DNA of 64,000 nucleotides from assembly GCF_900108065.1 (NCBI RefSeq), contig NZ_FNVQ01000001.1, positions 992,001-1,056,000 on the forward strand, in the 5' to 3' direction. The stretch is from Marinobacterium lutimaris. GTDB taxonomy: Bacteria > Pseudomonadota > Gammaproteobacteria > Pseudomonadales > Balneatricaceae. Shown piece after piece: positions 1 through 64,000 of the stretch. The notes under the pieces are model-generated. The model saw nothing but the letters and a program-made list of their open reading frames with translations, was not told the origin of the DNA and did no database searches. Both the position numbers and the translations under genes were made by a program. How positions within the stretch are numbered: the stretch's first letter is position 1; each line of letters begins with the position of its first letter.

Positions 1-660
1 GTGGTTACCGAAGATACCGCAGACCTCGCGATGGCACTGCTGCTGGCCACCTGCCGCAAACTCAGCGCCAGTGAGCGTTACCTGCGCGCCGATGACTGGG
101 CTTCCGGCATGGGCCAGACCGGCATTCGTGTGCATGGCAAAACCCTCGGCATCATCGGCATGGGCGCCATCGGCCAGGCGCTGGCCCGCCGTGCACAGGG
201 GTTTGGTATGCAGATTATCTACACCAACCGCGGCCCTAACCCAGATGCGGAAGCCGCTCTCGGTGCGCGTTTCTGCGAGACCAAGGAGCAGCTACTGGCC
301 GAAGCCGATATCGTCTCCCTTAACTGCGACCTCAACCCGAATACCCGCCATATCATCGATGCCGAAGCGCTCAGCCAGATGAAGCCCGGCGCCGTGCTGA
401 TCAACGCCGGGCGCGGACCGCTGGTGGATGAAGCCGCGTTGATCAAGGCGCTGGAGAGCGGCCATCTTGGCGGCGCAGGTCTCGATGTGTACGAGTTTGA
501 ACCCCGGGTGAGCCCGCCGCTGACCGCTTTCGATAACGTCACCCTGCTGGCCCATATCGGCAGCGCCACCCAGGAGTGCCGCGCTGATATGGCGCGCCGG
601 GTCTGCGTGAACATTGCTGCGTTTATCCAGCAAGGCGCACCGCAGGATTGCTGCAACTGA
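1..660 (+). CDS. D-2-hydroxyacid dehydrogenase, C-terminal part (5' end outside window)
   Basis: This is the C-terminal ~219 residues of an NAD(P)-dependent D-isomer-specific 2-hydroxyacid dehydrogenase (glyoxylate/hydroxypyruvate reductase-like). The Rossmann motif LGIIGMGAIG is at visible residues 49-58. The catalytic Arg is in NAGRGPLVDE near 137, and the catalytic His is in LLAHIGSAT near 183. Family members are about 310-330 aa, so roughly 100 N-terminal residues lie upstream of the window; the GTG at base 1 is an internal codon, not a start. The stop lies 43 bp before the lactate dehydrogenase gene on the same strand, so the two may be co-transcribed for 2-hydroxyacid use. The exact substrate cannot be read from sequence. 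Confidence 0.9.
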   Translation: MVTEDTADLAMALLLATCRKLSASERYLRADDWASGMGQTGIRVHGKTLGIIGMGAIGQALARRAQGFGMQIIYTNRGPNPDAEAALGARFCETKEQLLAEADIVSLNCDLNPNTRHIIDAEALSQMKPGAVLINAGRGPLVDEAALIKALESGHLGGAGLDVYEFEPRVSPPLTAFDNVTLLAHIGSATQECRADMARRVCVNIAAFIQQGAPQDCCN

Positions 661-702
661 TTTGGCGCCGGTGACAGACTGGCGTAACTGAAGGTCGATC
701 CC

Positions 703-1860
703 ATGAGTATTTTCAATGTGAACCCGGTCACGGTGGATGACTACCGACGACTGGCCCGGCGCAGGCTGCCGCGCTTTCTGTTCGACTATATCGACGGTGG
801 CGCTAACGCCGAGCAGACCTTGGCGGATAACGTGAACGGCTTCGACCGCTACCGCCTCAAGCAGCGGGTGATGCGTAACGTGGATGATGTGGACACCTCC
901 ACCACCCTCGCTGGCTTCGAGGCGGCGATGCCTATGACACTGGCGCCGGTGGGCATGGCGGGCATGTTCGCCCGCCGTGGCGAAACCCTGGGCGCGCGCG
1001 CCGCCAACGCCAACCGAGTGCCCTTCACCTGCTCTACCCTCGGCATCTGCCCGGTGGAAGAGATAGTGCAGGCCACCGGCAAGCCGATCTGGTTTCAGCT
1101 CTATATGCTGCGTGATCGCGAGGTAGTGCAGTCGCTGCTGAAACGAGCCGAAGCAGCCGGCGTAAACACCCTGGTATTTACTGTAGACCTGCCGGTGCCC
1201 GGCAAACGCCTGCGCGACTTCCGCAACGGCATGCTCGGCACCAATCTTTGCAGCAAACTCTCCAAGGCCGCGCAGCTGCTCTACAGCCCGCGCTGGATTA
1301 TGGATGTTGCAATCAAGGGCAAACCCCACGTGATCGGTAACCTGAGCGAAGTGGTGCCCAACCCCGATGATCTGAACGAATACAAAGCCTTTATCGACAG
1401 CCAGTTCGACGCCAGCGTCACCTGGAAAGATATCGAATGGCTCAGAACAATCTGGCCCGGCAAGCTGATCATCAAAGGTGTGATGGAGGTTGGAGATGCC
1501 CAGGCAGCGGTAGCCGCAGGCGCCGATGGCGTGATCGTCTCCAACCACGGCGGCCGCCAGCTGGACTCGGTCTCGTCCAGCATCGCCAAGCTTCCCGCTA
1601 TCGCCAAGGCCCTGGGCGATCAAACCGAGGTTTATATCGATAGCGGTATCCGCAACGGCATCGATGTGGTCAAAGCGATCGCCCTGGGCGCCCGCGGCGT
1701 CCTGATCGGCCGCCCCTGGATCTACGCCATGGCCGGCGCCGGCGAACAGGGAGTGAATGATTTGCTCAATAACTTCCAGAGCGAGATCAGAACCGCCATG
1801 GCGCTGATGGGCGTGAACCGGTTGGAGGAGATTACTGGGGAGTTGATTGAGGAGGTTTGA
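703..1860 (+). CDS. lldD: FMN-dependent L-lactate dehydrogenase (LldD-type 2-hydroxyacid oxidase family)
   Basis: This 385-aa flavoprotein oxidises L-lactate or a related L-2-hydroxyacid to the 2-oxoacid and passes electrons to the quinone pool at the inner membrane. The N-terminus carries the family signature RFLFDYIDGGA. The active-site Lys is near residue 258 (IIKGVM), the catalytic His near 282 in SNHGGRQ, and the phosphate-binding region DSGIRNG near 312. The length matches LldD (380-396 aa). It follows a D-2-hydroxyacid dehydrogenase gene and ends at a strong terminator, suggesting a small hydroxyacid operon. Mandelate or glycolate as substrate cannot be excluded from sequence alone. 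Confidence 0.9.
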   Translation: MSIFNVNPVTVDDYRRLARRRLPRFLFDYIDGGANAEQTLADNVNGFDRYRLKQRVMRNVDDVDTSTTLAGFEAAMPMTLAPVGMAGMFARRGETLGARAANANRVPFTCSTLGICPVEEIVQATGKPIWFQLYMLRDREVVQSLLKRAEAAGVNTLVFTVDLPVPGKRLRDFRNGMLGTNLCSKLSKAAQLLYSPRWIMDVAIKGKPHVIGNLSEVVPNPDDLNEYKAFIDSQFDASVTWKDIEWLRTIWPGKLIIKGVMEVGDAQAAVAAGADGVIVSNHGGRQLDSVSSSIAKLPAIAKALGDQTEVYIDSGIRNGIDVVKAIALGARGVLIGRPWIYAMAGAGEQGVNDLLNNFQSEIRTAMALMGVNRLEEITGELIEEV

Positions 1861-1889
1861 GGTCGCTTAGCGAGGAACTGTTAAAGCAA

Positions 1890-1925
1890 GGGCCGGATCG
1901 ATGAGGATCGTCCGGCCTTTTTAAT
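1890..1925 (+). terminator. Rho-independent terminator after lldD
   Basis: The stem GGCCGGA/TCCGGCC encloses a short loop and is followed by TTTTT. It starts 30 bp after the lldD stop and closes the hydroxyacid operon at the left edge of the accessory region. Confidence 0.85.
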
Positions 1926-1972
1926 TTAATCTGAGGTTCGGCTCTTGGCCCAGAGCTGGCATGAGCAGCTAC

Positions 1973-2182
1973 TCAGTCCAGGTGGTCTTTAGTCCATGAG
2001 CAGTCATTTGCTGACAACAGAGTTGATCTAGGCTCCCCGTTAGCATCATCAATATCGTAGTCTATCCCTGTTCGTTTGCGTTTGCCGGTAAGGGAGAATG
2101 TGGTAAGTTCCGAGTGTGGCTGACCCCATGTCCATAGGCCACCTATGGGAATCAAACAGTCGTTAAAGCGAACAAGCTGCAC
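1973..2182 (-). CDS. Small hypothetical ORF, 69 aa, uncertain
   Basis: This short ORF would start at GTG (MQLVRFNDCL...) and ends 48 bp beyond the lldD terminator. The residue composition looks protein-like, with mixed hydrophobic and charged residues and no low complexity. There is no clear Shine-Dalgarno sequence before the GTG, and the frame is open for only five codons upstream. It may be a fragment of a decayed gene at the edge of the AT-rich accessory region. No family was recognised. Confidence 0.3.
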   Translation of the reverse strand: MQLVRFNDCLIPIGGLWTWGQPHSELTTFSLTGKRKRTGIDYDIDDANGEPRSTLLSANDCSWTKDHLD

Positions 2183-2277
2183 AACAGCGTAAATGAGTCA
2201 CATTCCCAACTGGGCACAGTGACTTTGTTTAGTGGCCTGACAATGTCGAAAAAAGCCCAATTTTGGAGAACGTGCTT

Positions 2278-3288
2278 ATGAACACGAAGTCAGCAAACCT
2301 GCCAGAATTTACCCTGACAATCCTGGGTAAAAATCGCACTCCGATTCGTCAGAAGATCTTTGACAGTAAAAACTTCATCTTGCCCGGCACTCGGGTTGGC
2401 GTTGAAAACCGTGAGCCTAAAACCCGTAAAGAGAAGATGGACGCCTGGGTTCAGGCCCCACTGTCTGAGCGGCAAATTGAGATCATGGGAATGATGGGAC
2501 AGCCGAACCCGTTCCACCATTTCGCCAAGGCGTTTGATACCTCCCAGCTCACGCTTTCGATTCCTAACAAGGGTATCAAGATCAAGGTCGCAGACTTCCG
2601 CGAAGAAGCTCTGAAAGCTGCTCCTGAAGGAACGAAGATAGGCGCGGCTTTTGACACCTATGCCAAAGCACAATACGACCGCTCTTATTCTGATTTGGTT
2701 AGTGATGCCCGCAACAAAGTGATCTCCCGGTTCGAAGCCGCCTTTGCGGAGAACCTTGATCACGACCCGATGAACGATGAGTACCACACTGACAAGGAAA
2801 TTTTCCTGCACCATCCTGTGTGGACTCCTCAAAGCTCAATTAAGGAATACAAGTTGCTCGCGAAGCAAGGTCATGTGTACTCCCAGTACCTGGCCGGTGT
2901 GTTTCTTGCCTCGAACGCTGGTGGTTACAAGGTTGAGTGTGTTGAGTACCTGCTGATGGCATACGAAAATAAGCATCCTGAAGCCATGCGCGTACTCGCT
3001 GAGTTCCTGAATTTCAAGAATGATTACTACGGGGCGGTGCAATGCGCACTTCTGTCTATAGACGGTGGTGATGACTACTCGATGAAAATCGTTCGTGAAG
3101 TGCTTGGCAGTACCTCTCACCAAATGATGCAGACGAATCATGGTGTCGCTCCACTAAGCCTCGTAATCATTGAGACTCTCCGCGCAAACGGATTCGACTC
3201 GATCCTGGGAGAGCATTTCAGCGAGTTCAATCCTGACCCACATCCTGGAATTCGTATCGCTGATTTTCTCAACGGGGCGCAGTCATGA
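2278..3288 (+). CDS. Hypothetical protein with Sel1/TPR-like helical repeat region
   Basis: The product is about 336 aa. The ATG at 2278 is preferred over the upstream TTG at 2263 because GGAGA sits 8-9 bases ahead of it. The N-terminal two thirds match no family I know. Residues ~190-265 read like degenerate Sel1 repeats (AKQGHVYSQYLAG, AYENKHPEAMRVLAEF), which usually form alpha-solenoid protein-binding surfaces. There is no signal peptide or membrane segment. The stop overlaps the next start in ATGA, so it is translationally coupled to the zinc-ribbon protein. It lies on the opposite strand to the cassette array. Base composition is more AT-rich than the core genes, consistent with acquisition. 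Confidence 0.75.
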   Translation: MNTKSANLPEFTLTILGKNRTPIRQKIFDSKNFILPGTRVGVENREPKTRKEKMDAWVQAPLSERQIEIMGMMGQPNPFHHFAKAFDTSQLTLSIPNKGIKIKVADFREEALKAAPEGTKIGAAFDTYAKAQYDRSYSDLVSDARNKVISRFEAAFAENLDHDPMNDEYHTDKEIFLHHPVWTPQSSIKEYKLLAKQGHVYSQYLAGVFLASNAGGYKVECVEYLLMAYENKHPEAMRVLAEFLNFKNDYYGAVQCALLSIDGGDDYSMKIVREVLGSTSHQMMQTNHGVAPLSLVIIETLRANGFDSILGEHFSEFNPDPHPGIRIADFLNGAQS

Positions 3289-3560
3289 GCGGCTTTCGAA
3301 TATGGGATAACAACAGCTCTGACGAAGAGCAGGAAGAGTTTGAGTGTCTCGATTGCGGGTGCACCACGTCCGAGGCTGACTTCGAGTCAGTCGACGATGA
3401 GATGAACCAGCAACGTCCGCGCTGCCCTGACTGCCAGAGCTCACACCGAATCTCCCGCGCAACCTGCGAATGTGGTGAGCCCGCGACTCATGAGGTTGAC
3501 TCAGGGTTCGTTTGCGACGATTGCCATGACCACTATGTCAGCGGTTACAACCGGGACTAA
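3285..3560 (+). CDS. Small zinc-ribbon-like hypothetical protein
   Basis: This 91-aa acidic protein has four paired-cysteine clusters: C21/C24 (plus C26), C47/C50, C61/C63 and C77/C80. The layout suggests one or two structural zinc sites of the ribbon/treble-clef type. The start ATG overlaps the upstream stop by 4 bp, so the two proteins are probably made in fixed ratio and may act together. Such ribbons commonly mediate nucleic-acid or protein contacts; the function here is unknown. It is in the AT-rich accessory region, and the nearest known mobile feature is the attC site starting at 3705. Confidence 0.7.
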   Translation: MSGFRIWDNNSSDEEQEEFECLDCGCTTSEADFESVDDEMNQQRPRCPDCQSSHRISRATCECGEPATHEVDSGFVCDDCHDHYVSGYNRD

Positions 3561-3704
3561 TGTTTAAGGGGGTGGGACGTGCATAATTGCTCGCACGCCC
3601 CCACATACCAATGAGACTTTAAGCATCCGGATCTCCAGCTCTCATTGCCGATAAGCGGTCACCACTTGAACCCACAGCCCGAAGCAGACGGTAGCGAGAG
3701 CAGT

Positions 3705-3795
3705 CATAAACGCTCCAAACAGGGGGCCGACAAATAAGCGCAGCGTATTGGCGGTTCCAGCGACCAACGGGAGCGACTGCTTCAGTTTGTTAGGC
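3705..3795 (-). other. attC recombination site 4 (distal, degenerate R')
   Basis: On the - strand this 91-bp element starts with GCCTAAC (3795-3789), five bases past the stop of the adjacent cassette gene. It continues with the common attC arm CGCTCCCGTTGGTCGCTGG and ends in GCGTTTATG (3711-3705). The terminal core reads GTTTATG instead of GTTRRRY, so it may be a decayed or fused end. Confidence 0.75.
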
Positions 3796-3799
3796 AAAA

Positions 3800-4684
3800 T
3801 TATCCCTCGACTTGGAATATAAATTCCTCACCAGGAACCAAGTTAAAGTTGCAATCCTTAGCTTCAAGCCCGTTAAGCTTGAGGCGATTAATAGCCTCGC
3901 CTTTACTTTCTAAATCCATCAGCATTTTTTGTTCTAATTTTTCAACATGAGAAAGCATATGAAGAAACCCGCTAAGTATATCGGTACTTTCTTCTAGGAG
4001 TTGCGACCTCGAGATATCTGCAGTTCTAATGTTTAAATCTTGAATCCCTGAATGTGCCGCCTGTGAATTTCTCAACTTATTGACAAGATCCATATGATCC
4101 ATGGCGCAATGCTCAAATTCTAAGCAAAGATGGTATGGGTGTGCGAGTGTGCCAACCAAAGATACGAGATGAGGTTCTTTACCATTTTTTCGTTTGCAAC
4201 CTGGGCATGGAGACTCTAGCAATTGCCCTAATGCCATTCGTCCATATCTCGATTCTGGAATCTGTGTGCAGTATAGGAGCTGTTTAATTGAGGCTTCACA
4301 TAGCCTCGTGGAATATAGAAGTATTTCATTATAGAGGCGAAGCCTTTCAATTTCTGAGTCTGTCTCATCATCTGTAGACTCAGAAAAGTTCGCATAGTCG
4401 TGAGAGCTATTTATAACCCTACTCATTAGAAGCGATAAAGTAACCCCGCTCTTAGAATATGGATTCGTAAAACCGCTATTATGTGGGGCTTCATGAGTAG
4501 GAATAATAGATAGGTGCCCTCGCTGTAACATCCAAGCACGCATTTCTGTTGCGATTGGCAAAAGATTTATCCCGCTAATCATTTCCCCTGACCAGCGAAA
4601 CGCTTGAGGACGATAGCTCCAAGAGTGATGAGTACCATGCCACTCGCGTTTATTAGATTCCACTTCGGCTGATTCCTTCCTCAT
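3800..4684 (-). CDS. Cassette gene: hypothetical protein with RNxxxxH (HEPN-like) motif and CxxC
   Basis: This 294-aa soluble protein was not matched to a named family. Residues 160-163 are CPGC. Residues ~172-212 form a helical segment (LVGTLAHPYHLCLEFEHC ... LRNSQAAHS) with Arg205 and His211, matching the Rx4-6H pattern of HEPN ribonucleases. Residues ~225-265 look coiled-coil. The ATG at 4684 directly abuts the R' core of attC 3 and has no upstream Shine-Dalgarno; a GTG about 7 codons in, after AGGAAGGA, is an alternative start. Its own attC follows five bases past the stop. A toxin or defence role is an inference from the HEPN-like motif and cassette location. Confidence 0.75.
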   Translation of the reverse strand: MRKESAEVESNKREWHGTHHSWSYRPQAFRWSGEMISGINLLPIATEMRAWMLQRGHLSIIPTHEAPHNSGFTNPYSKSGVTLSLLMSRVINSSHDYANFSESTDDETDSEIERLRLYNEILLYSTRLCEASIKQLLYCTQIPESRYGRMALGQLLESPCPGCKRKNGKEPHLVSLVGTLAHPYHLCLEFEHCAMDHMDLVNKLRNSQAAHSGIQDLNIRTADISRSQLLEESTDILSGFLHMLSHVEKLEQKMLMDLESKGEAINRLKLNGLEAKDCNFNLVPGEEFIFQVEG

Positions 4685-4750
4685 GCCTAACGTTTGGTTA
4701 AGGGGCGGCCTTTAGCCCGTCCCAGCGAGCGATTTGAACAATTTTTAGGT
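4685..4750 (-). other. attC recombination site 3
   Basis: This 66-bp site reads on the - strand from ACCTAAA (R'', containing the TAA stop of the upstream cassette gene) through the arm CGCTCGCTGGGACGGGC to GTTAGGC (R', 4691-4685). R' is followed at once by the ATG of the next cassette gene. Core motifs, size and stop-codon overlap are typical. Confidence 0.9.
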
Positions 4751-5452
4751 GCTTTCTATCAATTTAATTTCACAATCTTCGAACACATCTTGCCCTGAAG
4801 TCCACAAAGTAGCCGCTTCCTCAGTCTCTAATGCCACTAAAACTGCCTTAGTTAACTCGTAGCTACCATGAAAGCTTTTAGGTAGAGATTTTAGTAATCC
4901 ACTTCGATAGCCGGATATTATGGCTGTATACGTTGCAAGCTGTGCTTTCTCTTCGGTAATACTACCTGGAGGAAAGCCGTGTGGCTTTGCAGCAATGCAT
5001 TCTTGTAAGCTAAGCGATGTATGCTTCTGGCATAACAGAGGGCGAACTTTGTATATTTGGCACTTCCCTTTATCTAAGAATGCACATGGCAGATTAAGTG
5101 CTCCTCTCTGCTCTGGCGTCTTCCCCTCAATTTTTTTGTTTAAAGTGCTTAGCTTGAAGATAAACCGTTGAACCAGATTCAACTTACGTCGAGTTAGATA
5201 CTCAGCAATCCTTAAAGCTTCAGGAGCTGTTACAGAAACAGACTGATAGCAGCAATGATCACATTTGGCCCTGCACGCAATCGGAGGGGTTCTCGGATCT
5301 AAGACTTTATCTCGCATATTTTTTGCGAAGTCGGCGGCATTTTCTACAACGTCACATAGGGTCGAAATAGTCGCTGACTCCGCCAGTCTAAACTGAACCT
5401 CTGATTCTTCTGCGTCAGCCAAACCTGACAGAAATTCTTGTTCCTTATCCAA
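4745..5452 (-). CDS. Cassette gene: YkgJ-type cysteine-cluster protein
   Basis: This 235-aa protein contains the CxxxCxxCC cluster (C60, C64, C67, C68) followed by C123, C131 and C141 in the pattern CAFL...GKCQIYxxRPxxC. It is the signature of the YkgJ/UPF0153 family, thought to bind an Fe-S or zinc cluster. A ~55-residue N-terminal helical region and a C-terminal tail lie outside the domain. The start is TTG at 5452, supported by GGAGG six bases upstream. The TAA stop is part of attC 3. The biochemical role of the family is not firmly known. Carriage as a mobile cassette is what makes this copy notable. Confidence 0.85.
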   Translation of the reverse strand: MDKEQEFLSGLADAEESEVQFRLAESATISTLCDVVENAADFAKNMRDKVLDPRTPPIACRAKCDHCCYQSVSVTAPEALRIAEYLTRRKLNLVQRFIFKLSTLNKKIEGKTPEQRGALNLPCAFLDKGKCQIYKVRPLLCQKHTSLSLQECIAAKPHGFPPGSITEEKAQLATYTAIISGYRSGLLKSLPKSFHGSYELTKAVLVALETEEAATLWTSGQDVFEDCEIKLIEST

Positions 5453-5474
5453 GCGACCTCCGTGCTCTTAGTCC

Positions 5475-5559
5475 GCCTAACGTCGCGTTAAAGGGCCAGA
5501 GCAGAAAAGTTATAGAGGTCCCAGGAGCGCAGTTACCGAATTTTAGTGCTTTGTTATAT
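5475..5559 (-). other. attC recombination site 2
   Basis: This 85-bp site runs on the - strand from ATATAAC (5559-5553), one base after the TGA stop of the upstream cassette gene, to GTTAGGC (5481-5475). The internal arms include TGCGCTCCTGGGACC and CTCTGGCCC. The next gene starts 23 bases beyond, with its own ribosome binding site. Confidence 0.9.
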
Positions 5560-5560
5560 C

Positions 5561-6472
5561 TCATTTTCCCACCACCTGTGCCAGCCATTTCTTGAAGTAT
5601 GTTAGCTCTTTCGGGTCCGGGATAACTTTAAACAACTGGGCCAGATTTTCACGAGTTAGCAGCACTCGGCCAGCCTTCACAGCGGTTTTAACACGCTCCA
5701 GCTTTTCCTCAAGTTCTTGGCACCATTTTGCCCAAAAGCGGAGTGCGCTCGAGGGCGCTGCATCGACATCAAAATCCGCCAATTCTGCAAGTTTAGGTTC
5801 TACATCCAGAACTAGGATCTCTCGGATATTGTGCTCATGGTAAAGGCACTCGATGCCACTAAGATTGCCTGTTTGCTCCTCGAGATACTGTGGCCGAGGC
5901 AACGACTTGCCAGCCATTACCTCCATTCCCTTAACCTCTTCTTCCGTCGCTAGGCGAGGAACACGGATTGATCCATCTCGCGCCCGGATCATTTTACCAA
6001 CCTCGCGCACTAAAATGTCGGGGCAACCTTGGTTCCGCTCGGCCAAAGCTCTGCTAGTTCGATACACCCAATCGGTACCTTTCTCCTCTCCCCTCATCTT
6101 GGAAATCTCTTCGAGGTAGCGTTCGAGTTGAAAAAGGAATGACGCAATAGTCTGTCGGTTTTGGTAATCAGTCAGTGCTCGGGCAAATACCTTGGAGAAT
6201 TCATCAAACTTCACACCAAAGTGATTTTTACCGCAGATATTTCCAATATTTGTGACCCTTCCGGATTTCGTTGTGACGATATAGCCCCGGCCGTGTGGTT
6301 GGTGGCACACAGAGAGGCCACAGTTGATCTTGTCTTTGAACATATACCTACCTATGATTTCTTTCAGCTCCTCTTTTTCAGGATCAAGGTCGATAGTAAA
6401 ACCCGGAAGTTGCAGGATTTCTTCCCAAGACTCTACATCTTCAAATCCGCGCTCGCTGTTTAGGGTGATCAT
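5561..6472 (-). CDS. Cassette gene: hypothetical protein with N-terminal Cys/His metal-binding motif
   Basis: The product is 303 aa with no recognised family. An N-terminal module carries Cys51, Cys56, His57, His60, then Cys80 and His84 within SGRVTNIGNICGKNHFG, resembling a small zinc-binding fold. The remainder (~100-303) is predicted mostly helical and charged, with possible coiled coil around 110-125 and 245-270. The start ATG at 6472 has CGAGGT nine bases upstream, placed just after attC 1. Its attC follows the TGA by one base. Cytoplasmic. The conserved-looking motif suggests a real, possibly nucleic-acid-binding protein; that is inference. Confidence 0.75.
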   Translation of the reverse strand: MITLNSERGFEDVESWEEILQLPGFTIDLDPEKEELKEIIGRYMFKDKINCGLSVCHQPHGRGYIVTTKSGRVTNIGNICGKNHFGVKFDEFSKVFARALTDYQNRQTIASFLFQLERYLEEISKMRGEEKGTDWVYRTSRALAERNQGCPDILVREVGKMIRARDGSIRVPRLATEEEVKGMEVMAGKSLPRPQYLEEQTGNLSGIECLYHEHNIREILVLDVEPKLAELADFDVDAAPSSALRFWAKWCQELEEKLERVKTAVKAGRVLLTRENLAQLFKVIPDPKELTYFKKWLAQVVGK

Positions 6473-6494
6473 TATTTACGACCTCGAATCTGAT

Positions 6495-6578
6495 ACATAA
6501 CGCCCGCAGCACGCGTGGCTTTGGAATGTAGGCAAAGCCGCAATGAAAAAGACGTCGCCGTGCCTACGATTGTTAGAA
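6495..6578 (-). other. attC recombination site 1
   Basis: This 84-bp site runs on the - strand from TTCTAAC (6578-6572), whose TAA is the stop codon of the upstream gene, to GTTATGT (6501-6495). The outer arms AGGCACGGCGACG and CCACGCGTGCTGCGGGC can pair imperfectly, with an inner AATGCGGCTTTGCC segment. This is the standard attC design. Confidence 0.9.
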
Positions 6579-7514
6579 ACGATCAATATCATTCAGCCTC
6601 TTGAGTTTATCTGTGTTGGCCAGCAATACGAACTGACGAATGCGGTACGTATCCGCGACAAGCTTTCCATGTTCTTTAATCGTTTGTAGTGCGTCATCCG
6701 ATCTGCGAAGATCAAATCCGATTTCACGAGAAATCTTCCACGTAGATTCTGAAAGTTCTTTGAGGCTTACAAGGGATTCACCTGCAGTCGAAGTTGCATT
6801 CTCCACAATAGATGAAATCACATCAGACAAACGGCTCGGACCTCTTCCTACAAACTGAGGCGAATGCCAGCATATATCTGTCCCTGTCTGTGAGTAGGAA
6901 TAGAAGTGATTATGATCCTGGACATGCTCGTGCGGTGTTATAGCCACGTGTTCTCTTAAAAACGGACTGCAATTCAGGTAACGAACCATAAATCTCTCTC
7001 GGATCTCAGCGTGGCGTCTGAACCATATAGGATCACCATGAAAACGGAAATCTTCGTTAAAAAGCGTTTGATAATATTGTGATTTATCTAGCTCTAAAGG
7101 AGCTACATAGAACGCTCTTGAAACACCTTTTATTTCATGGCTAAGCAGCACATTATGCTGAAGGTGATACGCTTTTTCAGCCTTCTTTCGGAGCTGAAAA
7201 AACAGTGATGGATCCTCTTCCAAGCTATTGAGAGCTCGATACTCTCTGATGTCTTCCATCCGGCTTCGGCTAACAGATTTAGAAATTGGGACAATCGTCG
7301 ATGAGTGCAGTCCTGTTGATTTTTTAAACTGCATGTAAATCGTACAGCCTGCATCATATCGCTTATCTGCGCCAGTGATTGGCTCGTTCACATCGACTAA
7401 TCGCAGCGGTCCGGGACTCCCCAGAGGCGTGCACCAAGAAAAGTACGAAGCAATATCTGCCTCAATCTGAGCTTCTGAAAGGTTCCCTTTAATTACGTAC
7501 TTCGGACTAGCCAC
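6573..7514 (-). CDS. Cassette gene: hypothetical protein with D...QxK nuclease-like motif
   Basis: This 313-aa protein was not assigned to a named family. The N-terminus has an acidic helix (SEAQIEAD, E14/E18), then D54 and Q62-F-K64 in ADKRYDAGCTIYMQFKKS. That spacing matches the E...D...(D/E/Q)xK core of PD-(D/E)xK nucleases, with Gln in the third acidic position as in several restriction-type enzymes. The C-terminal ~90 residues are helical. The start is GTG at 7514 with AAAGGAAAG eight bases ahead. The TAA stop lies inside the R'' core of attC 1, so this is the first cassette of the array. A defence-nuclease role is plausible but untested. Confidence 0.75.
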   Translation of the reverse strand: MASPKYVIKGNLSEAQIEADIASYFSWCTPLGSPGPLRLVDVNEPITGADKRYDAGCTIYMQFKKSTGLHSSTIVPISKSVSRSRMEDIREYRALNSLEEDPSLFFQLRKKAEKAYHLQHNVLLSHEIKGVSRAFYVAPLELDKSQYYQTLFNEDFRFHGDPIWFRRHAEIRERFMVRYLNCSPFLREHVAITPHEHVQDHNHFYSYSQTGTDICWHSPQFVGRGPSRLSDVISSIVENATSTAGESLVSLKELSESTWKISREIGFDLRRSDDALQTIKEHGKLVADTYRIRQFVLLANTDKLKRLNDIDRF

Positions 7515-7532
7515 AAAACTTTCCTTTATGTT

Positions 7533-7628
7533 CTAACATTTTGATACTGAGCATGCGTGCGTTGGTTTAGAGAGCAGAAAGAATGAGGTGATATAAGCAT
7601 TTGAAATATATCGATATTTAAACATCAT
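7533..7628 (-). CDS. Leader-like 31-aa ORF upstream of the first cassette
   Basis: A 31-codon ORF (begins MMFKYRYISN, ends SVSKC) has a very strong GGAGGAGA Shine-Dalgarno eight bases before its ATG. It terminates with TAG inside the GTTAGAA core that precedes the first cassette gene. The peptide has a short hydrophobic stretch (AYITSFFLL). In class 1 integrons a short ORF within attI (ORF-11) boosts translation of the first cassette; position and signals here suggest a similar leader, but this is inference. It could equally be a small cassette-borne peptide. Confidence 0.45.
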   Translation of the reverse strand: MMFKYRYISNAYITSFFLLSKPTHACSVSKC

Positions 7629-7646
7629 GGTTATTTCTCCTCCGTG

Positions 7647-7782
7647 AAAAACGAGCATGCACGTTTGTATGAAACGCTGTGCGTAGTATCACACAATCCC
7701 CGCTCCTTAATCCCTTAAACTTGCGCCCGTTTTCCGGGCTTTGCCGGTAACATATGAGCACACTCAGGTTAAAAAACGAGCA
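7647..7782. repeat. 11-bp direct repeat, possible attI remnant
   Basis: AAAAACGAGCA occurs at 7647-7657 and 7772-7782. attI sites carry direct repeats bound by IntI next to the insertion point, so this could be a relic of attI; the evidence is only positional. Confidence 0.3.
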
Positions 7783-7807
7783 ACTAGACCAATCCACACT
7801 AAATATA

Positions 7808-7823
7808 CTGTATGAAATTACAG
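7808..7823. promoter_or_regulatory. LexA (SOS) box
   Basis: CTGTATGAAATTACAG is a perfect CTGT-N8-ACAG match, overlapping a TATACT -10-like hexamer (7804-7809). SOS control by LexA is the known mode of regulation of integron integrase promoters. No SOS gene follows on either strand, which suggests the regulated gene was lost. Confidence 0.6.
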
Positions 7824-8039
7824 AGAAACGAGGTGCTTTGTCCACACGCCAACCACGGCTTAGGCTCAGAGGTGACTCCCGCAAAGTCCGCTTTGTGCGC
7901 TAAGCAGAACCGCTTATTGCCTTTCGTGCAAGGAGATGGCGTACCAGCCCGACCTGGGTGGGTGCAGCTGTGGGTGAGGAACAGCAGTGGTCGGCTGGTA
8001 CATAACGCGAAGATCGACGGGATCGCCGACCTTCTGAGG

Positions 8040-8083
8040 TTCGCCCCGTATCCCTAAAGTAGGGATTTATATGCCGGGGCGAA
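8040..8083 (-). terminator. Nested inverted repeat after etfD (possible terminator)
   Basis: The outer arms TTCGCCCCG (8040-8048) and CGGGGCGAA (8075-8083) pair perfectly, enclosing ATCCCTA/TAGGGAT with a 3-base loop. It lies 10 bases after the etfD stop. There is no U-tract on the - strand, so intrinsic termination is uncertain, but position fits a 3' end stabiliser or boundary. Confidence 0.5.
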
Positions 8084-8092
8084 GGTGGAAGG

Positions 8093-9739
8093 CTACATGT
8101 TCGGGTAGTTGGGTCCGCCCATCCCTTCTGGCGTGACCCAGGTGATGTTCTGGGCCGGGTCTTTGATATCGCAGGTTTTGCAGTGCAGGCAGTTCTGGGC
8201 GTTGATCTGGAAACGCTCGCCCTCTCCCTCCTCTATCACTTCATACACGCCTGCCGGGCAGTAACGCTGGGCGGGTTCTGCAAACTTCACCAGGTTCTGC
8301 TGCAGCGGGATATCGGCGTTCTCCAGCTGCAGGTGACAGGGCTGGTCCTCTTCATGGTTGGTGTTGGAGAGAAACACCGACGAGAGCTTATCGAAGCTCA
8401 GCTTACCGTCTGGCTTGGGGTAGATGATCGGCTGGTAGCTGCTGGCCGGTTTCAGCTGTTCATGGTCCGGGTGGTTATCGCGCAGCGTGACCGGGATACG
8501 GCCACCAAACCAGTTTTGATCCACGTAGTTGAATGCACCGCCGAGCCACTGACCGAGTTTATGCATCGCCGGGCCGAAGTTACGGGAACGGAACAGCTCA
8601 TCGTAGAGCCAGGACGACTCGAACAGATCCGTATAGCCTACCAGCTCATTGCCGCCCTCATCGCCTTTGGCCAGCGCCTGGAAGATCGCTTCAGCGGCGA
8701 GCATGCCGGATTTCATCGCGGTGTGGCTGCCCTTGATCTTGCTGAAGTTGAGCGTACCGGCATCGCAGCCGACCAACAGTCCGCCGGGGAAGGTCATCTT
8801 CGGCAAGGAGTTGTAGCCCCCCTTTGCAATGGCGCGGGCGCCGTAAGAGACACGCTTGCCCCCTTGCAGATGACGCGCAAGCACCGGGTGATGTTTCAGG
8901 CGCTGCAGCTCATCGAAGGGGCTCAGGTAAGGGTTTGCATAGTTCAGGTCAACGATCTGCCCGACCACCACCTGATTGTTTTCGGTGTGGTAGAGGAAGA
9001 AGCCGCCACTGGTGTCTTTATCCAGCGGCCAGCCGGTGCCATGCACCACCAGACCAGGCTGATGCTGTTCCGCAGGAATATCCCATAACTCTTTGATACC
9101 TAATCCATAATGCTGGCAGTCGGACTGGCTATCCAGCTTGTAACGGGCGATCAGCTCCTTGCCCAGGTGGCCGCGACAGCCCTCTGAGAAAATGGTGTAT
9201 TTGGCATGCAGTTCCATGCCCGGCGTGTAGTTGGCGCCCTGCTCTCCGGCGGCGGTTACGCCCATATCGCCGGTGGCGATGCCCTTCACGCTGCCATCCT
9301 CGTTATAGAGGATTTCGGCGGCGGCAAAGCCAGGGAAGACTTCGACACCCAGGGACTCGGCCTGCTCCGCCAGCCAGCGGCAGAGGTTACCCAGGCTGAT
9401 GATGTAGTTGCCCTGGTTGTGCATCGTCTTCGGCACGAAGGCGTTGGGGATGCGGGTGCCCTTTTTGGCATCTTTCAGCAGATAGACTTCATCTTCGGTG
9501 ACGGCCGTGTTCAGCGGAGCACCGAGCTCTTGCCAGTTGGGGAATAGTTCATCCAGTGCGCGGGTCTCGAACACCGCACCTGAGAGTATATGAGCGCCTA
9601 TCTCGGAGCCTTTCTCGACGACGCAGACGGTGAGTTCTTTTTCCGCTTCCTGGGCCTGCTGCATCAGGCGGCAGGCGGTAGAGAGCCCGGCCGGGCCGGC
9701 GCCCACGATAACGACATCAAACTCCATAGAATCACGCAT
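8093..9739 (-). CDS. etfD: Electron transfer flavoprotein:ubiquinone oxidoreductase
   Basis: This 548-aa inner-membrane-associated FAD/4Fe-4S protein passes electrons from reduced ETF to ubiquinone. The N-terminal FAD motif is VVIVGAGPAGLS. The C-terminus carries the 4Fe-4S ligand run CLHCKTCDIKDP, plus an upstream Cys in RYCPAGVYEV, and ends PNYPNM. The length equals that of bacterial homologues. The ATG at 9739 has GGGAGG seven bases upstream. It lies downstream of etfBA and a fatty-acid oxidation cluster, supplying the route from acyl-CoA dehydrogenase to the quinone pool. A strong terminator separates it from etfA, so it probably has its own promoter. Confidence 0.97.
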   Translation of the reverse strand: MRDSMEFDVVIVGAGPAGLSTACRLMQQAQEAEKELTVCVVEKGSEIGAHILSGAVFETRALDELFPNWQELGAPLNTAVTEDEVYLLKDAKKGTRIPNAFVPKTMHNQGNYIISLGNLCRWLAEQAESLGVEVFPGFAAAEILYNEDGSVKGIATGDMGVTAAGEQGANYTPGMELHAKYTIFSEGCRGHLGKELIARYKLDSQSDCQHYGLGIKELWDIPAEQHQPGLVVHGTGWPLDKDTSGGFFLYHTENNQVVVGQIVDLNYANPYLSPFDELQRLKHHPVLARHLQGGKRVSYGARAIAKGGYNSLPKMTFPGGLLVGCDAGTLNFSKIKGSHTAMKSGMLAAEAIFQALAKGDEGGNELVGYTDLFESSWLYDELFRSRNFGPAMHKLGQWLGGAFNYVDQNWFGGRIPVTLRDNHPDHEQLKPASSYQPIIYPKPDGKLSFDKLSSVFLSNTNHEEDQPCHLQLENADIPLQQNLVKFAEPAQRYCPAGVYEVIEEGEGERFQINAQNCLHCKTCDIKDPAQNITWVTPEGMGGPNYPNM

Positions 9740-9801
9740 AAAAACCTCCCGGCGATATCCCTGCCGCCTTTCTTATAGATATAAGGTCATCAATTCGGGT
9801 C

Positions 9802-9839
9802 AAAAAATATGCCCTGAACCTGGGGAAGAACAGGGCATA
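9802..9839 (-). terminator. Rho-independent terminator after etfBA
   Basis: The perfect 9-bp stem TATGCCCTG/CAGGGCATA (9808-9816, 9831-9839) is followed on the - strand by TTTTTT (9807-9802). It separates etfA from etfD. Confidence 0.9.
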
Positions 9840-9879
9840 AAGGATTGCGACGACTGTCTTTCGGATTTACGGCTGAGGC

Positions 9880-10809
9880 TTATAGCTTGGATTCCAGCTC
9901 CGGCACCGCCTCGAACAGATCAGCCACCAGACTGTAATCCGCCACCTGGAAGATCGGCGCTTCTTCATCCTTGTTGATCGCGACGATCACCTTGGAGTCC
10001 TTCATACCGGCCAGATGCTGGATCGCACCGGAGATACCCACGGCGAAGTAGATATCGGGCGCTACGATCTTGCCGGTCTGGCCCACCTGCATATCGTTGG
10101 GTACAAAGCCTGCGTCCACGGCAGCACGGGAGGCGCCCACCGCCCCGCCGAGTTTGTCGGCGAGGGATTCCAGCAGTGCGAAGTTCTCGCCGTTACCCAG
10201 GCCACGGCCACCGGAAACTACTACGCTGGCCGCAGTCAGTTCTGGGCGGTCGGACTTCGCCATCTCTTCACTGACAAAGGCGGAGGTGCCGGCATCGTGA
10301 GCCGGGCTCACGCGATCTACACTGGCGCTACCGCCGGTGCTTGCTGCCGCGTCAAACGCGGTGCCGCGCACGGTGATCACCTTGATCGCATCCAGTGACT
10401 GCACGGTAGCGATGGCGTTACCGGCGTAGATCGGGCGCTCGAAGGTATCGGCGGCTTCTACGGCGATGATGTCGGAGATCTGGCCCACATCCAGCAGCGC
10501 GGCCACGCGGGGCATCACGTTTTTGCCGGTGGTGGTGGCCGGCGCGACTACGTGGCTGTAGTCCTTGCCGAGCTCTGCTACCAGCAGCGAGAGGTTTTCC
10601 GCCAGCTGACGCCCATAGGCGGCGTTATCGGCCAGCAGGACCTTGGAGACGCCAGCAACGCCTGCAGCGGCTTCGGCAACTGCGGCGCAGCCTTCGCCCG
10701 CGACCAGCAGGTGCAGTTCTTCGCCCATCTGGCTAGCGGCGGTAACGGTGTTGAGCGTGGCACTTTTCAGGGTGCTGTTGTCATGTTCTGCAATGATGAG
10801 AATAGCCAT
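9880..10809 (-). CDS. etfA: Electron transfer flavoprotein alpha subunit
   Basis: This 309-aa subunit binds FAD and shuttles electrons from acyl-CoA dehydrogenases to ETF:quinone oxidoreductase. The C-terminal FAD-binding domain is clear: [13 protein letters not shown]-like segment ([16 protein letters not shown]), then [12 protein letters not shown] and ADYSLVADL. It begins 12 bp after etfB and is in the usual etfB-etfA order, so the heterodimer is made from one transcript. It is followed by a strong terminator. Confidence 0.97.
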
Positions 10810-10821
10810 CTGATCGCCCCC

Positions 10822-11571
10822 TTAAAGTACTTTGGCTTCGTTTTTCAGTTTGTCGATCAGCTCGTCTACGCTGGCGACACGGATACCGGCCTGGCGCTCT
10901 GCCGGGGCGGAGACTTTCAACAGGCGGGTGTGGTTCTTGAGATCTACGCCCAGGTCTGCCGGGGTTTTCACATCAAGCGGCTTGCGCTTGGCTTTCATGA
11001 TGTCCGGCAGCTTGGCGTAGCGCGGTTCGTTCAGGCGCAGATCGGTGGTAACGATGGCCGGGAGTTTCAGGTTCAGGGTCTGCAGGCCGCCATCCACTTC
11101 GCGGGTGACGTTAACGCTGTCGCCGTCGATCTTAACTTCAGAGGCGAAAGTACCCTGGGGCCGGTTCAGCAGTGCGCCGAGCATCTGGCCGGTCTGGTTG
11201 TTGTCGGCATCGATAGACTGCTTGCCGAGGATAACCAGGCCCGGCTGTTCCGCTTCAACTACTTTCGCGAGCAGCTTGGCAACGCTCAATGATTCGGGCA
11301 GCTCTTCGGTTTCGATCTGGATGCCGCGATCGGCGCCCAGCGCCAGTGCGGTGCGGATCTGTTCCTGGCATGCTTTGGGGCCGATGGATACCACAACCAC
11401 CTCGGAGGCGGCGCCGGATTCCTTGAGTCGAACCGCTTCTTCTACTGCGATTTCGCAGAAGGGGTTCAGGGCCATCTTCACGTTAGCCAGATCCACATCG
11501 GAGTTGTCCGGCTTTACGCGTACCTTGACGTTGTAGTCGATGACGCGCTTAACAGCGACGAGTACTTTCAT
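10822..11571 (-). CDS. etfB: Electron transfer flavoprotein beta subunit
   Basis: This 249-aa AMP-binding ETF subunit starts [14 protein letters not shown] and carries the family signature [15 protein letters not shown] near 190-205. Length and organisation are standard. It sits 153 bp downstream of the acyl-CoA dehydrogenase gene on the same strand, with a hairpin in between, so expression may be partly independent of the fad genes. It partners with EtfA directly downstream. Confidence 0.97.
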
Positions 11572-11647
11572 CTTAAACCTCTCTTAACACCCTTTGCGGA
11601 TGGCTCCATGCGGGTGTTTGTTCTCTTGTTATTCTGGGTGCTGCCGG

Positions 11648-11670
11648 CTATTCACCGGCAGCTTGTGCCT
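11648..11670. other. Inverted repeat between acyl-CoA dehydrogenase and etfB
   Basis: GCTGCCGG and CCGGCAGC form a perfect 8-bp stem with a 7-base loop, 50-80 bp after the acyl-CoA dehydrogenase stop. There is no U-tract. It may stabilise or attenuate the transcript between the fad and etf genes. Confidence 0.45.
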
Positions 11671-11724
11671 TTAGATTCTTATTCCTTTTGAATCCGAATC
11701 TGTGCGTTCTATTAAAGGTGCTGA

Positions 11725-13503
11725 TCAGAACTGATCTTCACTCAGCGCCATGATGCTTGCGCTGCCCTTCTGGATCGTTTCCAGGCTCGCCTTGGTGCGC
11801 GGCAGCAGGTGCTCGGAGAAGAACTGGGCAGTGACCAGTTTCGCCTTCAGGTATTCCGGATCGCCCTCGCCTGCATCCAGCAGCGTCTGGGCGCGCAGTG
11901 CAGACTGGCCCATCAGCCAGCCACCGCAGAGGTAGCCGAACAGCATCATGAAGTGCACGCTGACAGCACCGGCCGCGGCCGGATCTTTCGCAGCGTTTTC
12001 CAGCAGCCAGCTGCGCGCGGTGTTGCCTGCTTCCAGCGCTTCACGCAGTGCCGCGCCCTGCTCTGCAAAGCCTTCATGCTTACTCAGCGCAACCACGGTC
12101 TCTTCGATCTCGGCCAGCAGTTCTGCCAGTGCTTCGCCCTTGTTAAGCAGGGTTTTGCGGCCGACCAGGTCCAGTGCCTGGATACCGGTGGTGCCTTCGT
12201 AGATGGTCAGGATGCGGGCGTCACGGTAGTGCTGGGCGGAACCGGTTTCTTCGATAAAGCCCATGCCGCCGTTGACCTGGGTGCCCAGGTAAGTGATCTC
12301 CTGAGACAGTTCGGTGATCCAGCCTTTGACGATCGGGGTCAGCAGTTCCAGGCGTGCCTGGTGACGGCGCTGGTCCGCTTCATCCTGGGCGCGTCCGGCG
12401 CGGTCCACCTCTGCAGCGCCGACGAACGCCAGTGCACGCATTGCTTCGGTAGCGGACTTCATCTGCATCAGCATGCGACGCACATCCGGGAACTTGATGA
12501 TGGCGAAACGGCTGCCATCCTTGTTGGTGCCCTGCAGACGCTCTTTGGCGTAATCCAGCGCCTGCTGGTAAGAACGCTCGGCAATGGCGACACCCTGAAG
12601 ACCCACTCCCTGACGGGCGCAGTTCATCATGGTGAACATGTACGCCAGACCCTTGTTGGCTTCGCCGACCAGGTAGCCTATGGCGCCCTCTTTATCGCCG
12701 TAGCTCATGACGCAGGTGGGGCTGGCATGAATGCCGAGCTTGTGCTCAACGGAGACGCACTTCACATCGTTGCGTACGCCCGGGTTGCCTTCGGCATCGA
12801 GCAGAAACTTGGGCACCACGAACAGGGAGATCCCTTTCACGCCGGCCGGTGCGTCCGGCAGACGGGCCAGCACCAGGTGAATGGTGTTGTCGGTCATCTG
12901 GTGATCGCCCCAGGTGATAAAGATCTTCTGCCCGGTAATCAGGTAGTGATCGCCATTGGGGATCGCGCGGGTCTTGATCGCAGCCAGATCGGTACCGGCA
13001 TCCGGCTCGGTCAGGTTCATGGTGCCGGTCCATTCGCCGGAGACCATCTTCGGCAGGTAGGTCTGCTTCAGCTCTTCGCTGCCGTGGTGCGCAATCGCTT
13101 CAACCGCGCCCTGGGTCAGCAGCGGGCAGAGCGCGAACGCCATGTTGGCGGACTGCCAGATCTCGTTAACGGCGGTGCACAGTACGTTGGGCAGGCCCTG
13201 GCCTTCGTACTCTTCATCGGCGATCAGGGAGCTCCAGCCGCCTTCGGCGAACTGCTGGTACGCTTCCTTGAAGCCGGCGGTCTCTTCAACGCCCTGCTCG
13301 GTCAGTTTGACGCCCTGGTTGTCGCCGATCACGTTCAGCGGTGCCAGGACTTCGGAGCCCAGCTTGCCGGCTTCGGTGAGGATGGCGGAGGCCAGTTCAA
13401 AGTTGATGTCGTCAAAGCCGTTGGCGGCGCACAGATCGTCGAAGCCAACCAGCTCGTTCAGTACAAACTCGGCGTCCTGATGCGGGTGTTTATAATCGCT
13501 CAT
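11725..13503 (-). CDS. Large acyl-CoA dehydrogenase (DmdC/FadE-like, ~590 aa)
   Basis: This 592-aa flavoenzyme introduces the trans-2 double bond into acyl-CoA and hands electrons to ETF. The N- and middle domains carry MNLTEPDAGTDL and ITGQKIFITWG. The catalytic Glu is in ILTIYEGTTGIQA near 430. A C-terminal extension (~465-592) is typical of the long acyl-CoA dehydrogenases that include the DmdC 3-methylthiopropionyl-CoA enzymes, versus ~380 aa for short types. It sits 52 bp after fadB and upstream of etfBA. Long- or medium-chain fatty acyl-CoA is the likely substrate given the neighbours; methylthiopropionyl-CoA is an alternative in a marine organism. Confidence 0.92.
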   Translation of the reverse strand: MSDYKHPHQDAEFVLNELVGFDDLCAANGFDDINFELASAILTEAGKLGSEVLAPLNVIGDNQGVKLTEQGVEETAGFKEAYQQFAEGGWSSLIADEEYEGQGLPNVLCTAVNEIWQSANMAFALCPLLTQGAVEAIAHHGSEELKQTYLPKMVSGEWTGTMNLTEPDAGTDLAAIKTRAIPNGDHYLITGQKIFITWGDHQMTDNTIHLVLARLPDAPAGVKGISLFVVPKFLLDAEGNPGVRNDVKCVSVEHKLGIHASPTCVMSYGDKEGAIGYLVGEANKGLAYMFTMMNCARQGVGLQGVAIAERSYQQALDYAKERLQGTNKDGSRFAIIKFPDVRRMLMQMKSATEAMRALAFVGAAEVDRAGRAQDEADQRRHQARLELLTPIVKGWITELSQEITYLGTQVNGGMGFIEETGSAQHYRDARILTIYEGTTGIQALDLVGRKTLLNKGEALAELLAEIEETVVALSKHEGFAEQGAALREALEAGNTARSWLLENAAKDPAAAGAVSVHFMMLFGYLCGGWLMGQSALRAQTLLDAGEGDPEYLKAKLVTAQFFSEHLLPRTKASLETIQKGSASIMALSEDQF

Positions 13504-13555
13504 TGTTATTCTCCTCGGCTCCAGCGCTCTGGCTGGAGCTCTTGTTCATCGGTTT

Positions 13556-15697
<2,142 letters not shown>

Positions 15698-15909
15698 ATT
15701 GTTATTCCTCAGTCATGCCTGCGGTAGAACACTCGGCCCACTTGGCTTACGTGCTGCCGGATGGAGCTAACTCTTGGTTTGCAGACAATTAAAAACCGTT
15801 ATTGCCGGGAAAATGAGCCGTCTAAAAAGAGCCGTCCCTGGCCTAATGGGCATCAAACGAGGTTCCCGGTGTACAAACTTGCTAATGCGTTTCTCTTGGT
15901 AGGGTCTGA

Positions 15910-17094
15910 TCAGGCGCGCTCAAACAGCGCTGCGATACCCTGACCACCGCCGATGCAGAGGCTGACCATGGCGTAACGACCGTTAATGCGCTCCAGCTCG
16001 TACAGCGCCTTGATGGTGATCGCGACACCGGTGGCGCCAATCGGGTGACCCAGGGAGATACCACTGCCGTTGGGGTTGACGCGGTCACGCGGCAGGTCCA
16101 GCTGCTGGCAAACGGCCAGGGCCTGGGAGGCGAAGGCTTCGTTGACTTCGTAAACGTCGATATCGGTAACGCCCAGGTTGTTGCGCTCCAGCACTTCGGT
16201 GATCGCCGGGACCGGGCCGATACCCATGATCTTCGGATCAACGCCCACTACGGAGTAATCCACCAGGCGGGCCATCACTTTAACGCCCTGGGCTTCGGCG
16301 GCTTCGCGATCCATCATCACGATGGCAGCGGCGGCGTCGTTCATGCCTGAGGCGTTACCGGCGGTGACGGTGCCGTCTTTCTTGAAGACCGGCTTCAGGG
16401 AGGCGAGGTCTTCCTGGGTGCAGTTGAAGCGCACGTGCTCGTCGGTATCGAACTGGGTTGGGCCTTTGCGTCCCTTGATCTCGATCGGCAGGATCTGGTC
16501 CTTGAAGTAGCCCTGCTCGATGGCGTTCTGGGCGCGGTTGTGGCTCAGGGTTGCCAGTTCATCCTGCTGCTCGCGGGTGATGCCGTACTTCTCGGCCACG
16601 TTTTCCGCGGTGACACCCATATGGATGTTGTTGAATGGGCAGTGCAGCGCGCCGACCACCGGGTCCACCATGACGCCATCGCCCATGCGCTGGCCAAAGC
16701 GAGCATTCGGAAGCTGGTAAGGTGCGCGGCTCATGGACTCGGCGCCACCGGCGATAACTGCATCGGTGATACCCAGTTCGATCTGCTGTGCAGCGGTGAG
16801 GATCGCCTGCAGACCGCTACCGCAAAGACGGTTAACCGCCATGGCCGGAGTGGTTTCGGGTGCGCCCGCATTCACAGCGGCAACGCGTGCCAGGTAGGCG
16901 TCGCGGGGTTCTGTCGGCAGCACATGGCCGAAAACACTGTGGCCGATCTGCTCTGGGGAGATGCCGGCGCGCTTGATCGCCTCGTCGGCAACCATGCTGG
17001 CCAGGATATGCGGCGCAAAGCCTTTCAGGCTGCCACCGTAACCACCGATCGCTGTACGAACACCACTGACGACTACTACTTCACGTTTCTGCAT
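15910..17094 (-). CDS. Thiolase (acetyl-CoA acyltransferase, FadA/AtoB family)
   Basis: This thiolase is 394 aa from the ATG at 17094, which has AAAAGGG upstream; a GTG nine bases earlier is less likely. Catalytic residues are visible: Cys91 in NRLCGSGLQA, His in LGHPIGATG near 350, and Cys in LCIGGGQG near 380. It cleaves 3-ketoacyl-CoA to acetyl-CoA or runs the reverse condensation. Its place ahead of fadB and an acyl-CoA dehydrogenase argues for the beta-oxidation role. Sequence flavour is nearer biosynthetic acetyl-CoA acetyltransferases, so the chain-length range is unsure. Confidence 0.93.
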   Translation of the reverse strand: MQKREVVVVSGVRTAIGGYGGSLKGFAPHILASMVADEAIKRAGISPEQIGHSVFGHVLPTEPRDAYLARVAAVNAGAPETTPAMAVNRLCGSGLQAILTAAQQIELGITDAVIAGGAESMSRAPYQLPNARFGQRMGDGVMVDPVVGALHCPFNNIHMGVTAENVAEKYGITREQQDELATLSHNRAQNAIEQGYFKDQILPIEIKGRKGPTQFDTDEHVRFNCTQEDLASLKPVFKKDGTVTAGNASGMNDAAAAIVMMDREAAEAQGVKVMARLVDYSVVGVDPKIMGIGPVPAITEVLERNNLGVTDIDVYEVNEAFASQALAVCQQLDLPRDRVNPNGSGISLGHPIGATGVAITIKALYELERINGRYAMVSLCIGGGQGIAALFERA

Positions 17095-17318
17095 GGGACC
17101 CACCCTTTTCTTCCTGCCTGCGGTGCCGAACCTTGCCGGTCGCAGGGTGATTATTGTTAGCCCAGGATTCTGGGTTCATCGGTTTAGGCTTAGTTTCCGG
17201 TTCTGGGAGGGTTCCAACAATGACGGATACAGCCCGATATCTAACATATTCGGACATTTAATCTATAATTGGTCGCGGTATAAGCGTTAATCACCGGTTT
17301 GGTTGAGCGAAAACGGAC

Positions 17319-18326
17319 ATGAAGAACGAGCAGCACTCCGTCTCCATACACTTTGCGATCACCCTGATCGCCGCCGCCGAGCGCAAGGGGCTGGATACCC
17401 GGCAGCTGTTGCACAATGCCGGTTTGAACGAGCAGTTGTTGAAGCAACCGGGGTTGAGGATTACACCGGAGCAGCTGAGCCGACTGACTCAGGAGGTATG
17501 GAAAGCCGCGGACGACGAGCTGATCTGCATGGGCAGCCGGCCATCGCGCCAGGGTGTGTTCGCGCTGATGGCCAAACACCTGGTGCACTGCCGCAAGCTG
17601 CGCTCGGTCTATCATCGCTTTGCTCAGTACTACAACCTGATCGCGGATGCCTTCGAGCTGAACTTCAGTGTTGATGGAGAGCTGGCTACCCTCACCCTGA
17701 AACTGACGGATGTGGACAACGACCCCGACCATACCCTGCGCGAGTTTCTGCTGTTGCTGCTGCACCGCTTCCCCAGCTGGCTGATCGGCCAGAGAATTAC
17801 TCTGGAGCGGGTCACCTTCGACTTTCCCAAACCCGCACACAGCGAAGAACACCGGCTGATGTTTCCGGGCCGGGTGGATTACGACCAGCCTATCTGCAGC
17901 TTTTCATTCAGCAAAAAGCTATTGGATGAACCTGTAGTGCAGACCACCAGCACGCTGGGCGGCTATCTGCGTACCCTGCCGCTGGAGTGGTTCAAACGCC
18001 AGGCCTACTATCCGGTGTATACGCGGCGGGTGCTGAATTATCTGGAACAGGCGTCGGACCTGGCGCAGACAGGTATCGAGCAGGTGGCGGAGGAAGCGCA
18101 TATGACCTCGCGTAATCTGCGCCGCAAGCTGAGTAGCGAAGGCACCAGCTTTCAGGAGCTGAAGGATTCGGTAAGGCGCGATGCCGCGATCCACTATCTT
18201 AGCCAGCCCACACTGACCATCGCGCAGATCGCCCGCGAGCTTGGTTTCTCGGAGCCCACAGCTTTTACCCGCGCCTTCAAGCAGTGGACCGGGGTTTCAC
18301 CCAGCCTCTACCGGCAGGAGTCTTAA
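17319..18326 (+). CDS. AraC-family transcriptional regulator
   Basis: This 335-aa regulator has an N-terminal ~200-residue ligand-binding domain of the arabinose-binding-domain AraC class (as in OruR/ArgR-type proteins) and a C-terminal double helix-turn-helix (~235-335: ASDLAQTGIEQVAEEAHM ... TIAQIARELGFSEPTAFTRAFKQWTG). It is transcribed divergently from the thiolase-fadB-acd cluster across a 224-bp intergenic region with a TATAAT box at 17264-17269, so it is a good candidate regulator of fatty-acid oxidation. The inducer is unknown; a fatty acid or acyl-CoA is inference. Confidence 0.9.
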   Translation: MKNEQHSVSIHFAITLIAAAERKGLDTRQLLHNAGLNEQLLKQPGLRITPEQLSRLTQEVWKAADDELICMGSRPSRQGVFALMAKHLVHCRKLRSVYHRFAQYYNLIADAFELNFSVDGELATLTLKLTDVDNDPDHTLREFLLLLLHRFPSWLIGQRITLERVTFDFPKPAHSEEHRLMFPGRVDYDQPICSFSFSKKLLDEPVVQTTSTLGGYLRTLPLEWFKRQAYYPVYTRRVLNYLEQASDLAQTGIEQVAEEAHMTSRNLRRKLSSEGTSFQELKDSVRRDAAIHYLSQPTLTIAQIARELGFSEPTAFTRAFKQWTGVSPSLYRQES

Positions 18327-18520
18327 AAAGGCTTTTGCCCCTTCTCTATTCGAAGGCAGCTCCGATTCAGTGCAGCTGCTTTCGCGTCACAAGATATCAA
18401 CCCCGTTTCATCTTCGGTCAAACCGCTCACTCTGGAATTTCTTACGCTGAGGCAGGACTCGGTGTGCGGGATACGTACGCCATATGAAGACAGTGATATG
18501 CCCAGCAGAGGAAAACAATA

Positions 18521-18808
18521 ATGAGTGCGTACGCGATTTTCGATGTAGAGATCTATGACCTTCAGCGCTACCAGGACTTTATGAGCCAGGTGAAGCCAGT
18601 GGTGGAATCGTTCGGTGGTAAGTACCTCTCCCGCGGCGGCGCGCACAAGGTTTACGAGGGTGAATGGGAGCCGCGTCGGATCGTTTTGTTTGAGTTTCCA
18701 TCCATGGAGAACCTGGAAGGCTTCTACTACAGCGACACTTACCAGGGGCTGAAAACGATTCGTGACGAGTGCAGCTCGGCCCGTGTGGTTTCGGTGGAAG
18801 GTACCTGA
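18521..18808 (+). CDS. DUF1330 family protein
   Basis: This 95-aa single-domain protein has the ferredoxin-like alpha/beta DUF1330 pattern (YAIFDVEIYDLQRYQDFM ... GGKYLSRGG ... RIVLFEFPSMENLEGFYYSDTYQGL). Function of the family is unknown; it belongs to the dimeric alpha/beta-barrel group. It is followed 84 bp later by an SDR gene on the same strand, and the two may be co-expressed. Confidence 0.9.
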   Translation: MSAYAIFDVEIYDLQRYQDFMSQVKPVVESFGGKYLSRGGAHKVYEGEWEPRRIVLFEFPSMENLEGFYYSDTYQGLKTIRDECSSARVVSVEGT

Positions 18809-18892
18809 CCACGGAACTGGCTCAGGCTGCGTCCGCTGGAAAAGATCTTAGTGGACGCATTTCGAACACAATAAGAAAAGGAACAACCTACC

Positions 18893-19672
18893 TTGAACCT
18901 TAATCTGAAAGGCCGAAAGGCGATCGTCTGTGGTGCTTCCAAGGGGCTGGGCAAAGCCTGCGCCCTGGCGCTTGCCGAAGAAGGCGTGGATCTGGTGATC
19001 AACGCACGCAGTGCTGATGCTCTGAATGAAACCGCAGAAGAGATCCGCAGGCAGACCGGCGTCGGTGTCACCGCTGTGGCCGCCGATATCACCACCGAAG
19101 CCGGACGTGATCATGTCCTGTCCGCCTGTCCCAAACCCGATATCTTGGTAACCAATGCCGGTGGTCCGCCACCGGGAGATTTTCGCGAGTGGGACGAACA
19201 GGACTGGTATTCGGCGCTGGATGCGAACATGCTGACACCGATCTTCCTGATAAAGTCGGTGATCGATGGCATGCAGGCGCGTCACTTCGGCCGCATCATC
19301 AATATCACCTCTTCCGCGGTAAAAGCGCCGATCCCTATTCTTGGCCTCTCCAACGGCGCCCGCAGCGGCCTCACCGGTTTTGTCGCTGGGCTAGCGCGTC
19401 AGACCGCAGCCTACAACGTAACCATTAATAATCTGCTGCCGGGTTCTTTCGAAACCGACCGCCTGACCTCCACGCTGGATTCCTACGCGAAAAAGCTAGG
19501 TGTAAGCGCCGAGCAGGTCCGTGAAGAGCAGATGAAGGCCAGTCCGGCGGAACGCTTTGGCGATCCGGCTGAGTTCGGCGCTTACTGCGCTTTTCTCTGC
19601 GGCAGCCAGGCAGGCTTTATCACCGGTCAGAACCTGTTGCTGGATGGTGGGGCTTATCCGGGTACGCTGTAA
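18893..19672 (+). CDS. SDR-family oxidoreductase (FabG-like)
   Basis: This 259-aa NAD(P)-dependent short-chain dehydrogenase starts at TTG, with AAAGGA ten bases upstream. The cofactor motif is GASKGLGKACA, NAG in VTNAGGPPPG, Ser in ITSSAVKAP, and a C-terminal ITGQNLLLDGG. The canonical YxxxK is altered: the position reads LSNGARSGL, with Asn and Arg where Tyr and Lys are expected, as in a known atypical SDR subgroup. The substrate is therefore unclear. A strong terminator follows. Confidence 0.88.
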   Translation: MNLNLKGRKAIVCGASKGLGKACALALAEEGVDLVINARSADALNETAEEIRRQTGVGVTAVAADITTEAGRDHVLSACPKPDILVTNAGGPPPGDFREWDEQDWYSALDANMLTPIFLIKSVIDGMQARHFGRIINITSSAVKAPIPILGLSNGARSGLTGFVAGLARQTAAYNVTINNLLPGSFETDRLTSTLDSYAKKLGVSAEQVREEQMKASPAERFGDPAEFGAYCAFLCGSQAGFITGQNLLLDGGAYPGTL

Positions 19673-19683
19673 AAAGATCAGGT

Positions 19684-19716
19684 CCCAATTAGCGGGGGTT
19701 AGTTGGGGCTTTTTTT
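19684..19716 (+). terminator. Rho-independent terminator after SDR gene
   Basis: The stem CCCAATTA / TAGTTGGG (with one G-T pair) is followed by a run of seven T. It begins 12 bp after the stop. Confidence 0.85.
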
Positions 19717-19854
19717 CAGTGGAAAGTGAGCAATTTACCGGGGAAGCTCGATAAGTAGTGGGGCTCAATCCAATGTCGGTACTGGAGCGGACGTAAGACT
19801 GAGCTCAGGTGTCAGTCAATGATGGGAAAACGTTGATAGTGGATACGCATGATT

Positions 19855-19879
19855 AAAAAAGCCCCTTATAGGGGCTTTT
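19855..19879 (-). terminator. Rho-independent terminator of the hypothetical gene next to tRNA-Cys
   Basis: The 5-bp stem GCCCC/GGGGC with A/T flanks gives TTTTTT on the - strand, 8 bases past the stop at 19887. Confidence 0.85.
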
Positions 19880-19886
19880 CAATTAC

Positions 19887-20537
19887 TCACGCTGCGGTAG
19901 CTATCACACCAAGACGGTCTTTATGAAACTCACACTGCCCCCATAGCCACTTTTCCTGAGTGGCTAGCGATTTTTCATCTCTGATAAAAGAGACGTTTCC
20001 ATTCTTCGCGTCACCTACTGCGGCAACGAACTTGGGATTTTTCATTGCCGTATACAATAGTGACTCCCACATACGCTTGCCGTCTCGAGTCTGCTCTGAA
20101 TCACTAACGACGATATTGTATTCCTGAACGAGCTTCTTGAAAAAAACCGCTTCAGTTATATCGCGAGTAGCCTTCGCATCATCGCCACGGATCTGCCGCC
20201 AAATCATCGACTGCTTAACCGGCTTATTGGGATTAATTCTATCCAGAGTGATATCTGTTTTCTCAACCCTGTTGAAAAAGGCGACTCTCTTCTCAGCCCG
20301 ATTAAGAACGAATATCTCAAGCTCCGTATGCTCATTGAAGTGCTCAATAATTCGCAGCTCGTAACCCTCTGGCATAGTGACGCCAATCTCAGCACTGAGA
20401 TCACGACTATCAAATTGTTCCAGACGATCAAATTCCTCCCGATTCTGATCGGGATCAGAAAGGTGGGCGAACAGCTTTGTCGCTTGTTGGTCGTCCAGTA
20501 CGAACGGCACTTCTAATGCTCCTGAAATCGCACTCAT
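19887..20537 (-). CDS. Hypothetical protein beside tRNA-Cys, phage/island-like
   Basis: This 216-aa soluble protein has no named family that I can assign. A short motif, VVSDSEQTRDGKRMW (residues ~143-157), resembles an SDxxQTxxGxxxW signature that I associate with GNAT-like proteins of phages and genomic islands; this recollection is unverified. The gene is more AT-rich than its neighbours and sits alone just beyond the 3' end of tRNA-Cys, a common integration site. It has its own terminator and an upstream region with two inverted repeats (20610-20642). It looks like an acquired single-gene module. Confidence 0.7.
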   Translation of the reverse strand: MSAISGALEVPFVLDDQQATKLFAHLSDPDQNREEFDRLEQFDSRDLSAEIGVTMPEGYELRIIEHFNEHTELEIFVLNRAEKRVAFFNRVEKTDITLDRINPNKPVKQSMIWRQIRGDDAKATRDITEAVFFKKLVQEYNIVVSDSEQTRDGKRMWESLLYTAMKNPKFVAAVGDAKNGNVSFIRDEKSLATQEKWLWGQCEFHKDRLGVIATAA

Positions 20538-20609
20538 AGAAGGCTCCTTAGCTATCTAGAACCTTGGGGTCTTGACGCCGTCTCAGCGGCTAAATATAGC
20601 GATTGGTAA

Positions 20610-20642
20610 TCAACTATTAGTTGACAACCAGTATACGGTTGT
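20610..20642 (-). promoter_or_regulatory. Tandem inverted repeats upstream of the tRNA-Cys-adjacent gene
   Basis: TCAACTA-T-TAGTTGA (20610-20624) is a perfect palindrome sharing one base with ACAACC-N7-GGTTGT (20624-20642). They lie 73-105 bp upstream of the start at 20537. Two adjacent dyads suggest operator sites for an unknown repressor. Confidence 0.5.
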
Positions 20643-20777
20643 AACGTAGGTTAATCAATTTGAGTGCGTATTATTTATACAGAAGGAGGCTAATCAGCGC
20701 TTAGTTATTGGAGCACTGTGTATTCGGAAAGTATTCGGAAATTTTCAGAAGCGACTTAGATGGTCTCTCTAAGTGCT

Positions 20778-20798
20778 GATGTTCCTGAAGGGAACATC
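20778..20798 (-). terminator. Hairpin after tRNA-Cys
   Basis: GATGTTCC/GGAACATC forms a perfect 8-bp stem, 16 bp past the 3' end of tRNA-Cys. There is no strong U-tract, so termination is uncertain. Confidence 0.45.
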
Positions 20799-20813
20799 GA
20801 GGAGTTCAAAGAA

Positions 20814-20887
20814 TGGAGGCTGGAGTCGGAATCGAACCGGCGTACACGGAGTTGCAGTCCGCTGCATGACCACTCTGCCATCCAGCC
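20814..20887 (-). tRNA. tRNA-Cys (GCA)
   Basis: The 74-nt cloverleaf reads on the - strand with acceptor GGCTGGA/TCCAGCC, anticodon GCA in CTGCAAC, T-loop GGTTCGATTCC and an encoded CCA. It is part of the conserved uvrC-pgsA-Gly-Cys order; the tRNA-Leu often found next is absent here. Confidence 0.97.
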
Positions 20888-20905
20888 CTTTCTTTGTTTA
20901 CTTGT

Positions 20906-20981
<76 letters not shown>

Positions 20982-21103
20982 GCTGTGCGGCGTGTGCCTC
21001 AACAAGTGGTGCGTATTATAGAGCTCTAAATCGGGCTGTCAACACACTTTAATAATTATTTTTGCTTAAAAATTAACCATTTAGCGAAAAAACTGGGATT
21101 AAC

Positions 21104-21652
21104 CTAGATATCTTCGCTGAGGAACGGCCAGGCGGCTTTCAGATAGACAAACATTGACCAAAGAGTGAGCAGCGCCGCACCGTAGAGTGCCCCTACCCCA
21201 ATCCATGACAGAGTGCTCAGCGGCGGAACGGCCAGCAGCACCAGGATTGAGATCATCTGCAGCGTGGTTTTGACCTTGCCGATCATCGATACCGCTACGC
21301 TGGCACGCTTGCCGAGTTCAGCCATCCACTCCCGCAGCGCGGAGATCACAATCTCGCGACCAATGATCACGATAGCGGGCACCGTCATCCAGGGCTCTGC
21401 AAAAGTTTCCACCAGCACACCCAGTGCCACCGCTACCATCAGCTTGTCGGCGACAGGGTCCAGGAAGGCACCAAAGGGCGAAGACTGATCGAGTTTGCGC
21501 GCCAGGTAGCCGTCAAACCAGTCGGTGATCGCTGCCAGGCCGAAGATCAGGGCCGACGCCAGCGGCGCCCAGCCGTACGGCAGGTAATAAACGAGTACAA
21601 ATACCGGAATCAGGACGATCCTCAGCAGGGTAAGAATATTGGGTATTTTCAT
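21104..21652 (-). CDS. pgsA: CDP-diacylglycerol--glycerol-3-phosphate 3-phosphatidyltransferase
   Basis: This 182-aa inner-membrane enzyme makes phosphatidylglycerophosphate, the first step to phosphatidylglycerol and cardiolipin. The CDP-alcohol phosphotransferase motif DG-x2-AR-x8-G-x3-D-x3-D is present as TDWFDGYLAR ... FGAFLDPVADK (residues ~43-70). Several hydrophobic segments fit a polytopic protein. It follows uvrC by 30 bp and precedes the two tRNAs, as in many gammaproteobacteria. Confidence 0.97.
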   Translation of the reverse strand: MKIPNILTLLRIVLIPVFVLVYYLPYGWAPLASALIFGLAAITDWFDGYLARKLDQSSPFGAFLDPVADKLMVAVALGVLVETFAEPWMTVPAIVIIGREIVISALREWMAELGKRASVAVSMIGKVKTTLQMISILVLLAVPPLSTLSWIGVGALYGAALLTLWSMFVYLKAAWPFLSEDI

Positions 21653-21682
21653 CTAGAGGATCTGAAGCCTGTGCTGTGACGC

Positions 21683-23572
21683 TTAACGATCGGGATGGAG
21701 CGCGGCGTAGATTTCCTCCGCCAGCGCCCGGCTAATGGTAGAGACTTTTGCGATTTCTTCAATACTGGCGCCCTCTATATCCCGCACGCTGCCGAAGTGG
21801 CGCAGCAGCTCGCGGCGGCGTTTCGGACCAATGCCCGGGATACCTTCAAGCTTGGATTGCTTACGCGCCTTGCCGCGGCGTGCGCGGTGGCCGGTAATGG
21901 CGAATCGGTGCGCCTCGTCGCGGATATGCTGTAGCAGATGCAGCGCGGGAGAATCGCTCTCAAGGATCTGCTCTTCGCCGGTCTCACCGCTGACGAGGAC
22001 TTCGAAGCCCGCTTTTCGGGTGGGCCCCTTGGCGATACCGATGACCAGTACTTCGGTAACCTGAAGACTGGCGAGCACGTCCATGGCCTGTGCGACCTGC
22101 CCCTTGCCGCCATCGATCACCAGCAGATCGGGCAGTTTGCCCTCGCCTTTTTTCAGCCGAGTATAGCGGCGGGTCAGCGCCTGGTGCATGGCGGCGTAAT
22201 CGTCGCCACCGGTGATCCCTTCGATATTAAAGGTTCGGTAATCGGATTTGAGCGGGCCGTTACGGTCGAACACCACACAGGAAGCCACGGTGGCCTCACC
22301 GGAGCTGTGACTGATATCGAAGCATTCCAGCCGCTCCGGCAGATGGTCCAGGCCCAGAAGGTCCTGCAGCGCCAGATAACGGGCGTGAATGCTCTGTTTG
22401 CTGGCCAGGTGGCTGGCCAACTGCTGTTCGGCATTGGTCTGCGCCAGACGCTGCCACCCTGCCCGTTCGCCACGCACCTTATGGGTGATATTGACGGCGC
22501 GGCCACGCTGGGCGCTGAGAGCTGCCTCAAGCGCGTCGTGATCCTCCAGTTCAAAACTGAGGATCAGGCTGTCGGGGATCTCGCGACCAGCGCCGAGATA
22601 GAACTGCGCGATAAACGCTGACAGCACATCGGCAGGGCCTTCTTCCACCGAAACCCTTGGATGGTAAACCTTGCTGCCGATCACCCGGCCCTGGCGCACA
22701 AACAGGCCATGCACCACCGTGCCGCCGGCCTGGATGGCGCAACCCAGCACATCGGCATCACCACTCATGCCGGAGATATACTGCTGTTCCTGCACCTGGC
22801 GCAGGCGACCGATCTGATCGCGGATCTCGGCCGCCTTTTCGAACTCCAGGTTCATGGCAGCGTCGTCCATCTGCTTCGCCAGTTCGTCCATCACCGCCTG
22901 ATTGCGCCCTTCAAGGAACATGGTGGCGTGACGTACGTCGCGCTGATAATCCTCGGGCGAGATCATATCGACACAGGGGCCGCTGCAGCGTTTGATCTGG
23001 TACTGCAGACAAGGGCGGGAACGGTTACGAAAGAAGCTGTCATCACACTGACGGATCAGGAACACCTTCTGCATCAGGTTAAGGCTTTCCCGCACGGCCG
23101 CACCACTGGGGAATGGGCCGAAGTAACGCGCCTTACCCTTCTTGGCACCGCGGTGAAAACGCACCGCGGGGTAGGTTTCCTGGTCGGTGATCAGGATGTA
23201 CGGGTAGGACTTATCGTCACGCAGCAGGATGTTGTAAGGCGGCCTCTGTTGCTTGATCAGGTTCTGTTCAAGCAGCAGGGCTTCGGTCTCGCTATTGGTT
23301 ATAGTGACTTCGATGCGCGCAATACGGCTGACCAGAGCGATGGTCTTGGTGGTCAAACCACTGGCGCGGAAATAGCTGGAAACGCGGTTCTTCAGGTTTC
23401 GCGCTTTGCCAACATACAGAATCGAGTCATCGGCCGCATACATCTGGTAGACGCCGGGCCGTGTGGTCAGGCGGCTTAGAAAGGCTTTACTGTCGAACCC
23501 GCCGGTCTGCTCAGAGCTGGCCTGATCTTGGCTGGCTTGACCTAGGTTAGAATGTTCCTGGTTACTGCTCAC
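21683..23572 (-). CDS. uvrC: Excinuclease ABC subunit C
   Basis: This 629-aa protein makes the 3' and 5' incisions in nucleotide excision repair with UvrB. The N-terminal GIY-YIG domain (PGVYQMYAADDSILYVGKA) is at ~38-56. A four-Cys patch (CDDSF...RPCLQYQIKRCSGPC) lies near 180-200 and a UVR domain near 210-245. The C-terminal RNase H-like domain has CFDISHSSGE and VIDGGKGQ, and ends in tandem HhH motifs (LEGIPGIGPKRRRELL). Slightly longer than E. coli UvrC (610 aa). In operon with pgsA. Confidence 0.97.
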   Translation of the reverse strand: MSSNQEHSNLGQASQDQASSEQTGGFDSKAFLSRLTTRPGVYQMYAADDSILYVGKARNLKNRVSSYFRASGLTTKTIALVSRIARIEVTITNSETEALLLEQNLIKQQRPPYNILLRDDKSYPYILITDQETYPAVRFHRGAKKGKARYFGPFPSGAAVRESLNLMQKVFLIRQCDDSFFRNRSRPCLQYQIKRCSGPCVDMISPEDYQRDVRHATMFLEGRNQAVMDELAKQMDDAAMNLEFEKAAEIRDQIGRLRQVQEQQYISGMSGDADVLGCAIQAGGTVVHGLFVRQGRVIGSKVYHPRVSVEEGPADVLSAFIAQFYLGAGREIPDSLILSFELEDHDALEAALSAQRGRAVNITHKVRGERAGWQRLAQTNAEQQLASHLASKQSIHARYLALQDLLGLDHLPERLECFDISHSSGEATVASCVVFDRNGPLKSDYRTFNIEGITGGDDYAAMHQALTRRYTRLKKGEGKLPDLLVIDGGKGQVAQAMDVLASLQVTEVLVIGIAKGPTRKAGFEVLVSGETGEEQILESDSPALHLLQHIRDEAHRFAITGHRARRGKARKQSKLEGIPGIGPKRRRELLRHFGSVRDIEGASIEEIAKVSTISRALAEEIYAALHPDR

Positions 23573-23596
23573 GTATTAAACCGAACCTTCCCCTGC

Positions 23597-23929
23597 TTAC
23601 TCTGCCAGCAGCGCGAACTTCTTGTTCGCATCCATATGGAGGTGGGTGGCTTCCTGGTGAATTTCACGCAGCTGGTCACGGGTCAGATCCGAGATGCCGG
23701 CACCGCGGGAGAGTGATACTTCCAGGTAAACACCTATCTCGGCGTAGTAATAAAGCCGCGCATCAAAGGTTTTTGCACGCTTGAGCTTGGACAGCGCGAT
23801 CTGCGCACCGTTAACCAGGATATTGTTGATATCGGTTTCAGACAGCAGCGGATGACGTTTACTTTGGCGGTTGTTCTGCTGCTGCTCGGTTTTCAGGCGA
23901 AGTGCCTGGCGTTTTGTCATCGCTGTCAT
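23597..23929 (-). CDS. Conserved-looking hypothetical protein upstream of uvrC
   Basis: This 110-aa, basic, helical cytoplasmic protein (rich in K/R/Q at the N-terminus: MTKRQALRLKTEQQQ) has no recognised domain. The ATG at 23929 has GAGG seven bases upstream. It ends 24 bp before uvrC on the same strand, so it is probably the first gene of the uvrC-pgsA-tRNA transcript. It is transcribed divergently from the DUF1853 gene. Confidence 0.7.
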   Translation of the reverse strand: MTAMTKRQALRLKTEQQQNNRQSKRHPLLSETDINNILVNGAQIALSKLKRAKTFDARLYYYAEIGVYLEVSLSRGAGISDLTRDQLREIHQEATHLHMDANKKFALLAE

Positions 23930-24022
23930 TGGACGCCTCTGTCTGTCATCCTAAGTGTTGCTGGAAGTGCCGTGAAACCTGCTATTGGCACGTGCAATAG
24001 TCTAGGGAGTCTTAAAGCAGAA

Positions 24023-24940
24023 GTGAATCGCAACCCTATCATTCAGAGCACTACCCTTCGTAACCCTGCCATTCGTACAGCCGAAGGTCAGGAGTGTCTG
24101 CTGGCCGAGCTGGAGTGGCTGCGCACTTCTCCGGATCTGATGCTGGCTCCCTCAGAGTTTAGCTGTCCCGACGAGATCAGGTTTGGCTCCGGCACTATCG
24201 GCTCATCAGCCGATTTGACCGACTATGAACCGCGCTGGCGGCTGGGGGAACACTTCGAGAATATTGTACACTTTCACCTTAAAAACAACGACCAAATATC
24301 TGATATTCATAGAAATATCCAAGTTGCTAAAGATAAGATCACCTTGGGCGAAATGGACTTCCTGCTCAAGCTGGGGAGCCGGTGGATACATCTGGAAGTT
24401 GCCCTTAAACTCTATCTGCTCGACCCTGTCGATGATGCTGAACCTATCGATCTGGCGGGGTTTATCGGCACCCGACGCAAGGACTGCCTGGCTACCAAAT
24501 GGCGACGCATGCTGAGCCATCAGCTCCCGTTGAGCCAGCGCCCGGAAGCGCAACAAGTGCTGACGGAATTGGGTGTTGAAGAGTCACCTCTGCCTGCAGT
24601 CTGGGTTAAAGGCTGGCTGTTTTATCATCCTCTGCAAGCTAAGACACCCGCCCCGGCCGGGGTGAATCCCGAGCATCTGCGCGGCTGGTGGTTGACCTGG
24701 TCGGAGCTGGAATTACTTTCCAACAAGGGAGAGCGGTTCATGTTGCCGGGCAAGCCGGACTGGCTGCTACCGCCCGCCTGCCTGGGCAATCCGGTGTTTA
24801 CACTTGATGAACTGCGCACGCATCTGCAGGATCAACATCGCGGCAATCTGGTTGTGGCGCTTGAGCGAGTGGATGGCGGTTGGCTAGAGAGCAGTCGCGG
24901 CTTCGTCGTGCCCGACAACTGGCCCGGTAGCAGCCGATGA
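24023..24940 (+). CDS. DUF1853 family protein
   Basis: The product is about 305 aa from GTG at 24023 (GGGAG 13 bases upstream). An earlier in-frame ATG at 23852 would overlap the divergent gene and add a 57-aa segment unlike the family. The body reads as DUF1853: ELEWLRTSPDLM at the N-terminus, LGEHFENIVHFHL, GEMDFLLKLGSRWIHLEVALKLYL and GRRKDCLATKW-like region. The E...D...ExALK pattern is reminiscent of PD-(D/E)xK nuclease folds. The cellular role is unknown. Confidence 0.8.
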   Translation: MNRNPIIQSTTLRNPAIRTAEGQECLLAELEWLRTSPDLMLAPSEFSCPDEIRFGSGTIGSSADLTDYEPRWRLGEHFENIVHFHLKNNDQISDIHRNIQVAKDKITLGEMDFLLKLGSRWIHLEVALKLYLLDPVDDAEPIDLAGFIGTRRKDCLATKWRRMLSHQLPLSQRPEAQQVLTELGVEESPLPAVWVKGWLFYHPLQAKTPAPAGVNPEHLRGWWLTWSELELLSNKGERFMLPGKPDWLLPPACLGNPVFTLDELRTHLQDQHRGNLVVALERVDGGWLESSRGFVVPDNWPGSSR

Positions 24941-24968
24941 AGAGCAGTGCGATGAGGAGCAGCGTTTG

Positions 24969-25889
24969 ATGGTTGGTAAGGCGCTCAGCGCGCATCTGCT
25001 GCTGTTTCTATGGACCGTTCTGGTGGCCTCCTCTTTCCCTGTCGCCGCGCTGTTTGATCCAGCGCTTTCTACCAACTTCCTTGTCAGCCTTAGGTTTCTC
25101 ACCGCAGGTGCCATCATGCTGGTGTTTATGCGTGAGCGTGGCTGGCCCGGTTTCACTGCCGGGATGATCTATTCGATTCTCGGGCTGCTGCTGGCGGCGT
25201 TCTTCTCCATTATGTTCAAGGCGCTGCAGTTTATCTCTCCGTTAACACTCGCCGCGCTGTTTGTAACCCAGCCGCTATTTGCCTACCTGATCGCGATAAC
25301 CGTGGGCATAGAGAAGCCCAGGTTTAAACGCCTGGGTACGCTGCTGCTGGCGGCAACGGCAGCGCTGGTGATAGTCAGCCGTGCGGACTTCGCGGGGCTT
25401 TCCGGCTTCGAACTTGGCTTTGGCGAGTCTATTTTCCTGTTTGGCTGCGTACTCTCAGCGGGCTATAACAATCTCTCCCGCTATGCCACCGACCATGGAT
25501 TGATCCCGGCCAACCCATATCGGACCACCTGTTACGGCTTGCTTGCCGGCGGGGTGCTGATCGGTTTGCCGGATCTGCTGCTGGGGCGACTGGGTGAGTT
25601 TTTCGCCACAGTGAGCCTTGGCGATCTCAGTGCTCTCGCCTATCTCACGCTCTTCACGACGCTGGTGACCTTCTGGATCTTGCAGGTGGCGACACTGAGG
25701 TTATCGCCAAGCATGGTCGCAGCCTATGGTTATGTGCCGCCCCTGTTGGTGCTCTGCGCGGAGCTATTGTTTGGTATAACCGACTGGAAACCCGGCTACC
25801 TGCTCGCCTCCGCCATGCTTATGGTGAGTATGTTGCTGCTGGCCCGGGCCGACAGTCAGTCGGATAACACCCACTGCAAACGCCTTTAG
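24969..25889 (+). CDS. DMT-superfamily transporter (EamA family)
   Basis: This ~306-aa integral membrane protein has about ten hydrophobic helices in two EamA repeats (~10-140 and ~155-295). ATG at 24969 is preferred to the adjacent TTG because GAGGAGC is well spaced upstream. Members export small metabolites such as amino acids or purines; the substrate cannot be read here. Its coding end runs into three tandem 13-bp repeats (25888-25927). Confidence 0.9.
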   Translation: MVGKALSAHLLLFLWTVLVASSFPVAALFDPALSTNFLVSLRFLTAGAIMLVFMRERGWPGFTAGMIYSILGLLLAAFFSIMFKALQFISPLTLAALFVTQPLFAYLIAITVGIEKPRFKRLGTLLLAATAALVIVSRADFAGLSGFELGFGESIFLFGCVLSAGYNNLSRYATDHGLIPANPYRTTCYGLLAGGVLIGLPDLLLGRLGEFFATVSLGDLSALAYLTLFTTLVTFWILQVATLRLSPSMVAAYGYVPPLLVLCAELLFGITDWKPGYLLASAMLMVSMLLLARADSQSDNTHCKRL

Positions 25890-25927
25890 TAAAAGACGGG
25901 TAGTAAAAGACGGGAGTAAAACACGGG
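25888..25927. repeat. Three tandem 13-bp repeats at the 3' end of the DMT gene
   Basis: AGTAAAAGACGGG occurs at 25888-25900 and 25902-25914, with a one-mismatch copy at 25915-25927. The first copy overlaps the stop codon. Likely a slippage-generated microsatellite. Confidence 0.85.
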
Positions 25928-25930
25928 CAC

Positions 25931-25955
25931 AAAAAAGGGCCGCTTTAAGCGACCC
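25931..25955 (-). terminator. Rho-independent terminator of the 46-aa membrane protein gene
   Basis: The stem GGGTCGCTT/AAGCGGCCC (one G-T pair) on the - strand is followed by TTTTTT (25936-25931), 33 bp past the stop at 25988. Confidence 0.9.
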
Positions 25956-25987
25956 TCTCGAATTCGGCTGTGCTTTGCAGCGGGCGA

Positions 25988-26128
25988 TTATTCGCCGGCT
26001 TTAGCAGCGTCCTTCGCGATAACTTTCTTCAGAGCGCGAACCGCAACGAAGGTACCGATGATCATGGCGGCAACGATGGCCAGGCTCGGTGCGAAGGAAA
26101 CCAGGGTGTACTTATCGATGTCAGGCAT
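25988..26128 (-). CDS. Small single-pass membrane protein, 46 aa
   Basis: This short ORF encodes a protein starting MPDIDKYTLVSF. One hydrophobic helix spans roughly residues 10-33 (FAPSLAIVAAMIIGTFVAV), followed by a basic tail (RALKKVIAKDAAKAGE). It has a GAGAGG ribosome binding region, a TATAAT box about 65 bp upstream, and a strong terminator, i.e. a complete transcription unit. The predicted topology is N-out, Lys-rich C-terminus in the cytoplasm. No named family recognised; small membrane-stress or complex-accessory proteins have this form. Confidence 0.75.
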   Translation of the reverse strand: MPDIDKYTLVSFAPSLAIVAAMIIGTFVAVRALKKVIAKDAAKAGE

Positions 26129-26189
26129 AGAACGAGAACCTCTCACTGAGATGGTTAAGGAGCGGTGGGCCGCCCTCTGGTGAAATTTT

Positions 26190-26230
26190 GCGCATTATAA
26201 CGATTGCAGCGACGAAAGCCATATAGACTC
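26190..26230 (-). promoter_or_regulatory. Candidate promoter of the 46-aa membrane protein gene
   Basis: The - strand carries a perfect TATAAT (complement of 26194-26199) about 65 bp upstream of the start at 26128. The -35 region is poor, so an activator or extended element may be used. Confidence 0.45.
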
Positions 26231-26261
26231 TCGTACTATTCTGTCATCGTTGCGCCATCAA

Positions 26262-27137
26262 TCAGTCGTTACCGGGCTCTAGCCGCTTCAGCAGGCTCGA
26301 CGTATCCCAGCGGCCTCCTCCCATCGTCTGCACATCGGCGTAAAATTGGTCCACCAACGCGGTAACCGGCAGACGGGCGCCGTTGCGCCGCGCTTCATCA
26401 AGTACCAGGGACAGGTCCTTACGCATCCAGTCCACGGCAAAGCCAAAATCGAATTTATCGTTCAGCATGGTCTGGTGACGGTTGGTCATCTGCCAGGAGC
26501 CGGCGGCACCGTGCTGGATGACATCGAAGACCGCCTCGCCATCCAAACCGGACTGTTTAAGGAAGTGGGTAGCCTCGGCCAAACCCTGTACCAGGCCCGC
26601 GATACAGATCTGGTTAACCATCTTGGTGAGCTGGCCGTTGCCGGCTTCGCCCAGGTGCTTGATCGCCTTGCCGTAGGCCAGCATGACCGGTTCGCCACGG
26701 GCAAAGGTATTCTGATCACCACCGACCATAACACCAAGCACGCCATTCTCTGCCCCCGTTTGACCACCGGAGACCGGTGCATCCAGAAAGCCTGCGCCCT
26801 GCGCCTTGCAGGCGGCGTCCAGCTCACGGGCGATGGCCGCAGACGCGGTGGTGTGATCGATGAGAATGCTGTCCTTGGCCAGTGTTTTGAGTACACCCTG
26901 CTCGCCCAGCGTCACTTCCGCCAGGTCGTTGTCGTTACCGACGCAGGTCATAACAAACTCGGCGCCTTCTGCGGCGCCGGAGGGTGTCTCCGCAAGTCGG
27001 TGTCCGTATTCGGCCACCCAGGCTTCGGCTTTACTCAGCGTACGGTTGTATACGCAAACCTCATGCCCCGCTTTAACCAGATGCCCGGCCATCGGATATC
27101 CCATGGTGCCCAGACCGATAAATGCTACCTTTGCCAT
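26262..27137 (-). CDS. NAD(P)-dependent beta-hydroxyacid dehydrogenase (HIBADH/GarR-like)
   Basis: This 291-aa enzyme is of the 3-hydroxyisobutyrate/tartronate semialdehyde reductase family. The N-terminal signature FIGLGTMGYPMAGHLVKAGH contains the nucleotide-binding loop. Substrate-binding FLDAPVSGG lies near 120, and the catalytic Lys is in GQLTKMVNQI near 171. Length is standard. It stands alone between the small membrane protein gene and the divergent thioredoxin-like gene. The specific substrate is unresolved. Confidence 0.9.
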   Translation of the reverse strand: MAKVAFIGLGTMGYPMAGHLVKAGHEVCVYNRTLSKAEAWVAEYGHRLAETPSGAAEGAEFVMTCVGNDNDLAEVTLGEQGVLKTLAKDSILIDHTTASAAIARELDAACKAQGAGFLDAPVSGGQTGAENGVLGVMVGGDQNTFARGEPVMLAYGKAIKHLGEAGNGQLTKMVNQICIAGLVQGLAEATHFLKQSGLDGEAVFDVIQHGAAGSWQMTNRHQTMLNDKFDFGFAVDWMRKDLSLVLDEARRNGARLPVTALVDQFYADVQTMGGGRWDTSSLLKRLEPGND

Positions 27138-27268
27138 TACGCGCTCCTTGGAGTTTTCGCCCAGAGGCTCATTGTTTTTAGATGCTTGGCTGCGGAAAAC
27201 ACCGCAGGATAAATCGTTATAATCCCATTACCGGTTTTTAGCGTACAGCGTGTGAGGAGGTACCGCGA

Positions 27269-27814
27269 ATGGTTAATGTGCTAATGAGGAAACGGGTTGG
27301 CAAGTGGATAGGTAGATCGTTCGCGACGCTGATGTTAGTGAGCCTGCCGATGGTGCAGCTCGCCCATGCGGAGAGTTCGGCTGAGGATTCGCCTGAACTC
27401 TACGGACTGGAGTTCTCAGCCCTGGATGGTTCCGGGCACAGCTTCGCACAACACCGTGGAGAGGTTGTGCTGGTGAATTTCTGGGCGACCTGGTGCCCTC
27501 CCTGCGTGCGTGAAATGCCGGCACTGGACCGCCTGCAAACCGCGTTCGAGGGGAAGCCGTTCTCGGTGCTGGCGATCAGTGCCGGGGAGCAGCCGGAAGA
27601 TGTGCAAAGTTTTCTCGACAAGCTGGAGCAGCCGCTCGAGCTAACGCTGCTGCTTGACCCTGAAGGTCGAACCTTCAGGGAGTTCAAGCTGCGTGGTCTG
27701 CCGATGAGTTACCTGTTCTCCGCCGATGGCGAGTTGATCGAGGTGATCACTGGCGAAGAGGAGTGGGACAGTGAAGCCTGGCAGGCCAGAATCGACGAGC
27801 TGCTACCGTCCTGA
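27269..27814 (+). CDS. TlpA-type periplasmic thioredoxin-like protein
   Basis: This 181-aa exported thiol-disulfide oxidoreductase has an N-terminal signal sequence with basic n-region (MRKRVGKWIGR), hydrophobic core and likely cleavage after AHA (residue 34). The active site is WCPPC (C76-C79) within NFWATWCPPCVREMP, followed by a typical TlpA/ResA fold. ATG at 27269 has GAGGAGG eight bases upstream. Likely reduces periplasmic disulfides, e.g. for cytochrome c or metal-site maturation; the partner is unknown. Confidence 0.9.
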   Translation: MVNVLMRKRVGKWIGRSFATLMLVSLPMVQLAHAESSAEDSPELYGLEFSALDGSGHSFAQHRGEVVLVNFWATWCPPCVREMPALDRLQTAFEGKPFSVLAISAGEQPEDVQSFLDKLEQPLELTLLLDPEGRTFREFKLRGLPMSYLFSADGELIEVITGEEEWDSEAWQARIDELLPS

Positions 27815-27832
27815 TAGCAGCTTCGCCCTGGA

Positions 27833-28594
27833 TCAGTGGTCGGCTTTCCAGCCTCTGATCCGGTCGGTAATCGCCATCACCATCTCGGCTGAGTGGCTGG
27901 CTGCGGTTTCCAGAAACTCCTTAAAGGAGATATTGGATTCCTTGCCGGCGATATCAGACAGCGCGCGGATGATAATAAACGGGGTGTCGAAACGGTGGCA
28001 TGCCTGGGCAATTGCCGCCGCTTCCATCTCGCAGGCCTTCATGGTCGGGAACAGCTCTCGCGTGGCGGCCACACGATCGGCCTTGTCCATAAAGGTATCG
28101 CCGGTGGCGATGAGGCCATTAACCGTCTTCATCCCTTTCATGCTGCCGATGCACTGCTCAGCAAAATCCACCAGCAGTGCGTCCGGTGCAAAGGCTGGCG
28201 GCATACCTGGCAACTGGCCGTGCTCGTAACCGAAGATAGTCAGATCCACGTCGTGATGGCGTACTTCCTTGGAGATCACCACGTCACCGACTTCCAGCTC
28301 TGCATCGAAACCACCGGCGGAGCCGGTATTGATCACGCAGGTCGGCTGGAATTGATACAGCAGCAATGCAGTGCCAATGGCTGCATTGACCTTGCCGATG
28401 CCGGACTTGAGCAGCACCACGTCGGTACCGTGGAGCTGGCCGGTGTAAAAGTCGAAGCCGGCAATAACCTGGTGCTCACGACCGGTTAAAGCCTCCTTCA
28501 GTTGTTCAACCTCCTGATCCATTGCGCCAATGATGGCAACCCGCAGTGGACTGGATGACTTAAGCAGGTCAGCTAGTGCGGAGGGAGTTGTCAT
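27833..28594 (-). CDS. mtnN: 5'-methylthioadenosine/S-adenosylhomocysteine nucleosidase
   Basis: This 253-aa purine nucleosidase hydrolyses methylthioadenosine and S-adenosylhomocysteine in methionine salvage and autoinducer recycling. The family start VAIIGAMDQEVEQL contains Glu28, equivalent to the Glu12 of the E. coli enzyme. NTGSAGGF and the C-terminal CEMEAAAIAQ...IIRALSDIAG carry the nucleoside-binding Glu and catalytic Asp. It has about 16 extra N-terminal residues relative to the ~232-aa norm; a downstream start is not obvious. It converges with the TlpA gene. Confidence 0.93.
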   Translation of the reverse strand: MTTPSALADLLKSSSPLRVAIIGAMDQEVEQLKEALTGREHQVIAGFDFYTGQLHGTDVVLLKSGIGKVNAAIGTALLLYQFQPTCVINTGSAGGFDAELEVGDVVISKEVRHHDVDLTIFGYEHGQLPGMPPAFAPDALLVDFAEQCIGSMKGMKTVNGLIATGDTFMDKADRVAATRELFPTMKACEMEAAAIAQACHRFDTPFIIIRALSDIAGKESNISFKEFLETAASHSAEMVMAITDRIRGWKADH

Positions 28595-28736
28595 AAAAAT
28601 AGATTCGCTGTTCTCTTTAGTTGTGTAGTGGTGGTGACTGGCACCGACCGCCTATTTAAATGCCCCGTCCCTGGGGCCCCATCTTGCTTATAGTGTTTGT
28701 AAGCGCTGTCCTGCTGGCAAAAGTATAAGCAACTTT

Positions 28737-28760
28737 AGTTCCAGCAAGAGTTCCAGCAAG
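28737..28760. repeat. Tandem 12-bp repeat
   Basis: Two perfect tandem copies of AGTTCCAGCAAG lie in the intergenic gap between mtnN and truC. Likely replication slippage; no function seen. Confidence 0.8.
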
Positions 28761-28793
28761 CGTTATCGCAATAGTTGTAGCAAACCTACTGAC

Positions 28794-29555
28794 TCAGTTC
28801 GGGTAAAGACCCTGCCAGCCGAAACTGTCGAAAACACGAGCGACATCATCCGCTACCGACGCCTGGATCTTCATTGTTTCACCTGTTTCCGGATGTTTCA
28901 TCTCCAGTTCGGTGGCCATCAATAACAGTCGATGCAGGCCGAGTTCCTCGCGGAACAAGCGGTTATGCCGCCCTTCCCCATATTTTGTATCGCCCGCCAG
29001 CGGATGAAAGATATGTTTCATATGGCGACGGATCTGATGCTTACGCCCTGTTTTGGGGCGCACCTCGACGAGACAATAGCGTGCAACGGGATATTTGCCT
29101 ATCGGAATCGGCAACTCGACGCGTGCGAGCGGTTTGTATGTCGTAATTGCATCCTGGGGAGGTTTATCCGGATCGGCTTTTGCGTCGGCGATACGGTCGT
29201 GGATATGACTCAGCGCGTAGTCGATCTCGCCGGCCTCTTCGATCCAGCCACGCGCAACGCAGAGGTAGGTTTTCTCTACTTCCCGTTCGGCAAAAGCCGT
29301 TTGCAGCTTATGTGCGGTGTCTTTATTTCTGGCGAACAGGATGATGCCAGAGGTCGCCCGGTCGAGCCGATGCACCGTGTGGATCTTTTCATCCGGGTAG
29401 CGCTCACGCAGCCATCCCACCAGATGAGGCGTTTTGGCAGGTGCGATCCAACTTGGATGCACCAGCAGGCCGGCCGGTTTATCGACGGCGATCAGCCATT
29501 CATCTTCGTAAAGGATTCGGGGTTCAGCGGTGGGGTCTGGACTGAGGTCGCTCAC
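28794..29555 (-). CDS. truC: tRNA pseudouridine(65) synthase TruC
   Basis: This 253-aa RluA-family pseudouridine synthase has the catalytic HRLDRATSGI motif (Asp near 62), LYEDEWLIAVDKPAGLLVH at the N-terminus and KTGRKHQIRRHMKHI near 165-180. The short length without an S4 domain and GDTKYGEGRHNRLFRE fit TruC, which modifies U65 of tRNA-Ile/Asp. Monocistronic in this window. Confidence 0.93.
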   Translation of the reverse strand: MSDLSPDPTAEPRILYEDEWLIAVDKPAGLLVHPSWIAPAKTPHLVGWLRERYPDEKIHTVHRLDRATSGIILFARNKDTAHKLQTAFAEREVEKTYLCVARGWIEEAGEIDYALSHIHDRIADAKADPDKPPQDAITTYKPLARVELPIPIGKYPVARYCLVEVRPKTGRKHQIRRHMKHIFHPLAGDTKYGEGRHNRLFREELGLHRLLLMATELEMKHPETGETMKIQASVADDVARVFDSFGWQGLYPN

Positions 29556-29753
29556 GGTACTGCGCTCACGGAACTGAAAGTATGATCTTACGGCCGGTTA
29601 ATTGACGGCGGCCCTTGGGCAGCCTTCGCGAATTGGCGCGTAGTGTACACGATTGTAGGGGTATTTCACCGGCGAACAGCGATATTCCTGTCTGAGCGCC
29701 GCTGACTCAGTTCAATGAAAAGAAATTGGGCGCACTGGCGTGGTGTAAAAAGA

Positions 29754-29789
29754 AAAAAGCCGCTGGCTTGATAGCTCAGCGGCTTTTTC
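29754..29789. terminator. Strong bidirectional terminator after tRNA-Ser
   Basis: AAAAAGCCGCTG and CAGCGGCTTTTT form a 12-bp stem with an 11-base loop, placed 10 bp past the tRNA-Ser 3' end; U-tracts result on both strands. Confidence 0.92.
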
Positions 29790-29798
29790 TGGTATGAG

Positions 29799-29886
29799 TG
29801 GCGGAGGGACAGGGATTCGAACCCTGGGAGCCTCTCGACTCGTCGGTTTTCAAGACCGGTGCTTTCAACCGCTCAGCCATCCCTCC
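29799..29886 (-). tRNA. tRNA-Ser (UGA)
   Basis: This 88-nt class II tRNA on the - strand has acceptor GGAGGGA/TCCCTCC, anticodon TGA in CTTGAAA, a long variable arm (CGAGTCGAGAGGCTC), T-loop GGGTTCGAATCCC and encoded CCA. It is followed by a strong terminator. Confidence 0.97.
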
Positions 29887-30030
29887 GCAGTCGATAGGCA
29901 GTTTACGTGGAATCTTTGCGATGTCAAACGGTCCAAAACACTTGAAAATCCCGTAAAAGAAACCATTATGGCGTGTAACCAAGTTACTAATTTTAATTAC
30001 TAACTTATCTAAAACTTAGTGAGGATAACT

Positions 30031-30711
30031 ATGGCGAACGTTCAACCCCTGTCACATCGGGCGCACAGTTCCGCGGTCGACACCAACAAGGTGATCCGCA
30101 ACACCTACATGCTGCTGTCGATGACACTGGTTCTCAGCGCCGTGACCGCAGGCATTTCCATGGCGATTAACCCTCCGTTTTTCGCTTACCTGGGTAGCGT
30201 AATCCTCAGCTTCGTGCTGCTGTTTGTGCTCAACAAAAAGCAGAACAGCGCTGCTGCCCTGCCGCTGACCTTTGCCTTTACCGGCCTGCTCGGCTTCGGT
30301 CTTGGCCCGATTCTTAACCAGTACCTGGCGATGTCCAACGGTGCCCAGATCGTTATGACCGCACTGGGCATGACTGCTGTCACCTTCCTTGGCCTGTCCG
30401 CTTACGCGCTGACCAGCCGTAAGGACTTCAGCTTCATGGGCGGCTTCCTGGCTGCAGGCAGCATGGTGCTTATCGTTGCGATGATTGCACTGTTCATCCT
30501 GCCGATGTTCGGCGTAGACATCTCCGGCATCCAGCTGGCGTTCTCCGCGGCGGTCGTCATGCTGATGGCCGGTTTCGTCCTTTACGACACCAGCAACATC
30601 GTGAACGGTACCTACACCAACTACGTCATGGCCACTGTCAGCCTGTACCTGAGCATCTACAACCTGTTCGTACACCTGCTCGCACTGGTTGGCGCGTTCA
30701 GCGACGACTGA
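30031..30711 (+). CDS. Bax inhibitor-1 family inner-membrane protein (YccA-like)
   Basis: This 226-aa protein has seven hydrophobic helices and the BI-1 signature in FVLYDTSNIVNGTY near 190. The start at 30031 (GAGGATAACT ATG) is preferred to the GTG at 30019. E. coli YccA modulates the FtsH protease; a like role is inferred. A strong terminator follows. It is separated from the tus genes by that terminator but shares their strand, as in related genomes. Confidence 0.92.
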   Translation: MANVQPLSHRAHSSAVDTNKVIRNTYMLLSMTLVLSAVTAGISMAINPPFFAYLGSVILSFVLLFVLNKKQNSAAALPLTFAFTGLLGFGLGPILNQYLAMSNGAQIVMTALGMTAVTFLGLSAYALTSRKDFSFMGGFLAAGSMVLIVAMIALFILPMFGVDISGIQLAFSAAVVMLMAGFVLYDTSNIVNGTYTNYVMATVSLYLSIYNLFVHLLALVGAFSDD

Positions 30712-30738
30712 TAGCTGCTGACAACCGATAGCTGCTAA

Positions 30739-30780
30739 AGAAAAAGCCCCGCTGTCTCTGGTAAGATAGCGGGGCTTTTT
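30739..30780 (+). terminator. Rho-independent terminator after the BI-1 family gene
   Basis: AAAAAGCCCCGCT...AGCGGGGCTTTTT forms a long GC-rich stem ending in TTTTTT. Confidence 0.92.
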
Positions 30781-30818
30781 TACGTCTGATTTTTGCGTTG
30801 AAACACAAAGAGTAGCCG

Positions 30819-31217
30819 ATGATCTTTTCTCTAGTCGTGCAGGCCTCACCGGTACAGAGCCAGGGAGCCGAAACGGCGCTGCGTTTTGCCCGTGCGCTGC
30901 TTGCCTCCGGTCATAGCATCCATCGCGTATTTTTCTATCGCGACGGCATACATAACGGCACAGCCCTGGCCTCTCCGCCCCAGGATGAAGCCAATATCCC
31001 TGCCCAGTGGCAGGCGCTGGCAAAGGAACATCAGCTCGATTTGGTCGTCTGTATCGCAGCCGCGGTGCGTCGTGGTGTGATGAACGAGAACGAGGCGAAG
31101 CGCTATAAGAAAGAGAGCGCCAACCTTGCACCTGGCTTTGAGCTATCCGGCCTTGGTCAGTTGGTGGAAGCCTGCCTGGTGTCAGACCGTGTTATCACCT
31201 TCGGAGGCCGTTCATGA
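30819..31217 (+). CDS. tusD: Sulfurtransferase TusD
   Basis: This 132-aa DsrE-family protein is part of the TusBCD sulfur relay that delivers sulfur from TusA to TusE for 2-thiouridine-34 in tRNA. The sulfur-carrying Cys78 lies in VVCIAAAVRRG, at the same position as E. coli TusD. The stop overlaps the tusC start by 4 bp (ATGA), so translation is coupled. Confidence 0.95.
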   Translation: MIFSLVVQASPVQSQGAETALRFARALLASGHSIHRVFFYRDGIHNGTALASPPQDEANIPAQWQALAKEHQLDLVVCIAAAVRRGVMNENEAKRYKKESANLAPGFELSGLGQLVEACLVSDRVITFGGRS

Positions 31218-31576
31218 GCGTTGACAGCATTCTTATTCTGGTGCGCAGTGCTCCCTACGGTAGCTCTGCCGCGCGCGATGCGCTGGATGCCGCATTGACC
31301 TGCTCAGTATTTGAGGCGCCGGTTACCCTGCTGTTTATGGATGATGCCGTTTACCAGCTACTCAAGGGGCAGTCACCGGCCGGGATCGGCCAGAAAAACC
31401 TCAATGCCATTCAGCAGTCACTGCCGCTCTATGATATCGATCGTCTCTGTGTTGCCCAAAGCGCCATGGCGCAGCGAGGCCTGAGCGAAGATCAACTGGC
31501 ACTGCCAGTGGAGAGCGTCGATGCGGCTCAGATCGCAGAGTTGATGGCCGAACACACCCACGTGCTGAGTTTTTGA
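31214..31576 (+). CDS. tusC: Sulfurtransferase complex subunit TusC
   Basis: This 120-aa DsrF-like subunit of the TusBCD heterohexamer starts MSVDSILILVRSAPYGSSAARDALD, carries FMDDAVYQL, and has no conserved active Cys, as expected. It overlaps tusD by 4 bp and ends 2 bp before tusB. Confidence 0.93.
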   Translation: MSVDSILILVRSAPYGSSAARDALDAALTCSVFEAPVTLLFMDDAVYQLLKGQSPAGIGQKNLNAIQQSLPLYDIDRLCVAQSAMAQRGLSEDQLALPVESVDAAQIAELMAEHTHVLSF

Positions 31577-31578
31577 TC

Positions 31579-31857
31579 ATGATTTTGCATACACTCAATC
31601 AGGGACCTGCCAATAGAGCCTGCCTGGAAAGCTGCCTGGAGGCGATGGCGCCTGAGGACAGCCTGTTACTGATAGAGGATGGCGTCTATTGGCTTCAGCC
31701 CGCGTTTGCCGAATTGCTGCCAGCACAAGGTAAACTTTTCGCGCTGTCGCCCGATATACAGGCTAGAGGCCTTGAAATTGCCCTTGAGCAACAGGTTGAC
31801 GATGCCGGCTTTGTGGCGCTATCTGTATCCCATGACAAAGTAGTGAGCTGGTTTTGA
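31579..31857 (+). CDS. tusB: Sulfurtransferase complex subunit TusB
   Basis: This ~92-aa DsrH-like small subunit of TusBCD has LLLIEDGVYW and the terminal VSHDKVVSWF typical of the family. ATG at 31579 follows the tusC stop by 2 bp; an in-frame TTG at 31573 overlapping that stop is an alternative. It overlaps tusE by one base (TGATG). Confidence 0.92.
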   Translation: MILHTLNQGPANRACLESCLEAMAPEDSLLLIEDGVYWLQPAFAELLPAQGKLFALSPDIQARGLEIALEQQVDDAGFVALSVSHDKVVSWF

Positions 31858-32192
31858 TGGAAAACCTTGAAATAGAAGGAACCAGCATAGTACTGGACGA
31901 CGAGGGATACCTTGAGGACCTCTCCCAGTGGCAACCCGCGGTAGCGGAATATCTCGCCGCGCAGGAAGGCATAGAGTTGACGGATGCGCATTGGGAGATA
32001 CTCTACCTGTTACGCGACTTTTACAGCCGCTTTGAACACTCACCGGCGATGCGACCTCTGGTCAAGGCGGTGAAGCTCGAACTTGGCGAAGAAAAGGGCA
32101 AGAGCATCTACCTGATGAAGCTATTTCCAGGCAGCCCTGCCAAGCTGGGCGCCCTGCTGGCGGGGCTGCCAAAGCCGGACAACTGCCTGTAA
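31857..32192 (+). CDS. tusE: TusE/DsrC-family sulfur carrier
   Basis: This 111-aa protein is of the TusE/DsrC family; the terminal KPDNCL has the penultimate Cys that accepts persulfide from TusD and passes it to MnmA. It contains DEGYLEDLSQWQP and the helical LTDAHWEILYLLRDFY. The ATG overlaps the tusB stop. Since no dsr sulfite reductase genes are near, the tRNA-thiolation role is favoured over dissimilatory sulfur metabolism. Confidence 0.94.
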   Translation: MENLEIEGTSIVLDDEGYLEDLSQWQPAVAEYLAAQEGIELTDAHWEILYLLRDFYSRFEHSPAMRPLVKAVKLELGEEKGKSIYLMKLFPGSPAKLGALLAGLPKPDNCL

Positions 32193-32208
32193 CGGCCTTT
32201 TAAGGAGC

Positions 32209-32240
32209 ACAGCTCTGTGTGATACTGAGCTGTCCCTTTT
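32209..32240 (+). terminator. Probable terminator of tusDCBE
   Basis: ACAGCTC/GAGCTGT forms a perfect 7-bp stem with an 11-base loop, followed by CCCTTTT, 17 bp past the tusE stop. Confidence 0.6.
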
Positions 32241-32302
32241 ATACTACAGTTTTCGATCCCGCTGGATCGTTGGGCACTAACACGACTGACAGGGTACTCA
32301 AC

Positions 32303-32884
32303 ATGAGTCTACAAGCCGAAGCAGATCAACTACAGATGCTCAAGGCGCTGGAAAAGAAGAAGCAGGAAAAGCAGAATTCCCGCAATTCGCAGAAGGAAGA
32401 GATCATCTACAACCAGTGGGCTACCTTCCGCGTCGACAACGAGCTCTACGGCATCGATGTCATGCAGGTGAAGGAAGTCCTGCGGTACAGCGCGATCACC
32501 CCTGTCCCCGGTGCTGACACCTCGGTGCTCGGCATTATCAACCTGCGCGGTAATGTCGTCACCGTTATCGATACCCGCCAGATGTTCCGTCTGCCGATGG
32601 TTGAGCCGGATGATGAAACCCGTGTCATCGTTGTTGAGTTTAACGAGTCCGAAGTGATCGGCCTTGTGGTAGACAGCGTCGACGAAGTGCTGAGCCTGCC
32701 GCAGAATGAGGTTGAGCGTGCGCCCAACGCGTCTGGTGATGAAACCAGCAAGCGCTTTGTCCAGGGTGTCTGCTACCACAGCAACATGCTGATCATCCTG
32801 CTTGATCTGAGCAAAATGCTGCAGTCGATCACACCGACAGAAGAAGAGGAATCAGTAGCCGTTCCGTCCATGCCGACGATCTGA
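32303..32884 (+). CDS. cheW: CheW-like chemotaxis coupling protein
   Basis: The product is 193 aa from ATG at 32303 (AGGG nine bases upstream); the open frame extends 28 codons further but that part overlaps the tus terminator. A charged, Lys/Gln-rich N-terminal tail (~1-38) precedes one CheW domain (~40-175) with FRVDNELYGIDVMQVKEVLR and VLGIINLRGNVVTVIDTR. CheW bridges chemoreceptors to CheA. It is isolated from other che genes, so whether it serves flagellar or pilus signalling is unknown. A strong terminator follows. Confidence 0.93.
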   Translation: MSLQAEADQLQMLKALEKKKQEKQNSRNSQKEEIIYNQWATFRVDNELYGIDVMQVKEVLRYSAITPVPGADTSVLGIINLRGNVVTVIDTRQMFRLPMVEPDDETRVIVVEFNESEVIGLVVDSVDEVLSLPQNEVERAPNASGDETSKRFVQGVCYHSNMLIILLDLSKMLQSITPTEEEESVAVPSMPTI

Positions 32885-32907
32885 TCTGCTCCTCAAGCTC
32901 TCGCTGT

Positions 32908-32939
32908 AAAAAAAGCTCCTGCATAACAGGAGCTTTTTT
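32908..32939. terminator. Bidirectional terminator between cheW and malate dehydrogenase
   Basis: AAAAAAGCTCCTG-cataa-CAGGAGCTTTTTT separates two convergent genes and gives U-tracts in both directions. Confidence 0.93.
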
Positions 32940-32946
32940 GTGCCGC

Positions 32947-34047
32947 TTACATGACACGGTTGGTGGTCAGGTACTTGGATGATGCGTCGGGGCCGGTACC
33001 GTCAGCATAAAGAGTGACACCGGAGCGCAGGCAGATCGACAGGTTCTGATGCGATTCGGCGGTTTCCGCCGGCAGCAGGTGTTGAACTGCATCGCGCTCT
33101 TCGATCAGTTCTGCTTCGGTGGCCTTCATCCGTTCACGGGCCCAGTCGCCGATCTCCAGCCCTTTCACGATCTGGTAGCGGCCGTAATCACAGCGCACCG
33201 GGAAGGAGTAGATAATCCCCTTTTCCACTCCGTAGCTGCCATCGCTGACAATTCCCATGCTGACGATCTCGCCGGGTTCCGTGCCAAGTATCCAGTCGTG
33301 CATATGGTCAATCACCGCTTGGGCGGCTGATGCGGCGCTGGATAATCCCCGTGCGGCGATAATCTCACCGCCCCGATTCTGGATCTTCGGTATAAACACC
33401 TCTTCGTACCAGCTGCGGTCGATCTGCCCCATCACCGGTTCATCGAGCACGGTCGCATGATGAAGATCCGGGAATTGCGACGGCGAATGGTTACCCCAGA
33501 TGACAATGCGGCCAATATTGCGCGGGTTGGCGCCGGTGTGGTTGGCGAGAATACCCTTGGCGCGGTTATGGTCGAGGCGTGTCAGGGCGGTAAATTGTGA
33601 GGGGCTGAGCTTGGGGGCGTTGCGGCTGGCGATCAGTGCATTGGTGTTGGCGGGGTTGCCGACTACCAGCACCTTTACATCGCGGTTGGCGAAATCGTTG
33701 AGTGCCCGCCCCTGACGGCTGAAGATCTCGGCATTGGACTCCAGCAGATCGCGGCGTTCCATCCCCGCTCCTCGCGGCCTGGCGCCTATCAGCAGTGCGT
33801 AGTGGACGTTGTTGAAGCCATCCTCGACATTATCGTGCAGGGTGATGGTGTGTAGTAGCGGGTATGCGCAGTCTTCGAGCTCCATGGCGAGCCCGCGTAG
33901 AGCCTCCATACGGCCAGGCATCTCGATCAACTGGAGAATAACCGGCTGGTCCTTACCCAGCATCTCCCCGCTTGCAACCTTGAACAACAGACTGTTACTG
34001 ATGGCACCTGCTGCGCCAGTGACGGCGATACGTACCGGTCTCCTCAT
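32947..34047 (-). CDS. mdh: Malate dehydrogenase (cytosolic-type, atypical)
   Basis: This 366-aa enzyme is of the LDH/MDH superfamily, interconverting malate and oxaloacetate. ATG at 34047 has AGAGGAAG five bases upstream. It has [59 protein letters not shown] and the catalytic His in [12 protein letters not shown]. Two oddities: the Rossmann loop reads GAAGAIS, with Ser replacing the third Gly of GxxGxxG, and a C-terminal tail makes it ~35-40 aa longer than the usual ~327 aa. It may be a divergent paralogue with altered cofactor use. The promoter carries a palindromic operator (34083-34115). Confidence 0.88.
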
Positions 34048-34082
34048 GAGCACTTCCTCTGTCAGCTTATCGTTGTTATTAC

Positions 34083-34115
34083 ATTAGACGCGATAGCATT
34101 AGACTTTCGTCTAAT
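34083..34115 (-). promoter_or_regulatory. Palindromic operator upstream of malate dehydrogenase
   Basis: ATTAGAC-TTTC-GTCTAAT (34098-34115) is a perfect 7-bp inverted repeat, with a further direct half-site ATTAGAC at 34083-34089. It lies 36-68 bp upstream of the start, suited to a dimeric repressor or activator with one accessory site. Confidence 0.6.
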
Positions 34116-34148
34116 ACTGCATTGAATGCAAACAAGATGACAGATGCA

Positions 34149-34187
34149 AGCACCGATGCCCGGGAATCGTTCCCGGATACCGGTGCT
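34149..34187 (-). terminator. Long hairpin downstream of tatD
   Basis: AGCACCG/CGGTGCT encloses CCGGGAA-TCG-TTCCCGG. It lies 20-60 bp past the tatD stop and is the best candidate 3' boundary of the large fab-tatD transcript; no U-tract is present. Confidence 0.5.
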
Positions 34188-34207
34188 ACAGACTACAGAG
34201 ACAGGAA

Positions 34208-34990
34208 TCAGCCCTGGCGGGCTTTACTGAAGAGTGTGTAGAAGTTGTTCTTGGTGATTTCGGCGACCTCTTCCACGCGCAGACCTTTAAGGTCGGCGAT
34301 GCATTCGGCCACTTTGGGGACATAGGTCGGCTCGTTCTGCTTGCCGCGATAAGGTACCGGCGCAAGATAGGGAGAATCGGTCTCGATCAGAATCTTCTCC
34401 ATGGGAACCGCTTTGACCACCTCACGCAGCTCTTCTGCGGTCTTGAAGGTAATGATGCCGGAGAATGAAATGAAGTAGTTCATCTCGAGCGCTGCCTGCG
34501 CCATCTCCAGCGATTCGGTAAAGCAATGCAGCACACCCGCAGTTTTTGGATCGCCGTGTTCACGGATGATATCCAGAGTGTCCTGACGCGCATCACGGGT
34601 GTGGACGATCACTGGCAGCCCGAGCTCGCTGCCGAGCCGGAGATGACCCGCGAAGCTCTCTTTCTGCTCTTCGGCCAGCTCTGAGCTGTAGTAGTAATCG
34701 AGCCCGGTTTCGCCGAGCGCGACGATGCGCTTGTTAGCGGCGGCTTTGCGCAGGCGCTGCTCATCCCAGGGGCATTCATTGACGTGACAGGGGTGAACAC
34801 CGGCAGAAGCATAAACGTTACTGAAGGGCTCAACCTTGGCGTACATCTCGTCGAACTGGTTCAGGTCGATGGCGACGCAGAGCATCTCTTCGACACCGGC
34901 TTCGCCGGCGGCATTGATCAGGTTGGCCAGGGAACCATCATGGCGGCCGAGGTCCAGCCGGTCCAGATGGCAGTGGGAATCGATAAACAT
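34208..34990 (-). CDS. TatD-family metal-dependent DNase/hydrolase (YcfH type)
   Basis: This 260-aa amidohydrolase-fold enzyme has FIDSHCHLDRL, VALGETGLDYYY, VIVHTRDAR, VLHCFTE and ILIETDSPYLAP, i.e. the His/Glu/Asp metal ligands of TatD proteins. The position after holB and pilZ matches YcfH/YjjV-like genes. Probable 3'-5' DNase or D-aminoacyl-type hydrolase; the physiological role is unsettled. It is the last gene of the run. Confidence 0.93.
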   Translation of the reverse strand: MFIDSHCHLDRLDLGRHDGSLANLINAAGEAGVEEMLCVAIDLNQFDEMYAKVEPFSNVYASAGVHPCHVNECPWDEQRLRKAAANKRIVALGETGLDYYYSSELAEEQKESFAGHLRLGSELGLPVIVHTRDARQDTLDIIREHGDPKTAGVLHCFTESLEMAQAALEMNYFISFSGIITFKTAEELREVVKAVPMEKILIETDSPYLAPVPYRGKQNEPTYVPKVAECIADLKGLRVEEVAEITKNNFYTLFSKARQG

Positions 34991-35020
34991 GGAATAGCCT
35001 AGAAAGATCTGAAAGTGTAA

Positions 35021-35371
35021 TCAGAGAGTGTTGGTACGACGACCGCTACCCAGAGCGCCTGCCAGATAGGTTTCAACCTTGTTGACCAGCTGAGAGTCTT
35101 CACTGGAGAGCTGAATGCCAATACCTGGTGTACGACCGCCCTGCGCAGCCTTGGGGGTCACCCAGACGACGCGCCCGGTCACCGGTATTTTGTCGGCTTC
35201 ATCCATGAGGGTCATCAACATGAACACCTCTTCACCGAGCTGGTAAGACCGCGTGGTCGGTATAAACAGACCGCCGTTAGCAATGAACGGCATGTAGGCC
35301 TTGAGAAGTTCTTCCTTGTTCCCAATTACCAGCGAAAGAATACCGTGACTGATACGTGGCACGATTGACAT
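35021..35371 (-). CDS. pilZ: PilZ-domain protein
   Basis: This 116-aa single-domain protein matches type IV pilus PilZ of pseudomonads: ILSLVIGNKEELLKAYMPFIANGGLFIPT near the start and VWVTPKAAQGGRTPGIGIQL. The c-di-GMP-binding RxxxR motif is absent, as in canonical pilus PilZ. It acts in the cytoplasm with PilB/FimX in pilus biogenesis. It lies between holB and tatD, as in Pseudomonas. Confidence 0.93.
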   Translation of the reverse strand: MSIVPRISHGILSLVIGNKEELLKAYMPFIANGGLFIPTTRSYQLGEEVFMLMTLMDEADKIPVTGRVVWVTPKAAQGGRTPGIGIQLSSEDSQLVNKVETYLAGALGSGRRTNTL

Positions 35372-35391
35372 CTATTGCTGCTCTCCTGCTC

Positions 35392-38040
<2,649 letters not shown>

Positions 38041-38047
<7 letters not shown>

Positions 38048-38871
38048 CGGGCGTCATACTCCTTATTGAGCAGTGATTGCAAATGACGGCTGGTGGCGCC
38101 GATCTCATAATGCTGGCCTGCCAGCTCAACAACCGGCCAGATCCCAATCAGGCTGTTGCAGACGAACAGCTCATCGGCAGCTTCCACCTCGGCGGGCGAA
38201 TATTCACCCATTCGGACATCGCCGGCCAACCCAGGCAGCCTTTCCAGCACCCAGCGCCTGAGGATACCGGCCACACCGCAATTCTCAAGCGAAGGCGTAT
38301 GCCATTGTTCACCTATGCGGAAAAACAGGTTGCTCATGGTGCCTTCGATCACGCGGCCGGACGTATCGCAGGTCAGTCCTTCATGGATATCTGCTGCGTT
38401 CCACTCTGCCCGGGCAAGCACCTGTTCCAGGCGATTCAGATGCTTAAGACCAGCCAGTAGCGGCTGCTGCGCCAGAGTCGTTGTGCACCAAAGCAGCCTG
38501 GCTCCCGCCTCGGCAGGATCCGGGTCACGACTGGGTACCGGGCCAAGTGTCAGTATTCGCGTTGGCACCAGGTTCTCGGTAACCGCGTAACCTCTGCCCC
38601 CTGCCCCACAGGTCACCAGCACCTTGAGGGATGCTTGCTGAGGAAGTGAAAGCCCGGCGATATCCGCTTCCAACTGTTGTTGCAGCCCATCAGTGAGGAT
38701 ACCCAGGCGACGGCACCCCTCAAGCAGTCGCTCCAGATGCCAGGGCCAGAAACAAACGCTGCCGTTACGAATCAGCAGGGTTTCAAATACACCCTGCCCG
38801 TAAGCAAGCCCGCGGTCATTGGCCGCAATGTTCTGTGCCGGTGTGCCGTTGATCAGTGTGAGTGGAGTCAT
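38041..38871 (-). CDS. pabC: Aminodeoxychorismate lyase
   Basis: This 276-aa fold-type IV PLP enzyme makes 4-aminobenzoate for folate synthesis. NDRGLAYGQGVFETL at the N-terminus, the PLP Lys in LKHLNRLEQVLAR near 143, and GRVIEGTMSNLFF near 172 are all present. It is placed between fabF and mltG as in enterobacteria and pseudomonads. A hairpin with T-run separates it from fabF. Confidence 0.95.
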
Positions 38872-38905
38872 GAGTGCGGGGTGTGGAACGTAGAATATGA
38901 AAGGT

Positions 38906-38929
38906 AAAAGGGAGGCCTAAGCCTCCCTT
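38906..38929 (-). terminator. Terminator or attenuator between fabF and pabC
   Basis: AAGGGAGGC-ctaa-GCCTCCCTT, read on the -, is followed by TTTT. It lies 11 bp after the fabF stop and would lower downstream expression. Confidence 0.8.
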
Positions 38930-38939
38930 GTGTATCGCA

Positions 38940-40178
38940 TTACAGCTTGTTGAATATCAGCGTACCGTTGGTGCCGCCGAAGCCGAAGGAGTTCGACATC
39001 GCCGCATCGATGGTGCACTGCTGTGCCGTGTGCGCTACATAGTTCAGGTCGCAACCTTCGGACGGGTTGTCCAGGTTGATAGTCGGAGGCGCCACCTGGT
39101 CGCGAATTGCGAGTACACAGAAGGCCGCTTCGACCGCGCCGGCAGCACCGAGCAGGTGGCCGATCATCGACTTGGTTGAACTCATTCTCACCTGGCTGGC
39201 TGCGTTGCCCAGTACGCGTTTAGCTGCGTTGGACTCGGCAATATCACCCGCCGGTGTAGAGGTGCCATGGGCGTTGATGTAGTGGATGCTCTCGGCGTTC
39301 AGGCCGGAATCCTTCACTGCATTTGCCATCGACAGAGCTGCGCCTGAGCCATCTTCTGGCGGAGCAGTCATGTGGAAAGCGTCATCGCTCATGCCAAAGC
39401 CAGACAGCTCGCAGTAAATCTTCGCACCGCGCGCCTTGGCTGATTCGTACTCTTCCAGTACCAGAACACCTGCACCGTCACCAAGGACGAAGCCGTCACG
39501 ATCCCGATCCCAGGGGCGGCTCGCCGCCTGCGGGTTATCGTTACGAGTGGAGAGCGCACGAGCAGCGGAGAAACCGGCCACACCCAACGGTGTCGTTGCC
39601 ATTTCCGCACCACCGGCGATCATCACGTCGGCATCACCATACTGGATCATGCGCATGGCGTGACCAATATTGTGGGTGCCTGTGGTACAGGCTGTGGTAA
39701 TCGCGATGTTCGGGCCACGGAAGCCGAACTTGATCGCCAGATTACCGGAAATCATATTGATGATGCTGCCCGGTACAAAGAACGGCGAAACCCGGCGCGG
39801 GCCGGAGCTGTTCAATACGTCGTGGGTCTTTTCGATCATCGGCAGACCGCCGATACCTGAACCCAGGGCGCAACCGATACGGGGAGCATTTTCTTCGGTT
39901 ACTACCAGTCCGGCGTCTTCAACCGCCTGGATGCCAGCAACCATACCGTACTGAATGAACAGATCCATTTTGCGCGCTTCTTTGGCGCTCATGTACGGTT
40001 CGATATCAAAGTCTTTTACGGACGCGGAAAAGCGAGTCGCATACTGGCTGACATCGAAATGTTCGATATCGGCCGCGCCGCTCTTGCCAGCAAGAATACT
40101 ATCCCATGTCGCTTTGACAGTGTTACCGACCGGCGTCAGCAACCCTAACCCGGTCACCACCACTCTTCTGCGAGACAT
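38940..40178 (-). CDS. fabF: 3-oxoacyl-ACP synthase II
   Basis: This 412-aa elongating condensing enzyme starts [10 protein letters not shown] at 40178 with GGAGGAAAAG upstream (the open frame extends seven codons more). The catalytic Cys164 is in [10 protein letters not shown], and the His residues are in [11 protein letters not shown] and [14 protein letters not shown]. It follows acpP in the standard fab order. Confidence 0.97.
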
Positions 40179-40213
40179 GCTTTTCCTCCAGCACTGCACA
40201 AGCTGTACAAAAG

Positions 40214-40246
40214 AAAAGCCGCACTATACGGGTATATAGATGCGGC
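40214..40246 (-). terminator. Attenuator-like hairpin between acpP and fabF
   Basis: GCCGCA...TGCGGC with inner TATA/TATA pairing is followed on the - strand by TTTT. It would allow acpP, needed at high level, to exceed fabF. Confidence 0.65.
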
Positions 40247-40272
40247 CTTTCGATCAATTCGATGGGGACAGA

Positions 40273-40506
40273 TTACTGGTGTGCGTTGATGTAATCGATC
40301 GCCAGCTGAACAGTGGTGATTTTTTCAGCTTCTTCATCAGGAATTTCAGTTTCGAATTCTTCTTCCAGCGCCATAACCAGCTCGACAGTGTCCAGAGAGT
40401 CGGCGCCCAGATCTTCAACGAAGGAAGCTTCTTTGGTGACTTCTTCCTCTTTCACGCCCAGCTGCTCAGCGATGATTTTCTTAACGCGCTCTTCAATGTT
40501 ACTCAT
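40273..40506 (-). CDS. acpP: Acyl carrier protein
   Basis: This 77-aa acidic carrier has the phosphopantetheine Ser37 in [13 protein letters not shown]. It carries growing acyl chains for fatty-acid synthesis and feeds PlsX. It lies between fabG and fabF, with 203 bp upstream that likely holds its own promoter. Confidence 0.98.
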
Positions 40507-40709
40507 TATCTCTTCCTATTGTCTTCTCAACACCATCACATCCCAAGATGCGTGACGGAATTCTAGTAAAACCCGTAACGCCCTAGCAAGCGCGACGGCT
40601 GTATTTTTTTCTCGTCAAGCTGACGGCCAATTATCCTCAAATCGGCGGAAAAAACAATTGTTTCTACACCTTCTGATTACGATCAATCGCCCGTCATCGT
40701 TGACGCTGG

Positions 40710-41453
40710 TCACCCCATGTACATCCCGCCGTTGACCTGGATGGTCTCGCCGGTGACATATGCACCACCTTCGCTGCACAGGAAGCCCACCACAGAGGCG
40801 ATCTCTTCCGGCTTGCCAAGGCGGTTCATTGGGATCTGAGCCTGCAGCTTAGCCTTATGCTCTTCTGGCAGACCTGCAGTCATATCGGTATCGATAAACC
40901 CTGGCGCGACACAGTTCACGGTGACGTTACGTGCACCGATCTCACGAGCCAGCGCCCTGGTGAAGCCTTCCATACCGGATTTAGCCGCCGCGTAGTTGGC
41001 CTGCCCCGCGTTACCCATTGAGGCCACCACGGAGCTAACGCTGACAATACGCCCCCAGCGAGCCTTTGTCATGCCACGCAGACAACCCTTTGCAAGGCGG
41101 TAGATCGAAGTCAGGTTAGTGCTCAGGACAGAGTCCCACTCCTCATCCTTCATTCGCATCATCAGGTTATCGCGGGTAATGCCGGCGTTATTGACCAGCA
41201 CCTCGATAACGCCGAACTCGTCCTGAATCGATTTCAGCACTTCAGCGACAGAATCGGCATCGGATACGTTCAGCACCAGTCCCTTACCCTTGTTGCCGGC
41301 CGCAGCCAGGTATTCGCTGATTGCAGATGCGCCACCTTCACTGGTAGCTGTGCCGATAACGATCGCGCCCTGGGAAGCCAGGTTTTCAGCGATCGCCTTA
41401 CCTATGCCTCGTGTAGCGCCTGTTACCAGGGCAATCTTGCCTTCAATACTCAT
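40710..41453 (-). CDS. fabG: 3-oxoacyl-ACP reductase
   Basis: This 247-aa NADPH-dependent SDR reduces 3-oxoacyl-ACP. It has the cofactor loop TGATRGIGKAIA, NNAGITRDNLMMRM, catalytic SSVVASMGNAGQANYAAAKSG (Ser, Tyr, Lys) and a GxxxMGM-like end (VNGGMYMG). In the fabD-fabG-acpP-fabF order. Confidence 0.98.
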   Translation of the reverse strand: MSIEGKIALVTGATRGIGKAIAENLASQGAIVIGTATSEGGASAISEYLAAAGNKGKGLVLNVSDADSVAEVLKSIQDEFGVIEVLVNNAGITRDNLMMRMKDEEWDSVLSTNLTSIYRLAKGCLRGMTKARWGRIVSVSSVVASMGNAGQANYAAAKSGMEGFTRALAREIGARNVTVNCVAPGFIDTDMTAGLPEEHKAKLQAQIPMNRLGKPEEIASVVGFLCSEGGAYVTGETIQVNGGMYMG

Positions 41454-41488
41454 TTAACCCTTTCCTTATATTGCTGTCCTAACGCTAC

Positions 41489-42421
41489 TTACAGACCCAG
41501 AGCCTTTTCCAGGCCTGCGGCATCGTTGATCGCTGCAACGTTCAGGGAACGCTCGATCTTTTTGTTCAGTCCGGCGAGTACTTTGCCAGGACCACATTCG
41601 ATAGTCGTGGTAACGCCGCAGGTTACCATGTTCTGTACGCTGGGGGTCCAGAGAACCGGGCTGTAAAGCTGTGCCAGCAGGTTGGCTTTAAGCTCTTCAA
41701 CATCGCTGGGCGCTTCGCCGGTGACGTTCTGAATCACCTTGATGATCGGCATACGCAGTTCGATACCTGAGAGAGCTTCCGCCATGCGCTCGGCCGCGGG
41801 CTTCATCAGATCGCAGTGGGACGGTACGCTGACCGGCAGCGGGATAGCTCGTTTGGCGCCAGCAGCTTTGCATGCCTCGATAGCGCGCTCAACGGCGTCT
41901 TTTTCACCGGCGATAACAACCTGGCCCGGGCAGTTGAAGTTGACTGCGGAAACCACCTGCCCTTCGGCGGCGGCAGCGCAGGCATCACGCACGGCGTCAT
42001 CATCGAGACCCAGGATCGCAGCCATGGCGCCGGTGCCGGCGGGGACCGCTTCCTGCATGTACTGTCCACGCAGATTGACAAGCTTCACACCATCGGCGAA
42101 GTCGATCGCACCCGCGCATACCAATGCAGTGTATTCACCGAGACTGTGGCCAGCCATCACGGACGGCGCGCCGCCCTCTTGCTGTTCCCACAGACGCCAC
42201 AGGGCAACGCCGGCGGCGAGCAGAGCGGGCTGAGTATTCTCGGTGCTGTTGAGTTCTTCTTCCGGGCCGGTCTGGGTCAGTGCCCAGAGATCCTTGCCCA
42301 GGGCGTCGGACGCCTCCTGGAAGGTCTGTTCAATAATCGGATGCTGAGAGGCCAGTTCCGACAGCATACCGAGATGCTGAGAACCCTGACCTGGAAACAC
42401 GAAAGCAAGCGACTGCGACAT
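41489..42421 (-). CDS. fabD: Malonyl-CoA:ACP transacylase
   Basis: This 310-aa acyltransferase has FPGQGSQHLGML at the start, the nucleophile Ser in MAGHSLGEYTAL near 92 and the catalytic His in PSHCDLMKPA near 201. It directly follows plsX; fabH, present here in E. coli, is missing from this locus. Confidence 0.97.
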   Translation of the reverse strand: MSQSLAFVFPGQGSQHLGMLSELASQHPIIEQTFQEASDALGKDLWALTQTGPEEELNSTENTQPALLAAGVALWRLWEQQEGGAPSVMAGHSLGEYTALVCAGAIDFADGVKLVNLRGQYMQEAVPAGTGAMAAILGLDDDAVRDACAAAAEGQVVSAVNFNCPGQVVIAGEKDAVERAIEACKAAGAKRAIPLPVSVPSHCDLMKPAAERMAEALSGIELRMPIIKVIQNVTGEAPSDVEELKANLLAQLYSPVLWTPSVQNMVTCGVTTTIECGPGKVLAGLNKKIERSLNVAAINDAAGLEKALGL

Positions 42422-42512
42422 GGCGTCCTCTTTCCTAACCTTATTTACATAAACCCTGAGATAGAGACTGAATCTCTACCCTCAGGTTCAAGGGTGGCGT
42501 AGTTTACAGGAT

Positions 42513-43568
42513 TTATCGGGTTTTAGAACCGACAGCTTGCTGCTGCGCTGTTTGTAGCGTTGCGCGTTGCACCAGACCGCTGATTCGTTCCGGCACATTC
42601 AGTCGCGCCTCTTCCAGCGCCTGGTCGATCGCATAGCCAAAATAAACCCGGTTTGCGCCGCCATGACTCTTAATGACCACGTTACGCAACCCGAGAAGCG
42701 TGGCGCCATTGAGGCGACCTGGATCGAGCTGCTGCTTGAGGTCTCGAAGAATCGGCGTTGCAAGCAGTGCGACAAGTCTGCGATACAGGTTACGGCGAAA
42801 GCTTCCCTGTACCTGCCGAACCAGCATTTTAGACAAGCCCTCGCAGCTTTTCAGCGCGACATTGCCGGCAAAGCCGTCACACACCACTACATCAGAGCGA
42901 CCGGAGAACAGGTCGTCCCCCTCAAGATAGCCGATAAAGTTGATACCGCCATGCTCCTGAATCAGCTTGCTGGCCTCACGTATCTGGTCTGTGCCCTTGT
43001 TCTCCTCCGAACCCATGTTCAGAAGGCCAACCTTGGGGCTGGGGCGATTTTCTATCGCCTCGACCATCACGGAACCCATAATCGCAAACTGCAGCAGCTG
43101 TTCTGCGCTGGCATCCACATTGGCGCCCAGATCAAGCACGTAGCTGTGGCCTTTAAGGGAGGGAATCGCGGCGGTGATGGCGGGCCGCTCTATGCCGGGC
43201 AGCATACCCAGCACCAGTCGCCCCATCGCCATAAGGGCACCGGTATTACCGGCACTGATACAGGCATCGGCACGCCCCTCTTCGACCAGCTGCAGCGCTT
43301 TCCACATGGATGATTCACGACGGTTGCGCAACGCCAGGGAGGGCTTTTCCTCCATGGAGACAACATCCTGGGCATGAAACAGCTCGAGGCGCTCGAGATG
43401 ATTACCGCGGTGGCGGCGAAGATAGGGGGTGAGATCGTCGGTTCTACCGACTAGGATGATCCGTAACTGCGGATGACGCTTGAGTGCGTCACAGGCCGCC
43501 GAAACGGTAACGCGGGGACCGAAGTCCCCGCCCATTGCATCGACGCTGATGCAATACGATGCGGTCAA
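42513..43568 (-). CDS. plsX: Phosphate acyltransferase PlsX
   Basis: This 351-aa enzyme converts acyl-ACP to acyl-phosphate for phospholipid synthesis. It begins ISVDAMGGDFGP, has SAGNTGALMAMG near 110, GSEENKGTDQIREA and VCDGFAGNVALKSCEG. It starts 3 bp after the rpmF stop. Confidence 0.97.
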   Translation of the reverse strand: MTASYCISVDAMGGDFGPRVTVSAACDALKRHPQLRIILVGRTDDLTPYLRRHRGNHLERLELFHAQDVVSMEEKPSLALRNRRESSMWKALQLVEEGRADACISAGNTGALMAMGRLVLGMLPGIERPAITAAIPSLKGHSYVLDLGANVDASAEQLLQFAIMGSVMVEAIENRPSPKVGLLNMGSEENKGTDQIREASKLIQEHGGINFIGYLEGDDLFSGRSDVVVCDGFAGNVALKSCEGLSKMLVRQVQGSFRRNLYRRLVALLATPILRDLKQQLDPGRLNGATLLGLRNVVIKSHGGANRVYFGYAIDQALEEARLNVPERISGLVQRATLQTAQQQAVGSKTR

Positions 43569-43570
43569 GC

Positions 43571-43753
43571 TTACTCGTCGCCCTTCGCTTCGACGACCTG
43601 ACGACCGCGGTAGAAACCGTCAGCGCTGACGTGGTGACGACGATGAGTTTCGCCGGTAGTCGCGTCAACAGACAGAGTCGGGTTGCCCAGTGCATCGTGT
43701 GAACGACGCATGTCGCGGCGTGAACGAGACTTTTTGTTCTGCTGTACTGCCAT
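43571..43753 (-). CDS. rpmF: 50S ribosomal protein L32
   Basis: This 60-aa basic protein [22 protein letters not shown] is standard L32 of the cysteine-free type (no zinc ligands). Located between yceD and plsX as across Proteobacteria. Confidence 0.98.
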
Positions 43754-43771
43754 GGTTGTGTAGCTCCTAGA

Positions 43772-44299
43772 TCAACTCTTATCGGCCTTGCCTTTCAACG
43801 CGGCCAATACACTAAATGGGTTGGGTTTACTTTCCTCTTCTGGCTCCGCTTCTCCAGCTTCACCAAAGGAGGTCTGAATCGTGCAGTCTTCGTGATAAGA
43901 CACCAGCGGAAGACTCAGTATCAATTCATCCTCGATCAGAGACAGCAGCTCGATATCCTCAGCCTCGACGATCAAGGGATCGTAATACCGGGGCAGATTT
44001 TTCGCCTGTTCTTCGTTGAGAACCACGGCCAGATTGACCTCGGCATCAACATCTACCCCCACCGGTTCCAGGCATCGCTGGCAAGTCTGCAAGACTTTGC
44101 CTGATGCCGTCCCGGAGACGGTTCTTAAACGCTGCTCATCCAGTGCAAATTGTAGAGAAATATGAATTTCTCCGGATCCGTCGGCGAGAAGTGAGTTCAA
44201 TCGTGGCATTGCGGATACATCTGCAACGCCTTCAATTTTCGCTTCACGCTCGGCAAATTTGCGTGGATCAACTCTTTTCGGTAATGGACCGTACGACAT
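43772..44299 (-). CDS. yceD: YceD family protein (DUF177)
   Basis: This 175-aa protein has the family CxxC in VLQTCQRCLEPV near 95 and an acidic C-terminal half. It is invariably next to rpmF and linked to 23S rRNA/L32 assembly in recent work on homologues; the precise role is debated. It heads the rpmF-plsX-fab transcript and is divergent from maf across 119 bp. Confidence 0.92.
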   Translation of the reverse strand: MSYGPLPKRVDPRKFAEREAKIEGVADVSAMPRLNSLLADGSGEIHISLQFALDEQRLRTVSGTASGKVLQTCQRCLEPVGVDVDAEVNLAVVLNEEQAKNLPRYYDPLIVEAEDIELLSLIEDELILSLPLVSYHEDCTIQTSFGEAGEAEPEEESKPNPFSVLAALKGKADKS

Positions 44300-44418
44300 A
44301 AGCGCGCAATTCTAGGCATCTAGTAGATGGGTGTCAAAGGAAAGCAGGCGTTTTCAATGAGAAAAATGGCGGTATCATGCCGGTTTGCGAAAAACAGGAC
44401 CAAACTCAGGAGATTCTG

Positions 44419-45006
44419 ATGTCCCGCCCTCTTATTCTCGCTTCCGGCTCAGCATATCGCCGTGCCCTGCTCAATAAACTCGGTCTGGATTTCGACTGTG
44501 ACTCTCCGGATATCGATGAGAGCCCTCGCCTGGGCGAGGAACCGGAAAGTCTCGTGGCACGACTCGCACAGGAAAAAGCCCGTGCGGTAGCTATCCGCCA
44601 TCCCGAGGCGCTTATTATAGGCTCGGACCAGCTGGCAACTCTAGAGGGAAAGGTGATGGGCAAGCCACATACCCATGACCGCGCCACCGAACAGCTGAGC
44701 CAGGCATCGGGCAAACAGGTCCGATTTTTGACCGGTCTCTGCCTTTATGACGCTAAGGATGGCAGCTTTCAGTGCGAAGTTGTGCCCTTCGATGTGCAGT
44801 TTCGAGAGCTTAGCGATTCGCAGATAGAGGGTTACCTGCGCGCTGAGCAGCCCTACGATTGCGCAGGCAGTTTTAAATCGGAAGGACTCGGCATCGCATT
44901 GTTTGAGCGTCTTATCGGCGATGACCCGAATACTCTGGTTGGGCTGCCGCTGATCCGGCTCATAGCGATGCTTGAGAACAAGGGTTTTGACGTGCTGGCG
45001 AGCTGA
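44419..45006 (+). CDS. maf: Maf-family nucleotide pyrophosphatase (YceF type)
   Basis: This 195-aa enzyme starts at ATG 44419 (AGGAGATTCTG upstream). LILASGSAYRRALL, SPDIDESPR, IIGSDQLATLEGKVMGKP and a C-terminal GLPLIRLIAMLE match the family. SPDIDE favours the YceF subgroup, reported to hydrolyse 7-methyl-GTP. It likely clears non-canonical nucleotides. Divergent from yceD. Confidence 0.93.
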   Translation: MSRPLILASGSAYRRALLNKLGLDFDCDSPDIDESPRLGEEPESLVARLAQEKARAVAIRHPEALIIGSDQLATLEGKVMGKPHTHDRATEQLSQASGKQVRFLTGLCLYDAKDGSFQCEVVPFDVQFRELSDSQIEGYLRAEQPYDCAGSFKSEGLGIALFERLIGDDPNTLVGLPLIRLIAMLENKGFDVLAS

Positions 45007-45045
45007 TCACACAACACTGAACCGCTCCTATTGAGCGCAAATAAA

Positions 45046-45068
45046 AAGGAGGGCCAGCTGCCCTCCTT
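45046..45068. terminator. Terminator between convergent maf and sppA
   Basis: AAGGAGGGC-cagct-GCCCTCCTT, with A-rich and T-rich flanks, serves both directions. Confidence 0.8.
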
Positions 45069-45092
45069 CTTTATCACTTCGTTTGGATCGTA

Positions 45093-46148
45093 TCAGCGCA
45101 GCTGCACGGCGCCGTTTAGACCCAGCACATTGGCCAGATGACCGGCCATGCTGACACCCAGACGGTCGACGATCTGTTCCAGGGGAGTCTGCTTGACGCT
45201 GTAATCCACCAGTTTGTCGACGCCGACCACTTCCCTGGCCACATAGCTCGAGCTGCCAAGACCGTCGATCAGACCCAGATCAAGCGCCTGCTCGCCGGTC
45301 CATACCAGGCCGGAGAACAGATCCGGATCCTTTTTCAGACGATCGCCACGGCCCTTTTCAACCTGCTCGATAAACTGGCGATGGGTAGTGTCGAGCACCT
45401 CCTGCCAGAATTCGCGCTCGGAGCTCTGTAGCGGCTGGAACGGATCCAGCAGCCCCTTGTGCTCGCCGGCGGTCAGCATGCGGCGCTCAACACCGAGTTT
45501 TTCCATCAGATCGACAAAGCCAAAGCTTGAGGAAACCACACCGATAGAGCCCACCAGGCTCGCCTTGTCGGCGTAGATATCATCGGCTGCGGCAGCGATA
45601 TAGTAGGCACCGGATGCGCCGATATCGCTGATCACCGCATATACCTTCTTGTCGGGGTGCAGCTCTTTCAGACGATTGATCTCGTCATAGACGTAACCGG
45701 ACTGCACCGGGCTACCGCCGGGGCTGTTGATGCGCAGCAGTACCGCTTTGCTGTGCTCGTTTTCGAACGCCTTGCGCAGCGACCATACCAGCGTATCGGC
45801 ATTGGCCTTCTCGCTTTCGGCGATAGGACCATCGACTCGCACAACCGCCACATGATCTTCCGGCGTGACCGATGAGATGTTCGGGTTCTGTACGTAAAAG
45901 TAGATACCGAGCAGTGCAAATAGATAGGTGAAGGTCAGCAGCTTGAAAAAGATGCCCCAGCGACGGGTACGGCGATGTTCAACATGCAGCCCGCTGACCA
46001 TTTTCTCGATCAACCGCCACTCCTTGGTTTCTTTGCGCTGTTCGCTTCGAGATTGCGGGCTGTTCGATTCAACACCAGCCGTAGAATTGGATTCGGGGCT
46101 ATTGCTTTCGGGGCTCTGACCCTCTTCACCCCAGGCGTTTTTTGTCAC
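45093..46148 (-). CDS. sppA: Signal peptide peptidase SppA (S49 family, short form)
   Basis: This 351-aa inner-membrane serine protease has a hydrophilic N-tail (Ser/Glu/Asn-rich, ~1-60), one membrane segment near 67-87 (FFKLLTFTYLFALLGIYFYV) and the S49 domain with INSPGGSPVQSG and the nucleophile Ser in SDIGASGAYYIA near 180. It digests cleaved signal peptides. Single-domain length distinguishes it from the 67-kDa E. coli SppA. Confidence 0.93.
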   Translation of the reverse strand: MTKNAWGEEGQSPESNSPESNSTAGVESNSPQSRSEQRKETKEWRLIEKMVSGLHVEHRRTRRWGIFFKLLTFTYLFALLGIYFYVQNPNISSVTPEDHVAVVRVDGPIAESEKANADTLVWSLRKAFENEHSKAVLLRINSPGGSPVQSGYVYDEINRLKELHPDKKVYAVISDIGASGAYYIAAAADDIYADKASLVGSIGVVSSSFGFVDLMEKLGVERRMLTAGEHKGLLDPFQPLQSSEREFWQEVLDTTHRQFIEQVEKGRGDRLKKDPDLFSGLVWTGEQALDLGLIDGLGSSSYVAREVVGVDKLVDYSVKQTPLEQIVDRLGVSMAGHLANVLGLNGAVQLR

Positions 46149-46184
46149 GATAGGATCCTCTGATTCTTCCTGTCAGTCTGTACT

Positions 46185-46835
46185 TTAAGCCAGCTCTTCA
46201 AGCCAGAGCTCCAGCTCCGGAAAGTGATGGATCTCCGTTAACGGCTTATGGCCGCGCAAACGATCCAGGTGATGAGCGCCATAGCTTACCGCTACGGTGC
46301 CAACGCCAGCACGGGTGCCCATATCGAGATCGTACTCTGTATCACCGACCATGATCGCATCGCTCGCCGGCGTTCCGGTTTCCGCCAGAATCTGGTGCAG
46401 CATTAGAGGGTCTGGCTTGGAGCGGGTTTCATCGGCACAACGGGTGATTTCGAACAGTGGACCAAGCCGGGTCTGTTCCAGCGCCCGGTCGAGGCCCCGA
46501 CGGCTTTTACCGGTGGCGACGGCAAGACGGTATCCCTGCTCTTTGAGTCGGTGAAGCGTTTTTTCAACGCCAGGATAGAGTTCGGTGGGCGTTTGGTTCT
46601 GTACCAGGAAATGATGAGCATAGCGATCCCGCAGTTGTTCCATCGCAGGATCCTCGATGCTTGGAATCAGCGCGCGGATCGCTTCAGGCAATCCCAGGCC
46701 GATGATATTGCGGACCGCTTCAGCACCCAGAGGCTCATGCCCCAACTCTTCAGCCGCCGTCTGCATACTGGCGATGATCCGCGCCTGGGAGTCGATCAGG
46801 GTTCCATCCCAATCAAAAATCAAAAGTTTGTACAA
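46185..46835 (-). CDS. HAD-family phosphatase (phosphoglycolate phosphatase-like)
   Basis: This 216-aa HAD hydrolase has motif I FDWDGTLIDSQ, motif II VATGKSRRGLD, and motif IV MVGDTEYDLDMG, with a helical cap at ~16-80. It occurs next to sppA in pseudomonads. The substrate is not determinable; phosphoglycolate or a pyrimidine nucleotide are typical. Confidence 0.92.
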   Translation of the reverse strand: MYKLLIFDWDGTLIDSQARIIASMQTAAEELGHEPLGAEAVRNIIGLGLPEAIRALIPSIEDPAMEQLRDRYAHHFLVQNQTPTELYPGVEKTLHRLKEQGYRLAVATGKSRRGLDRALEQTRLGPLFEITRCADETRSKPDPLMLHQILAETGTPASDAIMVGDTEYDLDMGTRAGVGTVAVSYGAHHLDRLRGHKPLTEIHHFPELELWLEELA

Positions 46836-46923
46836 AAAGAACTCCTTGGAAACCGTTTACCAGAGGAGTCTGTATATAGGAACGTGGGGCAGGAACACAA
46901 CCCCGCAACTCTCTAAACGCCGA

Positions 46924-48213
46924 TCACGCCAGATGTCGGGCGAGGATTTCGGCGATATGGATACCTGTGGGCCCGCCCAGGCGAGCTACCTGCTCGCGAC
47001 ATGAAAAGCCGTTGGCAATCAGCTCCGCTCTCGGCTCTTCAGCGAGTTTCGGCAGCAGGGCCAGCTCGGCCATTTTCTGTGAGTCTTCGGCGTTTTCCGC
47101 TTCAAAGCCGAAGCTGCCGGCGCCGCCACAACAGGACGCTTCGATAAAGTCGAAATCGAGACCGGGCACAATCTTGAGCACCTTGCGCATCGATTTCATG
47201 GCGCCCACTGCCTTCTGGTGACAGTGACCGTGAACCCGCACCGGTGGCGCACCAGGCAGTTCTTTCAACGGCAGCTTAAGGCGATTGGCGGAGATCTCAC
47301 GCGCAAGAAACTCTTCAAAAAGCAGTGCAGACGCGGCGATTGCCTTGGCTCGATCTCCAAGATCCAGGGTAAGCAGTTCATCGCGCAACATCAGCAGCGT
47401 TGAAGGTTCAAGGCCGATAATCAGACGCGCCTCTTCCACATGGGGCCAGAGCGCATCAATCAGCGCCTGGGCCTGATGCCGAGCGGTAGCGATCATCCCC
47501 TGCGAATAGGCGCTGCGCCCGCCACAGTGTTCCTGATTAAGCAGATGCACCCTGAACCCTGCGGCCTCCAGTACCCTCAGGGCAGCCTCGGCGCTTTGGG
47601 GAGCAAAGTGCGCGGTAAAGCTATCGACCCAGAGCAACACCTCACCGGCTACCCCAGGTGCCGTTCGCGGCGCAAGTTCAGGCGCAGGCTGCACTCTGGG
47701 CAAGGGGTGGGTCGGGTTCAGCTTCAAGGCAGATTGAAGCCAGGGGCTGGCGTTAACGGCACTATTGGCCAGATTAACGAGCCACGGATAACGTAACAGT
47801 GCGGGCAGTTGGGCAAAGAGCTTCTGCCGCAAAGACGGTGACTTGGAACGCTGGGCAACATATTCGCTACGGATGGTCGCCATATCCAGGTTTGTGTCGC
47901 ACTCCCGCTTGCATCCTTTGCAGGCAACACAGGCATCCATGGCCCGGTCCAGAGTCGTCTGTTCCTCTGCGGTGATCTCGCCATTGAGCATTCGCTTGAT
48001 CAGCCTGCTGCGACCGCCCGGCGAATACGCCACCTCGTTATGGACCCTGAAACTGGGGCACATTACACCGCGATCGATAGGGCGCAGGCACACCATGCTG
48101 TTGATGCAGACCGCTACGGCCTTGGCATAGTCGCCACCGGTTTTCGGTATATCGGCGTAGGCATCGCCAAGGCCAGCGTTTTCATAGCCGGACCAGTCCA
48201 ACTCCGCTTTCAT
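46924..48213 (-). CDS. (Fe-S)-binding oxidoreductase subunit with CCG domains
   Basis: This 429-aa protein resembles GlpC/GlcF and the C-terminal half of YdiJ-type FAD/Fe-S dehydrogenases. The first cluster site is unusual (C-x5-C-x8-CPS, VCINSMVCLRPIDRGVMCPS). The second is canonical, CVACKGCKRECD near 92-103. Two CCG regions follow (LNQEHCGGR and EASCCGGAGSFG). The FAD-binding partner is not in the window, so it may work with an unlinked dehydrogenase. It overlaps the upstream small gene by 4 bp. Confidence 0.88.
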   Translation of the reverse strand: MKAELDWSGYENAGLGDAYADIPKTGGDYAKAVAVCINSMVCLRPIDRGVMCPSFRVHNEVAYSPGGRSRLIKRMLNGEITAEEQTTLDRAMDACVACKGCKRECDTNLDMATIRSEYVAQRSKSPSLRQKLFAQLPALLRYPWLVNLANSAVNASPWLQSALKLNPTHPLPRVQPAPELAPRTAPGVAGEVLLWVDSFTAHFAPQSAEAALRVLEAAGFRVHLLNQEHCGGRSAYSQGMIATARHQAQALIDALWPHVEEARLIIGLEPSTLLMLRDELLTLDLGDRAKAIAASALLFEEFLAREISANRLKLPLKELPGAPPVRVHGHCHQKAVGAMKSMRKVLKIVPGLDFDFIEASCCGGAGSFGFEAENAEDSQKMAELALLPKLAEEPRAELIANGFSCREQVARLGGPTGIHIAEILARHLA

Positions 48214-48728
48214 GCGACCTCCTCCATATCGATCTCCTCTTCGATAAAGCGTTCGGCGATCCCGAGGAAGTTGCTGCCGCCAATTTCATCGTTGCAGTCC
48301 AGCTCCAGTAATTTGCTCAGTACACGATGGGCCAGAATCACGCGGCCGCGACGTAAACGTACAACGCCCAGGGCCTTGAGACTGAAAAGATAGAGACGGG
48401 CGATGGTCTGGTCTTCAAGCCAGGGCGCGGTATCGGGTTTAAGCAAACGGTAGTTCCAGCGGAACCCACCAAGGCGCGCAGAGGCTTTCAGGGTGCGCCA
48501 GACCTGGCGTTCTGCCTCCTGGTATCGGGCGGTGCGGAAATAGAGCTTGTACAGGGCGATATAGGTGTCGAGCGATTCTGGCCATCGCTCCAGTGCGGTT
48601 AACAGCAGCTGTTCCTTTTCCAGTGGATCTGCTTTCGTCGAAGCCTGATAGAGAATCAGGCCCAGCTCATCGGGAAGATTGTCGGAAAAGTAACGTTGCT
48701 GGCCGTCGATCAGGGCGATGTTATCCAT
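48210..48728 (-). CDS. Hypothetical TPR-like protein coupled to the Fe-S oxidoreductase
   Basis: This 172-aa protein runs from ATG 48728 (AGGAATCCT upstream); the open frame extends 21 codons further with no good signal. The sequence is helical (ALERWPESLDTYIALYKLYFRTARYQEAERQVWRTL), resembling two TPR units. The stop overlaps the next start (ATGA), so it is made with the Fe-S protein and may assist its assembly or docking. Not assigned to a named family. Confidence 0.75.
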   Translation of the reverse strand: MDNIALIDGQQRYFSDNLPDELGLILYQASTKADPLEKEQLLLTALERWPESLDTYIALYKLYFRTARYQEAERQVWRTLKASARLGGFRWNYRLLKPDTAPWLEDQTIARLYLFSLKALGVVRLRRGRVILAHRVLSKLLELDCNDEIGGSNFLGIAERFIEEEIDMEEVA

Positions 48729-49074
48729 AGGATTCCTGTAAGAAAAACGACAATCACACAGACTCACACCTGCGCGGTTAAACAAGGTCAAGTCGCTAAA
48801 GCCGGCGCAGCTACTGCGTATGCAGACGACGCCGGTCAGGCTGACGCTCTTTCATCGCCAGTCCGAACCTGGAATTCAACGGGGATTTTGCAAGAACCAA
48901 ACCAGCACAGAAGATCTATCTTCCGCAGCGGTATAGTGGGCGGGTACGCGGTAGGGGAAATGCTGAGAAAAAAGGCTGAGAAAAGGCGGGATAAGCAGAA
49001 GGGTTGCGAGCCTAACCCTTCTGCGTCAGTCGATCTGGACCGAATCCTTCGAGACGCGGTCCTTCAAGGGCGGA
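48729..49074. other. Intergenic region between ndh and the Fe-S operon; one hairpin
   Basis: No convincing gene. GCAGAAGGGTT...AACCCTTCTGC (about 48997-49024) is a 10-11 bp stem 50 bp past the ndh stop and probably marks its 3' end; there is no U-tract. The remainder should hold the promoter of the - strand gene ending at 48210. Confidence 0.55.
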
Positions 49075-50385
49075 TCAGTGTAGCTTCATACGCGGCCTAA
49101 TCACCTTGTTGATACGGGCGACAATGGTGACCAGCATGGTCTTGAAATAGCCATAGAGCGCCACCTGGTGCAGACGATAGAGCGAGACGTAAACCAGTCG
49201 CGCCAGCGTACCCTCCACCATGATGCTGCCCTTGGTAAGGTTACCCATCAGGTTACCCACGGTGGTGTACTTACTCAGCGAGACCAGTGAGCCGTAATCC
49301 TTGTAGGTGTAGGCCGGGATATCCTCGCCCTTGAGGATGCGGTCGAAGTGCTTGTAAAGGTGGCTCGCCATCTGGTGCGCGGCCTGGGCGCGCGGAGGCA
49401 CAAGGCCGCCCTCCTCGTCCCGGCGTTCGCAGGCGGCGCAGTCGCCCAGAGCAAAAACCCGTTCATCGCGAGAGGTGCGCAGATCCGAGCCGACAACGAG
49501 CTGGTTACGGCGGTTGGTTTCCAGGCCATCCAGCTGCGTCAGCAGTTCGGGCCCCTTGATACCCGCGGCCCAGACCACCAGGTGGGCCGGAATGCTCTCA
49601 CCGGTGCTGGTGACCAGTTCCTTGTCGTTCACCTCCACCACCTGGGTATTCTCGCGCACATCCACACCGAGCTTACGCAGCTCTGTTTTGGCTGCGCTGG
49701 AAATGCGCGGAGGCAGCGCCCCGAGAATGCGCGGAGCAGCCTCGATCAGCGTTACTTTAAGGCTGCTCGGCTGAATACTGGAGAGTCCGTAGGAGACCAG
49801 CTCCTGCGCGGCATTATAGAGCTCTGCGGAAAGCTCAACACCCGTGGCACCGGCGCCAACAATAGAGATGCGCAGCTGATTATCGGTGCCATGGGTACTG
49901 AGCCTGAGGCAGGCTTCCAGCAGGGTATTATGGAAATTGTCGGCCTGGTTGCGATCATCGAGGAAGCAGCAGTTTTCCCGGACGCCAGAGATACCGAAAT
50001 CGTTGGTGCGGCTGCCAATGGCGATCACCAGGTAGTCGTAAAATAGAGTCCGCGCCGGTACCAGCTCTTCGCCATCGCTGTTTAACACGGGCGCCAGCCG
50101 GATGCAGCGCTGCGAGCGATCCAGGCCTTCCAGCTCGCCGATCTGGAAGTGAAAGCCGGCCTGACGACCCTGGGCGCGGTAGCTGAGCTCATCGATACTG
50201 GAATCCAGACGCCCGGTGGCGACCTCATGCAGCAGTGGTTTCCAGACGTGGGTGGTCTCCCTGTCCACCAGGGTGACTTTCAATCCTTTGCGGCCGTAGC
50301 GCCGGCCCAGGCGAGTGGCGAGTTCCAGGCCACCGGCGCCTCCGCCTACAACAATGACATGCTGGTAGTAGGATTTTTCCTTCAT
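49075..50385 (-). CDS. ndh: Type II NADH dehydrogenase (NDH-2)
   Basis: This 436-aa peripheral membrane flavoprotein oxidises NADH and reduces quinone without proton pumping. ATG at 50385 follows AAGGA; an upstream in-frame start would add 19 residues. Two dinucleotide folds are clear: VIVVGGGAGGLELA at the N-terminus and SIVGAGATGVELSAEL near 175. FALGDCAAC lies near 310 and a hydrophobic/basic C-terminal amphipathic helix is typical of membrane attachment. Confidence 0.95.
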   Translation of the reverse strand: MKEKSYYQHVIVVGGGAGGLELATRLGRRYGRKGLKVTLVDRETTHVWKPLLHEVATGRLDSSIDELSYRAQGRQAGFHFQIGELEGLDRSQRCIRLAPVLNSDGEELVPARTLFYDYLVIAIGSRTNDFGISGVRENCCFLDDRNQADNFHNTLLEACLRLSTHGTDNQLRISIVGAGATGVELSAELYNAAQELVSYGLSSIQPSSLKVTLIEAAPRILGALPPRISSAAKTELRKLGVDVRENTQVVEVNDKELVTSTGESIPAHLVVWAAGIKGPELLTQLDGLETNRRNQLVVGSDLRTSRDERVFALGDCAACERRDEEGGLVPPRAQAAHQMASHLYKHFDRILKGEDIPAYTYKDYGSLVSLSKYTTVGNLMGNLTKGSIMVEGTLARLVYVSLYRLHQVALYGYFKTMLVTIVARINKVIRPRMKLH

Positions 50386-50581
50386 ACTCGGGTGAGTCCT
50401 TATACAGCGGGTGGATGCATTTGCTGTCGGGACGTCAGCCATGCCCGGAACCGGACGATGCAGGCTGCTTCCCGTTTCTTCTAGTGTATCTCAGTGCTGC
50501 GGCAAGGGCGTTAGCACCTTGGAGTTAAGCGCCGAGCTCCCTTTGCCGCTTAAGTATCAAAAGCACCAAATGCGATAAAAC

Positions 50582-52360
50582 TCAGGCGACCTGGTGTTGG
50601 CCGCTGAGATGCTGGATTAATGCTCTGAGCTTGCTGGGCTTGATCGGTTTATTGAGCAAGGGCAGTTCCAGTTCGCGCAGCAGTTTACGAACTTCGCTGC
50701 TGCGATCCGCCGTGAGAATAGCGGCCGGTATCGCCTGCTTGAAATAGCCCCGCAACGCCGCCACTGCATCAGTACCGGTTGCGTCATCATCAAGGTGATA
50801 ATCGGCAAGTATCAGTTCCGGCGCAAGCCGGTTTTCTGCAATCGCCTGTTCCGCGCTTGCGGCGGTCGTGACCTGGCAGCCCCAGCCATCGAGCAACGCT
50901 TTCATGCTCACCAGCACTTCCGGCTCGTTGTCGATCACCAACACCTCAACCCCTTCCAGACCGCTGTCTCTTCGCAACGGTGTTTCAAAGGATCTCAGCG
51001 GTATCACCTGATCACTGAGGGGCACCGAGAAGCTGAAGCGTGAGCCTCGCCCCTCAACGGAGTCCACCTGGATACTCAGGTCCAGTACCCGGGCGATTCG
51101 GTCGACTATCGCGAGCCCCAGGCCAACACCGCCGCTGCGCCCCGCGCGACGGCCGAGCTGCTGAAACTCCTTGAAGATATCCTGGCGCTTATCCTCAGGA
51201 ATACCCTGCCCCGTGTCCCATACCTCGATTCTCAATGTGTTGGCGCGCTTCCTCAAGGCCACCAGCACACCACCGCTGTCGGTATAGCGGATAGCGTTAC
51301 CGATCAGGTTGCGCAGCACCCGGGACAGCAGGCGCATATCTGACTGCACCGCCAGATCGGGTGCGCGGAACTTCAGCGACACGCCCGCTTCCTGAGCAAT
51401 GGGTTGGAACTCGGCCTCGAGATTGAACAGCAGATGCTGAACCGAGAAGGTCTGGATATCGGGCTGCACCGCGTTCTGGTCCAGCTTGGAGATATCCAGC
51501 AGATCGGAGAGCAGATGTTCGGCGCCGGACAGCGCGAGATGTACCCGGTCTACCAGGTCGCCTTCATAGCTTGGCAGTTCCCGTTCACGCAGGGCGGAAA
51601 CCAGCAGGCGCGCCGCATTCAGAGGCTGCAGCAGGTCATGACTGGCCGCCGCCAGGTATTTATCCTTGCTCAGGTTGGCGCTTTCTGCCGCGTCGCGTGC
51701 CCGCGACATCTCACGCTGTGCTTCCTCCCTTACCGCCATTTCCGCGATAAGACGGGTATTCAGATCGGTAAGCTCGGCGGTACGCGCCTGGACTCGCTGC
51801 TCCAGCGCTTCGTTATCGGCCAGTACCCGGTTTTGCATCTCCATGCGGCGGGTAATATCGGCGACGAAGCCCTCGATGATTTCACCCTCTTCATGGGGGC
51901 GCAGCAGCAGGTTCATGGAAACGTCAATCTGACTGCCGTCGAGGCGCTTGATACGGGTTTCGTAGAGAAACAGCTGACCTTCGCCCAGCAGCCGGTTACG
52001 GATCTGCTGAAACTCCTCCTCGCCACCCTGCAGTAGCGCGGCAAAGTAGACGCCCTCTTCGAGTCGTGCGCTGGTCTCGGTAGCGCAGATGCGCGCCATC
52101 GCAGCGTTGGCGCTCTGTATCCAGCCGCGGGTATCGGCCTGAAATATGCCGTGGAAGGCGTTTTCAAACAGCCATTTATAGCGGTTGCGCTCCGCCTCCA
52201 GTTCGACAACCTTCTGCTGCAAGGCTGGATAGTAACTTTTGCGGGCAGAATGGCCGCCGAGGCCGATCAGACCGTCTACCGAGAGGTTTTCTTCGGAGCT
52301 TGATTCGGTACTTTGGTAACTGTTTGGGTCAGAGTGCTTCTTCATAAACGAGTTCGACAT
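50582..52360 (-). CDS. Soluble hybrid sensor histidine kinase/response regulator (ErcS-like)
   Basis: This 592-aa protein has a coiled segment and PAS domain (~55-185, EAERNRYKWLFENAFHGIFQADTRG), a coiled coil, HisKA with His241 in AASHDLLQP, HATPase (RNLIGNAIRYTDSGG, DTGQGIPEDK) and a C-terminal receiver with Asp520 in LILADYHLDDD. There are no membrane helices, so it senses a cytoplasmic cue. Its start overlaps the 3' end of the iron alcohol dehydrogenase gene by 32 bp (17 bp if Met6 is used), and pqq genes are nearby. This parallels ErcS/ErcA of pseudomonads, which govern ethanol oxidation; the name is by context. Confidence 0.88.
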   Translation of the reverse strand: MSNSFMKKHSDPNSYQSTESSSEENLSVDGLIGLGGHSARKSYYPALQQKVVELEAERNRYKWLFENAFHGIFQADTRGWIQSANAAMARICATETSARLEEGVYFAALLQGGEEEFQQIRNRLLGEGQLFLYETRIKRLDGSQIDVSMNLLLRPHEEGEIIEGFVADITRRMEMQNRVLADNEALEQRVQARTAELTDLNTRLIAEMAVREEAQREMSRARDAAESANLSKDKYLAAASHDLLQPLNAARLLVSALRERELPSYEGDLVDRVHLALSGAEHLLSDLLDISKLDQNAVQPDIQTFSVQHLLFNLEAEFQPIAQEAGVSLKFRAPDLAVQSDMRLLSRVLRNLIGNAIRYTDSGGVLVALRKRANTLRIEVWDTGQGIPEDKRQDIFKEFQQLGRRAGRSGGVGLGLAIVDRIARVLDLSIQVDSVEGRGSRFSFSVPLSDQVIPLRSFETPLRRDSGLEGVEVLVIDNEPEVLVSMKALLDGWGCQVTTAASAEQAIAENRLAPELILADYHLDDDATGTDAVAALRGYFKQAIPAAILTADRSSEVRKLLRELELPLLNKPIKPSKLRALIQHLSGQHQVA

Positions 52361-53492
52361 CGCGCTTGTTGGAGCGCCGCGGGTTGGTCAGGATACAAGG
52401 GTCCTTGATGGCGTTGGTGCTGAGATACGGGATATCGCTCATATTGACGCCAAACTTACCCAGGGTATCCGGCAATCCTACGTCGCGCTTCAGCGCCTGA
52501 ACGTGATTCCTTAATCGTGTCTGGATCTGGCGACTGGTCAGGCCGCGGGTATCTATACCCATTGTCTGAGCGATCACCGCAAAACGATCCTCGGCGGAGC
52601 TGTAGTTGTAGTCGATCACGTGCTCGACAAGCATGGCGTTACACAGGCCGTGCGGCAGATCGAGAAATCCACCCAGACTATGTGACATCGCGTGCACCGC
52701 ACCAAGAATCGCGTTGGAGAACGCCAGCCCCGCCTTCATCGAGCCCAGCATGATCTGCTCGCGCAGGTATTTATCTTCCGGCTGCTCTACCAGCAGTGCC
52801 AGGTGACTGTTGATCAGGCGGATCGCATCCAGCGCATTCATATCAGTCAGCGCGCCGCTGCCGGTGGAGACAAACGCCTCGATGGCATGCACCAGTGCAT
52901 CCACCCCGGTACAGGCGGTCAGGAACGGCGACATGGTGCTGGTGGTATCGGGGTCGATCAGTGATACGTCCGGGACTACCGACTTGCTGACGATAGAGAA
53001 CTTCACCCTATCCTGCTGATCGGAGATGATCGCGAACTGAGACACGTCCGCTGAAGTCCCTGCGGTGGTCGGGATGAATATAAGCGGCGGAATCGGGTTA
53101 GTGGTCTTATCGATCCCTTCGAACTCACGAATCTGGGTACCGTGGGTGCTGACGATCCCGATCGCCTTGGCGCAGTCCATGGGGCTGCCGCCGCCGATGG
53201 CGACAATGACGTCGCAACCATTTTCGAGGTAGACCTGGGATCCGAGCATCACCTCTTCAGTGCGTGGGTTCGGTGAAACCTGGGTGAAGCGGACCACGTC
53301 GAGCCCTTCTTGCTGCAGTAGTGCTTCGATCTCGACAACCCAGCCGGCGTTAACGACGCCAGGGTCGGAGACAAGCAAAACCTTTTGTGCACCAAAGGTT
53401 TTTGCGTAGTTGCTCACCATCTTGCGGGCGCCGCTGCCAAAGATGATTTCGGGCGCGACGAACTTTCTGAGACTGGAAATTTCCTGGGCCAT
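52329..53492 (-). CDS. ercA: Iron-containing alcohol dehydrogenase (ErcA-like)
   Basis: This 387-aa group III alcohol dehydrogenase has IVAIGGGSPMDCAKAIGIV for NAD binding and the metal-ligand region DALVHAIEAFVSTG ... AMSHSLGGFLDLPHGLCNAML with the expected His residues. The overlap with a soluble hybrid kinase and the closeness of PQQ genes match ErcA, which in Pseudomonas acts in control of ethanol oxidation. Ordinary alcohol oxidation is an alternative. Confidence 0.9.
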   Translation of the reverse strand: MAQEISSLRKFVAPEIIFGSGARKMVSNYAKTFGAQKVLLVSDPGVVNAGWVVEIEALLQQEGLDVVRFTQVSPNPRTEEVMLGSQVYLENGCDVIVAIGGGSPMDCAKAIGIVSTHGTQIREFEGIDKTTNPIPPLIFIPTTAGTSADVSQFAIISDQQDRVKFSIVSKSVVPDVSLIDPDTTSTMSPFLTACTGVDALVHAIEAFVSTGSGALTDMNALDAIRLINSHLALLVEQPEDKYLREQIMLGSMKAGLAFSNAILGAVHAMSHSLGGFLDLPHGLCNAMLVEHVIDYNYSSAEDRFAVIAQTMGIDTRGLTSRQIQTRLRNHVQALKRDVGLPDTLGKFGVNMSDIPYLSTNAIKDPCILTNPRRSNKRDVELVYEEAL

Positions 53493-53635
53493 GATGATTC
53501 GGTCTCTTTATTTTTATAATTCCAGAACGCCAGTATGCGACAAATTATGGGCTTAGGCACTCCCTCTTTTGTCGACAATTAAAAATTCTGGCGGTAGCTA
53601 CAGCCGCGGCCGGCTGCATCGCTCTTAGGGCAAAA

Positions 53636-54031
53636 TCAGTGGCCAGGCGGCCACTCTTCATGCTCCACAAGGCCTTCATAGCTCAACCAATCGGCGCGAT
53701 GACTGGTCCAGATATGCTGGATCGGGCGCATGCCCGGGTCTTCATCCAAAGTCGCGACGCGCAGCACCACATGAGGGTTAGCGCTGCGCTCGGCCATCAG
53801 GTGCGACCCACAGCGTGAGCAGAAATGACGCAGCTTGCCCGGTGAGGACTCAAAGGAGGTCAACACCGACTCGCCGGCGGTCCAGCGGAAGTGCTCCCGC
53901 ATGACGCCAGCGGTGGTATTGAACGCGGCCGCATGGGCTTTGCGGCAGGTTTGGCAGTTACAGTGCGTCAGCGGCATGTCGATACTGTCGACTTCATATT
54001 TAACGGTGCCGCAAAGACAGCTTCCTTGCAT
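53636..54031 (-). CDS. GFA / CENP-V family zinc protein
   Basis: This 131-aa protein is of the glutathione-dependent formaldehyde-activating (GFA) family: CLCGTVKYEV at the N-terminus, THCNCQTCRKAHAAAFNT and FCSRCGSHL give the Cys ligands of two zinc sites. A role in detoxifying aldehyde formed by the nearby alcohol dehydrogenase is plausible, though GFA-family functions are varied. Confidence 0.92.
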   Translation of the reverse strand: MQGSCLCGTVKYEVDSIDMPLTHCNCQTCRKAHAAAFNTTAGVMREHFRWTAGESVLTSFESSPGKLRHFCSRCGSHLMAERSANPHVVLRVATLDEDPGMRPIQHIWTSHRADWLSYEGLVEHEEWPPGH

Positions 54032-54162
54032 GGTTTAACTCCCGGGCAGATATGTCGAAGGGCTGGCTACCCAGCCCGTCGCACAATATAAGCTGGTGAC
54101 GCCGATGCTGACCAGTCGCAAGCCGGAAAACATCACAGGAGTTACCGCTTCCCCCCTGTTTC

Positions 54163-55290
54163 CTATCCCTGGAACGCTGCCAGCGAGACGGCGTCATTAC
54201 TGGCCGCCTCGTAGAAAGAGCGGACCAGACTCGCCAGCTGCTCCGCGTCCACTGCCTTACAGATCTGCCCGGCGGGCTGTTTGAACGTCGGCGTATCCTC
54301 AGCCGCCACCATGGCGTTGATCACCGATTCATCGACCGCATCAACGGCCGCCATATACAGGTCATCGAATACCTCGTCATTCAGGTATTCCATGCTGCAC
54401 TGAGCCCCCGACAGTTGGGGCAACGCCTTTTTATTGGCGGTGCTGAAGGCAAGGAAGATATCGCCAGAGTTATTGCCGCCGGGCGAGCCGTTACGACCGA
54501 TGCCTATGGCCGCACGTTTGGCCATGCGCTTGAGCTGATGCGGCAGCATCGGCGCGTCGGTGGCCAGCACCACGATAATCGAGCCCTGCTCCTTGGTATG
54601 CACCCGCTCTACTTCCATCAGCCGCCCCACGGGTACGCCGCGCACGGTAAACCAGGGGCGAATACCGTGATTGGCCTGCACCAGCGCCGCGACGGTATAG
54701 GTCTTGCCATTTACGTCGATAAGTCGCGATGAGGTACCAGTGCCGCCCTTGTACTCGTAGGCAATCATTCCGGTGCCGCCGCCCACGTTACCTTCGGCGA
54801 TGGCCCCGCCCTGGGTGTTCTCCAGCGCGGCCAGGGCATCCGCCTCGGTAACGTGCTGGGCATTGATGTCATTGATCACACCGTCGTAGGTTTCCGCTAC
54901 CACCGGCATCGCCCAGAGATGGTTGTCACGCCAGTGATCACGGTAATGGTTGATCATCCACTTGGTCGCGGCGTGATGCACTATGCCAACGCTGTGGCTG
55001 TTGGTCAGCATCACGGGGCCTGCGAAGTAGCCGCCATCCTGAATCCAGTGGGTGCCGGTCATCTCCCCGTTACCGTTAAGGGCGTAGGTTCCCGCCCAGA
55101 CCGGCTGCGGCTCTTTGTTTTTACCGCGGGGCAGAATGGCGGTGACGCCGGTCCTGACAGGAGACGCCGGGTTATCGCTGATCAATGTGGTGTAACCCAC
55201 CTCAACACCTGCTACATCCGTAATGGCATTGTTTGGACCGGTTTTTCCGGTAAACGGAATACCAAAGTCACGGGCACGTTTGTTTGTCAT
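54163..55290 (-). CDS. P1-family aminopeptidase (DmpA/BapA-like)
   Basis: This 375-aa Ntn-hydrolase-like peptidase of family S58/P1 has NAITDVAGVEVGYTTL, GTGMIAYEYKGGTGTSSR and the likely self-cleavage site GGNNSGDIFLAF, where the Ser (near 278) becomes the nucleophile. Relatives are D-/L-aminopeptidases or beta-aminopeptidases. It lies 18 bp downstream of potC on the same strand, suggesting it processes a peptide or amide related to the imported polyamine-type compound. Confidence 0.92.
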   Translation of the reverse strand: MTNKRARDFGIPFTGKTGPNNAITDVAGVEVGYTTLISDNPASPVRTGVTAILPRGKNKEPQPVWAGTYALNGNGEMTGTHWIQDGGYFAGPVMLTNSHSVGIVHHAATKWMINHYRDHWRDNHLWAMPVVAETYDGVINDINAQHVTEADALAALENTQGGAIAEGNVGGGTGMIAYEYKGGTGTSSRLIDVNGKTYTVAALVQANHGIRPWFTVRGVPVGRLMEVERVHTKEQGSIIVVLATDAPMLPHQLKRMAKRAAIGIGRNGSPGGNNSGDIFLAFSTANKKALPQLSGAQCSMEYLNDEVFDDLYMAAVDAVDESVINAMVAAEDTPTFKQPAGQICKAVDAEQLASLVRSFYEAASNDAVSLAAFQG

Positions 55291-55308
55291 CAGATTTAAC
55301 CTTAACTG

Positions 55309-56130
55309 TCAGGCTTTACGGGATTTGAAATAGATACCGGCAGACGCAATCAGCACCGACGCCATCAGCATCATCGTGGCGATAGCGTTAATCTCCGGCT
55401 TAATGCCGCGGCGGATCATGCTCATGATGAATACCGGCAGCGTGGTCGAGTCGACACCGCTGATAAAGTAGGTAATCACCAGGTCATCCATAGAGATAAT
55501 GAAGCTCAGCAGCGCCCCGCCAATCACGCCGGGCAGGATCAACGGCAGCGTCACGCGGCGGAAGGTCTGCCATTCATTGGCGCCCAGATCTGCCGAGGCA
55601 GATTCAATCATCGGGTTCATACCGGCGAGGCGCGCACTGACCACGATAAAGACGTAGCTGGTCAGGAAGGTGCAGTGACCGATAACGATCGATGTCACAC
55701 CCAGGTTCATGCCCACGCCAACGAAAAAGATCAGCAGCGCAATCCCGAGGACGATATCGGGCATCACCATCGGCACCATCAGCAGCAGCCGATAAAAGCC
55801 CTGCAGCCTGAAGCGATAACGGGCGATGGCGACGGCAACACTGGTGCCCAGCACGGTGGAGACAATCGTCGCGAACGCGGCAACAGTGAGGCTGACCTGC
55901 AACGCCGCAAACAACTGGTCGGTGGATTCCACATAGGCGCTGGAGTCACTGAGGTTCGTTTCACCGCCAAAGAGATTGATGTACCAGTCGAAACTGAACT
56001 CTTTCCAGATCATCACGTTGACCGGGTTGGAGTTGAACGAGTAGGCAACAACAAGAATGACCGGCGCATACAGAAAGATGAAGAACAGAGCGCCGTAACC
56101 TGACATCAGGTGATTTAGAAGTTTACGCAT
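55309..56130 (-). CDS. potC: Polyamine ABC transporter permease PotC-like
   Basis: This 273-aa inner-membrane permease has about six helices and the EAA loop SADLGANEWQTFRRVTLPLILPGV. It forms the channel with PotB and couples to PotA. Order potD-potA-potB-potC is complete here, so the importer should be functional. Substrate (putrescine, spermidine or another cation) is inferred from PotD homology. Confidence 0.93.
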   Translation of the reverse strand: MRKLLNHLMSGYGALFFIFLYAPVILVVAYSFNSNPVNVMIWKEFSFDWYINLFGGETNLSDSSAYVESTDQLFAALQVSLTVAAFATIVSTVLGTSVAVAIARYRFRLQGFYRLLLMVPMVMPDIVLGIALLIFFVGVGMNLGVTSIVIGHCTFLTSYVFIVVSARLAGMNPMIESASADLGANEWQTFRRVTLPLILPGVIGGALLSFIISMDDLVITYFISGVDSTTLPVFIMSMIRRGIKPEINAIATMMLMASVLIASAGIYFKSRKA

Positions 56131-56143
56131 CAGCTGTAGATCC

Positions 56144-57031
56144 TCAGGCGGCGTGCTGTTTCTTCATTACCTTGAGCAGGTAAAAAGAAACCACCAGCAA
56201 CATGAACAGAATCATGATCATCGACAGAGTCGCGCCGAACGGCCAGTTCCTTGAAGCCAGGAACTGCTGCTCGACCAGATTACCGATCATCACGACCTTG
56301 GCGCCACCGAGCATGGACGGCACCACGAAATTCCCCAGCGCGGGAATGAAGACCAGGATCGATCCCGCAATAACGCCGGGCAGCGTCATCGGGAAAATCA
56401 CTCGGCGGAAGGTAGTGAAAGGCGTCGCACCGAGATCCTGGGACGCTTTTATCAACTTCGGATCGAGATTCTCCACGCTTGAGTAAACCGGCAGGAACAT
56501 AAACGGAACAAAGATGTAGACCATGCCGAGAATCACCGCGGTACCGGAATACATAAGATCCAGCGGCTCCGCGATAATGCCGAGCGAGAGCAGAATCTGA
56601 TTAGCGAAGCCAGAGTCGCGCAGGATCAGGATCCAGGCGTATAGCCGGATGATCATGCTGGAGAAGAACGGCAGCGCAATCATAAAAATACAGAACGACT
56701 TCCAGCGTGATGGCATCCGACTGATCCAGAACGCGACCGGATAGCAGAGCAGCAGCGTGACCGCCACGGTTGCCAACGCCAGCCCTGCAGAGCGCAGCAG
56801 AATTTCGAGATAAACGATATCGAACTCTTCGTAGAAGCCATCTGCCCAACCGAGTACCCGACCGTAACTCCAGGGGTAGAAGCTCCACTCGACACCGCCA
56901 TACAGGCCCGGCTCAAGGAAACTGGAAACCGCCATGATCAGCAGCGGTCCGAGGAAGAACACACTGAGAAACAGCGTCGCCGGAGTCAGCAGTACCAGCA
57001 GCTGTTTCTGCTGACCGTTAAATGACCTCAT
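56144..57031 (-). CDS. potB: Polyamine ABC transporter permease PotB-like
   Basis: This 295-aa permease has six predicted helices and the EAA motif SQDLGATPFTTFRRVIFPMTLPGVI. It overlaps potA by 14 bp and precedes potC by 13 bp, so subunits are co-translated. Confidence 0.93.
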   Translation of the reverse strand: MRSFNGQQKQLLVLLTPATLFLSVFFLGPLLIMAVSSFLEPGLYGGVEWSFYPWSYGRVLGWADGFYEEFDIVYLEILLRSAGLALATVAVTLLLCYPVAFWISRMPSRWKSFCIFMIALPFFSSMIIRLYAWILILRDSGFANQILLSLGIIAEPLDLMYSGTAVILGMVYIFVPFMFLPVYSSVENLDPKLIKASQDLGATPFTTFRRVIFPMTLPGVIAGSILVFIPALGNFVVPSMLGGAKVVMIGNLVEQQFLASRNWPFGATLSMIMILFMLLVVSFYLLKVMKKQHAA

Positions 57032-58142
57032 TGACCCGCTCCCTTTCCGGAATCACGTGCCAGGCAGCCGGGTCATACTCCAGCGTCAGCGGTTGTCCGG
57101 CCTGCAGCGCTTTAAAGGAGCTGCGAATCAGTGCCGAAACCTCCTGCCCGTTACCCATGCGGCAATGCAATTGATGGTCACGACCGATAAAGACCGACTG
57201 CTCAAGCACGGCAGTAAGCCCCCTGCTTGAGCTGGGCTCGTCGGCAGCTTTGAGATGGAAATGCTCGGGCCGGATCAACAGCGATACCTGCTCGCCGGCG
57301 CTCAGGGTCGGGTTGTTACAGATCACCTCTGCGCCACCCAGGTCAACGCGACTAAACTCGGGCGTTGATTCAAGCACTCGTCCTGAGAAGATGTTGCTTT
57401 CACCGATAAACTCAGTGACAAAACGGCTGGCGGGACGGTGATAGATCTCGTCCGGCGTACCCAGCTGTTCGATCTTGCCACCATTAAGCACAACAATCCG
57501 ATCCGACATGGTCAGCGCCTCTTCCTGATCGTGGGTAACGAACAGGAAGCAGATGCCCAGCTCGGACTGGAGATTCTTCAACTCGATCTGCATCTTCGAG
57601 CGCAGGTTGCGGTCGAGCGCGGACAGCGGCTCGTCCAGCAGCAGCATTTTGGGTCGGTTGATGATCGCGCGCGCCAGGGCGACTCGTTGCTGCTGACCTC
57701 CGGAAAGCTGCGACGGCCGGCGCTTCTCGACGCCGCTAAGCCCCACCATCTCGAGCGCTTCGGACACCCGGCGGTTGCGCTCTTTTTTCGCCACACCGGC
57801 CACATCCAGCCCGTAGCCCACGTTATCGCCGATGTTCAGGTGCGGAAACAGCGCATAGGACTGGAACACGGTGTTAACCGGGCGCTGGTGCGCAGGCAAT
57901 TCAAGCAGCGAGCTACCTCCCAGCAGGATGCTGCCGCTGTCGAGCCGCTCAAACCCGGCGATAATATTCAGCAAGGTGGTCTTGCCACAGCCGGAAGGCC
58001 CCAGCAGCGTGATGAACTCATTCGACGCAACATTCAGGTTGATACCATCCAGCGCGCGTACGGAACCGCCTTCCGGCGTCGCGAAATGGCGAAATGCGTT
58101 TTTTATTTTTAGAAAATCCGGAGTCGGATCTGAAACAGCCAT
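57018..58142 (-). CDS. potA: Polyamine ABC transporter ATPase PotA-like
   Basis: This 374-aa ATPase has Walker A GPSGCGKTTL, signature LSGGQQQRVALARA, Walker B LLLDEPLSALD and a C-terminal TOBE-type regulatory domain (~285-365). It drives uptake through PotBC. A hairpin with U-tract between potD and potA probably sets lower expression than the binding protein. Confidence 0.95.
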   Translation of the reverse strand: MAVSDPTPDFLKIKNAFRHFATPEGGSVRALDGINLNVASNEFITLLGPSGCGKTTLLNIIAGFERLDSGSILLGGSSLLELPAHQRPVNTVFQSYALFPHLNIGDNVGYGLDVAGVAKKERNRRVSEALEMVGLSGVEKRRPSQLSGGQQQRVALARAIINRPKMLLLDEPLSALDRNLRSKMQIELKNLQSELGICFLFVTHDQEEALTMSDRIVVLNGGKIEQLGTPDEIYHRPASRFVTEFIGESNIFSGRVLESTPEFSRVDLGGAEVICNNPTLSAGEQVSLLIRPEHFHLKAADEPSSSRGLTAVLEQSVFIGRDHQLHCRMGNGQEVSALIRSSFKALQAGQPLTLEYDPAAWHVIPERERVNEVI

Positions 58143-58154
58143 ACTAAACCTCGG

Positions 58155-58183
58155 AAAAAAGACGCAGGCGCGGCGGCCTGCGT
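58155..58183 (-). terminator. Intercistronic terminator between potD and potA
   Basis: On the - strand ACGCAGGC-cgccgc-GCCTGCGT (58183-58162) is followed by C and TTTTTT (58160-58155). It lies 14 bp past the potD stop. Partial read-through would give high PotD and lower PotABC, as is common for binding-protein transporters. Confidence 0.85.
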
Positions 58184-58196
58184 GGTCTACAGATGA

Positions 58197-59267
58197 TCAG
58201 GACGCGGTACGGAACTTGGTCCAGACGCGGTCGTAAAGGCGGGTGCCTGTGCCCAGCTCGCGGAATATCTGCAGTTTTTCCTTGGTTTCTTCGCCCGGAT
58301 TGATGTTTTCGTCGTTACGAATGTCATCCGGCAGCAGCTCGATCGCCGCCTTGTTCATGGAGCCGTTGGTCTGCTGAACGGTGTTCAGTGCGGAGATTTC
58401 CGGCTGCAGGAAGAACTCGAGGAAACGCTTGGCGTTCTCCTTGTTCGGTGCAGTTTTAAGCACGCACATGTTTTCCTGGTACATGGTGGCGCCCTCTTCC
58501 GGGATCACGTACGCAAGGGTATCCGGCATCTCTTTCACGTAGATCATCGCACCCACGTACCACTGCGCCGCGGCGATATCGCCGGACTGAACCATGGGGA
58601 TGCTGTCATAGGTAAAGGCGGACACCTTGGGCTTGGTGTCGAGCAGGAACTGCTGGGCTGACTTGAGCTCGTCAGGGTCCACCGAGTTCACGCTGTTGCC
58701 ATCAAGCAACAGCGCAAGGCCGATATCTTCACGCATATCGTCGAGCATAACGATCTTCTTGCCCTGGTCCGGTAGCGCGAAAAACTCTTTCCAGGAGTTC
58801 AGTTCAGGTACCAGCGTTTTGTTATAGACGATACCTACACTGCCCCAGCCGTACGGCAGACAGTACTCACCTTCCGGATCTGACTCGGCCAGCAGGTGAC
58901 TAGTATCGATATTCTCAAAACCGGGCGACTGGTTGATGCCGGTTTTTTCCAGCAAGCCCAGTTGCGCCATGATGTCCTGCATGTGAACCGAGGGGAAAAC
59001 AATGTCATACCCTGTCGCGCCAACCTGCAGTTTGGCCAGCATCTCCTCGTTGGATGAGTATGTGTCCAGGTTCACCTCGATGCCGGTCTCGGCGGTAAAA
59101 CGCTCAAGCACCTCGGGATTGATATAGTCGCCCCAGTTGTAAAGATTCAGGGTTTCATCTGCCTGCGCAGATACCGAAGCACCGGCGCACGTCACGCCCA
59201 GGCAAGCCAGGGCCAGGGTTTTCTTGATCCATCTGTTACCAGCCGCAGCGGTATTAACCGACTTCAT
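58197..59267 (-). CDS. potD: Periplasmic polyamine-binding protein PotD/F-like
   Basis: This 356-aa protein starts at ATG 59267 (GGAGGCG eight bases upstream). The signal peptide (RWIKKTLALACLGVTCAGASVSAQA) is cleaved after about residue 35. The mature start DETLNLYNWGDYINPEVLERF is typical of spermidine/putrescine-binding proteins, with NWGDYI near the ligand pocket. First gene of the pot operon, divergent from an RpiR-type regulator. Confidence 0.94.
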   Translation of the reverse strand: MKSVNTAAAGNRWIKKTLALACLGVTCAGASVSAQADETLNLYNWGDYINPEVLERFTAETGIEVNLDTYSSNEEMLAKLQVGATGYDIVFPSVHMQDIMAQLGLLEKTGINQSPGFENIDTSHLLAESDPEGEYCLPYGWGSVGIVYNKTLVPELNSWKEFFALPDQGKKIVMLDDMREDIGLALLLDGNSVNSVDPDELKSAQQFLLDTKPKVSAFTYDSIPMVQSGDIAAAQWYVGAMIYVKEMPDTLAYVIPEEGATMYQENMCVLKTAPNKENAKRFLEFFLQPEISALNTVQQTNGSMNKAAIELLPDDIRNDENINPGEETKEKLQIFRELGTGTRLYDRVWTKFRTAS

Positions 59268-59397
59268 ATTTTTCGCCTCCAGGTCTGGGTGTTGAACCAC
59301 CTATTTCCTATAAACACTAGGGCGACTGGTATCTATCATTCAATATCAGTATTAGGTATATCTATAACAATATAAACTGGCTATTTCAGTGGGCATA

Positions 59398-59445
59398 AAC
59401 GGTTAATAAACCGTTAAAATTACATATAACGCACTATTAAAGTGC
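59398..59445. promoter_or_regulatory. Two dyads in the potD-rpiR divergent promoter region
   Basis: AACGGTT-AATA-AACCGTT (59398-59415) is a perfect 7-bp inverted repeat; GCACTATTAAAGTGC (59431-59445) is a second. They lie in the AT-rich gap between the divergent genes and are candidate operators for the adjacent RpiR-type regulator. Confidence 0.6.
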
Positions 59446-59516
59446 ATTCTATAGGCAGATCTACTCACTACGGCCCTATATGAACGGAAAATAGTGACCA
59501 TTTTGAGGGCATACAG

Positions 59517-60389
59517 TTGGACAGCACCTTTTCAACCAGTGGTGACTACATCTCAAGCCGCACCGCGAACAACATTCACGGCCTGTTGCCGAGCCTATCT
59601 GCGTCAGAAGCGCGAGTGGCCCAATACATCCTGCTTAACCTGGATCGCATCGCCTATGAAACGGGCGCTTCCATTGCTGAAAAGGCACTGGTCAGCCCGA
59701 TTACCGTAAGCCGCTTCCTGAAACGCGCCGGCTACAAGGGCATCGTCGAGCTCAAACAGGAGGTACTGCAGGACGATACGCTGGCGGTCGAGGAGCGCTC
59801 CGGCAAAGAACCGCTGAGCGATGAAACCCTCAAGCCGATCTTTAACAAGGACCTGCAGACACTGGTCGATCTGTTCGAGCAGTTCCAGTCGGACACCTGG
59901 CTGGGACTGGTGGATTGCGTCGCCTCGGCAAGCCAGGTCTATGTTTCCGGCTTTCAAACCGTGCGTGGTATAGCGGAAGATTTCAGCCGCCGGCTGTCAC
60001 TGGCGCGGCATGAGGTGCGTTACCTTTCGGCCCATGAAAGCATGCTCGGTGAGTGGATCAGCGATAACCGTGAACCGCAGGAGAACCCCAAGGTACTGGT
60101 ACTGATCGATGTGGTGCCCTACGCCCAGGAAGGGCGAAAGCTGTGTGAGATCGCCGCAGCCAAGGGAATCAAACTGGTGATTCTTACCGACGAATTCTGC
60201 TACTGGGCGCGGGATTACACGCCGTACATTATCCATGCAAAGTCGAAAACAGGACTGTTTCTTGAGTCTACCTGGGGACTGGTGCTGACCACCAATATGC
60301 TCTGCGACCAGGTTGCGCACCGTAACCAGGACAGCGGGCGGCGAACCAAGGAGTGGTTGCAGCTGGCCCAGCATCTGAATCTATTCTGA
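59517..60389 (+). CDS. RpiR/MurR-family transcriptional regulator
   Basis: This 290-aa regulator starts at TTG 59517 with GAGGG seven bases ahead. The N-terminal HTH domain (~20-95: PSLSASEARVAQYILLNLDRIAYETGASIAEKALVSPITVSRFLKRAGY) is followed by a SIS domain (~125-260). RpiR proteins usually sense sugar phosphates, so its position opposite a polyamine-type transporter is unusual. It likely controls the pot operon through the dyads in the shared promoter region. Confidence 0.9.
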   Translation: MDSTFSTSGDYISSRTANNIHGLLPSLSASEARVAQYILLNLDRIAYETGASIAEKALVSPITVSRFLKRAGYKGIVELKQEVLQDDTLAVEERSGKEPLSDETLKPIFNKDLQTLVDLFEQFQSDTWLGLVDCVASASQVYVSGFQTVRGIAEDFSRRLSLARHEVRYLSAHESMLGEWISDNREPQENPKVLVLIDVVPYAQEGRKLCEIAAAKGIKLVILTDEFCYWARDYTPYIIHAKSKTGLFLESTWGLVLTTNMLCDQVAHRNQDSGRRTKEWLQLAQHLNLF

Positions 60390-60448
60390 TCCAGGCCTAT
60401 CTTCTGGCCAGTGCTATGACCTGCTCTCGGACGTCTGTTTGATCCGGT

Positions 60449-62317
60449 TCAGCGCTCCTGATTGATCAGGCGGCGATAGAAACACAACTCACGCTCGAGC
60501 ACCTCTACCTGGTTACTGGCTTTGCGAAAACCGTGGCCCTCGCCGGCAAAATGATACTCCTCTACTGGAATAGCCCGCTCACGCAGGGATTGCGCCATGC
60601 TGCGGGTCTGTTCCGGCAGCACCACCGGATCCTCCTCGCCCTGGAAGAAGATCACCGGCGCGTTGATCTTATCGACGTTATGCAGTGGGGAACGCTCGTT
60701 ATAGGGGCTGGATTCAAGCTCCGGATCACCGATCAGCCAATGCAGATAACGCGACTCGAATTTGTGGGTGATATCGTTAAGACGACGGGGATCCGAAACA
60801 CCGTAAAGGCTGGCACCGGCGCTGAACAGATCGGAGTTCGCCAGCGCACTCAGCACCGTATAGCCACCGGCGCTGTTGCCGCGAATAAACAGCGCGCCCG
60901 AATCAGCAACGCCCTCGCTGACTAATGCTCCAGCCACCGTTTCTACATCTTCCACATCCGCTTTGCCCCAGCTCCCGGCCAACTGCATGCGAAAATCACG
61001 GCCGAAGCCTGTGCTGCCGCGGTAGTTAACATCGGCGATCATAAAACCGCGCTGCAGCCAGAACTGGATCGCCGGCCGGAAACTCGGCGCGGTCATCGCC
61101 GTGGGTCCACCATGGGTGTAGATGATCAACGGCAGCGGTTCGGAGCCAAGCGGCGTGGGCCGGTAGAGAAAATAGGGAATCTGATCCCCTGCCTTGCTGG
61201 CAGCGATGCGCGATTCCGGTGCTGTCACAGGGTAATCCGGCGTTTCGCCTCCGGTCAGGGTTGCGCTTGCCGCCGTGGCGGTCTGGTTATCGATGGTGAG
61301 GTGCAGAACTGCAGGCATGCGGTTGGTAAACTCGGCGGCGCAGCTGCAGTGGCTATCTTCCAATACCAGTGAATGCAGTCGCGCAGCGGGCTGATCGATA
61401 TAGAGCTGCTGCCACTGGCCCGCCTTATGAACAAACAGCCGGGAATAACCGCGACTCTGACCTATCGCGATCAGTTCGCCACCTGGCGCCCATCCATAGG
61501 TGCTCAGGCCAAACTGCCAGGGTGCGGTCGTGAATTCGGTTTGGGCGGGCGTTTCGCCCTGCAGAGGTACAAAGCCTGCGCCGCTAAGCTGCTCGATACT
61601 CCACCAGCCGTCACGATCGACCACTGCATGCAAACTGCCGGATGGCGAGAACTTCGGCTGCGCCCAGGCGGCATCGATATCGGATACCTGACGTATCTGT
61701 ACCAAACGCCCGTTGGGTTCAATATCGGCCAGCATCAACCGGGTCCGGTCCCAGGGCTGATAGGGATGATTCCACTCTATCCACGCCAGTTGCGCCCCAT
61801 CCGGGCTCAGCGCTGGGGAGCTGTAAAAGTCGGCCCCCTCTGCTAATACCGTTAACCGCCCCTCTTCCGTGATTGCGCTCAGATAGTTGGCGGGTTCGTT
61901 ACCCCGGTCGCTGCTGGTCTCGCAAACACAGATCAGGCGCTGACGCACCTCATCATATTGCAGATCCGCCATTCGCGTGCGGTTATAGGCGGTCAGTTTT
62001 CGCGGTGCGATCGCACCGGAGAGGCTGGTCACCCAGATCTGCTGATCCGAATCATTGACGAAAAACGCCTGATCCCGCCCTCGACACCAGGCACCACCGC
62101 CATAAGAATGCACCTTGCTGCGTACGCTGAATTGTTCCGGCAACAGCGACACCGCATGATGGCTTTCAAACCTGCAGAGCTGGTTGATCCCCTTTTCCGC
62201 GTCGTAACGAACCCCATAGGTGCGGCCGCGAAAAATGCACAGTGACGAATACTGATGAAAGGATGCGACCGCGTCGGTCGCACTAATCGGTTGGACTGCC
62301 TGATCGGGCAAAAACAC
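60449..62317 (-). CDS. pqqH: S9-family prolyl oligopeptidase-like protein (PqqH-like)
   Basis: This 622-aa protein has an N-terminal beta-propeller (~1-360) and a C-terminal alpha/beta-hydrolase domain. The nucleophile Ser lies in RGNSAGGYT near 485, Asp in [11 protein letters not shown] near 570 and His in [10 protein letters not shown] near 602. GTG at 62317 has AGAGG six bases upstream and overlaps pqqE by 35 bp. Pseudomonads carry a peptidase at this place next to pqqE; a role in PQQ precursor processing is inferred, not proven. Confidence 0.88.
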
Positions 62318-63503
62318 GCGGATCCTCTACCTGACCTCGAGCGCCTTTCGCAAATTCCCTGGAGTTACGCTCGTTCCTGAAGGTGATGTTGCTTTCAGTA
62401 TACTCAGCTTCCGCCGCTTGTCTCGCCTCCAGGATAAGGCCGTGATCCGGCGACTTGCCGCACACCGGGTCCGCCGCGTGCATATCACCGGTCATCATAT
62501 ATGCCTGACAACGGCAGCCGCCGTGGTCCTGCTCTTTTTCACTGCAGGAACGACAGGGTTCCTTCATCCAGTGGTCGCCACGGAAGTAGTTAAAACCGGT
62601 GGACTCGTTCCAGATCTGCTCAATGCTCGAGTCTTTCACATTGGGGAATTCCAGCGGCAGCATGCGGGCGCTGTGACAGGGCAAGGCGGTGCCGTCCGGC
62701 GTGACGGTAAGGAAGATCTCGCCCCAGCCATTCATGCACTTCTTCGGCCGCTCTTCGTAGTAATCCGGGGTGACAAAGATCAGCTTGACCGGGTTGCCCT
62801 CGGCCTGAAGCTTTTCCCTGTACTCATTGGTGATCCGTTCGGCACGTTCAAGCTGGGCGCGGGTCGGCAGCAGGTCCTCACGGTTCTCATAGGCCCAGCC
62901 GTAATACTGGCAGGTGGCCAGTTCGACATAGTCTGCTTCCAGCTCAACGCAGAGCTCGATAATCCGGTCGATGCGATCGATATTGTGTTTATGCGTTACG
63001 AAGTTAAGCACCATGGGATAACCCTGGGCTTTAACCTCGCGGGCGATTTTCAGCTTCTGCTCGAACGCCTTCTTGGAGCCCGCCAGCAGGTTGTTGACCT
63101 CCTCATCGGCGGCCTGAAAGCTGACCTGGATATGATCGAGCCCCGCCTCGCGAAACGCCGCTATGCGCTGCCCAGTAAGACCTATACCTGAGGTAATCAG
63201 GTTGGTGTAAAAGCCAAGCTGACGCGCTTCGGCAATCAGCGTTTCCAGATCACGGCGTACCAGGGGCTCTCCCCCGGAAAAGCCGAGCTGAGCAGCCCCC
63301 ATGGCGCGGGCCTGACGAAACACATCGATCCACTCTTCAGTGCTGAGTTCCGCACCGGCGCCAGCGAAATCTAGGGGATTGCTGCAGTACGGACACTGCA
63401 AAGGGCATTTATAGGTCAGCTCGGCCAGCAGCCATAGGGGCTGACCATGGGGGCGTGCTTCTCTTGCCAAATGATTAGCGGTAGTGGATCCAGCGTTGCT
63501 CAC
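62283..63503 (-). CDS. pqqE: PqqA peptide cyclase PqqE (radical SAM)
   Basis: This 406-aa radical SAM enzyme links Glu and Tyr side chains in PqqA, the first step of PQQ synthesis. The start is GTG at 63503 with GGAGG upstream, overlapping pqqD by 29 bp; the longer open frame lacks such signals. The SAM cluster is C33-x3-C37-x2-C40 in [12 protein letters not shown]-terminal SPASM region carries [18 protein letters not shown]. Confidence 0.96.
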
Positions 63504-63771
63504 GGGCCACCTCCATAAACTCCAGGACATCGCCGCTCAGGTCACCGGCATCGGGAAAGCGCTCCATCAATGCCGCGCAGATATCGACCACGGAGCGCTC
63601 GCCATCCACCAGTGACAGAATTTCGCCGGCACTCTGGTTCAGCTTCACCATGCCTTCAGGGTAAAGCAGTACGTAGGCCTGCTGAGCGGGCTCCCACTGG
63701 AAGCGGAACATCCGCTCCAGCGCCGGAATCTGACCTGATCCGTTCACTGCAGAATTTAGTTGATTGCTCAT
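63475..63771 (-). CDS. pqqD: PQQ biosynthesis peptide chaperone PqqD
   Basis: This 98-aa protein of the RiPP recognition element type binds PqqA and presents it to Pqq[30 protein letters not shown] is the conserved core. It overlaps pqqC by 4 bp and pqqE by 29 bp, fitting their physical interaction. Confidence 0.96.
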
Positions 63772-64000
63772 CGGAACAGCCCCTTGTGATAGACCCTGTC
63801 ACGAGTAACTGTGTGATAAGGCGGACGGTCGAGCTCATAGGCCATTGTCATCGCATCGAGCATGCTCCAGAGCACGTCGAGCTTGAACTGAAGGATCTCC
63901 AGCATCCGCTGCTGCTGCTCGCGGGTTTTGTAGAAATCCAGGGTGATCTCCATCCCCTGCTGCACATCGCGGCGCGCTTCACTCAGGCGATTGCGGAAGT
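63768..64000 (-). CDS. pqqC: Pyrroloquinoline-quinone synthase PqqC, C-terminal part
   Basis: The last ~77 codons of pqqC run off the right edge of the window. The visible end ([11 protein letters not shown] ... [23 protein letters not shown]) is the conserved terminal helix pair. PqqC performs the final ring closure and oxidation to PQQ. pqqB and pqqA are expected just outside. Confidence 0.93.

Follow-up and report, generated by a model that had tools for sequence, protein, structure and literature searches.

Four minus-strand genes follow one another at close spacing in a 64 kb stretch of the Marinobacterium lutimaris genome (hereafter the window, 64,000 nucleotides), and the spacers between them resemble the sites that separate integron cassettes. 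Do these genes form a cassette array or an inherited operon, do they act together or singly, and could any of them defend the cell? A first-pass annotation had read the locus as an integrase-less integron cassette array (CALIN) and as the best candidate for an undescribed system. Here we examine the sites, the locus in related genomes and each of the four genes, and conclude that the array is almost certainly a CALIN, a known kind of element, and that its genes are very probably independent cassettes.

Four attC sites with matching cassette boundaries

The open reading frame list of the 64 kb window gives four closely spaced same-strand ORFs in a row, all of them open (Table 1). For their spacers we used a covariance model (R1) trained on 20 attC sites that lie beside integron integrases in other, related genomes, with no window site in the training set; both-sided changes occur in 9 of 14 predicted pairs of the 20-site alignment. 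Across both strands of the window the model returned four matches at E ≤ 10, all on the minus strand and exactly the four integron-type sites that the first-pass annotation had placed between the genes. That annotation had proposed such a search as its own check, with fewer than two scoring sites counting against it. When positions 1900-8100 were searched without filters, these four sites again came out on top and the next match reached 7.0 bits (E 2.5). As a positive control, 14 loci beside integrases yielded 91 model matches at E ≤ 1 (training sites included), with none at the two loci of this genome's own broken intI. Similarity searches point the same way for two of the sites. By BLAST, site 3 matches an attC from L031, an array with an intI, at 97.8% identity over 45 nt. 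Site 4 matches two, one in L098, at another place in this genome (86% over 59 nt), and one in L025 (91% over 43 nt); none of these matched attC sites was in the training set. Site 1 also looks like an L031 site by eye, a likeness not reported by BLAST.

Table 1. Features of the cassette array and its surroundings (positions in the window)
Feature	Positions	Strand	Evidence
Core site GTTAGAA, left (5′) boundary of cassette A	7531-7537	-	fits cassette A R″ TTCTAAC 7/7
gA, 313 aa orphan, cassette A	6573-7514	-	ORF
attC site 1 (TTCTAAC...GTTATGT)	6495-6578	-	R1 36.6 bits, E 1e-6
gB, 303 aa, phrog_7003 family, cassette B	5561-6472	-	phrog_7003 E 1.2e-67; AlphaFold pLDDT 93.0
attC site 2 (ATATAAC...GTTAGGC)	5475-5559	-	R1 20.1 bits, E 0.014
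gC, 235 aa, CxxCxxCC (YkgJ-like) protein, cassette C	4745-5452	-	PF03692 E 5.8e-9
attC site 3 (ACCTAAA...GTTAGGC), degenerate R″	4685-4750	-	R1 18.0 bits, E 0.045
gD, 294 aa, cross-phylum cassette family, Cys/His set and R-x5-H, cassette D	3800-4684	-	relatives L047-L052
attC site 4 (GCCTAAC...GTTTATG), right end of array	3704-3795	-	R1 22.9 bits, E 0.0027
Variable stretch between two conserved flanks	1921-7933	.	flank alignment to relative locus L094

The core sequences supply a separate test of cassette structure. An incoming cassette brings its own start core, so its R″ is expected to fit that core and not the one that closes its attC on the array side. For cassettes A to D, R″ fits the own start core at 7, 6, 5 and 7 of 7 positions, as against 4, 4, 5 and 3 of 7 for the core that ends the cassette's own attC. 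The observed own-core sum of 25 was reached by 2 of 120 assignments, namely the true one and a twin that scores equally because two of the cores are identical. The GTTAGAA ahead of gA gives cassette A a left boundary, and every cassette is bounded by matching cores, R′ at its start and R″ near its end; the weakest boundary match is that of cassette C (R″ ACCTAAA, 5/7). The earlier reading that two of the four stop codons fall within R″ also held, the gA TAA (6575-6573) lying in TTCTAAC and the gC TAA (4747-4745) in ACCTAAA. Promoter-like sites in the array occur at chance level.

Folding gave a less favorable picture. Folded as single-stranded DNA and scored against shuffles, the four sites are no more stable than their shuffles, whether as they stand in the array (z = -0.49, 0.08, -0.22 and -1.23) or in a reconstructed circular form (z = -1.74, 0.34, -0.25 and -1.61). 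The circular form gives sites 1 and 4 a continuous outer stem, which site 2 does not gain; it makes no difference to site 3, since both of its cores are identical. Random 85-mers drawn from the window have a mean z of -0.2 (n = 60, sd 1.05); among the training sites z is below -2 in 14/20 and above -1 in 6/20, and among weaker sites hand-picked from the positive-control matches it is below -2 in 8/13. The window sites thus lie at the poor end of the attC folding distribution. Folding, which the first-pass annotation had also suggested as a check, returned a divided answer, with no site more stable than its shuffles and yet 6 of the 20 training sites also at z > -1. The four sites look partly decayed, which we read as decay following the loss of an active integrase, and folds no better than shuffles in either form make present-day mobility doubtful.

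Integrases, other arrays and the locus in relatives

No intI match lies inside the 64 kb window, and the array is not a complete integron. The only match over the cut-off in the whole genome (TIGR02249) is at C18:1512734-1513693 (L001:1468-2481), some 513 kb from the array. Three in-frame stops, one TGA and two TAA, interrupt it, and a neighboring 20 kb stretch (L008) contains no attC match at E ≤ 5. An ORF pair downstream of this broken gene reads like HigA/HigB by eye, and two unassigned ORFs lie upstream. Elsewhere in the genus, intI matches over the cut-off and without stops are present in 4/7 other genomes (G002, G003, G005 and G006), and attC matches at E ≤ 0.001 in 7/8 genomes, this one included.

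The same genome carries three further short arrays (C10:215690-217002, C10:735540-738020 and about C18:1091496-1093399); the whole-genome attC count is a lower bound, since 150 of 770 candidates were scored and the best window site was missed. In another integrase-less array of this genome the Kiwa pair KwaA-KwaB forms a cassette (L096:642-2247, G000:C10:214141-215746; PADLOC 2.4e-78 and 4.8e-134), with cores GTTAAGC...GCTTAAC that fit 7/7 and an attC directly after KwaB. An OLD/AriA-like ATPase (PADLOC AriA 2e-16) lies between attC sites of the third array (L098:3014-4327, G000:C18:1092013-1093326).

With four attC sites found by covariance model, matching cores, no integrase nearby and a broken intI about 513 kb away, the CALIN reading of the first-pass annotation is borne out. 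PMC9024848 already describes CALINs as a kind of element. Like CALINs as defined by IntegronFinder, the array has two or more attC sites and no intI next to it, with its genes in a single orientation, one to each site; it differs only in detail, by its weak folds, a first boundary core that is still readable and a broken intI elsewhere in the genome. It also resembles the CALINs at recurrent loci in Xanthomonas treated in PMC12444791. Those likewise lie away from the intI locus and include Kiwa among their cassettes, as does another array of this genome; the present array differs in lineage and in that a close relative has IetAS in this position.

That relative (G003, locus L094) aligns at about 95% to window positions 1-1920 and 7934-10241 and not between. 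Its corresponding locus has no attC match and carries IetAS instead (PADLOC IetA 7.5e-125, IetS 1.8e-262). A second relative (G001) was compared over the right flank only. Within the variable stretch of the window, two overlapping plus-strand ORFs (2263-3288, 341 aa; 3285-3560, 91 aa and Cys-rich) have no family match above a curated cut-off and no convincing PADLOC match, and are possibly a separate accessory module.

Across 136 fetched loci, many of which reach only 1.5-5 kb past the match, two of the four proteins occur together (tblastn, E ≤ 1e-4) only in the stretch from the window itself, and the fetched relatives of gB and gD are never accompanied by a second gene of the array. The fixed-order operon named in the first-pass annotation as grounds for refutation was thus absent from these loci, and its proposal of an undescribed system, taken as one made up of the four genes, is not supported; the genes behave as independent cassettes.

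The four cassette genes

All four proteins lack matches to PADLOC 2023 profiles at E ≤ 1. gD has relatives in Chroococcus (83% identity), Acinetobacter (75%), Pectobacterium (74%) and a cyanobacterial MAG (68%), and further ones on an IMG/VR contig (66%) and a Phycisphaera plasmid (32%). Identity of 68-83% across distant lineages implies that gD is under selection somewhere. In 4/4 chromosomal loci the relative is flanked by a start core and an R″ that fits it (7, 7, 6 and 7 of 7, by eye), and in Acinetobacter its stop codon falls inside R″, as in gA and gC. The covariance model has matches in all four chromosomal loci (22.7, 20.7, 17.2 and 14.3 bits, the last only at E 0.31), those at L048 and L049 being sites other than gD's own attC. 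Cassette cores were not found at the viral-contig/prophage (L052) and plasmid (L047) copies.

Two of these loci deserve separate description. In Acinetobacter sp. ANC 4204 (L050:5995-6950) gD and its attC stand as an apparently lone chromosomal cassette, possibly an off-target insertion. In Chroococcus sp. FPU101 (L048:7009-9643) gD is followed by a helicase-like gene in two pieces (PDC-S28) and then by an attC match, so the helicase-like gene may be a defence cassette. Ten neighboring proteins, chosen by hand from five of the six loci (L047-L049, L051 and L052) and not a survey, include strong PADLOC matches to AbiEii and AbiEi (L047), AbiTii (L052) and the two PDC-S28 pieces (L048). An L052 ORF matches PDC-M14B (9.2e-12), L049 and L051 give one match each near E 0.007, and two of the ten proteins match nothing in PADLOC.

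Residues C160, C163, H172, C187, C193, R205 and H211 of gD are invariant in 7/7 sequences, and the protein matches nothing in Pfam, NCBIfam or PADLOC. HEPN RNases have a conserved R-x4-6-H motif, which R205-x5-H211 fits. The AlphaFold model failed and is unusable (pLDDT 41.5), its low-confidence shape being mostly helical. The likeness to HEPN-domain RNases thus consists of the invariant R-x5-H and this mostly helical low-confidence model, whereas gD differs by its missing profile match and its extra Cys/His set; that gD is a HEPN RNase is a tentative and rather unlikely assignment.

The product of gB belongs to phrog_7003 by a profile match over residues 1-296 of 303. This is a phage protein family with no assigned function, found here in an integron cassette; it occurs in 4 phage records, 21 plasmid records and 17 viral contigs, and gB has relatives in 2/368 other genomes of the class. 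C51, C56, H60 and C80 are invariant in 12/12 sequences. A confident AlphaFold model built with 12 sequences (pTM 0.78) has a beta-rich N-terminal part, which bears the Cys/His set, followed by a helical C-terminal part, and a Foldseek search of the PDB gave it no convincing solved relative (best match E 0.48). Among four neighboring proteins scanned, one is AbiD (4.9e-59, L046), two match HNH models only and one matches nothing.

gA is an orphan, with no relative in any homology search made and no Pfam match. PD-(D/E)xK nucleases are defined by a conserved D...(D/E/Q)xK core, and a candidate for it, TGAD...QFKK, is read in the single gA sequence. gC matches Pfam PF03692 (CxxCxxCC) above the curated cut-off (37 vs 23 bits), and its distant plasmid relatives are annotated YkgJ. 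Of the nuclease/RNase-like motifs first proposed for two genes, the R-x5-H of gD is conserved in 7/7 sequences and the different motif of gA is seen in one sequence; as to the metal clusters proposed for two genes, gC has its CxxCxxCC match, and invariant Cys/His sets are present in gB and gD as well.

Operon, miscellaneous cargo or defence

We consider it probable, with moderate confidence, that the locus as a whole is a CALIN whose genes work singly and in which gD or gB protects against phages or mobile elements. An integrase working from another site would have taken up the four single-gene cassettes one at a time, and the array would now be stranded at a chromosomal position where close relatives have different contents. 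Its genes would work singly rather than as a system, with at least one of gD and gB defending the cell from phages or other mobile elements. gD may be a metal-binding helical protein with a HEPN-like R-x5-H site that would cut RNA upon a phage trigger, so that growth stops. gB may bind nucleic acid or a phage protein through its putative Cys/His-bearing N-terminal beta barrel, and would serve temperate phages, plasmids and cassette hosts against competitors.

Taken by itself, the claim that gD or gB is an anti-phage or anti-mobile-element gene falls somewhat short of even, and makes them candidates on account of genomic context (Abi and PDC-S28 genes next to some of their relatives, IetAS at this locus in G003), the Kiwa cassette in the same genome and published work. 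PMC12444791 reports Kiwa in Xanthomonas cassettes, cites three 2025 papers on integron-borne defence and states that 20% of Vibrio cholerae integron cassettes without predicted function encode anti-phage systems that software misses. The stronger proposal is fairly unlikely, namely that gD founds a new single-gene, cassette-borne anti-phage effector family carried between Cyanobacteria and Gammaproteobacteria and that gB is a second, structurally new solo defence family of phages, plasmids and integrons.

Other readings account for part of the data. Same-strand orientation and close spacing would suit a four-gene operon or defence system inherited as a unit, with attC-like spacers arising by chance, but the covariance-model and core evidence, the lack, among the 136 fetched loci, of any second one with two of the four proteins and the cores that gD relatives have of their own make this extremely improbable. 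A much more serious contender, with nearly even prospects, is a CALIN of miscellaneous cassettes that share no role (metal handling for gC, stress or other functions), maintained by drift after integrase loss, with defence not their job. It draws on gC being a common CxxCxxCC protein, on the blank PADLOC result for all four genes and on the weak site folds; it fits poorly with four open ORFs, with the identity of gD between distant lineages and with the defence genes found next to some relatives of gB and gD and, in a close relative, at this very locus.

Toxin-antitoxin (TA) genes are frequent integron cargo, and gD and gB might instead be toxins of TA pairs or maintenance genes of mobile elements without anti-phage function. 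Their presence on plasmids and in phages or viral contigs, and the resemblance of the gD R-x5-H to HEPN toxins, would agree with this, but each cassette has one main ORF between two cores and no clear partner gene, and we judge the reading improbable.

gD crosses phyla together with its intact cassette cores, a direct trace of cassette transfer, and gB ties phage accessory genes to integron cargo. The array offers, in gD and gB, two concrete and testable candidate defence families.
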